Below, piece after piece: positions 1 to 64,000 of a DNA stretch of 64,000 nt. Below the pieces are notes generated by a model that saw nothing but the letters and a program-made list of their open reading frames with translations, was not told where the DNA came from and did not search any database. The translations under genes and the position numbers were made by a program. The stretch's first letter is position 1, and each line of letters starts with the position of its first letter. The DNA is taken from assembly GCA_021811235.1 (NCBI GenBank), contig JAJZPG010000001.1, positions 172,852 to 236,851 of the forward strand. Reading direction: 5' to 3'. This stretch comes from Pseudomonadota bacterium (GTDB taxonomy: Bacteria; Pseudomonadota; Gammaproteobacteria; Burkholderiales; Thiobacillaceae).

Positions 1-963
1 GAAACCGCGGCGCTGGTCACGCGCCTGGCGCCGAGCTTCGTGCGCTTCGGGTCATTTGAGGTCTTCTACTACCGCAACCAGGTCGAGCCGATCCGGCACC
101 TGGCCGACTACGTCATCGCGCGCTACTACCCGGCACTCAAGGATCTCGCCGACCCCTACCCCGAATTCCTGCGCCAGGTCGCCCTGCGCACCGCCGAGCT
201 GATGGCGCAATGGCAGGCGGTCGGCTTTTCGCACGGCGTGATGAACACCGACAACATGTCCATCCTCGGCCTCACGCTCGACTACGGCCCGTTCGGCTTC
301 CTCGATGCCTTCGACCCCGGCTTCGTCTGCAACCATTCCGACATCGGCGGGCGCTACGCCTTCGACCAGCAGCCCGACGTCGCCGCGTGGAACCTGACCA
401 AGCTCGCGCAGGCGCTGGTGCCGCTGATGTCGGTGGAAACCGCGTCGCAGGCGATCGGCGAATATCCGCAGGTGTTCGGCAAAGCCTACCTCGAACGTAT
501 GGCCGCCAAGTTCGGCCTGCCGCCCGGCAGCGAGGCCGCCGGCCTGGTCATGGACGCGCTGCAGTTGCTGGCGCAGAACCACGTCGACTACACGATCTTT
601 CTGCGCCGGATGTGCGACTTCGACAGCCGCCCGGGCGCACTGAACGCGCCGCTGCGCGATCTCGTCCTCGACCGCGCGGCCTTCGACGCCTGGGCGGCGC
701 GCTACGCCGCCGCGCTGCGCCAGCAGGGTTCGAGCGACGCCGAACGCGCTGCAGCAATGCGCGCGCTCAACCCCAAGTACATCCTGCGCAACCATCTCGC
801 CGAAATCGCCATCCGCCGCGCCGCGGACGAACGCGACTACAGCGAGGTGAACCGCCTGCACGCGCTGCTGGCGCGCCCGTTCGACGAGCAGCCCGAACAC
901 GAGGCCTACGCCGCCGAACCGCCTGACTGGGCGAGGAAGATTGAGGTAAGCTGCTCTTCGTGA
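1..963 (+). CDS. selO: SelO/YdiU family protein adenylyltransferase, 5'-truncated by window edge
   Basis: Frame open from base 1; FGSFEVFYYRNQ, SHGVMNTDNMSILGLTLDYGPFGFLDAFDPGFVCNHSD and a C-terminal CSS are typical of SelO. Confidence 0.92.
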   Translation, partial: ETAALVTRLAPSFVRFGSFEVFYYRNQVEPIRHLADYVIARYYPALKDLADPYPEFLRQVALRTAELMAQWQAVGFSHGVMNTDNMSILGLTLDYGPFGFLDAFDPGFVCNHSDIGGRYAFDQQPDVAAWNLTKLAQALVPLMSVETASQAIGEYPQVFGKAYLERMAAKFGLPPGSEAAGLVMDALQLLAQNHVDYTIFLRRMCDFDSRPGALNAPLRDLVLDRAAFDAWAARYAAALRQQGSSDAERAAAMRALNPKYILRNHLAEIAIRRAADERDYSEVNRLHALLARPFDEQPEHEAYAAEPPDWARKIEVSCSS

Positions 964-1682
964 ATCGCGTCCCCGTCCTGCTCGCCTGCCTGTCGACCGC
1001 TGCGCTGCTCGCCGCCTGCAGCGCGCAACCCATCCAGCGCAAGGACGGCAGCAGCAGCGTACGCAGTTTCAGCATGAAGGAGTTGGCCAAGGGCGACGTC
1101 GACACGGTGATCGAGATCCACCAGCAGGAAATCCTCGCCATCCTGAAGAGCCTCACCCTCAAGCTCTATCGCCGCAATCCCAACGAGTGGCGCAAGTCCG
1201 GCTTTGCCAGCGCCGACGAAGCCGCCACTGCCCTGTTCAAGCCGCTGGACCACTGGCATCTTGAGCCGCAGAAAAACCTCCCCTGGGAAACCGTCCTGCT
1301 CGAACCCTGGCGCGCCGATTTCGCCGGCGACCGCGTGCAGTCCCTGATGAACGGCCTGCTGGTCATGCACATGGCGGCCTTCAACCACCAGACCGAGTTC
1401 TACCTGCTGACCGAAGTGGATGCGCAGAAGCTCTACAACGCCGCGCGCAACACCGAGGCAGTGGTGTGGAAGCTCTCCAGCGCCAGAAACGAAGCGGGCG
1501 AGCCCGTGCTGCTTTCCAACGGCGTCGACGGCAAGGGCGTGCCCAACCTCAGCTTCGAGCGCGAATTCGGCAAGCTCATCGGCATCCAGGACACGCTCGC
1601 CCGCATCGTCGAAGACAAGAGCAACCGCGCGATCCGCTTCGGCGAGGTCAACGTCGCCAGCATGGTGTTCCTGCCGATCTGA
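960..1682 (+). CDS. hypothetical lipoprotein
   Basis: N-terminal signal with lipobox-like LLAAC; overlaps the selO end by 4 nt. Confidence 0.75.
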   Translation: MNRVPVLLACLSTAALLAACSAQPIQRKDGSSSVRSFSMKELAKGDVDTVIEIHQQEILAILKSLTLKLYRRNPNEWRKSGFASADEAATALFKPLDHWHLEPQKNLPWETVLLEPWRADFAGDRVQSLMNGLLVMHMAAFNHQTEFYLLTEVDAQKLYNAARNTEAVVWKLSSARNEAGEPVLLSNGVDGKGVPNLSFEREFGKLIGIQDTLARIVEDKSNRAIRFGEVNVASMVFLPI

Positions 1683-2356
1683 TGACGGCCGACGCCTATT
1701 CATATTGTGCGTCCCTCACGCGCGACCAGTGGGCCTGGGAATTCCTCCGCCGCAACCCGGACTACCAGCGCGACTACTGCGCCTTCATCGCGATCTGGCG
1801 CACCCTCGAAGCCGACTACGGCGCGCCGCCGAATCGGGATTTTTCAAGATGGAAGCTTGACCCACGCGCCTACGGCCCGCTGCCGGGCAACGCCGAACTC
1901 GCCGCATCCGGCGGCGAGCTGTGCACGGTCGACGACGACCGCGTCCTGCTCGAATGCTGGATGGGCGCCAAATGGGGCTTCCACAAATTCCCGCTCGACC
2001 CCGAGCGCGTCGCGCCCGGTCCGGACGAACTGTCGTGGCGTCCGCCACCACCCGCAGCGTCCATCGACCCGGCCTACCGGCTGGATCTCAGCTTCGATCT
2101 GTCGCTGCCGCTGCCGCCGCAACTCGAAGCCGCAAAATTCCGCCTCGCCAGCCGCGTCGCCGAACTGCGCCGGGAAGGCCTGGCCGCGCCGAAAACCGTG
2201 ACTAACCAGCGCGAACGCTGGACCACGATGCTGGGCCTGCTCGACGGCGCCACCGCGCCACATGCCGACAGCGCAGCACTGCTGATCGAAGCGCGGGCGC
2301 TGGTTGCGGGCGGCTACCGCGAGATTCTGCGGCTGGCGAATGGTGACGCGAAATGA
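1682..2356 (+). CDS. DUF6499-like (transcriptional-regulator-like) protein
   Basis: ATG at 1682 overlaps the upstream stop; N-terminus YCASLTRDQWAWEFLRRNPDYQRDY matches the family common on integrative elements. Confidence 0.65.
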   Translation: MTADAYSYCASLTRDQWAWEFLRRNPDYQRDYCAFIAIWRTLEADYGAPPNRDFSRWKLDPRAYGPLPGNAELAASGGELCTVDDDRVLLECWMGAKWGFHKFPLDPERVAPGPDELSWRPPPPAASIDPAYRLDLSFDLSLPLPPQLEAAKFRLASRVAELRREGLAAPKTVTNQRERWTTMLGLLDGATAPHADSAALLIEARALVAGGYREILRLANGDAK

Positions 2357-2525
2357 ACGCCTACGACGGCTTGAACAGACAAGGCCGCGCAGCCTTTTCA
2401 TGACGTAATATCAAGACCGACGTGACCGATAAGCTTAGCTATCAACATCTTGGTAACGAAAATTCCCTGCCTCTATATAAAAATGCTCGGACCATGAACC
2501 CCTTGAATAACTGTTGGCATCATCA

Positions 2526-3113
2526 ATGAGCACCGACACTGACGACTTTTATAGATGGAATGATGAGCTTTCTGACCGAGAGACATTTTTCATTGGAAAG
2601 GTTATCGCCCACTGGGGGGCGCTTGAGCATGAAGTCTTTGTGCAAACGCTCATGACATTCGACGCTCCAGATGGTGAAGAAGTGGCCTTGCCAAAAGCCA
2701 TGAACAATTTGCAGTTCACCGATGTATTGAGCCTTTGGAAAGAACGTGTCGCCGACAAGACGGATGGCAAACGCGGAGAGGCCTTGCAACAGCAGTACGA
2801 AAGGATTCTCAAATTAAAGGACTATAGAGATGCACTTGTTCATGGCATGTGGAGATGGTCCAGTGGTGAACTAGCCAAGATCAGCGCCGTTCGCGTTCGC
2901 AAGAAGGAAATAGTTTCTGTGCAATTCACCGCCGATGATCTTGAGAATTTCTACGGTCGCCTTGGAAGCATCAATTTCAAGCTTAGGTTTCCTGGCGGCC
3001 TCGAAGAGTTTGCGCAGAAACGGGACGAAGTCGGCTATTACGCTAGCCGCTGGTGGCTAAGTGTCATGACAGGTGATCCCTTGGCCGGCGAATGGCTTAA
3101 GAATGAGCCATGA
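2526..3113 (+). CDS. hypothetical protein with a possible HEPN-like RxxxxH motif
   Basis: 195-aa ORF from ATG 2526, lower GC than its neighbours, contains KDYRDALVHGMW. Confidence 0.65.
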   Translation: MSTDTDDFYRWNDELSDRETFFIGKVIAHWGALEHEVFVQTLMTFDAPDGEEVALPKAMNNLQFTDVLSLWKERVADKTDGKRGEALQQQYERILKLKDYRDALVHGMWRWSSGELAKISAVRVRKKEIVSVQFTADDLENFYGRLGSINFKLRFPGGLEEFAQKRDEVGYYASRWWLSVMTGDPLAGEWLKNEP

Positions 3114-3132
3114 CGCTCAAGCGTTAACAAAC

Positions 3133-3165
3133 AAAACCGGGGCACATGGCCCCGGTTTTGTTTTT
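3133..3165. terminator. rho-independent, probably bidirectional terminator
   Basis: AAAACCGGGGC-ACAT-GGCCCCGGTTTT followed by T-run, between convergent genes. Confidence 0.85.
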
Positions 3166-3200
3166 CCGCGCGGAAGCACGTTGCTTCCGCGAACCCGCCT

Positions 3201-3785
3201 TTAGGCGAAATTCGCCTCAGCAAACTTCCAGTTCACCAGCTTGTCGAGGAAGGTCTCGACGAACTTGGGACGCAGGTTGCGATAGTCGATGTAGTAGGCG
3301 TGCTCCCACACATCCACGCACAGCAGCGCCTTGTCGCCGGTGGTCAGCGGGGTGCCGGCGGCGCCCATGTTGACGATGTCGACCGAGCCGTCGGCCTTTT
3401 TCACCAGCCAGGTCCAGCCGGAACCGAAGTTGCCCACGGCGCTGGTCTGGAAGGCTTTCTTGAATTCATCGTAGCTGCCCCACTTCTTGTTGATGGCGTC
3501 GGCCAGCGCGCCGGACGGGGCGCCGCCGCCGTTGGGGGTCAGGCAGTTCCAGAAGAAGGTGTGGTTCCACACCTGGGCGGCGTTGTTGTAGATGCCGCCG
3601 GCGGGTGCGCTCTTGACGATGTCCTCGAGCGACTTGCTTTCGAAGTCGGTGCCCTTGATCAGGTTGTTGAGGTTGGTGACGTAGGCCTGGTGGTGCTTGG
3701 CGTAGTGGTATTCGAAGGTTTCCTTGGACATGTGCGGCGCGAGCGCGTCCATGGCGAAGGGCAGTGCGGGCAAAGTGTGTTCCAT
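3201..3785 (-). CDS. sodB: Fe/Mn superoxide dismutase
   Basis: MEHTLPALPFAMDALAPHMSKETFEYHYAKHHQAYV and DVWEHAYYIDYRN signature. Confidence 0.95.
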   Translation of the reverse strand: MEHTLPALPFAMDALAPHMSKETFEYHYAKHHQAYVTNLNNLIKGTDFESKSLEDIVKSAPAGGIYNNAAQVWNHTFFWNCLTPNGGGAPSGALADAINKKWGSYDEFKKAFQTSAVGNFGSGWTWLVKKADGSVDIVNMGAAGTPLTTGDKALLCVDVWEHAYYIDYRNLRPKFVETFLDKLVNWKFAEANFA

Positions 3786-3921
3786 AACTCTCTCCTGATA
3801 TTGAACAAACGATAAATGATAGTGCCTTGACCGGGCATTGCAGATGCCGCAACGCCAACAGGGTTTCCGCCGCTGGAAAGAAAAAGGGCCGGTATGACCC
3901 GACCCTGATTCTTTGATTTAT

Positions 3922-3998
3922 TGGTCGGGGCGAGAAGATTCGAACTTCCGACCCCCTGCACCCCATGCAGGTGCGCTACCAGGCTGCGCTACGCCCCG
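3922..3998 (-). tRNA. tRNA-Pro(GGG)
   Basis: Reverse complement CGGGGCGTAGCGCAGCCTGGTAGCGCACCTGCATGGGGTGCAGG...CGCCCCGACCA folds as a cloverleaf with anticodon GGG. Confidence 0.93.
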
Positions 3999-4045
3999 AC
4001 GAAGCCCGAGATTCTATCAGAGGAGCTGCGCCTGGCGGAAGCCCT

Positions 4046-4315
4046 TTAGGGTCTGTTCACACTATTTTTACGCCTGCGGCGAGGTCGATTCGGGATGCAG
4101 CCCGCGAAGCAGGGTGCGCCGCTGTGCGGGCACAGCAAGCGGACTGCGACAAAGGGATGCGCCCGAATCGACCCGCCCCTCCGGGTTGGCGCGAGAAAGC
4201 ACGTCTGCGGCGTTGCGCCGCTTGGCAAGGGGTGACCCTTCTCAGCGCGACGCGTCTTGCATCCATCGCTTTCTCGCGCCAACGCAGGCGCAAAAATAGT
4301 GTGAACAGACCCTAA
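4046..4315. mobile_element. MITE-like element with 33-bp terminal inverted repeats
   Basis: Left TTAGGGTCTGTTCACACTATTTTTACGCCTGCG and right reverse complement TTAGGGTCTGTTCACACTATTTTTGCGCCTGCG differ at one position; two further internal inverted repeats; no substantial coding capacity. Confidence 0.7.
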
Positions 4316-4680
4316 CCCAATATTTTCAGAATCGCGGAGATTTCGCTACGCAGTCTGCCCACGTCCAGTGCCGACGTGGCGGCGGCTGCGGGCACGGCTT
4401 CCGGGCAGGCCTCAGCATCGTGCTCGAGGCGCTGGCGCGCACCGCTGATGGTGAAGCCCTCTTCGTACAGCAGCTCGCGGATACGGCGGATCAGCAGCAC
4501 CTCGTGATGCTGATAATAGCGGCGGTTGCCGCGCCGCTTGACCGGGCGCAGCTGGGTGAATTCCTGTTCCCAGTAGCGCAGCACGTGCGGCTTGACCGCG
4601 CACAGCTCCGACACTTCACCGATGGTGAAATAGCGCTTGGCCGGAATCGGCGGCAGGTCACTCCGGGCTGGGCGTTCCAA
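4312..4680 (-). CDS. MerR family transcriptional regulator
   Basis: [40 protein letters not shown] is a MerR HTH; located downstream of ihfA. Confidence 0.9.
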
Positions 4681-4969
4681 TTTGGGCGCCTTCGACCTGC
4701 GACTTGAGTTTCTGGCTGGCGTGGAAGGTCACCACGCGGCGCGCGGAGATCGGCATTTCCTCGCCGGTCTTGGGATTGCGGCCGGGGCGCTGCGGCTTTT
4801 CACGGCACTGGAAATTGCCGAAGCCGGACAGCTTGACGATGTCGCCCTTTTCGAGGGCCGCACGAATTTCATCGAAGAACGACTCGACGACGTCCTTGGC
4901 TTCGCGCTTGTTCAAACCCACTTTTTCGAACAGCAGTTCGGCCAGATCAGCTTTGGTCAGGGTGGTCAT
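4658..4969 (-). CDS. ihfA: integration host factor subunit alpha
   Basis: [53 protein letters not shown]. Confidence 0.95.
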
Positions 4970-5004
4970 GGTCGTATTGGCAGGATGAGTGGTGAAAATC
5001 AGGA

Positions 5005-7350
5005 TCAAACACGCAAGCTGGCGTTGCACTGACGAAGCGCGGCATCGACCAGTCTCTGCACTGCATCTTCCACTTCCTGATCCGTCAATGTGCGTTCAGT
5101 ATCTTGCATAACTACCCGGATTGCAAGGCTTTTTTGACTTTCAGGCACGCCCTTCCCGCGGTAGTCGTCGAATACGTCGATCGCCCGCACCTGCGCCGGG
5201 GCCGCCGCCCGCAAGGTTTCCAGCAGCTCGCCCACGGGCGTATGCGCATCCAGCACGAAGGCGAGGTCGCGCCGCACCTGCGGGAAGCGCGACAGCCCGC
5301 CATGGCGCGGCAAGGCACGCTGCGCCAGCGCGCCGCTGTCGAGTTCGAACAACACCGGCGCGGCCGGCAGGTCGAACGCCTGCACCAGGCGCGGATGCAG
5401 GGCGCCGAGCCAGCCGATGGCCCGGCCGCCGGCCCAGAGTTCGGCGCACTGCCCGGGATGCAGGGCGGGATGCGCCCCGCGGCGGGCGTCGAGCGCCTGC
5501 CCGAACACGCGCTCGAGGTCGCCCTTGAGGTCGAAGAAATCGACGCGCCGCGCCGCTGCGCTCCACTGCTCCGGCAGGGCATCGCCATAGGCCAGTCCGC
5601 CCAGCTTCATCGGCTGCGCGTCGAGCGAGGCGTAGACCCTGCCCAGTTCGAAGATGCGCACACGATCCTGCTGGCGGTTGAGATTGTGGCGCAGCGTCTC
5701 GATCAGGCCGCCCCACAGCGTAGTGCGCATCGCCGACAGCTGGCTGGCGATGGGATTGGCGAGCGGCAGCGGGCGGGCGTCCGGATCGAGCGCGGTTTCC
5801 CACGCCGGATCAACGAAGCTGTAGGTGACGACTTCCTGGTAATCCAGCCCGACCAGCATCTGCCGCAGCGCGTCGTCGGCCAGCACTCGCTCGTCCTGCG
5901 GCAGCATGCGCGACGGCGCCGCCGGCGGCTGCGCCGGGATGTTGTCGTAGCCGAACAGGCGCACCGCCTCTTCGATCAGATCCTCCTCGATCGCGAGGTC
6001 GAAGCGGAAGCTCGGTGGCGTGACGACCAGGCTGTCGTCGCGGCGTTCGACCGCAGCACCCAGCGCAGCGAGGCCGCGCGTCACCTGGTCGGTGTCGAGT
6101 TCGATGCCGGCCACACGCTGCAGGCGCGCCAGCCGCAGGGTGATCGGCTCGCGCGACGGCAAGGCCGCCACGGCTTCGGTGACGGGGCCAGGCTGGCCGC
6201 CGCAAATGTCGATGAGCAGCTGGGTGGCGCGTTCCATCGCCTGGCGGGTGGCGCCGAAGTCGACGCCGCGCTCGAAGCGGTGCGACGAATCGGTCGACAG
6301 GCCCAGTCGTCGCGCACGCCCGGCGATCGCCGCCGGTGCGAAGAACGCGGCTTCCAGCATGACGTCGACGGTGAAACGCTCCACGCTGGTCGGCTGCCCG
6401 CCCATGATGCCGGCGAGCGCGACCGGCCCGCTGGCGTCGGCGATCACCAGCATGTCTGGCGCAAGCTCGGCGGTCTGGCCGTTGAGCAGCTCGAGCTTTT
6501 CCCCTGCACGCGCCAGGCGCACTTCGATGCCGCCGACGAGGCGCGACAATGCGAACGCGTGCATCGGCTGGCCCAGTTCGAGCAGCACGTAGTTGGTGAT
6601 GTCGACCGGCGCCAGCAGCGGACGGATGCCGCTGCGCTCCAGCCGCTCGGCCATCCAGCGCGGCGTCGGCGCCTGCGCGTCGATTCCGCGCACCACCCGC
6701 GCCAGATAGCGCGGGCAGGCGTCCGCCGCGGATACCTGCACCGGAATGGCGTCGTCGATGCGCGGGGCGACCTCGACGGCCTGCGGCAGGTGGACCTGGG
6801 CGCCGGTAATCGCGCCAATCTCGCGCGCCAGCCCCTGCATCGACAGGCAATCGGCGCGGTTGGGCGTGAGCTTCAGGGTAATCAGCGTGTCGTCGAGATT
6901 GAGCCAGGAGCGGAAATCCTCGCCCACCGGGGCGTCGCCGGGCAGCACCATGAGGCCGTCGGCCGCGCCTTCCAGACCGAGCTCCTTGGTCGAGCACAGC
7001 ATGCCGAAGGACTCGACGCCGCGCACCTTGGCGACCTTGATCTCGACGCCGGGCAGCTTCGCCCCGGGGCGCGCGCACGGCACCTTGAGGCCGGCCGCCG
7101 CATTCGGCGCGCCGCACACGATGGTGACCGGCGCGGCTTCGCCGACATCGACCTGGCACACGCGCAGGCGATCGGCGTCGGGGTGTTTTTCCGCCGACAG
7201 GATTTCGGCCACGACCACGTTGTTGAACGGCGGCGCGGCCGGAGTCAGCGCCTCCACTTCGAGACCCGCCATGGTCACGGCGTGGGCCAGCTGGGCGGTA
7301 TCGAGCGCAGGGTTCACCAGGCTGCGCAACCAGGCTTCGGAAAATTGCAT
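5005..7350 (-). CDS. pheT: phenylalanyl-tRNA synthetase beta subunit
   Basis: Full-length PheT ([14 protein letters not shown]...), adjacent to pheS. Confidence 0.97.
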
Positions 7351-7365
7351 GATCAGTGCGCTCTA

Positions 7366-8439
<1,074 letters not shown>

Positions 8440-8499
8440 TCAAAATCCTGTGCGTTTCGTGCGTGTGCTTCGTGGACAAAAGTTTCAAGTCAGCACCAA

Positions 8500-8526
8500 C
8501 AAAAAAAGGCCTTGCGGCCTTTTCTT
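8500..8526 (-). terminator. terminator downstream of rplT
   Basis: Minus strand AAAAGGCCGCAAGGCCTTTTTTT just after the rplT stop. Confidence 0.75.
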
Positions 8527-8542
8527 GTTGCTTCGGTGTTGC

Positions 8543-8902
8543 TTACGCAGCGAGCTTGGCCTTGACCTGATCGACGATCTTGGCAAAGGCGTCCTTGTCG
8601 AAGATCGCGATGTCGGACAACACCTTGCGGTCGATCCCGATTTCGGCGCGCGACAGACCGTTCATGAACACGCTGTAGGTCAGGCCGTGCTGACGGGCTG
8701 CCGCGTTGATACGGGCAATCCACAGGGCGCGGAACTGGCGCTTGCGCTGACGGCGGTCGCGGTAGGCATACTGCCCCGCCTTCATCACCGCTTCGTTGGC
8801 GACGCGGAATACGTTCTTGCGACGGCCGCGATAGCCTTTGGCGGCATCGAGGATTTTCTTGTGGCTGGCACGGGCGGTTACGCCCCGTTTGACGCGTGGC
8901 AT
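8543..8902 (-). CDS. rplT: 50S ribosomal protein L20
   Basis: [28 protein letters not shown]. Confidence 0.98.
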
Positions 8903-8914
8903 GCTTTCTCTCCT

Positions 8915-9112
8915 TTATGCGTAGGGCAACATGCGTGCAACCGCTTTGTGGTTGCTGGCGTTGACGGTTTCCATCCCGCGCAGCTGGCGCTTACGCTTGG
9001 TGCTCTTCTTGGTGAGAATGTGACGCATGAACGCGTGCGAGCGCTTGAACCCGCCGCCGCCCAACGCGCGGAACCGCTTGGCGGCGCCGCTCTTGCTCTT
9101 CATCTTAGGCAT
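8915..9112 (-). CDS. rpmI: 50S ribosomal protein L35
   Basis: [46 protein letters not shown]. Confidence 0.97.
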
Positions 9113-9233
9113 GATGCTTCCTTTTATTTCATGCGGTCAGGTGACCCCGCGACGCGGAATGCTTCACCAACCCGACTGCACGTATGGTGGCGTTTTTACC
9201 CTCTCGGGCTGAGAAACGCCGGTCTCGTAAGAC

Positions 9234-9758
<525 letters not shown>

Positions 9759-9810
9759 GAGCCGTTCTCCAAATCAAAACCCGGCGCCGAACGCCAAGGC
9801 AAAAAGGGTC

Positions 9811-9850
9811 AAACAATAAACAAAGAAGGCGCGGGAGCCATCCCGACGCC
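9811..9850 (-). terminator. possible terminator/attenuator between thrS and infC
   Basis: Minus strand GGCGTCGGGATGGCTCCCGCGCC hairpin with 1-nt bulge followed by T-rich TTCTTTGTTTATTGTTTG. Confidence 0.5.
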
Positions 9851-9864
9851 TTGTTTGACCGCGC

Positions 9865-11778
9865 TTACTGGCGCGCCAGCGTTTCCGCTTTCAGGCGCGC
9901 AATGAAGTCTTCCAAACCGAGCTGCCCCAGGTCCTGGTTGCCGCGGGCACGGACGGCGACCACACCGGTCTCCATTTCCTTGTCGCCGACGACCACCTGA
10001 TAAGGCAGCTTCTGCAAGCTATGTTCCCGAATTTTATAGGTAATTTTATTATTACTCAAGTCCGCCGCCGCCCGGATGCCGGCCGCGCGCAGCGCCTGGG
10101 TGACCTGCTGCGCATAGCCCTCCTGGCGCTCGCTGATGTTCATCACCATCACCTGCACCGGCGCCAGCCACAACGGGAAGTTGCCGGCATGGTGCTCGAT
10201 CAGGATGCCGATGAAGCGCTCCATCGAGCCGAGGATGGCGCGATGCAGCATCACCGGGATCTTGCGGCTGTTGTCCTCGGCGACGAATTCGGCGCCGAGG
10301 CGCACCGGCAGGTTGAAATCGAGCTGGATGGTGCCGCATTGCCACAGGCGACCGAGCGTGTCCTTCAGCGTGAACTCGATCTTGGGGCCGTAGAACGCGC
10401 CCTCGCCCGGCTGCAGGTCGAACGCGAGGCCGTTCTTCTCCAGCGCCGCAGCCAGCGCCGCTTCGGCCTTGTCCCAGCTCTCGTCCGAGCCGACCCGCTT
10501 CTCCGGCCGGGTCGACAGCTTGACCAGCACGTCGTGGAAACCGAAGTCCGCGTAGACCTTCTGCAGCATGACGATGAAGTCTGCGACTTCCTGCTCGACC
10601 TGCTCCTCCATGCAGAAGATGTGGGCGTCGTCCTGGGTGAAGCCGCGCACCCGCATGATGCCGTGCAGCGCGCCCGACGGCTCGTTGCGGTGGCAGGAGC
10701 CGAACTCGGCGAGGCGCAGCGGCAAGTCGCGGTAGGAATGCAGGCCGCTATTGAATATCTGCACGTGGCCCGGGCAGTTCATCGGCTTCACCGCATAGTC
10801 GCGATTCTCCGACGCGGTGGTGAACATGTTGTCGCGGTAGTTCTCCCAGTGGCCGGATTTTTCCCACAGCGTGCGGTCCATCACCGCCGGGGTGCGCACC
10901 TCTTGGTAGCCGTAGTCGACGAACTTCTGCCGCATGTACTGCTCGATCTGCTGCCACACGATCCAGCCCTTGGGATGCCAGAACACCATGCCCGGCGCCT
11001 CGTCCTGCATGTGCAGCAGGTCGAGTTGCTTCGCCAGCCGGCGGTGGTCGCGCTTCTCCGCCTCCTCCAGGCGATGGAGGTAGGCCTCGAGGTCTTCCTT
11101 TTTCGCCCAGGCGGTGCCGTAGATGCGCTGCAGCATCGCGTTCTTCGAGTCGCCGCGCCAGTAGGCGCCGGCGAGCTTCATCAGCTTGAACGCGCGCGGC
11201 AGCTTGCCGGTGGACGGCAGGTGAGGGCCGCGGCAGACGTCGAACCACTCGCCCTGGCGGTAGATCGAGAGCTCCTCGCCCTTGGGGATCACCTCGTCGA
11301 TGATCTGCACTTTGTAGGTTTCACCCAGTTCGGCGAACACCTTCATGGCCTCCTCACGCGACCAGACCTCGCGCTGGATCGGCAGGTCGCGCTTGACGAT
11401 CTCGTCCATGCGCTTCTCGATCTTTTCCAGGTCTTCCGGCGTGAAGGGCGTGTCGCGCGCGAAGTCGTAGTAGAAGCCGTCCTCGATCGCCGGGCCGATG
11501 GTCACCTGGGTGCCCGGATACAGTTCCTGCACCGCCTGCGCCATGACGTGCGCGGCGTCGTGGCGGATGAGATCCAGCGCCTCGGCATCCTTGGCGGTGA
11601 CGATGGCGAGCGCCGCATCGCGGTCGATCAGGTGGCTGGTGTCGACCAGCCTGCCGTCGACCTTGCCGGCGAGCGCCGCCTTGGCAAGGCCGGCGCCGAT
11701 GGACGCTGCGACCTGGGCGACCGTGACCGGCCCATCGAACTGGCGGGCCGAACCATCGGGAAGCGTGACATTGACCAT
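9865..11778 (-). CDS. thrS: threonyl-tRNA synthetase
   Basis: [14 protein letters not shown]...; [10 protein letters not shown] and [14 protein letters not shown] motifs. Confidence 0.97.
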
Positions 11779-11800
11779 TTTTCTTCAGACTCCGGAAACG

Positions 11801-11827
11801 AAAAAAGCGCGGACCGGCCGCGCTTTT
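11801..11827 (-). terminator. hairpin with T-run between tRNA-Val and thrS
   Basis: Minus strand AAAAGCGCGGCCGGTCCGCGCTTTTTT ending about 22 nt before the thrS start. Confidence 0.7.
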
Positions 11828-11957
11828 CGGGTACTGCTTTTTCAAAGGTTGCAGATTGTCTGCGAACAGCTGTGCGCCGGGGTTTATCCTGTGACAGCCA
11901 AGCTAGTTCGCGGTGACATTTCGCAACCTCCAGAGGTCATCCCGACCCGATGAATAT

Positions 11958-12034
11958 TGGTAGGCGCGATTGGACTCGAACCAACGACCCCCACCATGTC
12001 AAGGTGGTGCTCTAACCAGCTGAGCTACGCGCCT
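11958..12034 (-). tRNA. tRNA-Val(GAC)
   Basis: Reverse complement AGGCGCGTAGCTCAGCTGGTTAGAGCACCACCTTGACATGGTGG...CGCGCCTACCA, anticodon GAC. Confidence 0.94.
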
Positions 12035-12116
12035 AATGCGGGGCGCATCATAACCGAAACGGCGTGCGCGTGTCGAGAGGAAAACCCGTCATTCCGGATA
12101 TTTCGCCGGCCCGCCT

Positions 12117-13586
12117 TCAGTCCACCATCACGCAGCGCTGGCCCGCCCAAGTGCGCAAGCGCTCGAAATCTTCCGCACGGATCACGGAAAGCGGGCGTGT
12201 CTGGCCCAGTTCGCGCTCGATATGCACATGCGTCAGCGCCTTGCCTTCTGCCAGGGCGGCATACTGCGACGCCACGATGGCCTGTTCGATTTCCGCGCCC
12301 GAATAGCCTTCGCTGAGTTCAACCAGGCGCGCCACTCCGAATCCAGCCGGGTCGAGACCGCGTTTCTTGAGATGCAGGCCGAAAATGATTTCGCGTACCG
12401 ACGCGGCCGGCAGATCAACGAAAAAGAGTTCGTCGAAACGTCCCTTGCGCAGCAATTCCGGCGGCAGCCGGCTGATGTCGTTGGCGGTGGCGACGACGAA
12501 CACCGGGTTATCGCGCTCGCTCATCCAGGTCAGCAAGGTACCCAGGATGCGCTGCGAGACCCCGTCGTCGGCCTCCCCCGCCGAGATCCCTTTTTCGATT
12601 TCGTCCATCCACAGCAGGCACGGCGCCATGCGTGACGCTTCGTTCAATGCCTGCCGGAGATTCTTTTCGGTTTCGCCGATGTACTTGTTGTAGAGGCCGG
12701 CGAAATCCAGCCGCAACAGGGGCACTTTCCAGCTTCCCGCCACCGCCTTGGCAACCAGGCTTTTACCCGCCCCCTGCACGCCGAGCAGGAGAATCCCCTT
12801 GGGAAGCGGCAGACCTGGCGCAAGCGCGGGGTTCTGGAAGACGGCCTGCCGCTGGCCGACCCAGGTCTTGAGGCGCGCGAATCCACCCACATCGTCCAGC
12901 GTGACGTCGGGCAATTCCATTTCCAGGGCAGTCGCTTGCTGATCCTGCTTGAATCGCGCAATGCGTTTGACATCGCCCAGATTGAGTTCGCCATCCCCAT
13001 TGATCGCCTGTCGAATCAGGCGCTGCGCCTCGTCTTCGCCCAGGCCGGCAAGCTGATGCACCAGCAGCGGCAGGATGTCACGATCAATATGCAGGCTGCG
13101 CCGCGTATCACGCTGCCATCGGTCCAACTCCTCTTTCAGCAGCGTACGCACGCGATCCGCCGAGATGCCCGGCATGGCCAGCCGCGCCGACATGCGGGCC
13201 AGTTCCGGCGGCAGATCGAGCGCGGGACTCACGAACAGCAGGGTGCGGTCGCGCCGGTAATGATCGAAGGCGATCTCGCGCACCAGGCGCACATTCAGCG
13301 GATGGGTGAAAAACGGATGTGCATCCAGAAACACGTACAGGCCGTTCTGCGCCGTGGTATCGACATGCTTCAGCGCATCGGTGAAGTCGCTGGTGTTGTA
13401 CACCGCGCTCGTTTCGGTGCTGCGCTTGAGCCCATCCGCGAGGCTCCAGACAAATAGCGGAACATCGCGTGCCCTGCAGACTTCCCCCACGCGCGCGAGA
13501 AGGCGCGATTCCTCGTGGGTCTCACTGATCAGAATCGGGAAGCGCGCATCGAGCAGCGTGTTGAGATCGTTACTGAATTCCGGCAT
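12117..13586 (-). CDS. Ycf46-like AAA+ ATPase
   Basis: N-terminal LISETHEESRLL region plus AAA core with Walker A GVQGAGKS, Walker B LLWMDEIEKG and NPVFVVATAND. Confidence 0.85.
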   Translation of the reverse strand: MPEFSNDLNTLLDARFPILISETHEESRLLARVGEVCRARDVPLFVWSLADGLKRSTETSAVYNTSDFTDALKHVDTTAQNGLYVFLDAHPFFTHPLNVRLVREIAFDHYRRDRTLLFVSPALDLPPELARMSARLAMPGISADRVRTLLKEELDRWQRDTRRSLHIDRDILPLLVHQLAGLGEDEAQRLIRQAINGDGELNLGDVKRIARFKQDQQATALEMELPDVTLDDVGGFARLKTWVGQRQAVFQNPALAPGLPLPKGILLLGVQGAGKSLVAKAVAGSWKVPLLRLDFAGLYNKYIGETEKNLRQALNEASRMAPCLLWMDEIEKGISAGEADDGVSQRILGTLLTWMSERDNPVFVVATANDISRLPPELLRKGRFDELFFVDLPAASVREIIFGLHLKKRGLDPAGFGVARLVELSEGYSGAEIEQAIVASQYAALAEGKALTHVHIERELGQTRPLSVIRAEDFERLRTWAGQRCVMVD

Positions 13587-13648
13587 GTCGGGGAACGGTC
13601 AGGATCGTACTGGCCAAGAAGGCCGCAAGATTAGCCTGCACACGCACT

Positions 13649-14182
13649 TCACGCCAGTGGCCAGCGCCGGATGGCCTCGTAGTGAGCGCCGTCGGATTCG
13701 GTGACCGACTGCACCAGTACGAACTCGCTGACCGGCCAATGCACCGGGGCGCACGCAGGCACCTCGCCGCCTTGGGATTTTCGTAGCAGCGTGACATGCG
13801 GCACGTGCGGGCGCGGGTCGATGGGAAACCCGGCGGCCTGGAGGGCGGTATTCAACGCGCCGACCAGTTCGAGGTGCTGCGGCGGCGTCTGGCTCGCGCC
13901 CAACCAGCCGATGCGGTTGTGCCGCCAGTAGCCGGCCTGATCGAGGATCAGTTCGTATGCGTCGGTCCGGACGGCGTCCGCGCAGGCGGTCAGGGTATCC
14001 AACTGCCCGATCGGCGTGCTGCCGAGGAATGCCAGGGTGATGTGCAAGGTATCCGCGCGCATGCGACGCCCGCCCCAGTGCTGGTGCAGCCATTTGCCGG
14101 TGCGGTTGAGGGCGTCGCGGGTGGCGTCGTCGGGCCACAGGGCGAAGAACAGCCGCAGCGACTTATTTGAGTTTTCCATCAC
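13649..14182 (-). CDS. thpR: RNA 2',3'-cyclic phosphodiesterase (LigT/ThpR family)
   Basis: LRLFFALWPDD start and two HxT motifs (LHITLAFLG, HVTLLRK). Confidence 0.9.
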   Translation of the reverse strand: MMENSNKSLRLFFALWPDDATRDALNRTGKWLHQHWGGRRMRADTLHITLAFLGSTPIGQLDTLTACADAVRTDAYELILDQAGYWRHNRIGWLGASQTPPQHLELVGALNTALQAAGFPIDPRPHVPHVTLLRKSQGGEVPACAPVHWPVSEFVLVQSVTESDGAHYEAIRRWPLA

Positions 14183-14207
14183 GCATAATTGGATTCCCGT
14201 TCAGTCT

Positions 14208-14345
14208 TAGCCTGTCCGGAGCATGGCGAAGGATATGTCCGAATGGGCACAGGGCCACTTCGGCAAGCTCAGGACAGGCTTCGACAAGCTCAGCCCGAAC
14301 GGTGACTGAGAGCCTGTCATGACTTACGGAATCTCAAACAGGCTC
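14208..14345. repeat. REP-like intergenic repeat cluster
   Basis: Contains TTCGACAAGCTCAGCCCGAACGG and inverted AGCCTGTCC/GGACAGGCT; related copies at 20100, 20235 and 37621. Confidence 0.65.
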
Positions 14346-14352
14346 GCCTGAT

Positions 14353-14835
14353 TCAGCCACGCCCGATCAGGCACACCGCCTCGGCGGCAATGCCCTCGCC
14401 GCGCCCGGTGAACCCGAGCTTCTCGGTCGTGGTCGCCTTGACGTTGACGCGCTCGACGGCGATGCCGAGGTCGACCGCGATGTTCTCCGTCATCTGCGCG
14501 ATGTGCGGCGCCATCTTCGGCGCCTGCGCGATGATGGTGGCGTCGACGTTGCCGGCGGTCCAGCCGCGTTCACGCAGTTGTTCGGCGACGCGGCGCAGCA
14601 GGAGACGGCTGTCGATGCCGGCGAAGGCCATGTCGGTGTCGGGAAAATGCCGGCCGATGTCGCCCAGGCCTGCCGCACCCAACAAGGCATCGCAGATCGC
14701 GTGCAGCAGTACGTCGGCGTCGGAGTGCCCGGCGAGCCCCAGGTGATAGGGAATGACGACGCCGCCGACGATGAGCTTGCGGTTCTCGGCGAAGGCGTGC
14801 ACGTCGAAGCCGTGGCCCACTCGAATGTCACTCAT
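14353..14835 (-). CDS. ispF: 2-C-methyl-D-erythritol 2,4-cyclodiphosphate synthase
   Basis: [11 protein letters not shown]...[31 protein letters not shown]. Confidence 0.97.
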
Positions 14836-15529
14836 TCAACTTCCCCAGAATCAGGCCCGCCAGTTCCAGGTCCTGCGGATAGGTGACCTTGAGGTTGCGG
14901 CTGTCGGACTCGACGAGACGCGGCTGCAGACCCATTTTCTCGATCGCCGAGGCCTCGTCGGTCATGTCGCTGCCGGCGGCGCGCAGGGCCTGAACCAGCA
15001 TGCCGTGACGAAACATCTGCGGCGTTTGCGCCTGCCACAGGCCGGCCCGCGGCACGGTGGCCTCGACCCGCGTGCCGGATGCGGTATCGGCAGCCGCGCG
15101 CTTGAGGGTGTCGGCCACCGGCACGGCGAGCAGGCCGCCCACCGGGTCGTCGGCGACTTCGTCCAGCAGCTTGCCGAGCATTTCGTCCGGCAGGCAGGGA
15201 CGCGCGGCGTCGTGCACCAGCACCCAGTCGTCCGGATCGCAGATTTTCGAGATGACGTCGAGGCCGTTCAGCACGGTTTCGGCGCGGGTGTTGCCGCCGC
15301 AGCGCAGCACTTCGATGCGTTCTTCCCAGCCCTGCCACTCGTAGTTGTTCCAGCGTTTGTCGGTGGGCGACAACACGACGAACAGCTTGTCGATGCGCGG
15401 CTCGCGCGCCAGCACCATCATCGCGTGCGCGATCATGGGAACCGCGTTGAGCGGCAGATACTGTTTCTCGATTGCCCCGCCCATGCGCGATCCCGAACCG
15501 GCGGCGGGAATCAGTGCATAGAACGTCAT
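14828..15529 (-). CDS. ispD: 2-C-methyl-D-erythritol 4-phosphate cytidylyltransferase
   Basis: [18 protein letters not shown]...[16 protein letters not shown]; start at 15529 inside a longer ORF. Confidence 0.96.
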
Positions 15530-17799
15530 GCGTCGCCTCCGGGCGCCAGGACGTCGCGGTTGCCGTTGCTCTGCATGGCGGACACGAGGCCGGCGCGCTC
15601 CATGTCCTCGATCATGCGTGCGGCGCGGTTGTAGCCGATGCGCAGCTGGCGCTGCACCGACGAGATCGACGCGCGGCGCGACTTCAGCACGTAGGCGACG
15701 GCCTGGTCGTACAGCGGGTCGGCTTCCGCCGCCTCGCCGTATTCGCCGCCGCCCTCGCCCGCCTCTTCCGGCGATTCGAGCACGCCTTCGATGTATTCCG
15801 GCTCGCCCAGCGACTTCAGGTAGTCGACCACGCGGTGCACCTCGTTGTCCGACACGAAGGCACCATGCACACGCTGCGGCAGGCCGGTACCGGGCGGCAG
15901 GTAGAGCATGTCGCCCTGTCCCAAGAGTGCCTCGGCGCCCATTTGATCCAGAATCGTGCGCGAGTCGATCTTGGACGAGACCTGGAACGCGATGCGGGTC
16001 GGGATGTTGGCCTTGATGAGGCCGGTGATGACGTCGACCGACGGTCGCTGCGTCGCCAAAATCAGGTGGATGCCGGCCGCTCTGGCTTTTTGGGCGAGTC
16101 GCGCGATGAGTTCCTCGACCTTCTTGCCGACCACCATCATGAGGTCGGCGAGTTCGTCGATCATCACCACGATCATCGGCATGGTTTCGAGCGGCTCGGG
16201 GCTGTCCGGCGTCAGGCTGAAGGGATGCGTCAGCGGCGTGCCGGCCTTCTTGGCGTCGCGCACCTTCTGGTTGTAGCCGGCGAGGTTGCGCACGCCGACC
16301 GCAGACATCAGCTTGTAGCGCCGTTCCATCTCGGCGACGCACCAGTTCAACGCGCTGGCGGCCTGCTTCATGTCGGTGACCACCGGCGCCAGGAGGTGCG
16401 GGATGCCTTCGTAGATCGACAGCTCCAGCATCTTGGGGTCGACCATGATCATGCGCACGGCACTCGGGTCGGACTTGTAGACCAGCGACAGGATCATGGC
16501 GTTGACGCCGACCGACTTGCCCGAGCCGGTGGTGCCGGCGACCAAGAGGTGCGGCATCTTGCCGAGGTCCGCCACCACCGGGTTGCCGGCGATGTCCTTG
16601 CCCAGCGTGACGGTCAGCGGACTGGCGCTGTCGTGATAGGCCTTGGAGCCGAGAATTTCCGAGAGGCGCACGATCTGCCGCTTGGGGTTGGGGATCTCCA
16701 GGCCCATGGTGTGCTTGCCGGGGATCGCCTCGACCACGCGGATGCTGATCACCGACAGCGTGCGCGCCAGATCCTTGGCCAGGTTGACGATCTGACTCCC
16801 TTTCACGCCCACCGCCGGCTCGATTTCGTAGCGTGTGATCACCGGGCCGGGCGAAGCCGACACCACCTTCACCTCGACGCCGAATTCGGCGAGCTTGCGC
16901 TCGATCATCAGCGAAGTGTATTCCAGTGCCTCCGGGCTCGCGGTTTCCACCGCTTCGTCAGCGGGATCCAGAAGATGCAGCGGCGGCAGGGGCGAATCGG
17001 GCAGGTCGGAGAACAGCGGCGCCTGCTTCTCGGTCACCGCGCGCTCGGACTGCGGCACCTCCTTCACCACCGGCTCGATGCGGATCGGCGGCGCCTCCTC
17101 GAGCTTTTTCTTCACCACCGAGACCTTGGCCTCGCGTTTCTGCTGCGCCACTTCGCCCAGCTTGCGGTCACGGTAGGCCTGCCAGGTCTCGATCGCCCTC
17201 CAGTAGCCACGCTCGACCCATTCGCCGGTGCGCTCGGCCATGCCGAGCCACGACACCCCGGTAAAGAGGCTGAAGCCGACCGCCATCAAAAGCAGCAGGA
17301 TCAGCGTGCCGCCCGTAAAACCGAACAGCGCGCCTGCCGCCGTGCCCACGCCGGCGCCCAAAACGCCGCCGTGCGCGTCGGGCAACTGGATCGCCCAGTG
17401 CCAGGTACGCAGCCATTCGACGCCGGTACCCGCGAACAGCAACAGGCCGAAGCCGCCGAGGCGGAACCAGCGCTGGCGCCCGCCCGCCAGCGGCGTCTCG
17501 TCGAGATGGCGGAAGGTGTGGATGACGTAGGCGATCGCCAGCACAACCCACCACCAGGCCGACACGCCGAACAGCATCAGCAGCAGGTCCGACACCCAGG
17601 CGCCGGTACGCCCGCCGAGGTTGTGCATCACCTCGCCGTCGCCAGTGGTACTGAATCCCGGGTCGGCGACGTCGTGGGTAAGCAGGATCGCCGCCAGCAG
17701 CAGCGCGGCAAACCCTACCAGAAGCGCACGGGCTTCGCGCAGCAGGCGCTGCATGCGAGGTGGCAGGGAAGTCGACGAACGGGGTGCGGGACGCGCCAT
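15526..17799 (-). CDS. ftsK: DNA translocase FtsK
   Basis: N-terminal membrane segments, Walker [14 protein letters not shown]-terminal gamma winged helix ([22 protein letters not shown]). Confidence 0.95.
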
Positions 17800-17959
17800 G
17801 TATGGGGGATCGCGGGGAACCAATCGGGCAGAAACGCTTCGATTATCCCGGATATTCCAGGATGACGCGAGACGATGTGCGCTCCCCGGCTGCATCCGCC
17901 TGCGGATGAATACCGGGCAGCCGGCATGGAATTGCCGTCCGCAAGTTTGGTTAGAATAG

Positions 17960-18955
<996 letters not shown>

Positions 18956-18956
18956 G

Positions 18957-19616
18957 ATGAAGCGTAGCCGCAGCGCGCTCGCGCCGGCCTCGTTCGAGGC
19001 GCTGGCACGCGTGCGCCGCGCGCTGCGCGAGCAGGCCGCGGCGCCTGCCACGCTGCATCAAGCTCCGCACAAACCCCAGCCGCCGGCCGACGGTCCCCTG
19101 CTGTTCCGCCGCGCCGTCGCCGACGCCGTGCCGCTGCCGCCCCCCAACCGGGCCGAGCTCTCGCCGCCGCGCCCCAAACCCATCGCCCGCCAACGGCGCG
19201 CCGACGAACAGCAGGTTCTGGTCGACGCACTGTCCGACCCGTGGGACTGGGAGGCCGCTGTCTCCACCGGCGAGGAACTGTTCTTCGCACGCCCCGGCGT
19301 GCCCACCGCCGCCGTGCGCAAGCTGCGGCGCGGCGGCTGGGTCATCCAGGGCGAACTCGACCTGCACGGCCACACCGGCGACGAGGCACGCGTCGCGCTC
19401 GCCGCCTTCCTCAACCGCTGCATGCGCGAAGACCGGCGCTGCGTGCGCATCATCCACGGCAAGGGCCACGGCTCGAAAAACCGCCTGCCGGTGCTGAAGA
19501 ACAAGGTGCGCCACTGGCTGATGCAGCGCGAGGACGTCCTCGCCTTCTGCCAGGCCCGCACCGTCGACGGCGGCGCCGGCGCCGTCGTCGTTTTATTGAA
19601 ATCATCGTCACGTTAA
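18957..19616 (+). CDS. Smr/MutS2 domain protein
   Basis: ELDLHGHTGDEARVALAAFL...RIIHGKGHGS. Confidence 0.9.
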   Translation: MKRSRSALAPASFEALARVRRALREQAAAPATLHQAPHKPQPPADGPLLFRRAVADAVPLPPPNRAELSPPRPKPIARQRRADEQQVLVDALSDPWDWEAAVSTGEELFFARPGVPTAAVRKLRRGGWVIQGELDLHGHTGDEARVALAAFLNRCMREDRRCVRIIHGKGHGSKNRLPVLKNKVRHWLMQREDVLAFCQARTVDGGAGAVVVLLKSSSR

Positions 19617-19628
19617 AGAAAGCCCATC

Positions 19629-20084
19629 ATGAGCGAGCCCGTCATCACCGATTTCGAACTGCCCTCCACCGGAAGCACCCCCTTCAAGCTGTCCGAGCAT
19701 CGCGGCAAGAACGTCGTCGTCTACTTCTACCCCAAGGACAACACCTCAGGCTGCACCCTCGAAGGCCAGGAATTCCGTGATCTGTACGCCGACTTCGCCC
19801 AGGCCAACACGATCGTCGTCGGCGTCTCGCGCGACAGCCTGAAATCGCATGAAGGCTTCAAGACCGCGCAGGGCTTTCCGTTCGAGCTGCTGTCCGACAA
19901 GGACGAAACCGCGTGCGAACTGTTCGGCGTGATGAAGTTGAAGAACATGTACGGCAAGCAGGTGCGGGGCATCGAGCGCAGCACGTTTGTGTTCGATGCG
20001 AACGGGAAACTGGTGAAGAGCTGGCGCGGGTTGAAGGCGCCGGGACATGCGGCGGAGGTGTTGGGGTTTGTGCAGGGGCTGTGA
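19629..20084 (+). CDS. bcp: thioredoxin-dependent thiol peroxidase (Bcp-type peroxiredoxin)
   Basis: VVVYFYPKDNTSGCTLEGQEFRD. Confidence 0.94.
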   Translation: MSEPVITDFELPSTGSTPFKLSEHRGKNVVVYFYPKDNTSGCTLEGQEFRDLYADFAQANTIVVGVSRDSLKSHEGFKTAQGFPFELLSDKDETACELFGVMKLKNMYGKQVRGIERSTFVFDANGKLVKSWRGLKAPGHAAEVLGFVQGL

Positions 20085-20099
20085 GCGTTGGCTTATCCG

Positions 20100-20127
20100 C
20101 CGTTCGCCCTGAGCTTGTCGAAGGGCT
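20100..20127 (+). repeat. REP-like repeat
   Basis: CCGTTCGCCCTGAGCTTGTCGAAGGGC. Confidence 0.7.
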
Positions 20128-20158
20128 GTCAACAGTAGTGAAGGTTTTCGCTTGACGA

Positions 20159-20201
20159 CTGACCGTTGGCCGGGGGTAGCCGGCCAACGGTCAGCAGTTT
20201 T
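20159..20201 (+). terminator. terminator downstream of bcp
   Basis: CTGACCGTTGGCCGG-GGGTA-GCCGGCCAACGGTCAG then CAGTTTTTG. Confidence 0.75.
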
Positions 20202-20234
20202 TGCGAAGACCCTAACTACAACGAGCCGGCCCTA

Positions 20235-20255
20235 CGACAGGCTCAGGGCGAACGG
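20235..20255 (-). repeat. REP-like repeat, inverted relative to 20100
   Basis: CGACAGGCTCAGGGCGAACGG; reverse complement matches 20100-20120 with one mismatch. Confidence 0.7.
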
Positions 20256-20275
20256 AGCATGGAGCGGTACGCTAT

Positions 20276-22270
20276 TCAAGCTTCGTGCGTATGCGAACGA
20301 CTGGATTGCTTCGCTTCGCTCGCAATGACAGGCGAAGCTTCGTGCGAAGCAAAAAACCGCTCCACCACCTCCAGCTTCCGCGTCCGCGTCATCGCCGGCA
20401 GTGCATTCAGCAACAAGCGCCCGTACGGTTTGTCCGCCAGCCGCGTATCGCAAATCATCAGCACGCCGCGATCGGTCTCGGTGCGGATCAGCCGCCCCGC
20501 GCCCTGCTTCAGGCTGATCGCCGCATGCGGCAACTGGTAATCCATGAAGGGCTTGCCGCCGTTCTTCTCGGCCAGGGCGATGCGCGCGGCGACCACGGGA
20601 TCATCCGGCGGCTGGAACGGCAGTTTGTCGATGATGACGACCGACAGCACCTCGCCGGGCATGTCGACGCCCTCCCAGAAACTCTGGCTGCCGAGCAGCA
20701 CGGCGTTGCCGGCCTGCTGGAAGCGGGCGAGGAGTTCGTTCTTCGGCGCATCGCCCTGCACCAGCAGTGGATAGTCCCAGCCCCGGAACTTGAACGCCGC
20801 TTCGAGCAGGGTGCGCGCCTTGTCGAGCGCGCGCAGGCTGGTGAACAGGATGAAGGCGCGTCCCTGGCTGATTTCCAGCACCGGTAGCGCGGCCTCGACG
20901 ACCGCCTCGGTGAACTCCGGCGTGTTCGGCGCGGGAAGATTCTGCGGCACGTAGAGCACGCCCTGACGCGGATAGTCGAAGGGACTGTCGACGCACAGCG
21001 TTTCCGCCTCCTCGATGCCGAGTCGCGTCTTCAAATGGGTGAAATCGCCGCCGACCGACAGCGTGGCCGAGGTGAGAATCCACGCCTGCGCGCGCTCGGT
21101 AAGCTTGGCGCCGAACAGGGCGCCGACGGACAAGGGCGTCGCATGCAGCAGCAATGAGCTCATCGTGGTTTCGAGCCAGCGCACGCGCGGCTGCCCGGGA
21201 TCGTCGTCGCGCTGCCAGCCGGCCAGGGTGGCCTGCACCGCCTGCGCGCGCTCGAAACAATTCTTCAGGTCGGCGTCGCGCTCGGCCTGGGTTTCCAGCA
21301 GCTTCGCCAGTTCGTCGAGCGCGGCGCTCATGTTCTTCAGCGCATCCGGCCATTTGCCGTAGCGCGTGAGTTCGGCGAACGTCGCCTTGACCGGGTTCTG
21401 CGGGAACGCCAGACGCAGGTCGCGCGCGGCCTTGGAAAGATCCTCGGCGGCGCGGCGCAGCGCGGGGAAATCGCCCGCCTTCACCGCCGCGACGCGCTTG
21501 GCATCGCCGGCGAGGTCGAGCAATTGGCCGACCGACAGCGTCTCGCCGAAGAACTGCGCGGCGGTTTCGGCGAGCTGATGCGCCTCGTCGAGGATCACGG
21601 TGTTGCACGCGGGCAGCAGTTCGGCGACGCCTTCGTCCTTCAGCCACAGGTCGGCGAAGAACAAGTGGTGGTTCACCACCACCACTTCGGCATCGAGCGC
21701 GTTCTTGCGCGCCGCCATGACGAAGCAGTCCTTGAAGTGGCTGCACTCGCTGCCGAGGCAGTTTTCCCGGCTCGACACCGCGTAATGCCAAGCGTTGGCG
21801 TCCTCGGGGATGCCTTCGGCCTCGGCGCGGTCGCCGCTCGAACTGGTTTCGGCAAAACGGGCGATATTGGCCAGCCAGACGGGATCGTCGCGGTTCGCGA
21901 AGCGTCCGTCGGCAAGATTGCGCTGCAGATGATGGTGGCAGACGTAGTTGGCGCGCCCCTTCAAGAGGGCCACCTTCACCGGCGACTTGAGCGCGCGGCG
22001 CGCGGCCGGCAGGTCGCGATGGAATAGCTGGTCCTGCAGTGCCTTGGTGCCGGTGGAGACCACCACCTTGCCGCCCGACAGCAAGGCAGGGATGAGGTAG
22101 GCGAGCGTCTTGCCGGTACCGGTTCCGGCCTCGGCGAGCAGCACGCCGTTGGCGGCGATGGCCCGTTCGACCGCTTCGGCCATGGCCAGCTGCTGCGGGC
22201 GGGCGCGCCATCCCGGCAGCACGGCGGCACACGCGCCTTCGGGCGAAAAGAGGTGTTTCAGATCAAACAT
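20276..22270 (-). CDS. ATP-dependent DNA helicase, DinG/YoaA family
   Basis: LLAEAGTGTGKTLAYLIPALL, VILDEAHQL, SFWEGVDMPGE, QGAGRLIRTETDRG; start at MFDLKHLF. Confidence 0.93.
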   Translation of the reverse strand: MFDLKHLFSPEGACAAVLPGWRARPQQLAMAEAVERAIAANGVLLAEAGTGTGKTLAYLIPALLSGGKVVVSTGTKALQDQLFHRDLPAARRALKSPVKVALLKGRANYVCHHHLQRNLADGRFANRDDPVWLANIARFAETSSSGDRAEAEGIPEDANAWHYAVSSRENCLGSECSHFKDCFVMAARKNALDAEVVVVNHHLFFADLWLKDEGVAELLPACNTVILDEAHQLAETAAQFFGETLSVGQLLDLAGDAKRVAAVKAGDFPALRRAAEDLSKAARDLRLAFPQNPVKATFAELTRYGKWPDALKNMSAALDELAKLLETQAERDADLKNCFERAQAVQATLAGWQRDDDPGQPRVRWLETTMSSLLLHATPLSVGALFGAKLTERAQAWILTSATLSVGGDFTHLKTRLGIEEAETLCVDSPFDYPRQGVLYVPQNLPAPNTPEFTEAVVEAALPVLEISQGRAFILFTSLRALDKARTLLEAAFKFRGWDYPLLVQGDAPKNELLARFQQAGNAVLLGSQSFWEGVDMPGEVLSVVIIDKLPFQPPDDPVVAARIALAEKNGGKPFMDYQLPHAAISLKQGAGRLIRTETDRGVLMICDTRLADKPYGRLLLNALPAMTRTRKLEVVERFFASHEASPVIASEAKQSSRSHTHEA

Positions 22271-22389
22271 TTTGGGCCCGCATTTCTCAGCCGAGTGTAA
22301 CATTCGGCTCACGCCGAGCCGACTGCTGCCTTCAAGTTTCCCCGGTTCAAAGCCGTTAGGTTCATAGATTCCGTCTATCCAGCCCCGTT

Positions 22390-23247
22390 ATGCGCGCTTA
22401 CCTGCTCTGCTTGCTGATATCGGTATTCCCGGCTGCTGCCCATGCAGTCATTGCCAAGCAGGACATGCGCCCCGGCATACCGGCCGGCGCTGAATACCTG
22501 ATCGGCGAGCGCAGCAAGCCCGCCGTCCTGCTGCTGCACGGTTTTCTGCAGACGCGCGAATTCTCGACCGTCGCCACGCTGGCCCGCGGCCTGCAGGATG
22601 CGGGCTATACGGTACTGGCGCCGACGCTCAGCCTCAACATCCCGAACCGGGAACGCAGCCTGGCGTGCGAAGCGGTGCACCATCACAGCCTGGAGCAGGA
22701 TGTGGACGAGATCGGACGCTGGGTCGGCTGGCTCAAGGCGCGCGGCCATCCCACCATCGTTCTGGTCGGTCACAGCTTTGGCAGCATGCAATTGCTGGCC
22801 TATCTTTCGCGTACCCCCGATGCGGCAGTCAAGGGATACATCGGTGCTTCGCTAATCGAAGCCCAGATTGGAATGGCCTCGCGCCCCGCCCTGATCGCCC
22901 AGTTGGAAAACCGGGTTCTGAGCAAGCGGCGCGCCCTCGTCACCCATGCACTCTCGTTCTGCCGAAAATACACCTCGACGCCCGAAGGCCTGCTGTCGTA
23001 CGTACGCTGGGACGAGGCACACGTTCTGGCCGCGCTGAAGCGGTCGCCGGTCGAAGTGAAACTCATCATGGGCGATGCGGATGACCACTTGGGGCAAGGC
23101 TGGCTCAAGGCCCTGCAGCATATCCAGGCCCCCATGGTGATCGTGCAGGGCGCCAGCCATTTCGTGGACGGCCAGCACGAGTTCGATCTGCTGGAACACA
23201 CGCTCGACTTCCTGGAACACGTCAGGCAGCAGGGGCCGGCCCGATGA
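22390..23247 (+). CDS. alpha/beta hydrolase with signal peptide
   Basis: LLLHGFLQT, nucleophile elbow GHSFGS; N-terminal signal peptide. Confidence 0.8.
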   Translation: MRAYLLCLLISVFPAAAHAVIAKQDMRPGIPAGAEYLIGERSKPAVLLLHGFLQTREFSTVATLARGLQDAGYTVLAPTLSLNIPNRERSLACEAVHHHSLEQDVDEIGRWVGWLKARGHPTIVLVGHSFGSMQLLAYLSRTPDAAVKGYIGASLIEAQIGMASRPALIAQLENRVLSKRRALVTHALSFCRKYTSTPEGLLSYVRWDEAHVLAALKRSPVEVKLIMGDADDHLGQGWLKALQHIQAPMVIVQGASHFVDGQHEFDLLEHTLDFLEHVRQQGPAR

Positions 23248-25517
23248 AATGGCCCGACTCCATCTCGATCAAGCATATCGCGCTCGCCTTCATCACCGGC
23301 CTGCTGATACTGGTGAGCGTGATCGGCGGATTCGCCGCCTACCAGACGCGGGCCGTCACGCGCAGCCTGGAACAGCATAACCAGAACGCCGCACTATCCG
23401 AGTTGTCCGCCGCGGTCGAGCGGCTGCTGAGCCAGACGGAAGACCAGGCCGCCAATCTGGCGCAGTGGGACGAAACCCGGCAGCAGCTGGTGCTGCCCGA
23501 GTATTACACCTACTGGCGCGATCAGCGGGTGTACGAAAGCGGCATGCTGCCGCCCCGCTTTGTCCGGGCGGCGCTCTATGACGAATCCGGCGCCATGCTT
23601 GCACCGAGCCCTGCGAAAATCAGCCTGCCCGCCCGGCTGCCTGCCCGCCTGCCGCTGTATCAATCCACCAGTTGGCTGGTCGACGAGGGGGGGCACATCG
23701 CCCTGTATCACGCCTTTCCCGTCCATAACGACGAACGCCGGCAAGCCCTGCTGGGCTACGGCCTGATCCGGCTCGATTTCATGCCGGCCCTGCTGCATCA
23801 CGAAGGCCTCCAGTTCACGGACCCGGCCAGCGTCCATCTGACGCTCAAGCCGGGCGAAGTCCTCGCCGCCCCGGCCCTGCTGTCGCGCCTGCAGTTCAGC
23901 GCGCGCCCCGATCCCGACCAGATGCGCTTCCAGACCATCCTGTCGCGCACCCTGCTCGCCCTGTTCGTGCTGTTGGTGGCCACCGCCCTGCTGGGTTTCG
24001 TGGCGTACAACCGTCTGCTGGTGCGCCCGCTGCGGCGCCTGTCGCAGGACATCGATGCCATGCAGCATGGCCGTTTCAGCACCCATCCCTCACGCTCGCA
24101 GGCCATGCGCATCAGCGAGCTCGAGAACATCCGCCGCTCGCTCTACGACTACCAGCTGCAGCTGCGCGAATTGCACGGCTCGCTGGAACACCAGAATCGC
24201 GAATTCCATTCCCAGGCCCGCCAGGACGCTCTGACCGGCTGCCACAACCGGCGCGCCTACGAAGAGGACTGGGAAGCCTTCCGCCAGGAGCTGAAGACCG
24301 CGCCGCAAGGCGTGGCCTTCCTGCTATTCGACTGCGATCGCTTCAAGGCGATCAACGACACCTACGGCCACGCCAAGGGCGACCGCGTGCTGACCATCAT
24401 CGCCGACGCGCTGGTGATGGCGCTGCGCGCGAACGACCGCCTGTACCGCCTCGGCGGCGACGAATTCGCCACCTTCCTGTCGCGCACCACGCCTGCACAG
24501 GCCAAGCAGATCGCGCAACGCTGCCAGAGCCTGATCGACGCCTCGGCATTTACCGATCTCGGCATCAGCGAACCGGTCGGCATCAGCATCGGCATCGCCT
24601 TCTGCGCGGCCGACCAGCTCGAACACATCGACGACCTGCCCAAGCAGGCCGACATCGCCATGTATACCGCCAAGCAGCCGGGGCGCAACCGCATCGCGCT
24701 GTATGGGGAAGACACCGAGCGCGCCGCGCAGGCGCTGGTCGCCAGCCGCGAAACCAATGCCCTGTTCCAGGCCCTGTCCACGCCGGGGATGGTCGAGATG
24801 CATTATCAGTCGATCCACGGACTGCCCGGCCGCCAGGTGGATTACTACGAGGCGCTGGCGCGCATCCGCTACAACGACGACCTGATCATGCCGGATGCCT
24901 TCCTGCCGGTCATCAGCAATCGCCGCCTGGAAACCGAATTCGACCTCGCCGTATTGCATCAGGTCGATGCCGACCTGTCGTCGGGCCAGTTGCCCACGGG
25001 GATCGGCGTGTCGATCAACTTGTCGGCCCAGAGCATTTCGCGCCCCGAGATCGTGTCCCACCTGCTCGAGCTGTCGCGCCACAACGCCCGCCATCCGCTG
25101 ATGCTGGAGATCACCGAAACTTCGCTCATCACCCAGATGACCGAAGTCCGCACCTATCTCGAACTGCTGCGCACCGTGCATTACCGCATCGCCATGGACG
25201 ATTTCGGCACCGGCTACTCGCCGCTGCGCTACCTCGTCGACCTGCCGGTGGACGTGGTGAAGTTCGACATCTCGCTGGTGAACAAGCTGGGGCAGGACAA
25301 CCGCGCCGGCCAGGTCGTGGCCGACTTCGCCCGCATGATGAGCGATGCGGGCTACGTGCTGGTTGCCGAAGGGGTCGAAAGCGATACCGTGCTATGCAAG
25401 GTCGAAAGCCTGGGCATTGCCCACGTGCAAGGCTATCTGCTGAGCCGCCCGCTACCGCTGGCGAAACTGTCGGCCAATCCTGCCGGGCTGGAAGCCGGCG
25501 CCAGCGCCCTGGCATGA
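23244..25517 (+). CDS. GGDEF-EAL cyclic-di-GMP protein with periplasmic sensor domain
   Basis: Two TM segments around an extracytoplasmic region, intact GGDEF (LGGDEFATF) and YYEALARIR EAL motif; 4-nt overlap with upstream gene. Confidence 0.93.
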   Translation: MKWPDSISIKHIALAFITGLLILVSVIGGFAAYQTRAVTRSLEQHNQNAALSELSAAVERLLSQTEDQAANLAQWDETRQQLVLPEYYTYWRDQRVYESGMLPPRFVRAALYDESGAMLAPSPAKISLPARLPARLPLYQSTSWLVDEGGHIALYHAFPVHNDERRQALLGYGLIRLDFMPALLHHEGLQFTDPASVHLTLKPGEVLAAPALLSRLQFSARPDPDQMRFQTILSRTLLALFVLLVATALLGFVAYNRLLVRPLRRLSQDIDAMQHGRFSTHPSRSQAMRISELENIRRSLYDYQLQLRELHGSLEHQNREFHSQARQDALTGCHNRRAYEEDWEAFRQELKTAPQGVAFLLFDCDRFKAINDTYGHAKGDRVLTIIADALVMALRANDRLYRLGGDEFATFLSRTTPAQAKQIAQRCQSLIDASAFTDLGISEPVGISIGIAFCAADQLEHIDDLPKQADIAMYTAKQPGRNRIALYGEDTERAAQALVASRETNALFQALSTPGMVEMHYQSIHGLPGRQVDYYEALARIRYNDDLIMPDAFLPVISNRRLETEFDLAVLHQVDADLSSGQLPTGIGVSINLSAQSISRPEIVSHLLELSRHNARHPLMLEITETSLITQMTEVRTYLELLRTVHYRIAMDDFGTGYSPLRYLVDLPVDVVKFDISLVNKLGQDNRAGQVVADFARMMSDAGYVLVAEGVESDTVLCKVESLGIAHVQGYLLSRPLPLAKLSANPAGLEAGASALA

Positions 25518-25527
25518 CGCAGCCGCG

Positions 25528-27207
25528 TCAGTGCTTGCCCGAACGCCAGATGGAGAAGATGATCCAGAGGCTGTTGAAAAAGGCGATCAGGAATCCCAGC
25601 AAGCCGAACAAGGGCAAGCCGAACAGCTGAGGCCCGCCTTTCACCGTCATGATGATGCTGGAACCCACCACCAGCGAGGCGGTGAGGATGCCCATGGTCA
25701 GCCGGTTGCTGGCCCGGTCCAGCTGGTGACCGAACTGGTCCAGCCGCTTCAGATCGAGATCGACCTTCACCCGACCGCGTCGCATGTCGCGCAGCAGGTG
25801 CCGCAGGTCTCGCGGCAGATCGGCCACCACTTCAAGCGCCTCGCGCACGCTCTTGCGGCCGCGCACCAGCAGGGCCTGAGGCGTGTAGCGTTGCTGGATG
25901 ATGCGTTCGACGAACGGCGTCACATGGTCGATCATGTGGAATTCGGGATCGAGCTGCTGGCCCAGTCCCTCCAGCGTGATCAGCGTCTTGAACAGCAGCG
26001 TCAGGTCGGCCGGCAGCACCAGATTGTTGTCCCGCATGAGCGCGGTGATGTCATTCAGCAGCGCGCCGATCTTCACGTCCTTCAGTTGCAGGTCGTCGTA
26101 GCTCTGCAGCAGCTCGGCCACGTCGTAGGCCAGGCGATCCTCATCCAGCACCGAATCGCCGCTCCAGTCGAGCAGCACCTGCAGCAGCCCCTGTTCGTCC
26201 TTGCGCGTCAGCGCATGCAACAGATCGACGATCTGGTTGCGGCGCGAATGGGTCAGCATCCCCACCATGCCGAAGTCGATCATGCCGATGCGGTTGTCTG
26301 GCAGGAACAGGACGTTGCCCGGATGGGGGTCGGCATGGAAATAACCATGCACCAGCACCATGCGCAGCACCGTATCGGCACCGCGCGCCGCCAGCAGCTT
26401 GGGGTCGAGCCCGTGTGCGTGAAGCCGGTCCGAGGCCACCCCTGCCGTGCCGACGATTTCCTCCTGCACGTTGACGCGATCGTTGGTGAATTCCCAGTAC
26501 ACCCGCGGAATCTTGACCAGCGGATCGTCGGCAAAATGACGTCCGAACTGGTCGATGTTGCGCGCTTCCTTGGCAAGATCGAGCTCGCGGTTCAGCGACC
26601 GGCGGAACTGCGACACGATGTGCACCGGATCGTAGCGCCGCGCGTCCGGCACTTCGCTTTCCACCAGTTTGGCGGCGTGCTCCAGGATGCGCAGATCGGC
26701 GCGGATCACGGACTCGATCCCAGGACGGCGGATCTTCACCACCACCGGTGTGCCGTCCTTCAGACGAGCGCGATGCACCTGCGCAATGGATGCGGCGGCC
26801 AGCGGGACCGGGTCGAACTCGGCGAATACCTCGGTGGGCTCGCCCCCGATCGCAGCGACCAGATCGGGATGCAGGACATCGTAAGGCACCGCAGGCACCT
26901 GGCTGTGCAGTTTTTCGAATTCGGCGATCCAGTGCGGCGGGAACACATCCACCCGCGTCGCCAGCACCTGACCCAGCTTGACGAAGGTGGGCCCCAGTTC
27001 CTCCAGTGCCCGGCGAATGCGCACCGGTGCCTCGAGCTGGCTGATTTCATTGGTGCTGTGCCAGTGCAGCACGCGGCCGGCACGCTCCAGCGCACCGCTG
27101 ATGCCGAGCACGCGCACCAGGTCGCCCCAGCCGTAGCGGATCATCACCGAGGCGATTTCATGCAATCGCGGCAGGTCGCGCACGACCGAGATGGTTTCCC
27201 AGAGCAT
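25528..27207 (-). CDS. ABC1/UbiB (AarF) family kinase-like protein
   Basis: LEELGPTFVKLGQVLATRVD, PLAAASIAQVHRA, GYFHADPHPGN, two C-terminal TM helices. Confidence 0.92.
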   Translation of the reverse strand: MLWETISVVRDLPRLHEIASVMIRYGWGDLVRVLGISGALERAGRVLHWHSTNEISQLEAPVRIRRALEELGPTFVKLGQVLATRVDVFPPHWIAEFEKLHSQVPAVPYDVLHPDLVAAIGGEPTEVFAEFDPVPLAAASIAQVHRARLKDGTPVVVKIRRPGIESVIRADLRILEHAAKLVESEVPDARRYDPVHIVSQFRRSLNRELDLAKEARNIDQFGRHFADDPLVKIPRVYWEFTNDRVNVQEEIVGTAGVASDRLHAHGLDPKLLAARGADTVLRMVLVHGYFHADPHPGNVLFLPDNRIGMIDFGMVGMLTHSRRNQIVDLLHALTRKDEQGLLQVLLDWSGDSVLDEDRLAYDVAELLQSYDDLQLKDVKIGALLNDITALMRDNNLVLPADLTLLFKTLITLEGLGQQLDPEFHMIDHVTPFVERIIQQRYTPQALLVRGRKSVREALEVVADLPRDLRHLLRDMRRGRVKVDLDLKRLDQFGHQLDRASNRLTMGILTASLVVGSSIIMTVKGGPQLFGLPLFGLLGFLIAFFNSLWIIFSIWRSGKH

Positions 27208-27330
27208 GGTTATGGATTGGAATCAGACATGCCGAGAGTCTAGCCCGGATGTTTCATAAATTGACGCGCGCACTCCAGCTTGCCGCACTGCGGCTGACCG
27301 CAGTGCGTTGACTGAGGGTTCGGATGCAGA

Positions 27331-28020
27331 TCAGGAACGCAGGCGCTCGCTCTGCCGCTTGAGCGAATCGGACAGCGCTTCCAGGATACCGCTCGCCACC
27401 TGCGACAGACGCTCGGTGGCGGCATTCGCCGATTCGCCAAGGCCGGCGCGTCCCGCAGCATTCGTGGTTTTCACGCCGCGTGCCAGCTGCTGCAGCGCCT
27501 CGCGCACCTGCTCGCCGGTTCGTGTGCCGCTGTGCTTCAGGTGATCGCTCAGGTAGGCGAGCTCTTCCTTCAGCTTGCCGCCCGACTGGCTGGCCGTCTG
27601 CTTCAGGGTGTCGACGATCTGCGTCTCGAGGTCGCGCAACTGCTCGAGGCTGGCCTTGAGTTCATTGTCCTTGAAGGCCTTTCCCTGGGCCACCGCCTCG
27701 CCCAGGGTGTAGGACGCCGCCTGTGCGGCACTGCCGACGGCATCGTCGAGGCCCGCGACCGCCTGCTTGAGTCCATCCTTGATCTCGCCGCCGCGTGACG
27801 TGAGCCCGCTGCCCACGCCGGAAGTGACGGCAGACACGATCTCGCGGATGTCGTTCAGCGCCATGCGGCGCTCATGCAGGGCGCGCGCGGTCAACTCGCG
27901 CACCCGCTCGCGCAGATCGGGCGCGGCCGCTGCCGCCGCAGCGTCGTCATGCAATTGCACAAGCTGCGTGTTATCGGGGATACTGGTTTCGCTGGAAGCG
28001 GGGGTGTTTGCGTCACTCAT
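27331..28020 (-). CDS. hypothetical protein, alanine-rich helical (DUF6781-like)
   Basis: Amphipathic helical ORF from ATG 28020; family assignment weak. Confidence 0.65.
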   Translation of the reverse strand: MSDANTPASSETSIPDNTQLVQLHDDAAAAAAAPDLRERVRELTARALHERRMALNDIREIVSAVTSGVGSGLTSRGGEIKDGLKQAVAGLDDAVGSAAQAASYTLGEAVAQGKAFKDNELKASLEQLRDLETQIVDTLKQTASQSGGKLKEELAYLSDHLKHSGTRTGEQVREALQQLARGVKTTNAAGRAGLGESANAATERLSQVASGILEALSDSLKRQSERLRS

Positions 28021-28095
28021 GGTGCTGTCCTCGAGTTCAAGATTTCGCCGTGTGTGGCCGTATTCCTGTTTCAACTATAGAGCAGATTGCCCCCG

Positions 28096-28569
28096 ATGAA
28101 GCCTGCCATCCTGCTGTCGGCCCTGCTGTTGGCGCATCCGGCGTACGCCGAAGCGCCGCCCGACGATGTCCCGATCTATGCCGTCAGCCTGGTCGGCAGC
28201 CCCTATCGCCTCGGGGGAACCGCGCCCGAAACCGGGCTCGACTGCAGCGGCTTCGTTGGCCACGTGTTCAGACAGACCACCGGCATCCGGCTGCCGCGCG
28301 ACAGCCAGGCGATCAGCGAGTCGACCCAGCCCCTTTCCGCATCCGAACTCCAGCCCGGCGATCTGGTCTTCTTCAACACCCTCAACCGCGCGTTCTCTCA
28401 TGTCGGCATCTACCTCGGCAACGACCGCTTCGTGCATGCCACGAGCAGCCGCACCGGCGCAGTCATGGTTTCCAGGCTCGGCGACCGCTATTGGCGCGAA
28501 CGCTTCGACGGCGCGCGTCGCGTCGTTCCACCCGGCGAGGCCTCGCCTGCGATTGCCGCCCTCGAATAA
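28096..28569 (+). CDS. NlpC/P60 family cysteine peptidase
   Basis: GLDCSGFVGHVFRQ and FSHVGIYLGN catalytic motifs. Confidence 0.9.
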   Translation: MKPAILLSALLLAHPAYAEAPPDDVPIYAVSLVGSPYRLGGTAPETGLDCSGFVGHVFRQTTGIRLPRDSQAISESTQPLSASELQPGDLVFFNTLNRAFSHVGIYLGNDRFVHATSSRTGAVMVSRLGDRYWRERFDGARRVVPPGEASPAIAALE

Positions 28570-28597
28570 GCGCGGCCCCGGCCGGTTCTGGATCGGC

Positions 28598-29215
28598 ATG
28601 CTGGCGGCGGCCGTGTCCGTCCCTCTGGCGCATGCGGCTGCCGATCTCAGTTTCGAAAGCGCCGACACCGTCAACGAGGGCCCGTTGCACTTTCTCGAGA
28701 CGGTGCCCGCCAAGCCCGTCCACCATCACCAGAACCGCATCCGCATCGACCCCGCCAGCCTCGACACCGGCTGGGTCGCCCTGAATCAGTGCCACGACCA
28801 TCTCGATGCCGTGCCGCGCGCCCAGATCACCTTCCGCGAAGGCTACGTGCGCGACCTCAGGATCGATTCCGCCAGCGCCATCGACGAGGCCTGGGTCGAG
28901 GGTGCAAGCGTGCAGCTGGTGAATGTCGCGCCCGGGGCGCAGCTCTGCCTGTCTGCGCAAACCCGCGCCCTGCGCAACACCGGCAACGGCTATTTCAACC
29001 TTGCCAACGGCCCCTACATGCGCAAGTTCCTCGACGGCTACTATCCCATGCGGGTCACGCTCGATGTCGATTATCCCGCCGAAGCGCTGCGCCTGATCGA
29101 CGTCAGCCCCGCCTCGCAACCCGGCATGGCGCTGACGGAACGGGCCGGCGGTCTCCGCCTGGACGCCTTCTTCGAGGGCGAGCTCAGCGTGCTGATCCAG
29201 TTCGAACGGCCGTGA
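28598..29215 (+). CDS. hypothetical exported protein
   Basis: Signal-like MLAAAVSVPLAHA; start within the longer ORF 28166..29215 chosen after the NlpC stop. Confidence 0.65.
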   Translation: MLAAAVSVPLAHAAADLSFESADTVNEGPLHFLETVPAKPVHHHQNRIRIDPASLDTGWVALNQCHDHLDAVPRAQITFREGYVRDLRIDSASAIDEAWVEGASVQLVNVAPGAQLCLSAQTRALRNTGNGYFNLANGPYMRKFLDGYYPMRVTLDVDYPAEALRLIDVSPASQPGMALTERAGGLRLDAFFEGELSVLIQFERP

Positions 29216-29237
29216 CGTGCCCGACGAAAACTTAGTA

Positions 29238-29258
29238 TTGATAACCGTTCTCATTTTT
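29238..29258. promoter_or_regulatory. candidate Fur box upstream of fbpA-type gene
   Basis: TTGATAACCGTTCTCATTTTT resembles the Fur 19-mer with mismatches; 42 bp before the start of an iron-binding protein gene. Confidence 0.6.
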
Positions 29259-29299
29259 AGTACGCTTGGGCATATCGTGCCAACCAAGGAAGCCCGACC

Positions 29300-30313
29300 A
29301 TGAAACCGACCCTGACCCGGCTGCTCGCCGCCCTGACCATTACCGCTGCCTCCCTGCCCGCTCTGGCCGAGGAAGTGGTGGTGTATTCCGCGCGCAACGA
29401 ACAGCTCATCAAGCCCTTGTTCGATGCCTACACCCGCGACACCGGCGTGCAGGTCAAGTTCGTCACCGACAAGGAAGGCCCGCTGATGGCACGCCTCAAG
29501 GCCGAAGGCAAGAACACGCCGGCGGATGTCCTGCTGACGGTCGATGCCGGCAACCTGTGGCAGGCGTCGGAAGAAGGCCTGTTGCGCCCGATCAAGTCGA
29601 AGACCCTCGAGGCCAACGTGCCCAAGCACCTGCGCGATCCGGACAACGAGTGGTTCGGCCTGTCGGTGCGCGCCCGCACCCTGGTCTACAACACGCACAA
29701 GCTGAAACCCGCCGACCTCTCGACTTACGAAGACCTGGCCAGCCCGAAATGGAAAGGCCGCCTCTGCCTGCGCACCTCGAAGAAGGTGTACAACCAGAGC
29801 CTGGTGGCGATGATGATCAAGGAATACGGCGAGGGCAAAACCGAGGACATGGTGCGCGGCTGGGTCGGCAACCTGGCCACCTCGCCCTTCCCCGACGACA
29901 CCAAGGCGATGGAGGCCGTGGCGGCCGGCCAGTGTGACGTCACCCTGGTCAACACCTATTATTTCGGCCGCCTGATGGAGAAAAAACCGAATCTGCCGCT
30001 GGCGATCTTCTGGCCCAACCAGAACCTGAAGAGCCAATCGGCCGGCGTGCACGTCAACGTTTCCGGCGCCGGCGTCACCCGCCACGCCAAGAACCCGGCC
30101 GGCGCGCAGAAGCTGATCGAGTGGCTCTCCTCCGACAAGGCGCAGAACCTGTTCGCCGACGTCAACCTGGAATACCCGGTCAACCCCAAGGTGGCAGCGG
30201 ATTCGAAAGTGGCGGCCTGGGGCAGCTTCAAGCAGAACCTCATCAACGTAAAAGAGGCTGGCAGCCTGCAGGCCAAGGCCGTAAAATTGATGGATCGCGC
30301 AGGCTACAAATAA
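29300..30313 (+). CDS. fbpA: Fe(III) ABC transporter substrate-binding protein
   Basis: [47 protein letters not shown]...; VNTYYFGRL. Confidence 0.92.
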
Positions 30314-30322
30314 GCATCCATC

Positions 30323-31999
30323 TTGTCTGATACCGTTGCCGTACCCTCAAAAACGCCCTCAGCGGGCGTTTTTGTTTTACCTGACGCCAAGCCCCGCTTC
30401 AGCGGCTGGATGCTGTTCGCGCTCGTGGTCGCCATGCTGGTTCTGGTGCCCGTGCTGGTGACCTTCTCCTCGTTTGCGCAGGTCGAAGGCGACATCCTTG
30501 CCCACCTGACCGAATTCGTCCTGCCCGAACTGGTGGGCAACACGCTGTGGCTGGTGCTGGGCGTGGGACTCGGCGTCAGTGTGCTGGGGGTGTCTCTGGC
30601 CTGGCTGGTGGCGATGTGCGACTTCCCCGGCCGCCGCGTGTTCGACTGGGCGCTCTTGCTGCCGCTGGCGTTGCCCGCCTACGTCACCGCCTTCGTCGCG
30701 ATCGGCCTGCTGGATTTCACCGGCCCGCTGCAGACCTGGCTGCGCGAAGGCTGGGGCCTCACCGGCCTGCCCGAGATCCGCTCGCGCGGCGGCGTCATCC
30801 TGGTGATGTCGCTGGCGCTCTACCCCTATGTGTACCTCATCGCGAAAAACGCTTTCGCGACGCAAGGCGCGATCGCGCTGGAGGCGGCGCAATCGCTCGG
30901 GCTCTCCCGCACCCAGGGTTTCTTCCGGGTGGCGCTGCCGATGGCGCGGCCGTGGATCGCCGCCGGCATGATGCTGGCGCTGATGGAAACCCTGGCCGAC
31001 TTCGGCACCATGGCGATCTTCAACTACGACACCTTCACCACTGCCATCTACAAGGCGTGGTACAGCCTGTTCTCGCTGGCGGCGGCGGCGCAGCTGGCCT
31101 CGATCCTGATCCTGTTCGTCCTGGTCGCGGTGGTGTTCGAGCAGCGCTCGCGCACGCAGATGCGCTACGGCGCGGTGGGCCGCAGCGCCATCTCGCGCCG
31201 CATCAGGCTGTCGCCCACCATGGCCGCACTGGCCTTTGTTTACGCAGGGACCGTGCTGGCGGTCGCCTTCCTCGTCCCGGTCACGCAACTCGCGCTATGG
31301 ACGCGCGACGTCATCGCCGACGATCTCGATGCCCGCTACTGGGCCTTCGCCTGGCATTCGGTGCTGCTGGCCGGCCTGGGTGCGCTGATGGTGGTGGCCG
31401 TCGCACTGCTCCTTGCCTACGCCGGACGCCAGCGCCCCGGCAACGCCATGGTATGGACCCAGCGGCTGGCCACCCTGGGCTATGCCTTCCCCGGAGCGGT
31501 GCTCGCAGTAGGCCTGTTCATTCCGGTGGCGGCGCTCGACAACTGGCTGATCGACAGCGGCCGCGCCTGGTTCGGCTTCGACGGCACCGAGATCCTCAAG
31601 GGGACGCTGCTGGTGATGTTGCTCGCCTATCTGGTGCGCTTTCTCGCGGTCGGCTTCGGTCCCGTCGACAGCGGACTGCACCGCATCACCCGCAACGTCG
31701 ACGAAGCCGCGCGCAACCTCGGCACCGGCGCCGCCGGCTTGTTGACCCGGGTGCACCTGCCGATGCTGCGCGCCAGCCTCTTGACCGCCGCCACGCTCAC
31801 CTTCGTCGACATCATGAAGGAAATGCCGATCACCCTGATGACCCGCCCGTTCGGCTGGGACACGCTGGCGGTGCGGGTGTTCGAGATGACGTCGGAAGGC
31901 GAGTGGGAGCGCGCCGCGCTGCCTTCGCTCGCCATCGTCATCGCCGGTATCATTCCCATCATCATCCTGACCTGGCGCGGAACGCGCCTGCATGACTGA
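30323..31999 (+). CDS. fbpB: Fe(III) ABC transporter permease
   Basis: Two-lobe permease with EAA loops (EAAQSLGLSR, EAARNLG); start codon uncertain (TTG 30323 or ATG 30410). Confidence 0.9.
   Translation: MSDTVAVPSKTPSAGVFVLPDAKPRFSGWMLFALVVAMLVLVPVLVTFSSFAQVEGDILAHLTEFVLPELVGNTLWLVLGVGLGVSVLGVSLAWLVAMCDFPGRRVFDWALLLPLALPAYVTAFVAIGLLDFTGPLQTWLREGWGLTGLPEIRSRGGVILVMSLALYPYVYLIAKNAFATQGAIALEAAQSLGLSRTQGFFRVALPMARPWIAAGMMLALMETLADFGTMAIFNYDTFTTAIYKAWYSLFSLAAAAQLASILILFVLVAVVFEQRSRTQMRYGAVGRSAISRRIRLSPTMAALAFVYAGTVLAVAFLVPVTQLALWTRDVIADDLDARYWAFAWHSVLLAGLGALMVVAVALLLAYAGRQRPGNAMVWTQRLATLGYAFPGAVLAVGLFIPVAALDNWLIDSGRAWFGFDGTEILKGTLLVMLLAYLVRFLAVGFGPVDSGLHRITRNVDEAARNLGTGAAGLLTRVHLPMLRASLLTAATLTFVDIMKEMPITLMTRPFGWDTLAVRVFEMTSEGEWERAALPSLAIVIAGIIPIIILTWRGTRLHD
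30349..30373 (+). terminator. intrinsic terminator-like hairpin between fbpA and the fbpB body
   Basis: AAAAACGCCC-TCAGC-GGGCGTTTTT followed by GTTTT; overlaps the proposed fbpB N-terminus. Confidence 0.7.
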
Positions 32000-32005
32000 A
32001 CCCCT

Positions 32006-33127
32006 ATGGCTGAACTGGTCCTCGATTCGGTTTCGCAGTCGTATGCCCCACAAGGGGACTCCGGCTTGCTATGGGCTAAAGCCCATGCAAGACCGTATGC
32101 CAAACGGCAGATCATCGCCGACCTCTCCTTCACCCTGCCCGAAGGCGCGATCGGCTGTCTGCTCGGCCCCTCCGGCTGCGGCAAGACCACCGCGCTGCGC
32201 TGCATTTCCGGCTTCGAGCCGATCCAGACGGGCGAGATCCGCATCGGCGGCGAGGTGGTCAGCCGCCCCGGCTGGATGCTGGCTGCGGAAAAACGCCGCG
32301 TCGGTATGGTGTTCCAGGACTACGCGCTGTTTCCGCACCTGACGGTGGCGGATAACGTCGGCTTCGGCCTGCGCGGCGAATCGAAGTCCGTACGCGCGGC
32401 GCGCATCGCCGAACTGCTCGAACTGGTCGGGCTGACCGGCCATGCCAACCAGTTCCCGCACCAGCTCTCCGGCGGCCAGCAGCAGCGGGTGGCGCTCGCC
32501 CGTGCGCTGGCGCCGCGGCCGCGCCTGATCCTGATGGACGAGCCCTTCTCCAACCTCGACGTCGAACTGCGCGAACGGCTGTCGCTCGAAGTGCGCGACA
32601 TCCTCAAGCGCGAGGCGACCACCGCGCTCATCGTCACCCACGACCAGCACGAGGCCTTTTCGCTGGCCGACTGGGTCGGCGTGATGCACGAAGGCCGTAT
32701 CCAGCAATGGGACACGCCCTACAACCTGTACCACGAGCCGGCCAACCGCTTCGTCGCCGACTTCGTCGGCCAGGGTGCGCTGGTGACCGGCGAGGTCATC
32801 AACGACCACCAGGTGGAAATCGAGCTCGGCGTGCTGAACGGCCACATCCCGGTCGAATGCGACGCCAGCGGCTGCGACGAATGCGTGCGCAGCTGCCACG
32901 TCGACGTGCTGCTGCGGCCCGACGACATCGTCCACGACGACGACAGCCTGCTGCTCGCCGAAGTCGAAAACAAGGCCTTCCGCGGCGCCGAATTCCTCTA
33001 CACCCTGAAGCTGCCCAGCGGCCAGCGCGCGCTGTCGCTGGTTCCCTCGCACCACAATCACGCCATCGGCGAAAAGATCGGCATCAAGCTGGCGGTCGAT
33101 CACGTCGTGGCGTTTCGCCGCGAATAA
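32006..33127 (+). CDS. fbpC: Fe(III) ABC transporter ATP-binding protein
   Basis: Walker A GPSGCGKTT, signature LSGGQQQRVALARAL, C-terminal regulatory domain. Confidence 0.93.
   Translation: MAELVLDSVSQSYAPQGDSGLLWAKAHARPYAKRQIIADLSFTLPEGAIGCLLGPSGCGKTTALRCISGFEPIQTGEIRIGGEVVSRPGWMLAAEKRRVGMVFQDYALFPHLTVADNVGFGLRGESKSVRAARIAELLELVGLTGHANQFPHQLSGGQQQRVALARALAPRPRLILMDEPFSNLDVELRERLSLEVRDILKREATTALIVTHDQHEAFSLADWVGVMHEGRIQQWDTPYNLYHEPANRFVADFVGQGALVTGEVINDHQVEIELGVLNGHIPVECDASGCDECVRSCHVDVLLRPDDIVHDDDSLLLAEVENKAFRGAEFLYTLKLPSGQRALSLVPSHHNHAIGEKIGIKLAVDHVVAFRRE
32040..32101. repeat. palindromic insertion inside fbpC with 8-bp direct repeats
   Basis: CGTATGCC at 32040-32047 and 32094-32101 flank CTTGC(T)ATGGGC-TAAA-GCCCATGCAAG; net 54 bp, in frame. 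Confidence 0.75.
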
Positions 33128-33132
33128 ATCCC

Positions 33133-35661
<2,529 letters not shown>

Positions 35662-35723
35662 GGCACGTTGACGGGCGCGCGGCGACGCGTAGGATGAAAG
35701 CCTCGTCGTCCAGGAGTCCCGCC

Positions 35724-36431
35724 ATGAAGCGCCTGCTCTCGTTCGCCCTCGTCTGCCTGGGCAGCCTGCCCGCCTTCGCTGCCGAAGCCCCCGCGGCGCC
35801 GCCCCCGCAATCCATGCCGCCCAGCTGGATCGGCGTCACCCCCACGCCCTACGGCCCGATCCTGATCCAGCAAGGCCTGCCGCCGCCCTACCGCGACTAC
35901 CAGATGAACCGCGTGCTCACGCCGGAGGAAAAGAAACGCTGGCTGCAGATGGCGATGCCGATGATGGCGAGCATGATGCAGATGGACGCGCGCGAGGCGA
36001 TCAACCACTTCGCCGTCAAATACCAGGCGAAGCCCGGCCTCAGCTTCGACGAGGTGGTGCAGTCGATGATGCTGCGCGCCAACCAGGTCAACCTCAAGTT
36101 CGTCGGCAGCAACCTGATGTGGAAGGATTTCCAGGCCGTGCTCGGCGACACCGGCGCGCCGCGCGTCGAGGTGTTCAGCTTCTGCGACATCGCCGTCGGC
36201 CGCGAACTGCTCAAGGTCATCCCCGAGATGGTGGTGTTCCTGCCCTGCCGCATCGCGGTGATGGAAGACGCCGACAAACGCGTCTGGGTGCTGATGATGG
36301 ACTGGGACATCACCTGGCTCGACCTCGCCGGCAAGCAGACCGGCATGACGCCCGAGCTGCGCCAGGGCGTGCAGGCCATCCGCGACAAGATGGAAGACGT
36401 GATGCGCGCCGGCGCCAACGGCGAGCTATAA
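35724..36431 (+). CDS. exported DUF302-like protein
   Basis: CCAGGAG SD and signal peptide MKRLLSFALVCLGSLPAFA; CDIAVGRELLKVIPEMVVFLPCRIAV. Confidence 0.72.
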   Translation: MKRLLSFALVCLGSLPAFAAEAPAAPPPQSMPPSWIGVTPTPYGPILIQQGLPPPYRDYQMNRVLTPEEKKRWLQMAMPMMASMMQMDAREAINHFAVKYQAKPGLSFDEVVQSMMLRANQVNLKFVGSNLMWKDFQAVLGDTGAPRVEVFSFCDIAVGRELLKVIPEMVVFLPCRIAVMEDADKRVWVLMMDWDITWLDLAGKQTGMTPELRQGVQAIRDKMEDVMRAGANGEL

Positions 36432-36498
36432 GCGCCACACACTCCCGGCTAAAAAAACTGAATGCCCGCGACTGCGGCAGGCTGGCACCATACGGCAT

Positions 36499-37560
36499 TT
36501 GCAACCACCGCATCCCTGGCACATGCCCCCCTCCCCGTTCGCCTCGCTGGCCACGCTGGAACAGAATTTCGCCGACGGGCTCGGCGCGATGCTGGTCCAG
36601 CATCGCGGGCTCGGCGTCTTCATCCTGGTCCTGGCCAACGCCGCCTACGACTCGGCCCTGTGGGCACGGCTTTCCCCTGCGCTGGCCAGTCGCCACGCCG
36701 AACTTGCCGCGGGCCTGACCGCCAGCCTGCGGCGCGGCGACACGCTCGCCGAACCCGACGACGACGTGATGGTGTTCCTCAAGCTGAACCTGATCGGCTT
36801 CGAGCACCTGGGGCGCATGGAAAGCCGCCGCGAAGGCCCCTGGCAGGTGATGTTCAACCCCCTGCGCGCCCTGCGCCCGCCGCGCAGCAGCGGCCAGTGC
36901 TACGACGGCCTGCTGCGTCCCTTCGACCCCGCCGGCTTCCACTTCAACAAGCCCTTCCTGGCGAAGGAAGTGCTGTGGGAAGGCGAGCTCGCGGGCAAGC
37001 CCGCGCGGCTGCTCTACAACAAGTTCCCCTTCGCCCGCCTGCACGGCCTCTTGGTGCCGGAACCGGAAAAACAGACACCGCAGATGCTCTCCCCCGAACT
37101 GCACGGCTGGGCCTGGCACCTGTGCGCGCACGCCGGCGTGCCCGGCCTCTGCCTCGGCTACAACAGCACCGGCGCCGGCGCCTCGGTCAACCACCTGCAT
37201 TTCCAGAGCTTCGTGCAGGCCGACCCGCTGCCGGTGCAGGACCCGCGCTTCGCCCACAACGGCGGCAGCGCGCCCTACCCGCTACCGTGCCAGCGCTTCA
37301 CCGAACCCGCCGACGCCTGGATCGAACTCGACCGCCTGCACGCGCAGAACACCCCCTACAACTTGCTCTACGGCAGGAACTGCATGCAGCTGATTGCGCG
37401 TGTACCGCAGGACAGCGACAGACTGAGTGCGGATAGCCGGGGTTACGGCTGGAGCGAGATGGCGGGGGCGGTCACGCTGTTCAGCCGGGAGGCGTACGTG
37501 GGCTTGAGTGTGGAAGAATTTGAAGCGGTACTGACGAACTTTGCACCCCGCACCGGGTAA
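36499..37560 (+). CDS. HIT-superfamily nucleotidyltransferase/phosphorylase-like protein
   Basis: ASVNHLHFQSFVQ HxHxQ-type motif; LLYNKFPFARLHGLLVPEPEKQTPQ. Confidence 0.75.
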   Translation: MQPPHPWHMPPSPFASLATLEQNFADGLGAMLVQHRGLGVFILVLANAAYDSALWARLSPALASRHAELAAGLTASLRRGDTLAEPDDDVMVFLKLNLIGFEHLGRMESRREGPWQVMFNPLRALRPPRSSGQCYDGLLRPFDPAGFHFNKPFLAKEVLWEGELAGKPARLLYNKFPFARLHGLLVPEPEKQTPQMLSPELHGWAWHLCAHAGVPGLCLGYNSTGAGASVNHLHFQSFVQADPLPVQDPRFAHNGGSAPYPLPCQRFTEPADAWIELDRLHAQNTPYNLLYGRNCMQLIARVPQDSDRLSADSRGYGWSEMAGAVTLFSREAYVGLSVEEFEAVLTNFAPRTG

Positions 37561-37620
37561 CGACGCTGATACGCAGGGCGGCGTACCCCAATACTGTTCG
37601 CATTGGGCGATTCATTTCGA

Positions 37621-37670
37621 CCGTTCGCCCTGATCCTATCGAAGCCTGCCCTGAGCCAGCCGAATGGGGG
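37621..37670 (+). repeat. REP-like repeat
   Basis: CCGTTCGCCCTGATCCTATCGAAGCCTGCCCTGAGCCAGCCGAATGG, related to 20100. Confidence 0.55.
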
Positions 37671-37693
37671 CTGCCCTGAAGTAGAATCCCCAC

Positions 37694-38176
37694 ATGTTCT
37701 ACCTAGATCTTTTTTCCGCGCTCAACCGCCGCGTCGATTATGTGTTGATCGGCGGCCTGGCGATTTCGCTGCACGGGATCGAGCGCGCGACGATGGATAT
37801 CGACGTAACCGTGGCGATGACCCCTGACAACTTGTCGGCGCTGGTGGAGATGGCACGCGAACTGGGCATGACTCCAGTTCTGCCGGTTGCGCTGGAAACC
37901 TTGACCGACCTCGATCAATTGGCGCAGTGGCACCGCGAACGCAATCTTGAAGCCTTTGCACTTCGTGCGCCCGGCCTGTCTGGCGTGACGCTGGATGTAT
38001 TGCTCTATCCGCCCGTTGATTACGCACAAATGCGCAGCCGCGCGGTCACTTTCATGGCCGGCGATGTGCCCATCGTCGTCGCCTCCATCGACGACATGAT
38101 TGCCCTGAAACAAGCTGTCGGCCGCCCGATCGATCTTGCGGACATCGAACATCTCAAGCGCCTGAAGGAATCCTGA
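37694..38176 (+). CDS. nucleotidyltransferase-fold (AbiEii/DUF6036-like) protein
   Basis: YVLIGGLAISLHGIERATMDIDVTVA NTase GG...DxD motif. Confidence 0.78.
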   Translation: MFYLDLFSALNRRVDYVLIGGLAISLHGIERATMDIDVTVAMTPDNLSALVEMARELGMTPVLPVALETLTDLDQLAQWHRERNLEAFALRAPGLSGVTLDVLLYPPVDYAQMRSRAVTFMAGDVPIVVASIDDMIALKQAVGRPIDLADIEHLKRLKES

Positions 38177-38178
38177 CC

Positions 38179-38361
38179 ATGCCTTTTGACCGCGGCAACC
38201 GCACCTACCATGTCAGCGATGAGCGCCTGCGTGCTTTTCGCGCGCTGTCGCCCGAGGAAAAACTGCGCTGGGTGGAGGAACTGGCAACTTTCCTGCGATT
38301 GGCCCAGCCGACCCAAAGGCTGGCAATCGACAGGACGAAACCCGAAAAAGAGCCCCGCTAA
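38179..38361 (+). CDS. small protein paired with the NTase-like gene
   Basis: 60-aa ORF starting 3 nt after the upstream stop. Confidence 0.65.
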   Translation: MPFDRGNRTYHVSDERLRAFRALSPEEKLRWVEELATFLRLAQPTQRLAIDRTKPEKEPR

Positions 38362-38384
38362 ACGCATTCGCAACGCACCGAAGC

Positions 38385-39089
38385 TCAGGCGCCTCTTTCC
38401 TTCCGCGGCCTGCCCACCCCCTTCGAGCTCGCTCGACGCTGCGTCAGGCGCTCGATCTCCTCCCTGAACCGCTCGCTCCCCAGCGCCCAGCCCTTGTGCG
38501 TGGATTCGCGTATCGCCTTCAAATCATCTTGTGAAACCGCGGCACGGAACAACTGCCGATACGCCCCCTGCCGTTCGGCCGCATCCCGTCCCAGCCGTTC
38601 GTATTCCGCATGCGGCGTCAGCCAGTCCGCGTTTTTGCCCGCCTCGCCCAGGGCATTGAAACGGTAGCTCGACCAGGGGTAAGCCCGCGGGTGGGCCACC
38701 ATGTCGGCCCGCACCGGGTTCATTTCGATATAGCGCATCAAGGTCAGCAAATAGCGCTCGCTGTCCACCACCGTCGCGCGGTAGCGTCCTTCCCACAGCG
38801 TGCCGCTGCGCTTGTACGCGTAATTGAAGTACTGCACGTATTTCCGGCCCACCGATTGAAAGACCTTGCTGATGCTGTCGTCGAACTCAGGCGTGGCCAG
38901 CAGGTGGATATGGTTGGTCATCCACACATAGGCGTGGATGGCGAGGCCGTGCTTGAGCGATGCCTCGACCAGGGCGTCGCGGAAGAACTGATAGTCCGCC
39001 TCGGCGGCAAAGATGGTCTGGCGGTTGTTGCCGCGCTGGATGATGTGCTGCGGCTGGCCGGGGATGACGTAGCGGGGAAGACGGGCCAT
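38385..39089 (-). CDS. REP-associated tyrosine transposase (RAYT, IS200-like Y1 domain)
   Basis: MARLPRYVIPGQPQHIIQRGNNRQTIF, HAYVWMTNHIHLLATP (HxH), YIEMNPVRADMV. Confidence 0.92.
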   Translation of the reverse strand: MARLPRYVIPGQPQHIIQRGNNRQTIFAAEADYQFFRDALVEASLKHGLAIHAYVWMTNHIHLLATPEFDDSISKVFQSVGRKYVQYFNYAYKRSGTLWEGRYRATVVDSERYLLTLMRYIEMNPVRADMVAHPRAYPWSSYRFNALGEAGKNADWLTPHAEYERLGRDAAERQGAYRQLFRAAVSQDDLKAIRESTHKGWALGSERFREEIERLTQRRASSKGVGRPRKERGA

Positions 39090-39329
39090 GGGGGTGTGCG
39101 AAACCGGGAGAATGCCGACAGCATAGCATCAAATTAATCGTGTCTGACCCCATTTATTCAATCGGTCCGCGTCGGCGGCAAAGATGGTTTGGCGGTTATT
39201 GCCGCGCTGGATGATGTGCTGCGGCTGGCCGGGGATGACGTAGCGGGGAAGACGGGCCATGGGGGCATGCGATACCGTGAGAATGACCGCAGCATAGCAC
39301 TAATTTAATCGTGTCTGACCCCATTTGTT
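38994..39329. repeat. two-copy tandem duplication (period 171 bp) over the RAYT 5' end
   Basis: 38994-39158 and 39165-39329 align at a constant 171-bp offset with scattered substitutions; both carry the RAYT start region and CGTGTCTGACCCCATTT. Confidence 0.85.
39171..39260 (-). pseudogene. truncated 5' copy of the RAYT gene
   Basis: Second repeat copy encodes MARLPRYVIPGQPQHIIQRGNNRQTIFAAD then diverges. Confidence 0.75.
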
Positions 39330-39377
39330 TCTTTACATTTGTTTCTTACCCCATTTGTTTCGTTTATTTTTCCCCAT

Positions 39378-39920
39378 TTATTTTTCCCGGATTGCGTTGG
39401 CTGCCCCCTGCAGGTCTTCGAAGCTTTGATCCATACAGGGAAGATTATTTACAGCACAGAACTCGTTACGCATAACCGTATAGACAATAACGAGTTGAGT
39501 CTCCAGGCCCTCCACAGGGACGAAGCCCACTAGACCGCGAACGCCCTCATTGCGCGCTTGGATGCTTAATCTTTCACATGTCGAATAATCGTCACGGAGT
39601 TTTTCTATTTGCTTTTTCGCATCCTGTGTCACGTCCTTATACCAATTACGACCTGGCCTATGAAGCTCTTCAATGGGCTGAACTTGACTTTCTAAGAACG
39701 AGCTGATGTTGGAGGTGAGCTTTGAACAATCTACGCCCTGTCGCAACTGTTCCGCTTTGATATACGCGACAGTGTCGCGACGCTGAGCCTCTGCTATTTC
39801 CTCCGGGGATGGCTTGCTAGCAAAGAGTAGCGCTACAACAGCAAGCGCGCCAAGCACCATGCCGGCGAACACAAGAGATGCCCCGGAACCCAATTTTTTA
39901 ATAGAGAACAATGTTGTCAT
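39378..39920 (-). CDS. hypothetical membrane-anchored protein
   Basis: 180-aa ORF with one N-terminal TM helix; lower GC than flanks. Confidence 0.65.
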   Translation of the reverse strand: MTTLFSIKKLGSGASLVFAGMVLGALAVVALLFASKPSPEEIAEAQRRDTVAYIKAEQLRQGVDCSKLTSNISSFLESQVQPIEELHRPGRNWYKDVTQDAKKQIEKLRDDYSTCERLSIQARNEGVRGLVGFVPVEGLETQLVIVYTVMRNEFCAVNNLPCMDQSFEDLQGAANAIREK

Positions 39921-40042
39921 TCTTCGCGTGACGATTGATTTGGTAAAAACGGCGGGCTAAAAAGAACACAAGGAATTACCAAGTTCCGCTCCCTTTCTGG
40001 TGTTGCTTGGCGTATTAAGCTGCGTCATAACGTCCATGAATG

Positions 40043-40060
40043 AATGGGGTCAGACACGAT
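40043..40060 (-). repeat. inverted copy of the RAYT-flanking repeat
   Basis: AATGGGGTCAGACACGAT is the reverse complement of ATCGTGTCTGACCCCATT at 39137 and 39308. Confidence 0.8.
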
Positions 40061-40067
40061 ATTCCCC

Positions 40068-40835
40068 TCAGTCTAAGACAATGACCTGCTCCTGCATCAA
40101 CGCCTCCACACCCCATCCCGGCGCCGCTGCGCGCAGTTCATTCATGATCGCCGCCTCGTTGCCCGGCTTCAGGTGGGTGATCCACACCTCGGGCTGAACG
40201 GTCAGCGCACTCAGTTCCTCCGCCAGCGAATCGGGCCAGTGGTGCTTCGACGCCCGGGCGATGTCGACGAGGTCGTTCTCGAACGAGGTTTCGATGATGA
40301 GGTGGCGCAGGTCGGGAATGGCGTTGAGCGCCTTGATGAAATCCTCGCTGTGCGTGGTGTCGCCGCTGAAGACGAGGCTGCCCGCTTGCGTGGCCAGGTG
40401 CAGGCCGCACGCCGGCACGACGTGGTTGACGGGCAGCGGCCGGAAGGTGCGGCCCTTGAGCGTGAGCGCCTCGCCGAAGCCCAGCGGCTCGAAACGCAGC
40501 CACGGTGCCGCCTTGCTCGGAATTTCGCGGAAGTCCGGCCACAGCTGCCAGTTGAACAGATGTTTCGCCAGCACGTCGAGCACCTCGGGCAGCGCATGCA
40601 CCGCGACCGGCGTGCCGCGCAGGTCGCCGACGCTGTCGAGCAGCAGGGGCAACCCCAGCACGTGGTCGAGGTGGGCGTGGGTGAGGAAGACGTGGTCGAT
40701 CTTCACCAGCTGCTCGAAGTCGAGCGTGGTGAGGCCGCTGCCGGCGTCGATCAGGACGTCGTCGTCGACCAGCAGGCTGGTGGTGTGGCGTCCGCTGCCG
40801 ATGCCGCCGCTGCAACCCAATACGGTGAGTTTCAT
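40068..40835 (-). CDS. MBL-fold hydrolase, class II cyclic-nucleotide phosphodiesterase-like
   Basis: MKLTVLGCSGGIGSGRHTTSLLVDDDVLIDAGSG, FLTHAHLDHVLGLPLLL. Confidence 0.85.
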   Translation of the reverse strand: MKLTVLGCSGGIGSGRHTTSLLVDDDVLIDAGSGLTTLDFEQLVKIDHVFLTHAHLDHVLGLPLLLDSVGDLRGTPVAVHALPEVLDVLAKHLFNWQLWPDFREIPSKAAPWLRFEPLGFGEALTLKGRTFRPLPVNHVVPACGLHLATQAGSLVFSGDTTHSEDFIKALNAIPDLRHLIIETSFENDLVDIARASKHHWPDSLAEELSALTVQPEVWITHLKPGNEAAIMNELRAAAPGWGVEALMQEQVIVLD

Positions 40836-40851
40836 CGCTGTTTTATCGTCG

Positions 40852-43065
40852 CTACTTGGTCGTGTAGACGAAGACGCCGTCCCAGTCGGCGGGTGGCGGC
40901 TCCGTGCGGAAATGCGCGATGCGCTCGAGGTAGATATCGTACAACGGGCGCGGGCTGCGGGCGTTGAGGGCGGCGAGTGCGGCTTCGGCGGCGTCCCAGT
41001 CCTGCTTCTGATAGGCGGCGAAGGCCGCTTCGAACCCGGCCGCGCCCTGTCGCACCGCGTCCGCAAGGCCGTCCTTCGGCCCGAGCGGTTCGTAGATGGC
41101 GACCGGCGTCTCCTTGCCCTTGACGCGTACGACGTCGATCTTCATGAAGGCGTGCATGGGGTCGGCGTCGACCGTCGGCTGGGTGGCGAGGATGCCGACG
41201 CCATATTGTTTCGTGATGCCTTCGAGGCGCGAACCGAGGTTCACCGCGTCTCCCATCACGGTGTAGGACATGCGGAATTCCGAGCCCATGTTGCCCACGC
41301 TCATGCGCCCGCTGTTGACGCCGATGCCGATCTTCACCTCGGGCCAGCCGCGCGCGGCAAATTCCCGGTTCAGCTGCGGCAGCGCGGCCTGCATGTCGAG
41401 CGCGGTGGCGACGGCGCGGGCGGCGTGGTCGCTCAAGTCGACCGGCGCGTTCCAGAACGCCATGATGGCGTCGCCGATGTATTTGTCGATGGTGCCCTGG
41501 TGCTGCTGCACGATGCGCGTCATGGTCGACAGGTAGGCGTTCAAGACTTCGGCGAGCTCGGTCGGCGGCAGCTTCTCGGAAAAGTTGGTGAAACCGCGGA
41601 TGTCGGAGAACAGCACGGTCATCTCGCGCGACTGCCCTTCCATGGTGTAGTGCGCGGGATCGCGGCTCATCTCGGCGGCGAGCTCGGGCGGCACGTACTG
41701 GCCGAACAGCTTGGTGATCTGGCGCTTGCTGCGCGTCGCGGCGAAGAAGCCCCAGGCGGTGTTGAGCGCGTAGAGTCCCGCCACCGTCAGCATCGGCGCC
41801 GCCATCGGCACCACGAGGAAGCGCGACCACGCCGCCGCGTAGGCCGCCAGCAGCCCCCCCAGCAGGACGAGCGTCACCGCCAGTCCGGCGGCCGGGCCGA
41901 AGCGCAGCAGGACGACCGTCAGCAGCGCGCCCAGCACCAGCACGGCCCCCAGCCGCACGTCGTCCGCCCACGGCGGCGTGGCGCGCGTGGTGCCGTCGAG
42001 CATGCCGGCGATCAGATGGGCGTGGATCTCGACGCCGGGAAAGGTGCTGGAAAACGGCGTGACGCGCAGATCGGCCAGGCCCGGCGCAGTCGAGCCCACC
42101 AGCACGATGCGGCCTTCCAGTTGCGCCGGCGGCACCTTGCCGGCCAGCACCTGCGCGGCGGAAAAATACGGAAACGGCGAGCCGGCACGGTACGGCACGT
42201 GCACGGTGCCGTCGGCACTCAGCGGTACGCGGATGCCGCCGATCTCCAGCCAGGGCGAGGCATACCGTCGTCCCAGCAGACTGCGCTGCGCGACGCCCGC
42301 GGCCGCCGGTTCGCCGCCGAACGCCACGCGCAGGGTCGAAGCCGACAACGACAGGTAGTAGCCGGCATCGAAGGGACTGGTAAGCGCCATCTGGCGCGCG
42401 GTGCCGTCGTCGTCGGCGCGCATGTTGAAGAAGCCGGCGCCCTGCGCCGCCTGCTGGAAGGCCGCCAGGTTCGCGCCATACCCGGCCGCCGGCTCGCCGG
42501 GTTGCAGCGGGGCGAAGGCCGCGGCCGGCAGCGACGGCGGCGGCAACAGGCCGGTGCGAGCGTCGCCGTAGCCCTGCGGGATGAAGTAATAGCCGAGCGA
42601 CACTGGGCGCTCGGCCAGCGCCTGCGCGAAGCGCGCGTCGTAATCGAGGCGCGGCGCGATCTGCTTCAAGGCAGACAGGAAATCGCGGCTGCCCGCCAGG
42701 TCGCGTTGCGCCAGCTGCTTCAGGATATCGAGGCCCGAGCTCGTGTCCGGCTCGGCGAACACCACGTCGAAACCGACTGCCGCCACGCCATAGCGGTCGA
42801 ACAGCTGGTCGAGCAGCGCGGTCATCGTGTCGCGGCTCCACGGCCAGCGCCCCACGCTCTTCAGGCTGGCTTCGTCGATGTCGAGGATGGCGATGCGGTC
42901 GTCCGCCCCGGCCGGCGCGGTGCGCTTCAGCCAGGCGTCGTATAGCCAGGCTTCGGCGCGCTGCATCGGCGCCATCGGAAGCAGCCCGCCGGCATGGATC
43001 GCGATCAGCAGGACAAAGAGCGCAGACAGCCCCGCCTGCACCAGCCTGGAGGAGGCGCGGTTCAC
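40852..43065 (-). CDS. CHASE2-domain class III adenylate/guanylate cyclase
   Basis: CHASE2 region, three TM helices, cyclase VLFSDIRGFTNFSE...IDKYIGDAIMAFWNAP...SYTVMGDAVNLGSRLEG; GTG start with GTGA overlap. Confidence 0.93.
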   Translation of the reverse strand: MNRASSRLVQAGLSALFVLLIAIHAGGLLPMAPMQRAEAWLYDAWLKRTAPAGADDRIAILDIDEASLKSVGRWPWSRDTMTALLDQLFDRYGVAAVGFDVVFAEPDTSSGLDILKQLAQRDLAGSRDFLSALKQIAPRLDYDARFAQALAERPVSLGYYFIPQGYGDARTGLLPPPSLPAAAFAPLQPGEPAAGYGANLAAFQQAAQGAGFFNMRADDDGTARQMALTSPFDAGYYLSLSASTLRVAFGGEPAAAGVAQRSLLGRRYASPWLEIGGIRVPLSADGTVHVPYRAGSPFPYFSAAQVLAGKVPPAQLEGRIVLVGSTAPGLADLRVTPFSSTFPGVEIHAHLIAGMLDGTTRATPPWADDVRLGAVLVLGALLTVVLLRFGPAAGLAVTLVLLGGLLAAYAAAWSRFLVVPMAAPMLTVAGLYALNTAWGFFAATRSKRQITKLFGQYVPPELAAEMSRDPAHYTMEGQSREMTVLFSDIRGFTNFSEKLPPTELAEVLNAYLSTMTRIVQQHQGTIDKYIGDAIMAFWNAPVDLSDHAARAVATALDMQAALPQLNREFAARGWPEVKIGIGVNSGRMSVGNMGSEFRMSYTVMGDAVNLGSRLEGITKQYGVGILATQPTVDADPMHAFMKIDVVRVKGKETPVAIYEPLGPKDGLADAVRQGAAGFEAAFAAYQKQDWDAAEAALAALNARSPRPLYDIYLERIAHFRTEPPPADWDGVFVYTTK

Positions 43066-44009
43066 CGGATGCGGTAGAAGCGGCCGGGCAATTCCTTGCC
43101 GCGCACGGCATCGAGCCGTCCGCCGACCGCCTCGCCCAGCATCGCGAGGCGGTCGGCCGGGTGCGGGTGGGTCTTGTAGAGCAGGCTGGTACGGTTGTCC
43201 TTGGCGGGCAGGCCAGCCAGGTCCTGCAACACGTTGGGCAGCCCCCAGGGGGTATAGCCGGCACGGGCGGCGAATACGACGCCGATGCGGTCGGCTTCGT
43301 ACTCGGCGTTCTTGTCGAGGCCGCGGGCCATGATCTCGGCACCGTTGCCGATCAGGTTCTGCACCGCCGGATCGCTGTCCTGCGCCTTGTTGCTCACGGC
43401 CTTGCCAAGTTCGCTGATCAGGCTGGACTGTTTCAGCACCTTGAGGTGATGCTTCTTGGTGACGTGGGCGATCTCGTGCGCCAGCACGCCCGCCAGCTCG
43501 GCCTCGTTGTTGAGGCGGCGATACAGCCCCTTGGTCACGAAGATGTAGCCGCCCGGCGCGGCGAAGGCATTGATGTCTTCGGTGTCGAGCACGCCGAAGT
43601 GCCAGGCGACGCCCTGGCGGCCGCTCTGCAGCGCCACCCAGTTGCCGACCAGGTTGACGTAGCGCTGCAGCTTGTCGTCGCGTACCAGCGGCACGGCGCC
43701 GAGCAGGTCGCCCGCGATCTGCTTGCCGATGCGCGCCTCTTCCTCGGGCGAGTAATCGCCGAACAAGGCGAAGCCGAGCTGCCGGGCGTCGATCTTCTGC
43801 TTGGCCGGCGGAGGCGGCGCGGCCGCGCTCTGCGCTTCGGCAGGCGCCTGATTCGGCGCGGGCTGCGGGGCGGGCGCCGGCTGCGTCTGCTTGTCCTTGT
43901 TCAGTTCCTGGTTGATGCGCTCTTCGAGCAGCTTGCCGAAGTCGATACCGCTTGCCGCGCCGCTGAACGCCACCAGCGAAATCGCCACTGCCATCGATTT
44001 GATCTTCAT
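43062..44009 (-). CDS. M48 family metallopeptidase
   Basis: Signal peptide and zinc motif LAHEIAHVTKKHH, EYEADRIGV. Confidence 0.93.
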   Translation of the reverse strand: MKIKSMAVAISLVAFSGAASGIDFGKLLEERINQELNKDKQTQPAPAPQPAPNQAPAEAQSAAAPPPPAKQKIDARQLGFALFGDYSPEEEARIGKQIAGDLLGAVPLVRDDKLQRYVNLVGNWVALQSGRQGVAWHFGVLDTEDINAFAAPGGYIFVTKGLYRRLNNEAELAGVLAHEIAHVTKKHHLKVLKQSSLISELGKAVSNKAQDSDPAVQNLIGNGAEIMARGLDKNAEYEADRIGVVFAARAGYTPWGLPNVLQDLAGLPAKDNRTSLLYKTHPHPADRLAMLGEAVGGRLDAVRGKELPGRFYRIR

Positions 44010-44542
44010 TGGTTGCTCTCCCATGGCGACGAGGATTGCGCGGGTTTCGGTTCGGGCAGACCCGGGACATTGGCGGCGACCAGGCCGGACTGGCCGGCGA
44101 AGCTGCGCGCCTGGGCAGGCGTCGCGCTCCAGGCATCCATGCGGCCCAGCTCCTCGCCATTGAACTTGGCCTTCTTCAGGTCTTCCTCGTTGAGGCCGCG
44201 CAGGCCCGCCACGGCGACGACGCGGCTGGGGTCGGACTTGGTGGTGGCCGCTCCGACGACGTCGCCGATGCCCGCCCCGCCCAGCCCGCCTGCCCCGGCC
44301 CGCACCGACAGCAGCCGGATCCAGCCGGTGGTTCTGCCTGCGGTGACTTTCAGCCAGCCCCCCTGCTTGGACAGGATGGTGACACGGGCGCCCTTGGCCG
44401 CGCTCCCCGCCACCTTGGACGCCGCGCTCGGCTGCGCATAGAGTTTGTCGTTGCGCAGCACGGTGCCCTGGGCGGCCTGCGCGGCCCCCGCCACAAGGGA
44501 CAACAGCAGCGCGGCTGCCGGAATCAGGAATGGTTTTTTCAT
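44006..44542 (-). CDS. SH3-domain exported protein
   Basis: Signal peptide then bacterial SH3 (LYAQPSAASKVAGSAAKGARVTILSKQGGWLKVTAGRTTGWI). Confidence 0.82.
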   Translation of the reverse strand: MKKPFLIPAAALLLSLVAGAAQAAQGTVLRNDKLYAQPSAASKVAGSAAKGARVTILSKQGGWLKVTAGRTTGWIRLLSVRAGAGGLGGAGIGDVVGAATTKSDPSRVVAVAGLRGLNEEDLKKAKFNGEELGRMDAWSATPAQARSFAGQSGLVAANVPGLPEPKPAQSSSPWESNQ

Positions 44543-44666
44543 CGTGGGTCGTCTCCGTCTGAAGCAAAACTGTATGGCCTGCCATCCGATGGCGCAAGCT
44601 TCATTGATGATGGGCCCTTTGTGCCATCGATGGCACAAGCCTCGGCTCTGGCGTTAAGATGCCGCG

Positions 44667-45461
44667 ATGAATTTTCTCGCGGCCTCCATCGAATCGCTCG
44701 GCGCCAAGGTCGTCGGCTGGTTCACCGTCGGCTACGGCATGTTCGCCTTTCTGGTGCAGGCCACCCTCCTGCTGCTGGAGCGCGCCACCTGGAACCGCGC
44801 CACCTTCGACGTCGTGATCAAGCAGGTGTACTTCACCGCCGTGCAGATCCTGCATGTCTTCCTCGGCTACGTGCTGGTCATCTCGTGGCTCATCATCACC
44901 ATCATCCTGTCCACTGCACGCGATTTCGGCCTCACCGAATTCGCCAGCGAAATGACCATCCGCGTGCTGGTGCTGGAGCTCCTGCCCTTCCTCACCGCGC
45001 TGTTCATCGCCTTGCGCTCGGGCAGCGCGATCAATACCGAGGTCGCGCTGATGCAGGTCAACAGCGAATTGGATGCGCTGGCGCACTGCAAGGTTCCGCC
45101 GATGCAGTTCGAGTTCCTGCCGCGCTTGATCGGCGGCGTGATCTCGTCCGTCACGCTGGCCGGTCTGGCCGGGCTGCTCGCACTGCTGCTGGGCTATCTC
45201 GCCATCTACGGCACCACCGCGGCTGGCTTCGAGCCTTATACCCAGACCATCGCAAAGATTTTCGACTTCAGGATCGTCGCCGGACTCGTCATCAAATGCG
45301 CGCTGTTCGGCCTGGCGGTCACGCTGATCCCGGTCACCGCCGGGCTCGAAACGCCGAAGAAGCTGTTCATGGTGCCGGTGTCGGTGCTGCGCGGGATGAT
45401 GCGGGTGTTCTTCGCCATCGTGGCGATCGAGGTGGTGTCATTAGCGCTCAAGTACATCTGA
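44667..45461 (+). CDS. MlaE-family ABC permease
   Basis: LPFLTALFIALRSGSAINTEVALMQVNSELDAL typical MlaE core. Confidence 0.88.
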   Translation: MNFLAASIESLGAKVVGWFTVGYGMFAFLVQATLLLLERATWNRATFDVVIKQVYFTAVQILHVFLGYVLVISWLIITIILSTARDFGLTEFASEMTIRVLVLELLPFLTALFIALRSGSAINTEVALMQVNSELDALAHCKVPPMQFEFLPRLIGGVISSVTLAGLAGLLALLLGYLAIYGTTAAGFEPYTQTIAKIFDFRIVAGLVIKCALFGLAVTLIPVTAGLETPKKLFMVPVSVLRGMMRVFFAIVAIEVVSLALKYI

Positions 45462-45895
45462 TCCCGTTCGCCGACCGCGACGCGCTGCAGGCCGCGGTCG
45501 CCGCGCTGGCCGACGATGTGGCGCGCGTCTCGCACGAACTGCCGCTCCGGGCCAACCTGTCGGCACTCGACAACATCGCACTGATCCCGATCTACCAGCG
45601 CCATTTCAGCGTGGACGAATCGAACCGCCAGGCTTGGCAGCTGCTGGAACAGCTCGGCCACGCCGGCATCGCCGCCTTGCGCGATCCCGACATGACCCCT
45701 GCCCAACGCTTCGTCACCAAGCTTGCGCGCGCCCTCATCCTGCGGCGCCCACGCTTGGTGATCGACCGCCCCGGGGCCATGCTTTACGATGTGCCCTATC
45801 CCGCCTTCATCCGCAAACTGGCCGAGCAGGCGGAGATGACGGGCACCTGGGAAATTTTCGACTTCAGCTGGAACCAGACACTGTATCCGGAATGA
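45458..45895 (+). CDS. truncated/degenerate ABC-ATPase-like subunit of MCE system, probable CTG start
   Basis: Between mlaE- and MCE-type genes; NLSALDNIALIP...MTPAQRFVTKLARALILRRPRLVIDRP resembles the ABC signature/Walker B half without Walker A; CTGA overlap with upstream stop. Confidence 0.65.
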   Translation: MIPFADRDALQAAVAALADDVARVSHELPLRANLSALDNIALIPIYQRHFSVDESNRQAWQLLEQLGHAGIAALRDPDMTPAQRFVTKLARALILRRPRLVIDRPGAMLYDVPYPAFIRKLAEQAEMTGTWEIFDFSWNQTLYPE

Positions 45896-46818
45896 ACAAA
45901 CTGCATTTCAAGGTCGGACTGTTCACCGCTGCCTCGCTGCTGCTCGCGGGCGCTTTCGTCGTCTACCTGCTGCACGCGCGCGGCTTCTTCGAGAAGACCT
46001 ACCATCTGCAGCTGGCGGCGGCGAGCGCGGACGGCGTCGCGCCAGGCGTGCCCATCGTGTTCTCGGGGATTGAAATCGGCCGCGTCACCACGCTGGGCCT
46101 GAACGACAGCGGCGGCATCGTCATCCGCACCGAATTCCTCGAACGCAACGCCAAATGGCTGAAGGAGACCAGCACCTTCACGCTCGACAAGCCGCTGGTC
46201 GGCGGCGCCAAGATCCGCGTCGACTCACCCGACCTCAATGCCCCGGCGCTGCCCGACAATTCCACCATGCTGCTGCTCACCTCCGACATCAGCAAGGAGA
46301 TCCCGGCGCTGGTCGAGCGGGTGAAGGCGATTCTCGCCAACGTCGAGTACCTCACCCGCAAGGACGGCGAGATCAACGCCACGCTCGCCAACTTCAAGAC
46401 CCTGAGCGGACGCATGACCGGCGAACACGGCATGCTCGAAGGCATACTGGGCAGCCCGGAGAAAGCCCGAGCAGTGACCGACTCGCTCGACAAGACCCGT
46501 GCCCTCATGGCCAGGCTCGACAGCCTGGCGGCCAAGAGCGATCAGTGGCTGTTTGCCAAGGAAGGGGTGGCCGAGCAAACGCGCGAATCGCTGGTGCAGA
46601 TGCGGCAGATGCTGAGCGACGCGCAGGCCAGCCTGAAGAAGGCCGACACCCTGATGGCCAATGCGGTGGAAATCTCCGCCGACGTCAAGGAAGGCACGCA
46701 GGACCTCGCCGCGCTGCGTACCGAGATCGACGATGCCGTGCGCAAGGCCAATGCGCTGGTCAACGAGATCAACAAGAAGTGGCCCTTCGCGCGCGACCCG
46801 GAGGTGAAGCTGCCATGA
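45892..46818 (+). CDS. MCE/MlaD family protein
   Basis: TM anchor then ASADGVAPGVPIVFSGIEIGRVTTLGL MCE domain; ATGA overlap. Confidence 0.9.
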   Translation: MNKLHFKVGLFTAASLLLAGAFVVYLLHARGFFEKTYHLQLAAASADGVAPGVPIVFSGIEIGRVTTLGLNDSGGIVIRTEFLERNAKWLKETSTFTLDKPLVGGAKIRVDSPDLNAPALPDNSTMLLLTSDISKEIPALVERVKAILANVEYLTRKDGEINATLANFKTLSGRMTGEHGMLEGILGSPEKARAVTDSLDKTRALMARLDSLAAKSDQWLFAKEGVAEQTRESLVQMRQMLSDAQASLKKADTLMANAVEISADVKEGTQDLAALRTEIDDAVRKANALVNEINKKWPFARDPEVKLP

Positions 46819-47483
46819 GGACGCTGCTCACCCTCGCCAGCCTGATCCTGCTCTCCGCCTGCGGCAGCGGCGGCCCGCCGCCGCCGGACTGGAAAACCGA
46901 CGCCGCCGACCTGATCGGGCGTTACCAGAAGCATGCGCTGCTGGGCGAGAACATGCTGGCCGAGCGCTATTTCCAGCAGGCGGTTGCCGCGACCGGCGGT
47001 GCCGGCCGCGTCGCCGAGACGGCGCGCCTGTGGCTGGTGCGCTGTGCCACCCGCCGCGCCATGCTGATCGACGACGCCTGCGCCGAATACGCCGAACTGG
47101 CGGGCGCCGAGACGAACCCGGCCGACCAGGCCTATTACCGCTTCCTCACCCTGCGCTGGGAAGGGCTCGACCCCGCCCTGCTGCCCGGCCAGCATCGCGA
47201 CCTGGTGCGCGCCCCGGCCGACAAGCGGCCGGGGCTGCTGGATCGTATCGACGATCCGCTGGCGCGCCTGCTCGACGCCAGCCTGCTGGTGATGCGCCTG
47301 GAAGCCGACCGGAGCACTCTGGCGCTGGCGACGGAAACCGCGTCGGTGCAAGGCTGGCGGCAGCCGCTGCTGACCTATCTGAAATTGCAGCAGAAGCAGG
47401 CGGCCGCGCACAACGATACCGTGGAATCGGAGCGCCTCGCGCGACGCATTCGACTGGTCGAGCAAAGCCTCGCCAAGCCGTGA
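46815..47483 (+). CDS. MCE-operon lipoprotein
   Basis: Lipobox LLSAC; ATGA overlap with MCE gene. Confidence 0.78.
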   Translation: MRTLLTLASLILLSACGSGGPPPPDWKTDAADLIGRYQKHALLGENMLAERYFQQAVAATGGAGRVAETARLWLVRCATRRAMLIDDACAEYAELAGAETNPADQAYYRFLTLRWEGLDPALLPGQHRDLVRAPADKRPGLLDRIDDPLARLLDASLLVMRLEADRSTLALATETASVQGWRQPLLTYLKLQQKQAAAHNDTVESERLARRIRLVEQSLAKP

Positions 47484-47599
47484 TCCGGCCCTGCCCGGGC
47501 ATACAAAAATCTAATCACCGAATAACTTAAATAAGCTTGCCTGCGGCTCGGAGCAGCCCCTAGCATCCTCCCCTTTCGTGATCCGGGGAAAATCTGAAC

Positions 47600-48163
47600 A
47601 TGCTCGACTGGCTGTATGCACCCTGGCCCTGGTACGTCTCGGGGCCCCTGATCGGCCTGATGGTGCCGCTCATGCTGTGGATCGGCAATCGCTCGTTCGG
47701 CATCTCGAATAACCTGCGCCACATGTGCGCGATGGCGCAGCCCAAATCCGTCGGCGTCGACTTCTTCCACTACAACTGGCGCGACCACAGCTGGAGCCTG
47801 GTGTTCGCGGCAGGGGCCGTGCTCGGCGGGTTTTTCGCCGGCATCGTGTTCGCCAATCCGCAGCCGGTCGAGCTGTCCGTCGCCGCGCTCACCATGTTCT
47901 CCTACTGGAACGTCCCCATCGGCGGCGGCTTCCTGCCCCCGGTGCTGTTTGATTTCACCTGGCTGAGCGTGATCGTCATGTTCGCCGGCGGGGTCATGGT
48001 CGGTTTCGGCACGCGCTATGCGGCCGGATGCACATCGGGCCATGCCATCACCGGCCTGTCCACGCTGCAGCCGCAGTCCCTGCTCGCGGTGATGGGCATC
48101 TTTGCCGGCGGCTTGTTCTCAGCCCATTTCATCACCCCGCATCTCTTTTCCCTGTTCTGGTAA
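47600..48163 (+). CDS. YeeE/YedE family sulfur-compound transporter half
   Basis: [20 protein letters not shown]. Confidence 0.9.
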
Positions 48164-48168
48164 GCCCC

Positions 48169-48585
48169 ATGCGTTTTCTGCCCTATCTCCTCGCGGGGAT
48201 GGCGTTCGGTTTTGTCATGATCAAATCCGAGGCCGCCTCCTGGTATCGCATCATGGAAATGTTCCATTTCCAGTCCTTCCACATGTTCGGCATCATGATG
48301 AGCGCCATCGCCACCGGCCTCACCGGCGTGCTGCTGCTCAAGCGCTACGGCCGCATGCTCACCCTGGACGGCGAAGCCGTGGTCATCCCGAGCAAGGAAC
48401 CGGGACGTTACAACTACCTGTTCGGCGGCTTGATCTTCGGCCTCGGCTGGGGCGTCATCGGACTGTGCCCGGGCCCCATCTTCTCCCTCGTCGGCATGGG
48501 CTCGATCGGTGCGCTGGCAGCGCTGGCCGGTGCCCTGCACGGCACCTGGCTCTATGGCTGCATAAAAAACCGGTTGCCGCATTGA
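48169..48585 (+). CDS. second YeeE/YedE family half (PmpB-like)
   Basis: FGLGWGVIGLCPGPIFSLVGMG; 5 nt after the first half. Confidence 0.9.
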   Translation: MRFLPYLLAGMAFGFVMIKSEAASWYRIMEMFHFQSFHMFGIMMSAIATGLTGVLLLKRYGRMLTLDGEAVVIPSKEPGRYNYLFGGLIFGLGWGVIGLCPGPIFSLVGMGSIGALAALAGALHGTWLYGCIKNRLPH

Positions 48586-48681
48586 CAAGCCTGCGCGCGA
48601 TGATTACCGTGCTTGCTCGGAGAATTTTTCTTCGTCATAAAACCAAGCTGTAACCCGAATAGTGAAAAGGAGGAGGTACCC

Positions 48682-49191
48682 ATGAAGTACGCAACAATCG
48701 CGCTGGCCGCTCTGGCCGCATTCGCAGGCACCGCACACGCCGCAGCCCCCATGATGTCGCCCGACTGGACCGCCCAGGCCTGCGACGCCTGGAACAAGGA
48801 TGCCACCCTGACCAATGGTCTGGGCGACAAGTGGATCAAGAACGACAAGGGCCGCGGCTACAAGATCATTCACCTGTATCGCACCGACTGCGGCGAAGCG
48901 ACGCAAACCGAAATGAAGATCGTGGCCAAGGACGGCAAGGCCATGTGCGTTTACGGCGGCGCCGTGCAAAACCCCAAGATGGATCACGGCGTCGACTACA
49001 CCATGCACGCCACCAGCGAGCGCTGGGAAGAAATGGGTGCCGGCGAATACGGCCCGATGAAGGCCATGATGTTCGGCCGCCTCAAGTTCAGCGGTCCGAA
49101 GATGGAAGCCATGAGCGTGATGGGCCCGTTCGAGGCCTTCCTGCGCCTGCCGGGCAAGATCCCCGGCGACAAGGCCTGCCCTGCCAAATAA
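48682..49191 (+). CDS. exported SCP2-like sterol-binding domain protein
   Basis: Strong SD AGGAGGAGG, signal peptide MKYATIALAALAAFAGTAHA; SCP2 assignment tentative. Confidence 0.7.
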   Translation: MKYATIALAALAAFAGTAHAAAPMMSPDWTAQACDAWNKDATLTNGLGDKWIKNDKGRGYKIIHLYRTDCGEATQTEMKIVAKDGKAMCVYGGAVQNPKMDHGVDYTMHATSERWEEMGAGEYGPMKAMMFGRLKFSGPKMEAMSVMGPFEAFLRLPGKIPGDKACPAK

Positions 49192-49207
49192 AGCAGGCGC
49201 AATACGG

Positions 49208-49235
49208 AAAAGCCGGGAGTGATCCCGGCTTTTTT
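49208..49235. terminator. bidirectional terminator
   Basis: AAAAGCCGGGA-GTGA-TCCCGGCTTTTTT between convergent genes. Confidence 0.85.
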
Positions 49236-49257
49236 ACGTCAGCGAACCGTGTCCGGC

Positions 49258-49743
49258 TTAATGGACCGTCCCGGTTTTCACATCGAGCGGGCGGCCGTTG
49301 CGGATTTCCTCCGGCGTGGCGTCCCGGATGTCCATCACGTTCACCAGACAGGTGACGCTCTGCCCGGCCAGCGAGGGGTTGCCGTCCACCGTCACCTTGC
49401 CGTTTTCGATCGAAGTGACGTAAAAAGGCTTGGTCTCGCCCGCTTCGTTCTCGAACAGGACTTCCGCACCGACCCGGCGAAACTGCGGCGGCACGTTCTC
49501 GATGTCGTCGACGAACACCAGGCTCTCGTCGCGCAGCCCGTAGCCCTCCTCGGGCGACAACGTGATCTCGACGCGATCGCCGATCTTGCAGCCGTCGACC
49601 GCCGATTCGATCGCCGGCAGGATGCCGCTGTTGGCCCCTTGCACATAGCCGACCGGAATGTCGTGCTGTTCGACGACCATGCCGCGTGCGTCGAGAATGG
49701 AATACGTGATGTATACGAGTTTGTTAGGCGTCACCGTGGTCAT
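49258..49743 (-). CDS. SlyD-like FKBP-type peptidyl-prolyl isomerase
   Basis: GMVVEQHDIPVGYVQGANSGILPAIESAVDGCKIGDRVEITLSPEEGYG. Confidence 0.9.
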   Translation of the reverse strand: MTTVTPNKLVYITYSILDARGMVVEQHDIPVGYVQGANSGILPAIESAVDGCKIGDRVEITLSPEEGYGLRDESLVFVDDIENVPPQFRRVGAEVLFENEAGETKPFYVTSIENGKVTVDGNPSLAGQSVTCLVNVMDIRDATPEEIRNGRPLDVKTGTVH

Positions 49744-49848
49744 GCTGTCTCATCCTGTTTCTTGGAAAGGCGCCCGACCATCGGCCGGATGGCTGCGGAA
49801 CGCCTCGCTTATGATACCTTCGAAGTCTGCCACACACATCGTTCAGCC

Positions 49849-51501
49849 ATGAAACCGCTCAAGCACCTGCCCGCCTGGAAGACGCTGGAACAGCACTTCA
49901 AGGCCATGCGTACTTTCGACATGCGCGCCGCGTTCCGCGAAGACGCATCGCGCTTCGACAATCTGACGCTGCGTTGCGGCAACCTCCTGCTCGACTACTC
50001 GAAAAACCGCGTCACCACCGCAACCATGCAGCACCTGATGCAGCTGGCGCGCGAATCGGAGCTGGAAGCCGCGCGCAACGCCATGTGCAGCGGCGAGCGC
50101 ATCAACTTCACCGAGAAACGCGCAGTGCTGCACGTCGCACTGCGCGCACCGGTGCGTCCGCCGCTGATGGTGGAAGGCATCGAGGTCGAAAGCGAAGTGG
50201 CCAAGGTGCTCAAACGCATGCAGGGCTTCGTCGAATCGATCCACAACGGCAGCTGGCTGGGCCATACCGGCAAGCCGATCCGCGACGTGGTGAACATCGG
50301 CATCGGCGGATCGGACCTGGGACCGGCGATGGTTTGCGCCGCGCTCGACCATTACGCGGTGGAAAACCTGCGCGTGCATTTCGTCTCCAACCTCGACCCC
50401 GCGCATCTCGCCGGCACGCTGAAACAGCTCGATCCCGAAACCACGCTGTTCATCGTCGCCTCGAAGACCTTCACCACGCTGGAAACGCTCGCCAACGCCA
50501 ACTCGGCCAAGGCCTGGCTGCTCGCCGCGCTGCGCTCGCCTGCCGCTGTGGCGCGCCATTTCGTGGCGCTGTCGACCAACGCGCAGGCGGTCGAGGCATT
50601 CGGCATCGATCCCGACAACATGTTCATCTTCTGGGACTGGGTCGGCGGCCGCTATTCGCTGTGGTCGGCGATCGGCCTGTCGATCGCGCTGCAGATCGGC
50701 TGGGGCAATTTCCAGGCACTGCTGGCGGGCGCGCACGCGATGGACATCCATTTCAAGGAAGCGCCGCTGGAGGCCAACATGCCGGTGATCCTCGGCATGC
50801 TCGGCATCTGGTACGCGAACTTCTGGGGCACCGACACCTACGGCATCTTCCCCTACGACCAGCGCCTGCGCCTGCTGGTGCCGTTCCTGCAGCAGCTCGA
50901 CATGGAATCGAACGGCAAGAACGTCAACCGCGCCAACAAGCTGGTCAACTACAACACCGGCCCCATCGTGTGGGGCGCGCCCGGCACCAACGGCCAGCAC
51001 GCCTTCTTCGAACTGGTGCATCAGGGCACGCGCCTGATCCCGACCGATTTCCTCGTCGCGGCGGTCAACCCCACGCCGCTCGCCGACCAGCACGAATGGC
51101 TGCTGGCGAACTGCCTGGCGCAGACCGAAGCGCTGCTGAAGGGCAAGTCGCGCGCGGTGATCGAAGCGGAACTGATCGCCCAGGGCATGAGCCGCGAAGA
51201 CGCGAAGGCGCTCGCCCCGCACAAGGTCTTCCCCGGCAACCGGCCCAGCAACACCCTGCTCTACCAGAAGCTCGACCCGCACACGCTCGGCATGCTGATC
51301 GCGCTCTACGAGCACAAGGTATTCGTGCAGGGCGTGATCTGGCAGATCAACAGTTTCGACCAGTGGGGCGTCGAGCTCGGCAAGCAGCTGGCGCCGCCGA
51401 TCCGCGCCGCGCTGAGCTCGGTGCGCGTGATCGGCGAACACGACGGCTCGACCCTGGGACTCATCGCCGACATCCGCCGGCGGCGCGGACTCAATACCTG
51501 A
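49849..51501 (+). CDS. pgi: glucose-6-phosphate isomerase
   Basis: NIGIGGSDLGPAM, SKTFTT, GKNVNR motifs; start MKPLKHLPAW. Confidence 0.97.
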   Translation: MKPLKHLPAWKTLEQHFKAMRTFDMRAAFREDASRFDNLTLRCGNLLLDYSKNRVTTATMQHLMQLARESELEAARNAMCSGERINFTEKRAVLHVALRAPVRPPLMVEGIEVESEVAKVLKRMQGFVESIHNGSWLGHTGKPIRDVVNIGIGGSDLGPAMVCAALDHYAVENLRVHFVSNLDPAHLAGTLKQLDPETTLFIVASKTFTTLETLANANSAKAWLLAALRSPAAVARHFVALSTNAQAVEAFGIDPDNMFIFWDWVGGRYSLWSAIGLSIALQIGWGNFQALLAGAHAMDIHFKEAPLEANMPVILGMLGIWYANFWGTDTYGIFPYDQRLRLLVPFLQQLDMESNGKNVNRANKLVNYNTGPIVWGAPGTNGQHAFFELVHQGTRLIPTDFLVAAVNPTPLADQHEWLLANCLAQTEALLKGKSRAVIEAELIAQGMSREDAKALAPHKVFPGNRPSNTLLYQKLDPHTLGMLIALYEHKVFVQGVIWQINSFDQWGVELGKQLAPPIRAALSSVRVIGEHDGSTLGLIADIRRRRGLNT

Positions 51502-52933
51502 CGCGCACGCGGTAGCTGAGCGTCGTCTTGCCTTCCGCGGGCACCCTCACCTTCCATTCGGCGGTGCCGGACGCCGCCTTGGTGTGCGGCTGCGACTCGG
51601 ACACCATGGCCCAGTCGCCGGGCATCGGCTCGCGCACGGTGACGGTGACGGCTTCCGCCTTGGCGTTCTTCAGCACGATTTCGTAGGCCGATTCGAACAC
51701 GTAGTTGTAGCGGCTGGTGCCGGCGAGCTTCTGGAAAGCGGTCTGCTTTCTGTCTGCCGTGAGGTCGAATGCCTCACCGAGCTTCAGGCGCACCGTCTCG
51801 TTCTTCGGCGTATGGTCGATACGATCCTCGCCGACGAACTGCGCGTTGCCCTGGCCGTCCTTCTTGTATACGCGGACGATGCCCTTGGGCAGGGGCACGC
51901 CGAGTCCCCCGCCTTTGTTGTCGAACTCGACGAACACGCCGACCTTGATCTTCTGCCCGAGGTCGCCGTGCTGGCCGGAATAATAGTAATTCGCGCCCTC
52001 GAGCAGGAATTCCTTCCTCACCGGCACTCGCCCCGCCGACATCAGCGCGACCTGCTTGGTCTGGTTCTCCGCCAGCGTGGTGGGACGCTGCAGCGTATAA
52101 AGGTGGTACTCGAACAGCGATTCCTGCTGCATCTCGGCGGCGTCGGCCGCCTTCGCCGCCATCGTCATCGCGTTGCCCGACATCGGACGGGCCTCGCGCA
52201 CCCGGTTGACGTCGCCCGCCACCAGTTGCAACCGGGCATGGGGATAGGCCGCGCCGCTCTGATTGGTCAGCGTCACCCAGCCGTTGAGATCGAGCCGGTC
52301 GTCGCCGGCATTCAGCTCGGCCACATAGTCGGCGCGCCATGACAGGCCGCCGGTCAGGTAGGACAGCTCCAGGTTCTGCTGGCCGGCCGTCTGATTGAGC
52401 AGCGCAATCACCAACGTAGGCCTGTCGCGCAGGGTATCGGGCACACCGGGGAACGCCAGCCTTCCCGGCACGCCGGTTTCGATGCGATCGGCGAATTTGA
52501 GCACGACGCCGCCGTTGCTCGCCAGGACGGTGGCCGTCTCGCGCGTTTCCGCACCGGTGGCGGGGTTCGTCCTGACTACGACGACCTCGCGCCCGACGTA
52601 TTTTTCGAGCAGTTTCTCCGGCGTCAACAGGTCGAAATCGAAATTCTGCTCCTGCAGCCTGAAGCCGTCTGGATTCGTCAGGTTGCGCAACTGCGCCGTC
52701 TCGGGGCGCATCTGGGCCGACACTTCGCGCCACGCCAGCTGATTGGAATCGCGCGCCAGCCGGATGCGCCGCGCATCCTTCACCAGCGCGAGGTTGTCGT
52801 TGTAAATGGTGACGGCCACACTGTGCTGGTCGGAGGCGGTGCTGACGATCTCGTCGGGTGGCGCTGCCCAGCCGGCATGGGCAGCGAACATCAATCCGGC
52901 CATCATCATGTGCAACAGGCTTTTCTTCATCAT
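51491..52933 (-). CDS. DUF4139-domain exported protein
   Basis: VTIYNDNLALVKDARRI, ELSYLTGGLSWRADYVAEL; overlaps pgi end by 11 bp, convergent. Confidence 0.85.
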   Translation of the reverse strand: MMKKSLLHMMMAGLMFAAHAGWAAPPDEIVSTASDQHSVAVTIYNDNLALVKDARRIRLARDSNQLAWREVSAQMRPETAQLRNLTNPDGFRLQEQNFDFDLLTPEKLLEKYVGREVVVVRTNPATGAETRETATVLASNGGVVLKFADRIETGVPGRLAFPGVPDTLRDRPTLVIALLNQTAGQQNLELSYLTGGLSWRADYVAELNAGDDRLDLNGWVTLTNQSGAAYPHARLQLVAGDVNRVREARPMSGNAMTMAAKAADAAEMQQESLFEYHLYTLQRPTTLAENQTKQVALMSAGRVPVRKEFLLEGANYYYSGQHGDLGQKIKVGVFVEFDNKGGGLGVPLPKGIVRVYKKDGQGNAQFVGEDRIDHTPKNETVRLKLGEAFDLTADRKQTAFQKLAGTSRYNYVFESAYEIVLKNAKAEAVTVTVREPMPGDWAMVSESQPHTKAASGTAEWKVRVPAEGKTTLSYRVRVRY

Positions 52934-53026
52934 CTCGTCCCTCCCTCCGCGTATGGCAAGCGTGCATGATGACCCATCCTCACGGAAAATGGTTCGCAGC
53001 GCTAGAATGCCCGGATCATTCCCGCA

Positions 53027-54328
53027 ATGAACAACATGAGCTCAGACGATCCCCACCCCCCGCGCATAGTCGGCGGCGGCATCAACACCAGCGAATCCGA
53101 GCAACCCGTCGTGGTCACCCAAATGCTGGGCATCCCCAGCGACGGGCCGGTCCGTGAGGAAACCCTGCGGGCGCGCTTTCTGTCCTTCGATCCGCTGTTC
53201 GACGCGGGCTCCAACCTGGTCGCCCATCAACTGGTCCTGCGCGGCCGCACCGCGACTGCCGATGCCCCCCCGGAACTGCGCCAGATGGACGAGGACATGC
53301 TGCTGACCGGCCTGTATTCCCTGACCCAGGGCGGTCTGAGCGGCGACCTGCCCCTGCTGGTGCAGATCAGCACCGGCGTGCTGTTCAGCGACATCCCGCA
53401 GCAGCTCAACCATCGCCAGCTGATCTGGTGCGTGGCACTCGCCAACGAACAGCACCTGGCGCGTGCCCTGGCCCTGCAGGACGCGGGACTGACCTTCTGC
53501 CCGACACTGAGCCGCAGCGATGCCGTCGTGCAGGACAGCGCATCCGCCTGGCGCTATCTCGCCTGCCATGCCGACGATACGCCCCCTGCAGTCAAGGCGC
53601 GCCTGATCGTGGAAGGCGTGCGCCATGCCCACACCCCGGCACGCTGGCCGGAGAACGCCTGGTTCAAGGGCAGCTTTTTCACCGGCGACACCCAGCCTGC
53701 GCAAGACACCCGCGAGCAGGCGATGCAGCTCGATCTGCTCGCCATCGCGTTGCGCCAGTCGGCCGATACGCTGGGCCAGTTTTTCCGGCTCAACCCGGAC
53801 ATGGCCCCGCGCCTGCTCGCCATTGCCAACTCCCAGGTCGGCGGCCTGAGCCGGCCGGCGGAGTCGGCCGCCCACGCGCTCGTCATGCTGGGCGCGCCGC
53901 GCGCCCGCCGGGTGGCGGCCCTGCTTGCCCTGGCCGGCAAGGAGCCGACCGATGCCGCGCGGCACTATGCGATGACCGCCCTCACGCGGGCCCTGTTCAT
54001 GGGCAAGATCACCCGCTTGGGCGCCCCTGCCGAGAGTGCCGCCTCCGCCTTCGAGATCGGTCTCCTGTCGACCGCGACCCATGCGCTGTCGCTGCCGGTG
54101 GAAACCCTGATCCGCAAGCTGGGGCTGTCGGCGACCAGCGCGCGCGCGCTGAGTTCGCATCCCTCGCCGGAAGGCGCGCTGCTGCAGCTGACTTATGCCT
54201 GCGAAAACAACGACGTCGAAACCCTGGCCACCTATGCGCAACAGCTGGACATCCCGCTGCATCAGATCTCCGTGGCCTATCTCGATGCCCTGATCGCCGC
54301 CTCGGCACTCGACGCAGCCCTGCACTGA
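53027..54328 (+). CDS. degenerate-EAL plus HDOD (YuxH-like) signalling protein
   Basis: RFLSFDPLFDAGSNLVAHQLVLRGR then HDOD-like helical C-terminus. Confidence 0.75.
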   Translation: MNNMSSDDPHPPRIVGGGINTSESEQPVVVTQMLGIPSDGPVREETLRARFLSFDPLFDAGSNLVAHQLVLRGRTATADAPPELRQMDEDMLLTGLYSLTQGGLSGDLPLLVQISTGVLFSDIPQQLNHRQLIWCVALANEQHLARALALQDAGLTFCPTLSRSDAVVQDSASAWRYLACHADDTPPAVKARLIVEGVRHAHTPARWPENAWFKGSFFTGDTQPAQDTREQAMQLDLLAIALRQSADTLGQFFRLNPDMAPRLLAIANSQVGGLSRPAESAAHALVMLGAPRARRVAALLALAGKEPTDAARHYAMTALTRALFMGKITRLGAPAESAASAFEIGLLSTATHALSLPVETLIRKLGLSATSARALSSHPSPEGALLQLTYACENNDVETLATYAQQLDIPLHQISVAYLDALIAASALDAALH

Positions 54329-54365
54329 CAGCGTAAAATGGCGGTTTTGCCCGCGCAGCCGCCTC

Positions 54366-55142
54366 ATGCAGCCCACCCTGGTTTTCGACATTGAAACGAT
54401 CCCCGACCTCGCCGGCTTCGCCGCAGTCAACGGCATAGCCGAATCCGCCCTGCCCCAGGCCGAGCTCGCCGAAATGGCGCTGCTCGCCCGCCGCCAGAAG
54501 ACCGGCAGCGACTTCATGCCGCACCATCTGCACCGCATCGTCGCCATTTCCTGCGTGCTCAGGAGCGGCGACCAGCTCAAGGTGTGGTCGCTCGGCGAAC
54601 CCGGCAGCAGCGAGGCCGAACTGATCCAGCGTTTCTACGACGGCATCGAGCGCTACACCCCGCAGCTCGTTTCATGGAACGGCGGCGGCTTCGACCTGCC
54701 GGTACTGCACTACCGCAGCCTGATCCACGGCGTGGCGGCGGCACGCTACTGGGACTGGGGCGACGACGACAAGGAATTCAAGTGGAACAACTACCTGTCG
54801 CGCTACCACACCCGCCACCTCGACCTGATGGACGTGCTGGCGATGTACCAGCCGCGTGCCAACGCGCCGCTCGACGACATGGCCAAGCTGTGCGGCTTTC
54901 CCGGCAAGCTGGGGATGGACGGCTCGAAGGTTCTGGACGCCTTCCAGCGCGGCGAGATCGACGCCATCCGCAACTACTGCGAGACCGACGTGATGAACAC
55001 CTGGCTGGTCTACCTGCGCTTCCAGAAGATGCGCGGCACCCTGACCGAGGCGGCCTACGCTGCCGAGATCGAGCTCGCACGCAGCACCGTGGCATCCCAT
55101 CCTGTCCCGCACTGGCAGGAATTCCTGGCGGCGTGGGCATGA
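54366..55142 (+). CDS. predicted 3'-5' exonuclease, PolB-like
   Basis: [41 protein letters not shown] motifs. Confidence 0.9.
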
Positions 55143-56437
55143 ACCAGACGGTCGACATCCTTTCCCTCGACCACGAGGGCCACGGCGTCGCGCGCATCGA
55201 CGGCAAAGTCACCTTCGTCGACGGCGCGCTGGCGGGTGAGCGCGCGGAAATCGCCATCTACCGCAAGCACGCCAAATACAACTCGGCCAACGCCGTCGCC
55301 ATCCTGAAATCCAGCGCGCAGCGCGCCGAGCCGCGCTGCCGCTATTTCGGCCGCTGCGGCGGCTGCTCGATGCAGCACCTGGAACCCAGCGCGCAGGTCG
55401 CCGCCAAGCAGCGCGTGCTGGAGGAAAACCTCGCCCGTATCGGCAAGGTCCGCCCCGACGTCGTCCTGCGCGCGCTGCACGGCCCGACCTGGGGCTACCG
55501 CCACCGTTCGCGGCTGTCGGTCCGTCGCGTCGACAAAAAGGGCGGCGTGCTGGTCGGCTTCCACGAGAAGCGCTCCAGCTTCATCGCCGACATGGCGAGC
55601 TGCGAAGTCCTCACCCCGGACGTGTCGGCGCTGATCCAGCCGCTGCGGGAACTGATCACCGAGCTGTCCAACTCCGACCGCATCCCGCAGATCGAGATCG
55701 CCGTCGGCGAGCACATCACCGTACTGGTGTTCCGCCTGCTCGAGCCCTGGACCGACGACGACGCGGCCCGCGTGCGCGCATTTGCCGATACGCACCGCGT
55801 ACAAATCTGGGAGCAGCGCAAGGGCCCGGATACCGCGCGTCCGTTCTGGCCCGACATCGCACCCGAACTCAGCTACAGCCTGCCCGAGTTCGGCCTCGCC
55901 ATGCCGTTCAAGCCGACCGAATTCACCCAGGTCAACACCGCCATCAATCGCGCCCTGGTCAGCCGCGCATTGCGCCTGCTCGATCCGCAACCGGGCGAGC
56001 GCATCGCCGATCTCTTCTGCGGGCTGGGCAATTTCACCCTGCCCATCGCCACACGCGGCGCCGAGGTGCTCGGCATCGAAGGCAGCGCGGAACTGGTCGA
56101 CCGTGCGCGCGCGAATGCCCTGCGCAACCACCTGCCCCATGCCCACTTCGTGGTCGACAACCTGTTCGAGATGACGCCTGAGAAATTCGCCACGCTCGGG
56201 CATTTCGACAAGCTCCTGATCGACCCGCCGCGTTCCGGCGCCATCGAAGTCGTGAAGTCCCTGCCAGACAGCGGCGCGCCGCAGCGCATCGTCTATGTAT
56301 CCTGCGACCCCGCCACGCTGGCGCGCGACGCCGAGGTGCTGGTGCACGTCAAGGGCTACCGGCTCGTGGCGGCCGGCGTCGCCAACATGTTCCCCCACAC
56401 CGCGCACGTCGAGTCGATCGCGCTTTTCGAACGCTAA
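55139..56437 (+). CDS. rlmD: 23S rRNA (uracil(1939)-C(5))-methyltransferase
   Basis: TRAM domain, [15 protein letters not shown] Fe-S cysteines, [19 protein letters not shown]. Confidence 0.96.
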
Positions 56438-56497
56438 TCCCTTAAAATCCGGTTTTTCGCCCCCTAGCCCCTAACTCCTAGATCCTAGCCCCCAGAA

Positions 56498-57727
56498 ATG
56501 GCACTCATCGTACAAAAATACGGCGGCACCTCGGTCGCCAACGTCGAACGCATCCGTGCAGTGGCGGAACGCGTCGCCAAATTCAAGATGCTCGGACATC
56601 AGGTGGTGGTCGTGCTCTCCGCCATGTCCGGCGAGACCAACCGGCTGATCGCGCTGGCCAAGGATATCCAGGCGCAACCCGACCCACGCGAACTCGACAT
56701 GCTGGTGTCGACCGGCGAGCAGGTCACCATCGCGCTGCTGGCGATGGCGCTGAAGGACCTGGGCCTGAAAGCGAAGAGCTACACCGGCAGCCAGGTGCGC
56801 ATCCTCACCGACAATGCCTATACCAAGGCGCGCATCCTCAGCATCGACGAAGCCAACATGCGGCGCGATCTGGATTCCGGCCACGTGGTCGTGGTCGCCG
56901 GCTTCCAGGGCGTCGACGAGCAAGGCAACATCACCACCCTGGGCCGAGGTGGCTCCGACACCACCGGCGTCGCGCTGGCTGCGGCCCTGAAGGCCGACGA
57001 GTGCCAGATCTACACCGACGTCGACGGTGTCTACACCACCGACCCGCGCATCGTGCCCGATGCACGCCGCCTCAAGACCATCACCTTCGAGGAAATGCTG
57101 GAAATGGCGAGCCTCGGCTCCAAGGTGCTGCAGATCCGCTCGGTCGAGTTCGCCGGCAAGTACAAGGTCAAACTGCGGGTGCTGTCCAGCTTTCAGGACG
57201 AAGGCGACGGCACGCTCATCACTTTCGAGGAAAACGACAGCATGGAACAACCCGTCATCTCCGGCATCGCCTTCAACCGCGACGAAGCGAAAATCACCGT
57301 GGTCGGCGTGCCCGACCACCCCGGCATCGCCTACCAGATCCTCGGGCCGGTCGCCGACGCCAACATCGACGTCGACATGATCGTGCAGAACGTCGGCCAC
57401 GCGAACACCACCGACTTCACCTTCACCGTGCACCGCAACGATTTCGCCCGCGCCATGGACATCGTCAAGGCCAATGCTGCGGCCATCGGCGCACGCGAAG
57501 TCACCGGCGACGACAAGATCGCCAAGGTGTCGATCGTCGGCGTCGGCATGCGCTCGCACGTCGGCGTCGCGCGCAAGATGTTCGAGACCCTGTCGAAGGA
57601 AAACATCAACCTGCAGATGATCTCGACTTCCGAAATCAAGATCTCGGTGGTGGTCGAGGACAAGTACATGGAACTCGCGGTGCGCGCGCTGCACCAGGCC
57701 TTCGAACTCGACAAGGCTTCCGCCTGA
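56498..57727 (+). CDS. lysC: aspartate kinase
   Basis: MALIVQKYGGTSVANVERI, GRGGSDTTGVALAA, tandem ACT domains. Confidence 0.97.
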   Translation: MALIVQKYGGTSVANVERIRAVAERVAKFKMLGHQVVVVLSAMSGETNRLIALAKDIQAQPDPRELDMLVSTGEQVTIALLAMALKDLGLKAKSYTGSQVRILTDNAYTKARILSIDEANMRRDLDSGHVVVVAGFQGVDEQGNITTLGRGGSDTTGVALAAALKADECQIYTDVDGVYTTDPRIVPDARRLKTITFEEMLEMASLGSKVLQIRSVEFAGKYKVKLRVLSSFQDEGDGTLITFEENDSMEQPVISGIAFNRDEAKITVVGVPDHPGIAYQILGPVADANIDVDMIVQNVGHANTTDFTFTVHRNDFARAMDIVKANAAAIGAREVTGDDKIAKVSIVGVGMRSHVGVARKMFETLSKENINLQMISTSEIKISVVVEDKYMELAVRALHQAFELDKASA

Positions 57728-57780
57728 CGCCCTTCGAGGTGGCTTTCCGCCGCGCATTCCGATACAATGCGCGGCGGTTC

Positions 57781-57874
57781 GGAGACGTGGCCGAGAGGTT
57801 GAAGGTACTCCCCTGCTAAGGGAGCATGCGGGCTTAAACCTGCATCGAGGGTTCGAATCCCTCCGTCTCCGCCA
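57781..57874 (+). tRNA. tRNA-Ser(GCT)
   Basis: GGAGACGTGGCCGAGAGGTTGAAGG...CTCCCCTGCTAAGGGAG...GTCTCCGCCA with long variable arm. Confidence 0.94.
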
Positions 57875-57887
57875 AATCAATACAAGT

Positions 57888-57918
57888 TTGTGTCAGAAAC
57901 GCAAAAACTGCGTATAAT
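57888..57918 (+). promoter_or_regulatory. candidate sigma70 promoter for tRNA-Arg
   Basis: Perfect -10 TATAAT at 57913-57918; weak -35 TTGTGT. Confidence 0.5.
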
Positions 57919-57932
57919 GCGCATCCTTCAAA

Positions 57933-58009
57933 GCGCCCGTAGCTCAGCTGGATAGAGTACTTGGCTACGAACCAAGGGGTCAGGAGTTCGAATCTCTTCG
58001 GGCGCACCA
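57933..58009 (+). tRNA. tRNA-Arg(ACG)
   Basis: GCGCCCGTAGCTCAGCTGGATAGAGTACTTGGCTACGAACCAAG...GGGCGCACCA. Confidence 0.94.
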
Positions 58010-58015
58010 CACATC

Positions 58016-58045
58016 AAAAAGCCCGGTCATCCGACCGGGCTTTTT
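58016..58045 (+). terminator. terminator after tRNA-Arg
   Basis: AAAAAGCCCGGTCATCCGACCGGGCTTTTT. Confidence 0.85.
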
Positions 58046-58184
58046 CATGCCCGCATGCCAGCGCATGACGGCAAGGGAAGCACAAGGCATGCCCGGGCAT
58101 TAAAGAAGGCGGGCCGAGCACCGTTAAATTCGCTATCAAATCGATCATTCCGGGGCTGCGAGCCAAGTTTGCCGTAGATTTATC

Positions 58185-60389
58185 TTGAATAAGGACCTAG
58201 CGCTTCAGGACGTTGCGGAGGCCATCGTGCCGGACAGCCCCTCCCGTGATTCCGCGCCTTCCCCTGCCGGATCATCGCCCGACACCCTGCTCGAATGCCT
58301 GCTCGTGGTGGTGCAGGCGCACGGCGGCACGCTGAGCCGGCAAGCCGCGATCGACGGCCTGCCGCTGGTCAACAACCGCCTCACCCCTTCTCTGTTCCGG
58401 CGTGCCGCCAAGCGTGCCGGCTTCGCCAGCAATATCGTGCGCAAGCCGCTGGACCGGCTGAACGCCGCCCTGTTTCCAGCGGTGCTGCTGCTCGACGGCG
58501 AGGAGGCCTGCGTTCTGCTGGGCTGGAAAGACGAAGGCCGTACCGCACGGGTGATCTTTCCCGAACTGGGCCAGGCCGAAGCCGTGCTGCCCCGCGAGGA
58601 ACTGGCCGCCCGCTACGCCGGCCACGCCATTCTGGCGCGCCCCGAATTCCGCTTCGACGCACGCACCCCGGAAGTCGGCCGGGTCAAGCACCGCCACTGG
58701 TTCTGGGGCACGCTCGCCGACAACCGCCCGCTGTATCGCGACGTGCTGCTGGCGGCCTTCCTGATCAACGTGTTCGCATTGGCCCTGCCGCTGTTCAGCA
58801 TGAACGTGTACGACCGCGTGGTGCCGAACCGGGCGATCGAAACATTGTGGATGCTGTCCCTCGGCGTGGTCCTGGTGCTGGTAGCGGACGTGGTGTTGCG
58901 CACCATGCGCGGCTATTTCATCGATCTCGCCAGCAGCCGGGTCGACGTGCGCCTGTCCGCCTACATCATGGAGCGCGTGCTTGGGCTGCGCCTGGAGAAC
59001 CGGCCGCTGTCAGCCGGCTCGTTTGCCGCCAACCTGCGCTCGTTCGAGACGATCCGCGACTTCATCACCTCGGCCACGGTGACCGCCTTCATCGACCTGC
59101 CCTTCGCGCTGATCTTCCTGGTGGTCGTCGGCTGGATTTCCTGGCCCGTCATTCTGCCCATCCTGTTCGGCATGCTGCTGCTGGTGGCCTACGCGCTGAC
59201 CGTGCACAGCAAGATGCACGAACTGTCGGAGACGACCTACCGCGCCGGCGCGATGCGCAACGCGACGCTCGTCGAATCGCTGGTCGGCCTGGAGGCGATC
59301 AAGGCGCTGGGCGCCGAAAGCGTGATGCAGCGCAAGTGGGAATCCAGCGCGGCGTACCTGTCGCGCGTGGGTGCGCAGTTGCGCCTGCTGTCGTCGTCGA
59401 CCATCAACGGCGCGATGTGGGCCCAGCAATTCGTGAATGTCGCGGTGGTAGTGGTCGGCGTCTATCTGATTGCCAACAACCAGCTGACACTGGGCGGGCT
59501 GATCGCCTGCACCATGCTGGCGTCGCGCGCGATGGCGCCGATCGGCCAGGTGGCGGGCCTGCTGACCCAGTATCACAACGCTGCGACCGCACTGAAGTCG
59601 CTCGACGACATCCTGCAGCAGCCGGTCGAGCGGCCGGCGGATTCCAACTTCGTGACGCGCCAGCATTTCAGCGGCGACATCGAGTTCAAGGACGTCGATT
59701 TCAGCTATCCCGGACAGGACGTCTCCGCCCTTCGCGGCGTTTCACTGAAAATCCGCGCCGGCGAGCACGTGGCGATCCTCGGCCGCGTCGGCTCCGGCAA
59801 GACCACGCTGGAAAAGCTCATCCTCGGCCTCTACCGCCCCACCTCGGGCGCGGTGCTGGTGGACGGTGTCGACCTGCGCCAGCTGGACCCGGCCGAATTG
59901 CGCCGCAACATCGGCTACGTGCCGCAGGATGTCATGCTGTTTTACGGCAGCCTGCGCGACAATCTGACCATCTCCGCCCCCACGGCCGACGACGCTGCGG
60001 TGCTGCGCGCCGCCGAGGTGGGCGGCATCCTCGAATTCGTCAACAACCATCCGCGCGGCTTCGACATGGCCGTGGGCGAGCGCGGCGAATCGCTCTCCGG
60101 CGGCCAGCGCCAGGCGGTCGCCATCGCGCGCGCCGCCATCAATGACCCGCCGATCCTGATGATGGACGAGCCGACCGGCTCGATGGACCATTCCAGCGAA
60201 GAAGAGATCAAGCAGCGGCTGCGCGGCTTTGCCGCCGGCAAGACGCTGATCGTGGTGACCCACCGCACCTCGCTGCTCGATCTGGTCGAGCGCATCATCG
60301 TGATCGATGCCGGCAAGATCGTGGCCGATGGGCCCAAGGCTCAGGTCGTCGAAGCCTTGCGCCAGGGCCGCATCGGGAAGGCCGCATGA
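58185..60389 (+). CDS. type I secretion ABC transporter (LapB-like)
   Basis: N-terminal C39-like domain, ABC TM domain, Walker A GRVGSGKTT, LSGGQRQAVAIARA. Confidence 0.93.
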   Translation: MNKDLALQDVAEAIVPDSPSRDSAPSPAGSSPDTLLECLLVVVQAHGGTLSRQAAIDGLPLVNNRLTPSLFRRAAKRAGFASNIVRKPLDRLNAALFPAVLLLDGEEACVLLGWKDEGRTARVIFPELGQAEAVLPREELAARYAGHAILARPEFRFDARTPEVGRVKHRHWFWGTLADNRPLYRDVLLAAFLINVFALALPLFSMNVYDRVVPNRAIETLWMLSLGVVLVLVADVVLRTMRGYFIDLASSRVDVRLSAYIMERVLGLRLENRPLSAGSFAANLRSFETIRDFITSATVTAFIDLPFALIFLVVVGWISWPVILPILFGMLLLVAYALTVHSKMHELSETTYRAGAMRNATLVESLVGLEAIKALGAESVMQRKWESSAAYLSRVGAQLRLLSSSTINGAMWAQQFVNVAVVVVGVYLIANNQLTLGGLIACTMLASRAMAPIGQVAGLLTQYHNAATALKSLDDILQQPVERPADSNFVTRQHFSGDIEFKDVDFSYPGQDVSALRGVSLKIRAGEHVAILGRVGSGKTTLEKLILGLYRPTSGAVLVDGVDLRQLDPAELRRNIGYVPQDVMLFYGSLRDNLTISAPTADDAAVLRAAEVGGILEFVNNHPRGFDMAVGERGESLSGGQRQAVAIARAAINDPPILMMDEPTGSMDHSSEEEIKQRLRGFAAGKTLIVVTHRTSLLDLVERIIVIDAGKIVADGPKAQVVEALRQGRIGKAA

Positions 60390-61801
60390 AAGCCGGCCTC
60401 TTCGCCTTCATTTCCCGCGTCGCCGACGGTTCGGCCGGCTGGTCGCGCCATGCGCGTCCGCTGCTCGACCGCGCCTTCGCGCGCTGGATCCCGCCGCGTC
60501 CCGAGGAAACGCAGGGCTGGGCCGCCGACGCCGACTGGGCCCGCCTCGATCAGGAGCCCCTGCGCGCGCGCTACCTGCTGCGGGTGATCGGGGTCATCCT
60601 GGCCGTTTTCCTGCTGTGGGCCGCGCTCGCCAGCGTCGACGAGGTCGCACGCGGCAACGGCAAGGTGATTCCCTCGCGGCAGGTACAGGTGGTGCAGGCG
60701 GTCGACGGCGGGATCATCGCGGAAATCCTGGTGCGTGAAGGCCAGCCGGTCGAGGCGGGACAGTTGCTGTTCCGCATCGACAAGACGCGGTTTGTCTCCT
60801 CGCTGCGCGAAAACCGCGTGCAATACCTGGCGCTGCTGGCCAAGGCCTCCCGTCTGCGCGCGCTGGCCGAGAACACCCCGTTCGCGCTGCCGCCCGAAGT
60901 CCTGCAGGAGAATCCCGGCCTGGCCGACGAAGAGCGCAGCATGTACGACGCGCGACGCCGTGAACTGGAGGCCCAGATCGGCATTGCGCGCCAGCAATTG
61001 GCCCAGCGCCAGCAGGAACTGGTCGAGGTGCGCTCGCGCCGCGAGCAGGCCGCACAGAGCTACGACCTCACGCTCAGGGAATTGACGATGACCAAGCCGC
61101 TCGCCGCATCGGGCGCGGTATCCGACGTCGAACTGCTCCGGCTAGAGCGCGACGTCAGCCGGTATCGCGGCGAACGCGATCAGGCTTCTGCCCAGACCGT
61201 GCGCCTGCAATCCGCCATTGCGGAAGCCTCGCGCAAGGTACAGGAGCAGGAAATCACCTTCCGCAACGAGATGCGCAACGAGCTGGCCGAGACCATGGCC
61301 AAACTCAATAGCCTGTCCGAAGGCAGCACCGCACTGAGCGATCGCGTCGAGCACGCCAGCGTGAAGTCGCCGGTGAAAGGCACCGTCAAGCGGCTGCTGG
61401 TGACGACCGTTGGCGGCGTGCTGCAACCGGGCAAGGAAATCGTGGAAATCGTGCCGACCGACGACGCCCTGCTGCTGGAAGCGCAAATCTCGCCCAAGGA
61501 CATCGCCTTCCTGCATCCCGGGCAAAAGGCGACCGTGCGTTTCACCGCATACGATTACGCGATCTACGGCGGGCTCGAAGCCGTGGTCGACCACATCGGC
61601 GCCGACACCGTCACCGATGAGGACGGCAATGCCTTCTATGTGGTGCGCGTGCGCACCTTGAAGTCGTCACTCGGTGAGGCCTTGCCGATCATCCCGGGCA
61701 TGGTGGCGGACGTGGACATCATGACCGGCCGCAAGAGCGTGCTCGCCTACCTGCTGAAGCCGGTGATCCGCGCCAAGTCCCTCGCCTTCACCGAGCGCTG
61801 A
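60386..61801 (+). CDS. HlyD-family type I secretion adaptor (LapC-like)
   Basis: Single TM, RGNGKVIPSRQVQVVQAVDGGIIAEILVREGQPVEAGQLL, long coiled coil; ATGA overlap. Confidence 0.93.
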   Translation: MKAGLFAFISRVADGSAGWSRHARPLLDRAFARWIPPRPEETQGWAADADWARLDQEPLRARYLLRVIGVILAVFLLWAALASVDEVARGNGKVIPSRQVQVVQAVDGGIIAEILVREGQPVEAGQLLFRIDKTRFVSSLRENRVQYLALLAKASRLRALAENTPFALPPEVLQENPGLADEERSMYDARRRELEAQIGIARQQLAQRQQELVEVRSRREQAAQSYDLTLRELTMTKPLAASGAVSDVELLRLERDVSRYRGERDQASAQTVRLQSAIAEASRKVQEQEITFRNEMRNELAETMAKLNSLSEGSTALSDRVEHASVKSPVKGTVKRLLVTTVGGVLQPGKEIVEIVPTDDALLLEAQISPKDIAFLHPGQKATVRFTAYDYAIYGGLEAVVDHIGADTVTDEDGNAFYVVRVRTLKSSLGEALPIIPGMVADVDIMTGRKSVLAYLLKPVIRAKSLAFTER

Positions 61802-61805
61802 CCGA

Positions 61806-62453
61806 ATGAAGCGCCCCGTTTTCGTCACCACGCGTCCGGAGCCCATCCCCCGCTGGCTGGAAGCGTTTCCCGATGCACGGGTGGTGCGCAACCAAGGAGA
61901 GAACACCGGTCTCGCCTTGCTGGCCGACGCCTCGGTGATCTGGTTGCATGTGACGGGCGAACAGCCAGCAGTAGCGGCGCTGGTCTCCGAACTGCGGCGC
62001 GCGGCGGGCAGCGTGCCGATCGTGGTGCTCTCCAACGTGCCCGAGGACGACCAGGGCCTCGCGGCGCTGGCCGCCGGCGCATCCGGCTATTGCAGTGCGC
62101 TGACCCTGCCCGCGGTGCTGCGCCAGGTCGCCGGCGTCGTCGAGCATGGCGGCGTGTGGGTCGGCCCGCAGTTGATGCAGCGCCTGATGCAGGGTCTGGC
62201 TGCGCGCAGCAGCAATGCGGCGGAATCGGCACTCGACAGCCTGAGCCAGCGCGAACGCCAGGTTGCAGTGGCCGTGGCGCGCGGCGCCACCAACAAGGAA
62301 ATCGCCCGCGTGATGCACATCACCGAGCGCACCGTGAAAGCGCACCTGAGCGCCGCCTACGAAAAACTCGGCGTGCGCGACCGCATGCAGCTCTCCCTGA
62401 TTGTCAATGGTGTCGAGAATCCGACGCACCTGGCCCAGAAAATCCCCGCCTGA
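61806..62453 (+). CDS. LuxR-family regulator with receiver-like N-terminus
   Basis: LSQRERQVAVAVARGATNKEIARVMHITERTVKAHLSAAYEKLGVRDR. Confidence 0.9.
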   Translation: MKRPVFVTTRPEPIPRWLEAFPDARVVRNQGENTGLALLADASVIWLHVTGEQPAVAALVSELRRAAGSVPIVVLSNVPEDDQGLAALAAGASGYCSALTLPAVLRQVAGVVEHGGVWVGPQLMQRLMQGLAARSSNAAESALDSLSQRERQVAVAVARGATNKEIARVMHITERTVKAHLSAAYEKLGVRDRMQLSLIVNGVENPTHLAQKIPA

Positions 62454-62553
62454 CTGTACTTCGGTCCAATACGGAAACCGGATGGCACGCCGTTAAGTCT
62501 TGCAGATAGCCCCGGATGGGGCAGCCGAACCCTTTTCGAAAAAGAACCGCACC

Positions 62554-64000
62554 ATGGACACCACCGTCACCACGCCCCAGGCAGTCGCCACCGTCATTGC
62601 AGTTGAAGGTCAGGCATTCGCCCGCGATCCCGCCGGCCAGATGCGCCCGCTCAAGGCCGGCGACGTCCTGCTCGAAGGCGACACCGTCGTCACCGAGGCG
62701 GGCGGACAAGTCCAGCTGGCTTTCCTCGACGGCCACATGCTGACGCTGCTGCCAAACGAGCGCTTCAAGTTCACCGCCGAAACCACGTCCACGTCCCGCC
62801 CCGACGTCGCCGAAGCCAGCCTGCCGGCCGGCGAAGCCGAGCGCATCATCCAGGCACTGGAACGCGGCGAAGACATCGATGCCCAGCTCGAAGACACTGC
62901 GGCAGGTCTCGAAGGCGGCGGCAGCAACGCGGGCAATGGCTTTGTACGGCTGCTGCGGATTGTCGAAGGCACCGACTCAGCCAACATTGAACTCGAGCCT
63001 GGCGAGCCGGCGGCTGCGGCGGTTGTCGATGAACCCGAAGGCAGGACGACAGGAACTGCCAATGCAGCCGCTCCGGCTACCGGCGTGAGCAATACGTCGC
63101 CGGCAGCGAACCCTGACACGGTTGCGGGGAACGAGGACTCGCCCATAACGATCAATGTGCTGGCCAACGACATCGATGCTGACGGCAATGCGCTGAGCGT
63201 TGTCTCCGCATCGGCAACCAACGGAGTCGTCTCGGTCAATTCCGATGGGACGATGACCTATACGCCGAATCCGGACTACAACGGCACGGACAGCATCACC
63301 TACACGATAAGCGATGGCCAGGGAGGAACCGCCACATCCACGGTGGGCGTGACAGTTGCCCCCGTCAATGACCAAGCCGTCATCGACGGACAAAGTGCCG
63401 GTGCGGTGACCGAGGATTCCTCACTGACGACCGGCGGCACCCTGACCATCAGCGATACGGATGCTGGCCAGGCCAGCTTCATTGCCCAGCCTGCGACCGC
63501 CGGTGCCTACGGCATCTTCTCGATCGATGCATCCGGCAATTGGAACTATGCCCTGGACAACGCCACAGTCCAGTCCCTCGGCTCCGGGCAGACCCTGACC
63601 GAGACCTTCACTGTTGCCAGTGCAGACGGCACGACTTCGTCCGTCACGGTCACCATCAACGGCACCAACGATGCAGCTGTGATCAGTTCGGCCACCGGCA
63701 GTGTCACTGAAGACACCATCCTGACGACCGGCGGTACGCTGACGGTGACCGATGCGGATGCTGGCCAGGCCACGTTCATTGCCCAGCCTGCGACGGCTGG
63801 CGCCTACGGCACCTTCTCGATCGATGCCTCCGGAAACTGGAACTATGCACTGGACAACGCCACCGTTCAGTCCCTCGGCTCCGGGCAGACCCTGGCCGAG
63901 ACCTTCACAGTCGCTTCGGTCGATAGCACCACATCATCCGTCACGATCACCATCATCGGCACCAACGATGCAGCCGTGATCTCCAGCGGAACTGGGGCAG
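62554..64000 (+). CDS. LapA-like retention-module adhesin with VCBS-type repeats, 3' end beyond window
   Basis: ATG 62554 open to window end (absent from ORF track): MDTTVTTPQAVATVIAVEGQAFARDPAGQMRPLKAGDVLLEGDTVVTEAGGQVQLAFLDGHMLTLLPNERF..., then ~99-aa repeats. Confidence 0.92.
   Translation, partial: MDTTVTTPQAVATVIAVEGQAFARDPAGQMRPLKAGDVLLEGDTVVTEAGGQVQLAFLDGHMLTLLPNERFKFTAETTSTSRPDVAEASLPAGEAERIIQALERGEDIDAQLEDTAAGLEGGGSNAGNGFVRLLRIVEGTDSANIELEPGEPAAAAVVDEPEGRTTGTANAAAPATGVSNTSPAANPDTVAGNEDSPITINVLANDIDADGNALSVVSASATNGVVSVNSDGTMTYTPNPDYNGTDSITYTISDGQGGTATSTVGVTVAPVNDQAVIDGQSAGAVTEDSSLTTGGTLTISDTDAGQASFIAQPATAGAYGIFSIDASGNWNYALDNATVQSLGSGQTLTETFTVASADGTTSSVTVTINGTNDAAVISSATGSVTEDTILTTGGTLTVTDADAGQATFIAQPATAGAYGTFSIDASGNWNYALDNATVQSLGSGQTLAETFTVASVDSTTSSVTITIIGTNDAAVISSGTGA
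63367..64000 (+). repeat. ~297-300 bp coding repeats (VCBS-like)
   Basis: AA(C/T)GA(C/T)CAAGCCGTC / AACGATGCAGC(T/C)GTGATC at 63367, 63667 and 63964; spacing 300 and 297 bp; near-identical protein units. Confidence 0.9.

Follow-up and report, generated by a model that had tools for sequence, protein, structure and literature searches.

A four-gene operon (positions 44667–47483) of the window, i.e. the whole 64,000-nt stretch of DNA that was analysed, encodes an MlaE-family permease, an ABC-like protein devoid of a P-loop, an MCE protein and a helical lipoprotein, and the system is a variant of the MlaE/MCE type which is more widespread than a single locus could show. The preferred reading, which is given somewhat more credence than all others combined, is that the ABC-like protein represents a conserved pseudo-ATPase docked on its own permease, within an MCE conduit without a dedicated ATPase. 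In a search of the open-access literature, with subscription papers outside its scope, no earlier description of the system was found.

Operon organisation

All four genes are located on the forward strand. The permease (MlaE3, 264 aa, 44667–45461) matched PF02405 with 134.8 bits (E 4.1e-39, cut-off 22.5), and the MCE protein (308 aa, 45892–46818) matched PF02470 with 30.5 bits (E 4.3e-7, cut-off 25.1), the latter being composed of a hydrophobic N-terminal helix, a single MCE domain and a long, helical-looking C-terminal part. Between these, positions 45440–45895 encode a protein of 151 aa with a probable start at the rare codon ATT, which was assigned as a stripped, catalytically dead relative of ABC nucleotide-binding domains on the basis of AlphaFold, Foldseek, family alignment, distribution and dN/dS. 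The last gene (46815–47483) encodes a 222-aa lipoprotein with the lipobox LLSACGSG, predicted by AlphaFold to form an all-helical, TPR-like solenoid (pLDDT 89, only helices); no Pfam family was found for it, and searches against the PDB returned no significant match. According to the annotation of the window, the ABC-like ORF is the only ABC gene of the operon. Directly 3′ of the operon, two ORFs (47600–48588) encode putative YeeE/YedE-like membrane proteins, as judged by sequence appearance.

The first-pass annotation, made from the sequence alone, had labelled the region as an MCE/Mla-type operon with the order permease, ABC-like protein, MCE protein and lipoprotein, and both the label and the order are borne out by the two Pfam families above their cut-offs and by the lipobox. 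It had also placed 4-nt overlaps at every junction, which holds for the ABC-like/MCE and MCE/lipoprotein junctions; the permease and ABC-like genes, in turn, overlap by 22 nt, because the start codon favoured by comparison of loci is the ATT at 45440 and not the codon at 45458. With this start, the length of about 145 aa initially given for the ABC-like protein is corrected to 151 aa.

A motor-position protein without catalytic motifs

The absence of a P-loop, as well as the sequences TPAQRF at the signature position and VIDRP at the Walker B position, were confirmed in the window protein, and the earlier claim of lost catalytic residues proved accurate in full, as P-loop, signature, catalytic Glu and switch His are all missing. 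The losses are common to the family: in an alignment of 35 diverse members, neither a P-loop (0/35) nor an SGG signature (0/35) was present, and the position of the catalytic Glu was occupied by Arg in 34 members and by Gln in one. Judged from these motifs, the 151-aa protein is presumably unable to bind or hydrolyse ATP in the usual way, and since the protein in the motor position carries no catalytic motif at all, the transporter is probably not powered by an ATPase of its own.

The same alignment revealed residues invariant in the family (R37, N39, R90-F91, P111, Y120 and W144). The most conserved stretch, LPLRANLSxxENIA, aligns just past the Q-loop of MlaF, and in ABC transporters the Q-loop-adjacent side is the face toward the permease.

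At the sequence level the relationship to ABC ATPases is distant. The Pfam ABC_tran model scored 15 bits, under its cut-off of 25, and the MlaF equivalog NF008809 gave no match even at E ≤1, while the three MlaF proteins of the same genome (MlaF1, MlaF2 and MlaF3) were matched at 1e-59 or better. A profile of the ABC-like family, in turn, matched ABC ATPases in the PDB (E 1.8e-5). The best AlphaFold model of the protein reached a pLDDT of 86 and a pTM of 0.83, with an input alignment of close relatives only and a spread of pLDDT from 86 to 56 over the five models, two of which were below 62. With this model, Foldseek returned 384 matches at E ≤0.001, the 50 listed all being ABC ATPases, and MlaF (6xbd_I) was matched with a TM score of 0.74. 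The predicted fold is thus ABC-like, and the objection that the fold might be of another kind fails.

The protein had been described as the second half of an ABC domain with lost catalytic residues. The ABC-like nature and the losses stand, but the protein is probably a stripped ABC core and not simply a second half, because about 30 residues have to be skipped in those structural alignments that are longest and score best: longer Foldseek alignments (ca. 170–184 columns for a query of 151 residues) tend toward higher TM scores. The model suggests that the strand at residues 4–10 and the helix at 13–21 occupy the place of the Walker A strand and first helix, with about 30 residues missing thereafter; this N-terminal part is linked to ABC proteins by the predicted structure and not by sequence. 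A motor split in two, with its P-loop half supplied by another gene, was also considered and rejected, as the 43 ABC matches of the genome showed no evident orphan N-terminal ABC half, the short P-loop-only matches lying within longer frames.

The permease and the source of power

A tree of 60 permeases placed the 41 from operons of the short-ABC type in one clade (support 100/99), set apart both from canonical MlaE and from the permeases of the permease-ATPase-MCE type. In MlaE the coupling helix mediates the contact with MlaF (PMC7790496). Its canonical motif G..M...E has changed to A..M...N in the MlaE3-type permeases: the first position is G in 16/16 canonical sequences and A in 37 of the 41, and the second is E in 15/16 canonical sequences and N in 33 of the 41.

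In the mechanism proposed, the 151-aa pseudo-ATPase would take the position of MlaF by docking on the coupling helices at the cytoplasmic side of its own permease, and would hold the permease dimer in shape or gate it. The MCE protein would form a periplasmic ring and tunnel above the permease, with the TPR-like lipoprotein as an envelope partner. The whole would constitute an MCE conduit for lipids that has no dedicated ATPase, either passive, driven by another energy source, or regulated by the pseudo-ATPase; the transporter would use no ATP, and its presumed substrate would be lipid. A non-catalytic remnant of a motor domain, serving its own permease, is the most likely role of the short protein. 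The first-pass annotation had left a choice between a structural or regulatory role and an ATPase supplied from elsewhere, and this choice is upheld as such.

The strongest competitor, rated at well under half the weight of the preferred reading, is the second branch of this choice, in which an intact MlaF from another operon, or an orphan MlaF, docks on MlaE3 and the short protein acts as an adaptor or regulator, as MlaB does for MlaF. Candidates are at hand. The genome of the window encodes intact MlaF1 and MlaF2, each beside its own permease, i.e. the two permeases other than MlaE3. A search for an orphan MlaF, suggested by the first-pass annotation, identified a third, unlinked paralogue (MlaF3, L195:5643-6449 of genome C61, 67% identical to MlaF1), located after gltA-sucA-sucB with no MlaE or MCE gene nearby. 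The same gene is found beside the same genes in a second genome (G053, L205:11094-11897, 84% identical), and due to this orphan a trans-acting ATPase is possible in Thiobacillus. More generally, at least one other MlaE is encoded in nearly all genomes with the short-ABC operon, and intact MlaF was present in four of the five genomes searched for it, so that a shared ATPase is usually available. The arrangement would resemble that of mycobacteria, in which MceG is shared between Mce systems, one report describing it as stabilising Mce1 and Mce4 alike (PMC9947336).

Several observations speak against power in trans. MlaF3 retains Walker A and signature, but in both copies the switch histidine is replaced by Tyr, and MlaE3 has departed from the canonical motif in its coupling helix. 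In genome G335 (96% complete; loci L088 and L130), the short-ABC operon is the only MlaE system, and no ATPase of MlaF grade was found, the best candidate scoring 162 bits vs 358–403 for the MlaF proteins of the other four genomes, although the genome is a draft, in which a gap covering a missing mla operon could explain the lack. In the three other searched genomes of its genus, every MlaF-grade gene adjoins a canonical MlaE gene.

An asymmetric motor, in which the short protein forms the dead half and one intact MlaF-type subunit the other, is improbable. Degenerate nucleotide sites are described as well known in ABC exporters (PMC7756269), and this precedent, together with the intact MlaF in four of the five genomes, lends the idea some credit. 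However, P-loop and signature motif are both gone from the short protein, so that neither composite nucleotide site could form normally, and G335 again offers no MlaF-grade partner.

Comparison with known systems

With MlaFEDB of the Mla system of E. coli and relatives, the operon shares an MlaE-family permease with a still recognisable coupling helix, an MCE protein, and a motor-position subunit with a predicted ABC nucleotide-binding fold. It differs in the motor-position protein itself (151 aa, without P-loop, signature, catalytic Glu and switch His), in its gene order (permease, motor, MCE, lipoprotein) with neither MlaB nor MlaC in the operon, in the long C-terminal part of the MCE protein, and in the TPR-like lipoprotein. 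The gene order is shared with permease-ATPase-MCE-lipoprotein operons, represented in the same genome by a second MCE operon (L133), which consists of a permease with an N-terminal, by eye STAS-like extension, an intact MlaF2, an MCE protein and a lipoprotein; in contrast to the operon of the window, its ATPase retains the motifs GGSGTGKS, LSGGM and DEPT, its permease gene is longer, and its lipoprotein is unrelated. Mycobacterial Mce operons, with their shared MceG, likewise contain no intact ATPase gene, but there the intact ATPase is encoded elsewhere, whereas the present operon has kept a dead ABC-like protein of its own. MCE proteins without an ABC motor are also found in the LetB and PqiB systems, which use LetA/PqiA-type membrane proteins rather than MlaE. 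Unlike LetA/LetB and PqiA/PqiB, the permease here is an MlaE by Pfam.

A probable start codon nested in the permease gene

Near the permease stop codon of the window, ATG, GTG and TTG are all absent in the frame of the ABC-like gene. Comparison of loci backed the ATT at 45440 as the start, as 74 of 83 loci carry this triplet precisely 19 nt upstream of the permease stop codon; the loci are related, and thus the counts are not independent, while the pattern repeats across families. A Shine-Dalgarno-like GAGGTG, placed inside the permease gene 5 nt 5′ of the ATT (45429–45434 in the window), precedes it in 70 of the 74 ATT-type loci, and in 68 of the 74 no in-frame ATG, GTG or TTG lies within up to 45 nt 5′ and 24 nt 3′ of it.

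The permease codons TCA TTA (45438–45443), which hold the ATT in the overlapping frame, are constrained correspondingly: TCA is found in 71 and TTA in 62 of the 74 loci, when elsewhere in the operon genes TCA accounts for 3.6% of Ser codons and TTA for 1.3% of Leu codons. All nine loci without the ATT (9/9) have other permease codons at the site and an ATG at −5 to +13 relative to the stop codon. Permeases not linked to the ABC-like gene (in G003, G004, G005 and G014) end in TCG or TCC followed by CTG. The ATT is therefore likely to be conserved as the start codon of the ABC-like gene, and it may entail low or coupled expression. In two genomes (G014 and G011; L105, L103, L174, L173) the permease and ABC-like genes are not adjacent or are separated by a contig end, and in both a similar new sequence stands before the ABC-like gene, with the ATT retained. 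The CTG at 45458, which would give a 4-nt overlap, was rejected as the start, since members of family f35 are without the CTG and retain the ATT.

The alternative that −1 frameshifting yields the protein solely as a permease fusion, with the ATT serving no role in initiation, is very improbable. The ABC-like frame is indeed −1 relative to the permease and open 5′ of the ATT in most loci, but visual inspection of the short overlap showed no slippery heptamer, the frame opens just three codons before the ATT in L119 and L120, members without the ATT carry the ATG near the permease stop instead, and GAGGTG is maintained at start-codon spacing.

In Escherichia coli, initiation at AUU is known for infC and pcnB (PMC9410913, PMC4245954). 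The ABC-like gene shares with them the ATT as a start codon, and differs in that its ATT lies within the overlapping gene upstream and is conserved in several families of bacteria.

Distribution and selection

In a scan of GTDB genomes, 47 loci, mainly of Thiobacillus, encode the ABC-like protein at 72–89% identity. Profile matches were obtained in about 109 of the 117 genomes of the family to which the window belongs, a slight overcount, since no fewer than two matches (those in G086 and G098, with E of about 1e-6) resemble ordinary ABC genes. Genomes from five other families of the same order (f11, f24, f30, f35 and f47) matched with E <1e-25, and one genome elsewhere in the class (G641) also contains the operon. 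In the relatives fetched with flanks, the genes for the ABC-like protein, the MCE protein and the lipoprotein occur together in 38/38, and the permease gene is directly upstream of the ABC-like gene in 35/38, the remaining three (G004, G011 and G014) having the permease elsewhere or at a contig end. The median dN/dS of the ABC-like gene was 0.18 over 1100 pairs, compared with 0.115 for the permease, and by this measure the ABC-like gene is under purifying selection.

Conservation of the truncated gene in relatives had been proposed as a check in the first-pass annotation: the short form proved widespread, and full-length MlaF is absent from this place in the homologues. A recent truncation or an assembly error is thereby ruled out by the conservation in the family and in the other families. 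The catalytic residues are correctly called lost, but not recently, because a single permease clade spans several families; by this comparison of sequences, the short form is ancient and the motor gene was replaced long ago. That every catalytic motif is lost might hint at a decaying mlaF remnant persisting by chance, or at an annotation artefact, which is scarcely credible against the presence in nearly all genomes of the family and in several others, the low dN/dS, the new invariant residues, and the constraint on the overlapping permease gene at the ATT site.

In a distant family of the same class, three genomes (G624, G774 and G775; L139, L141 and L142) encode a full-length, motif-less ABC protein between the MlaE and MCE genes. 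Their losses include, e.g., GADNMGKND in place of the P-loop, the absence of LSGGQ, and the replacement of DEP by EKP or EAP. With regard to a sister relation, the profile of the short protein matched these proteins slightly better than MlaF (2e-9 vs 3.5e-8), and the permease tree, in which the branches are long, does not group their permeases with the short-ABC type. Coming from a separate lineage, they suggest that a dead ATPase in an MCE operon is no isolated accident.

Implications

A broader form of the preferred reading is put forward tentatively, and with rather more doubt than confidence: a class of MlaE-type MCE transporters may have given up ATP, with the motor reduced to a non-catalytic docking core which would shape or gate the permease, lipid being moved without hydrolysis, and the core being made from an ATT nested in the permease gene.

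Both the energy source of MCE systems and the direction of their lipid transport are under debate. A conserved operon of the MlaE type whose motor is dead would offer a natural test of whether permease and MCE tunnel can function in the absence of ATP. For AUU start codons, known from two genes in E. coli, the ABC-like gene adds a comparative case. For annotation, the combination of MlaE, ABC and MCE genes is no proof of an active ABC transporter.
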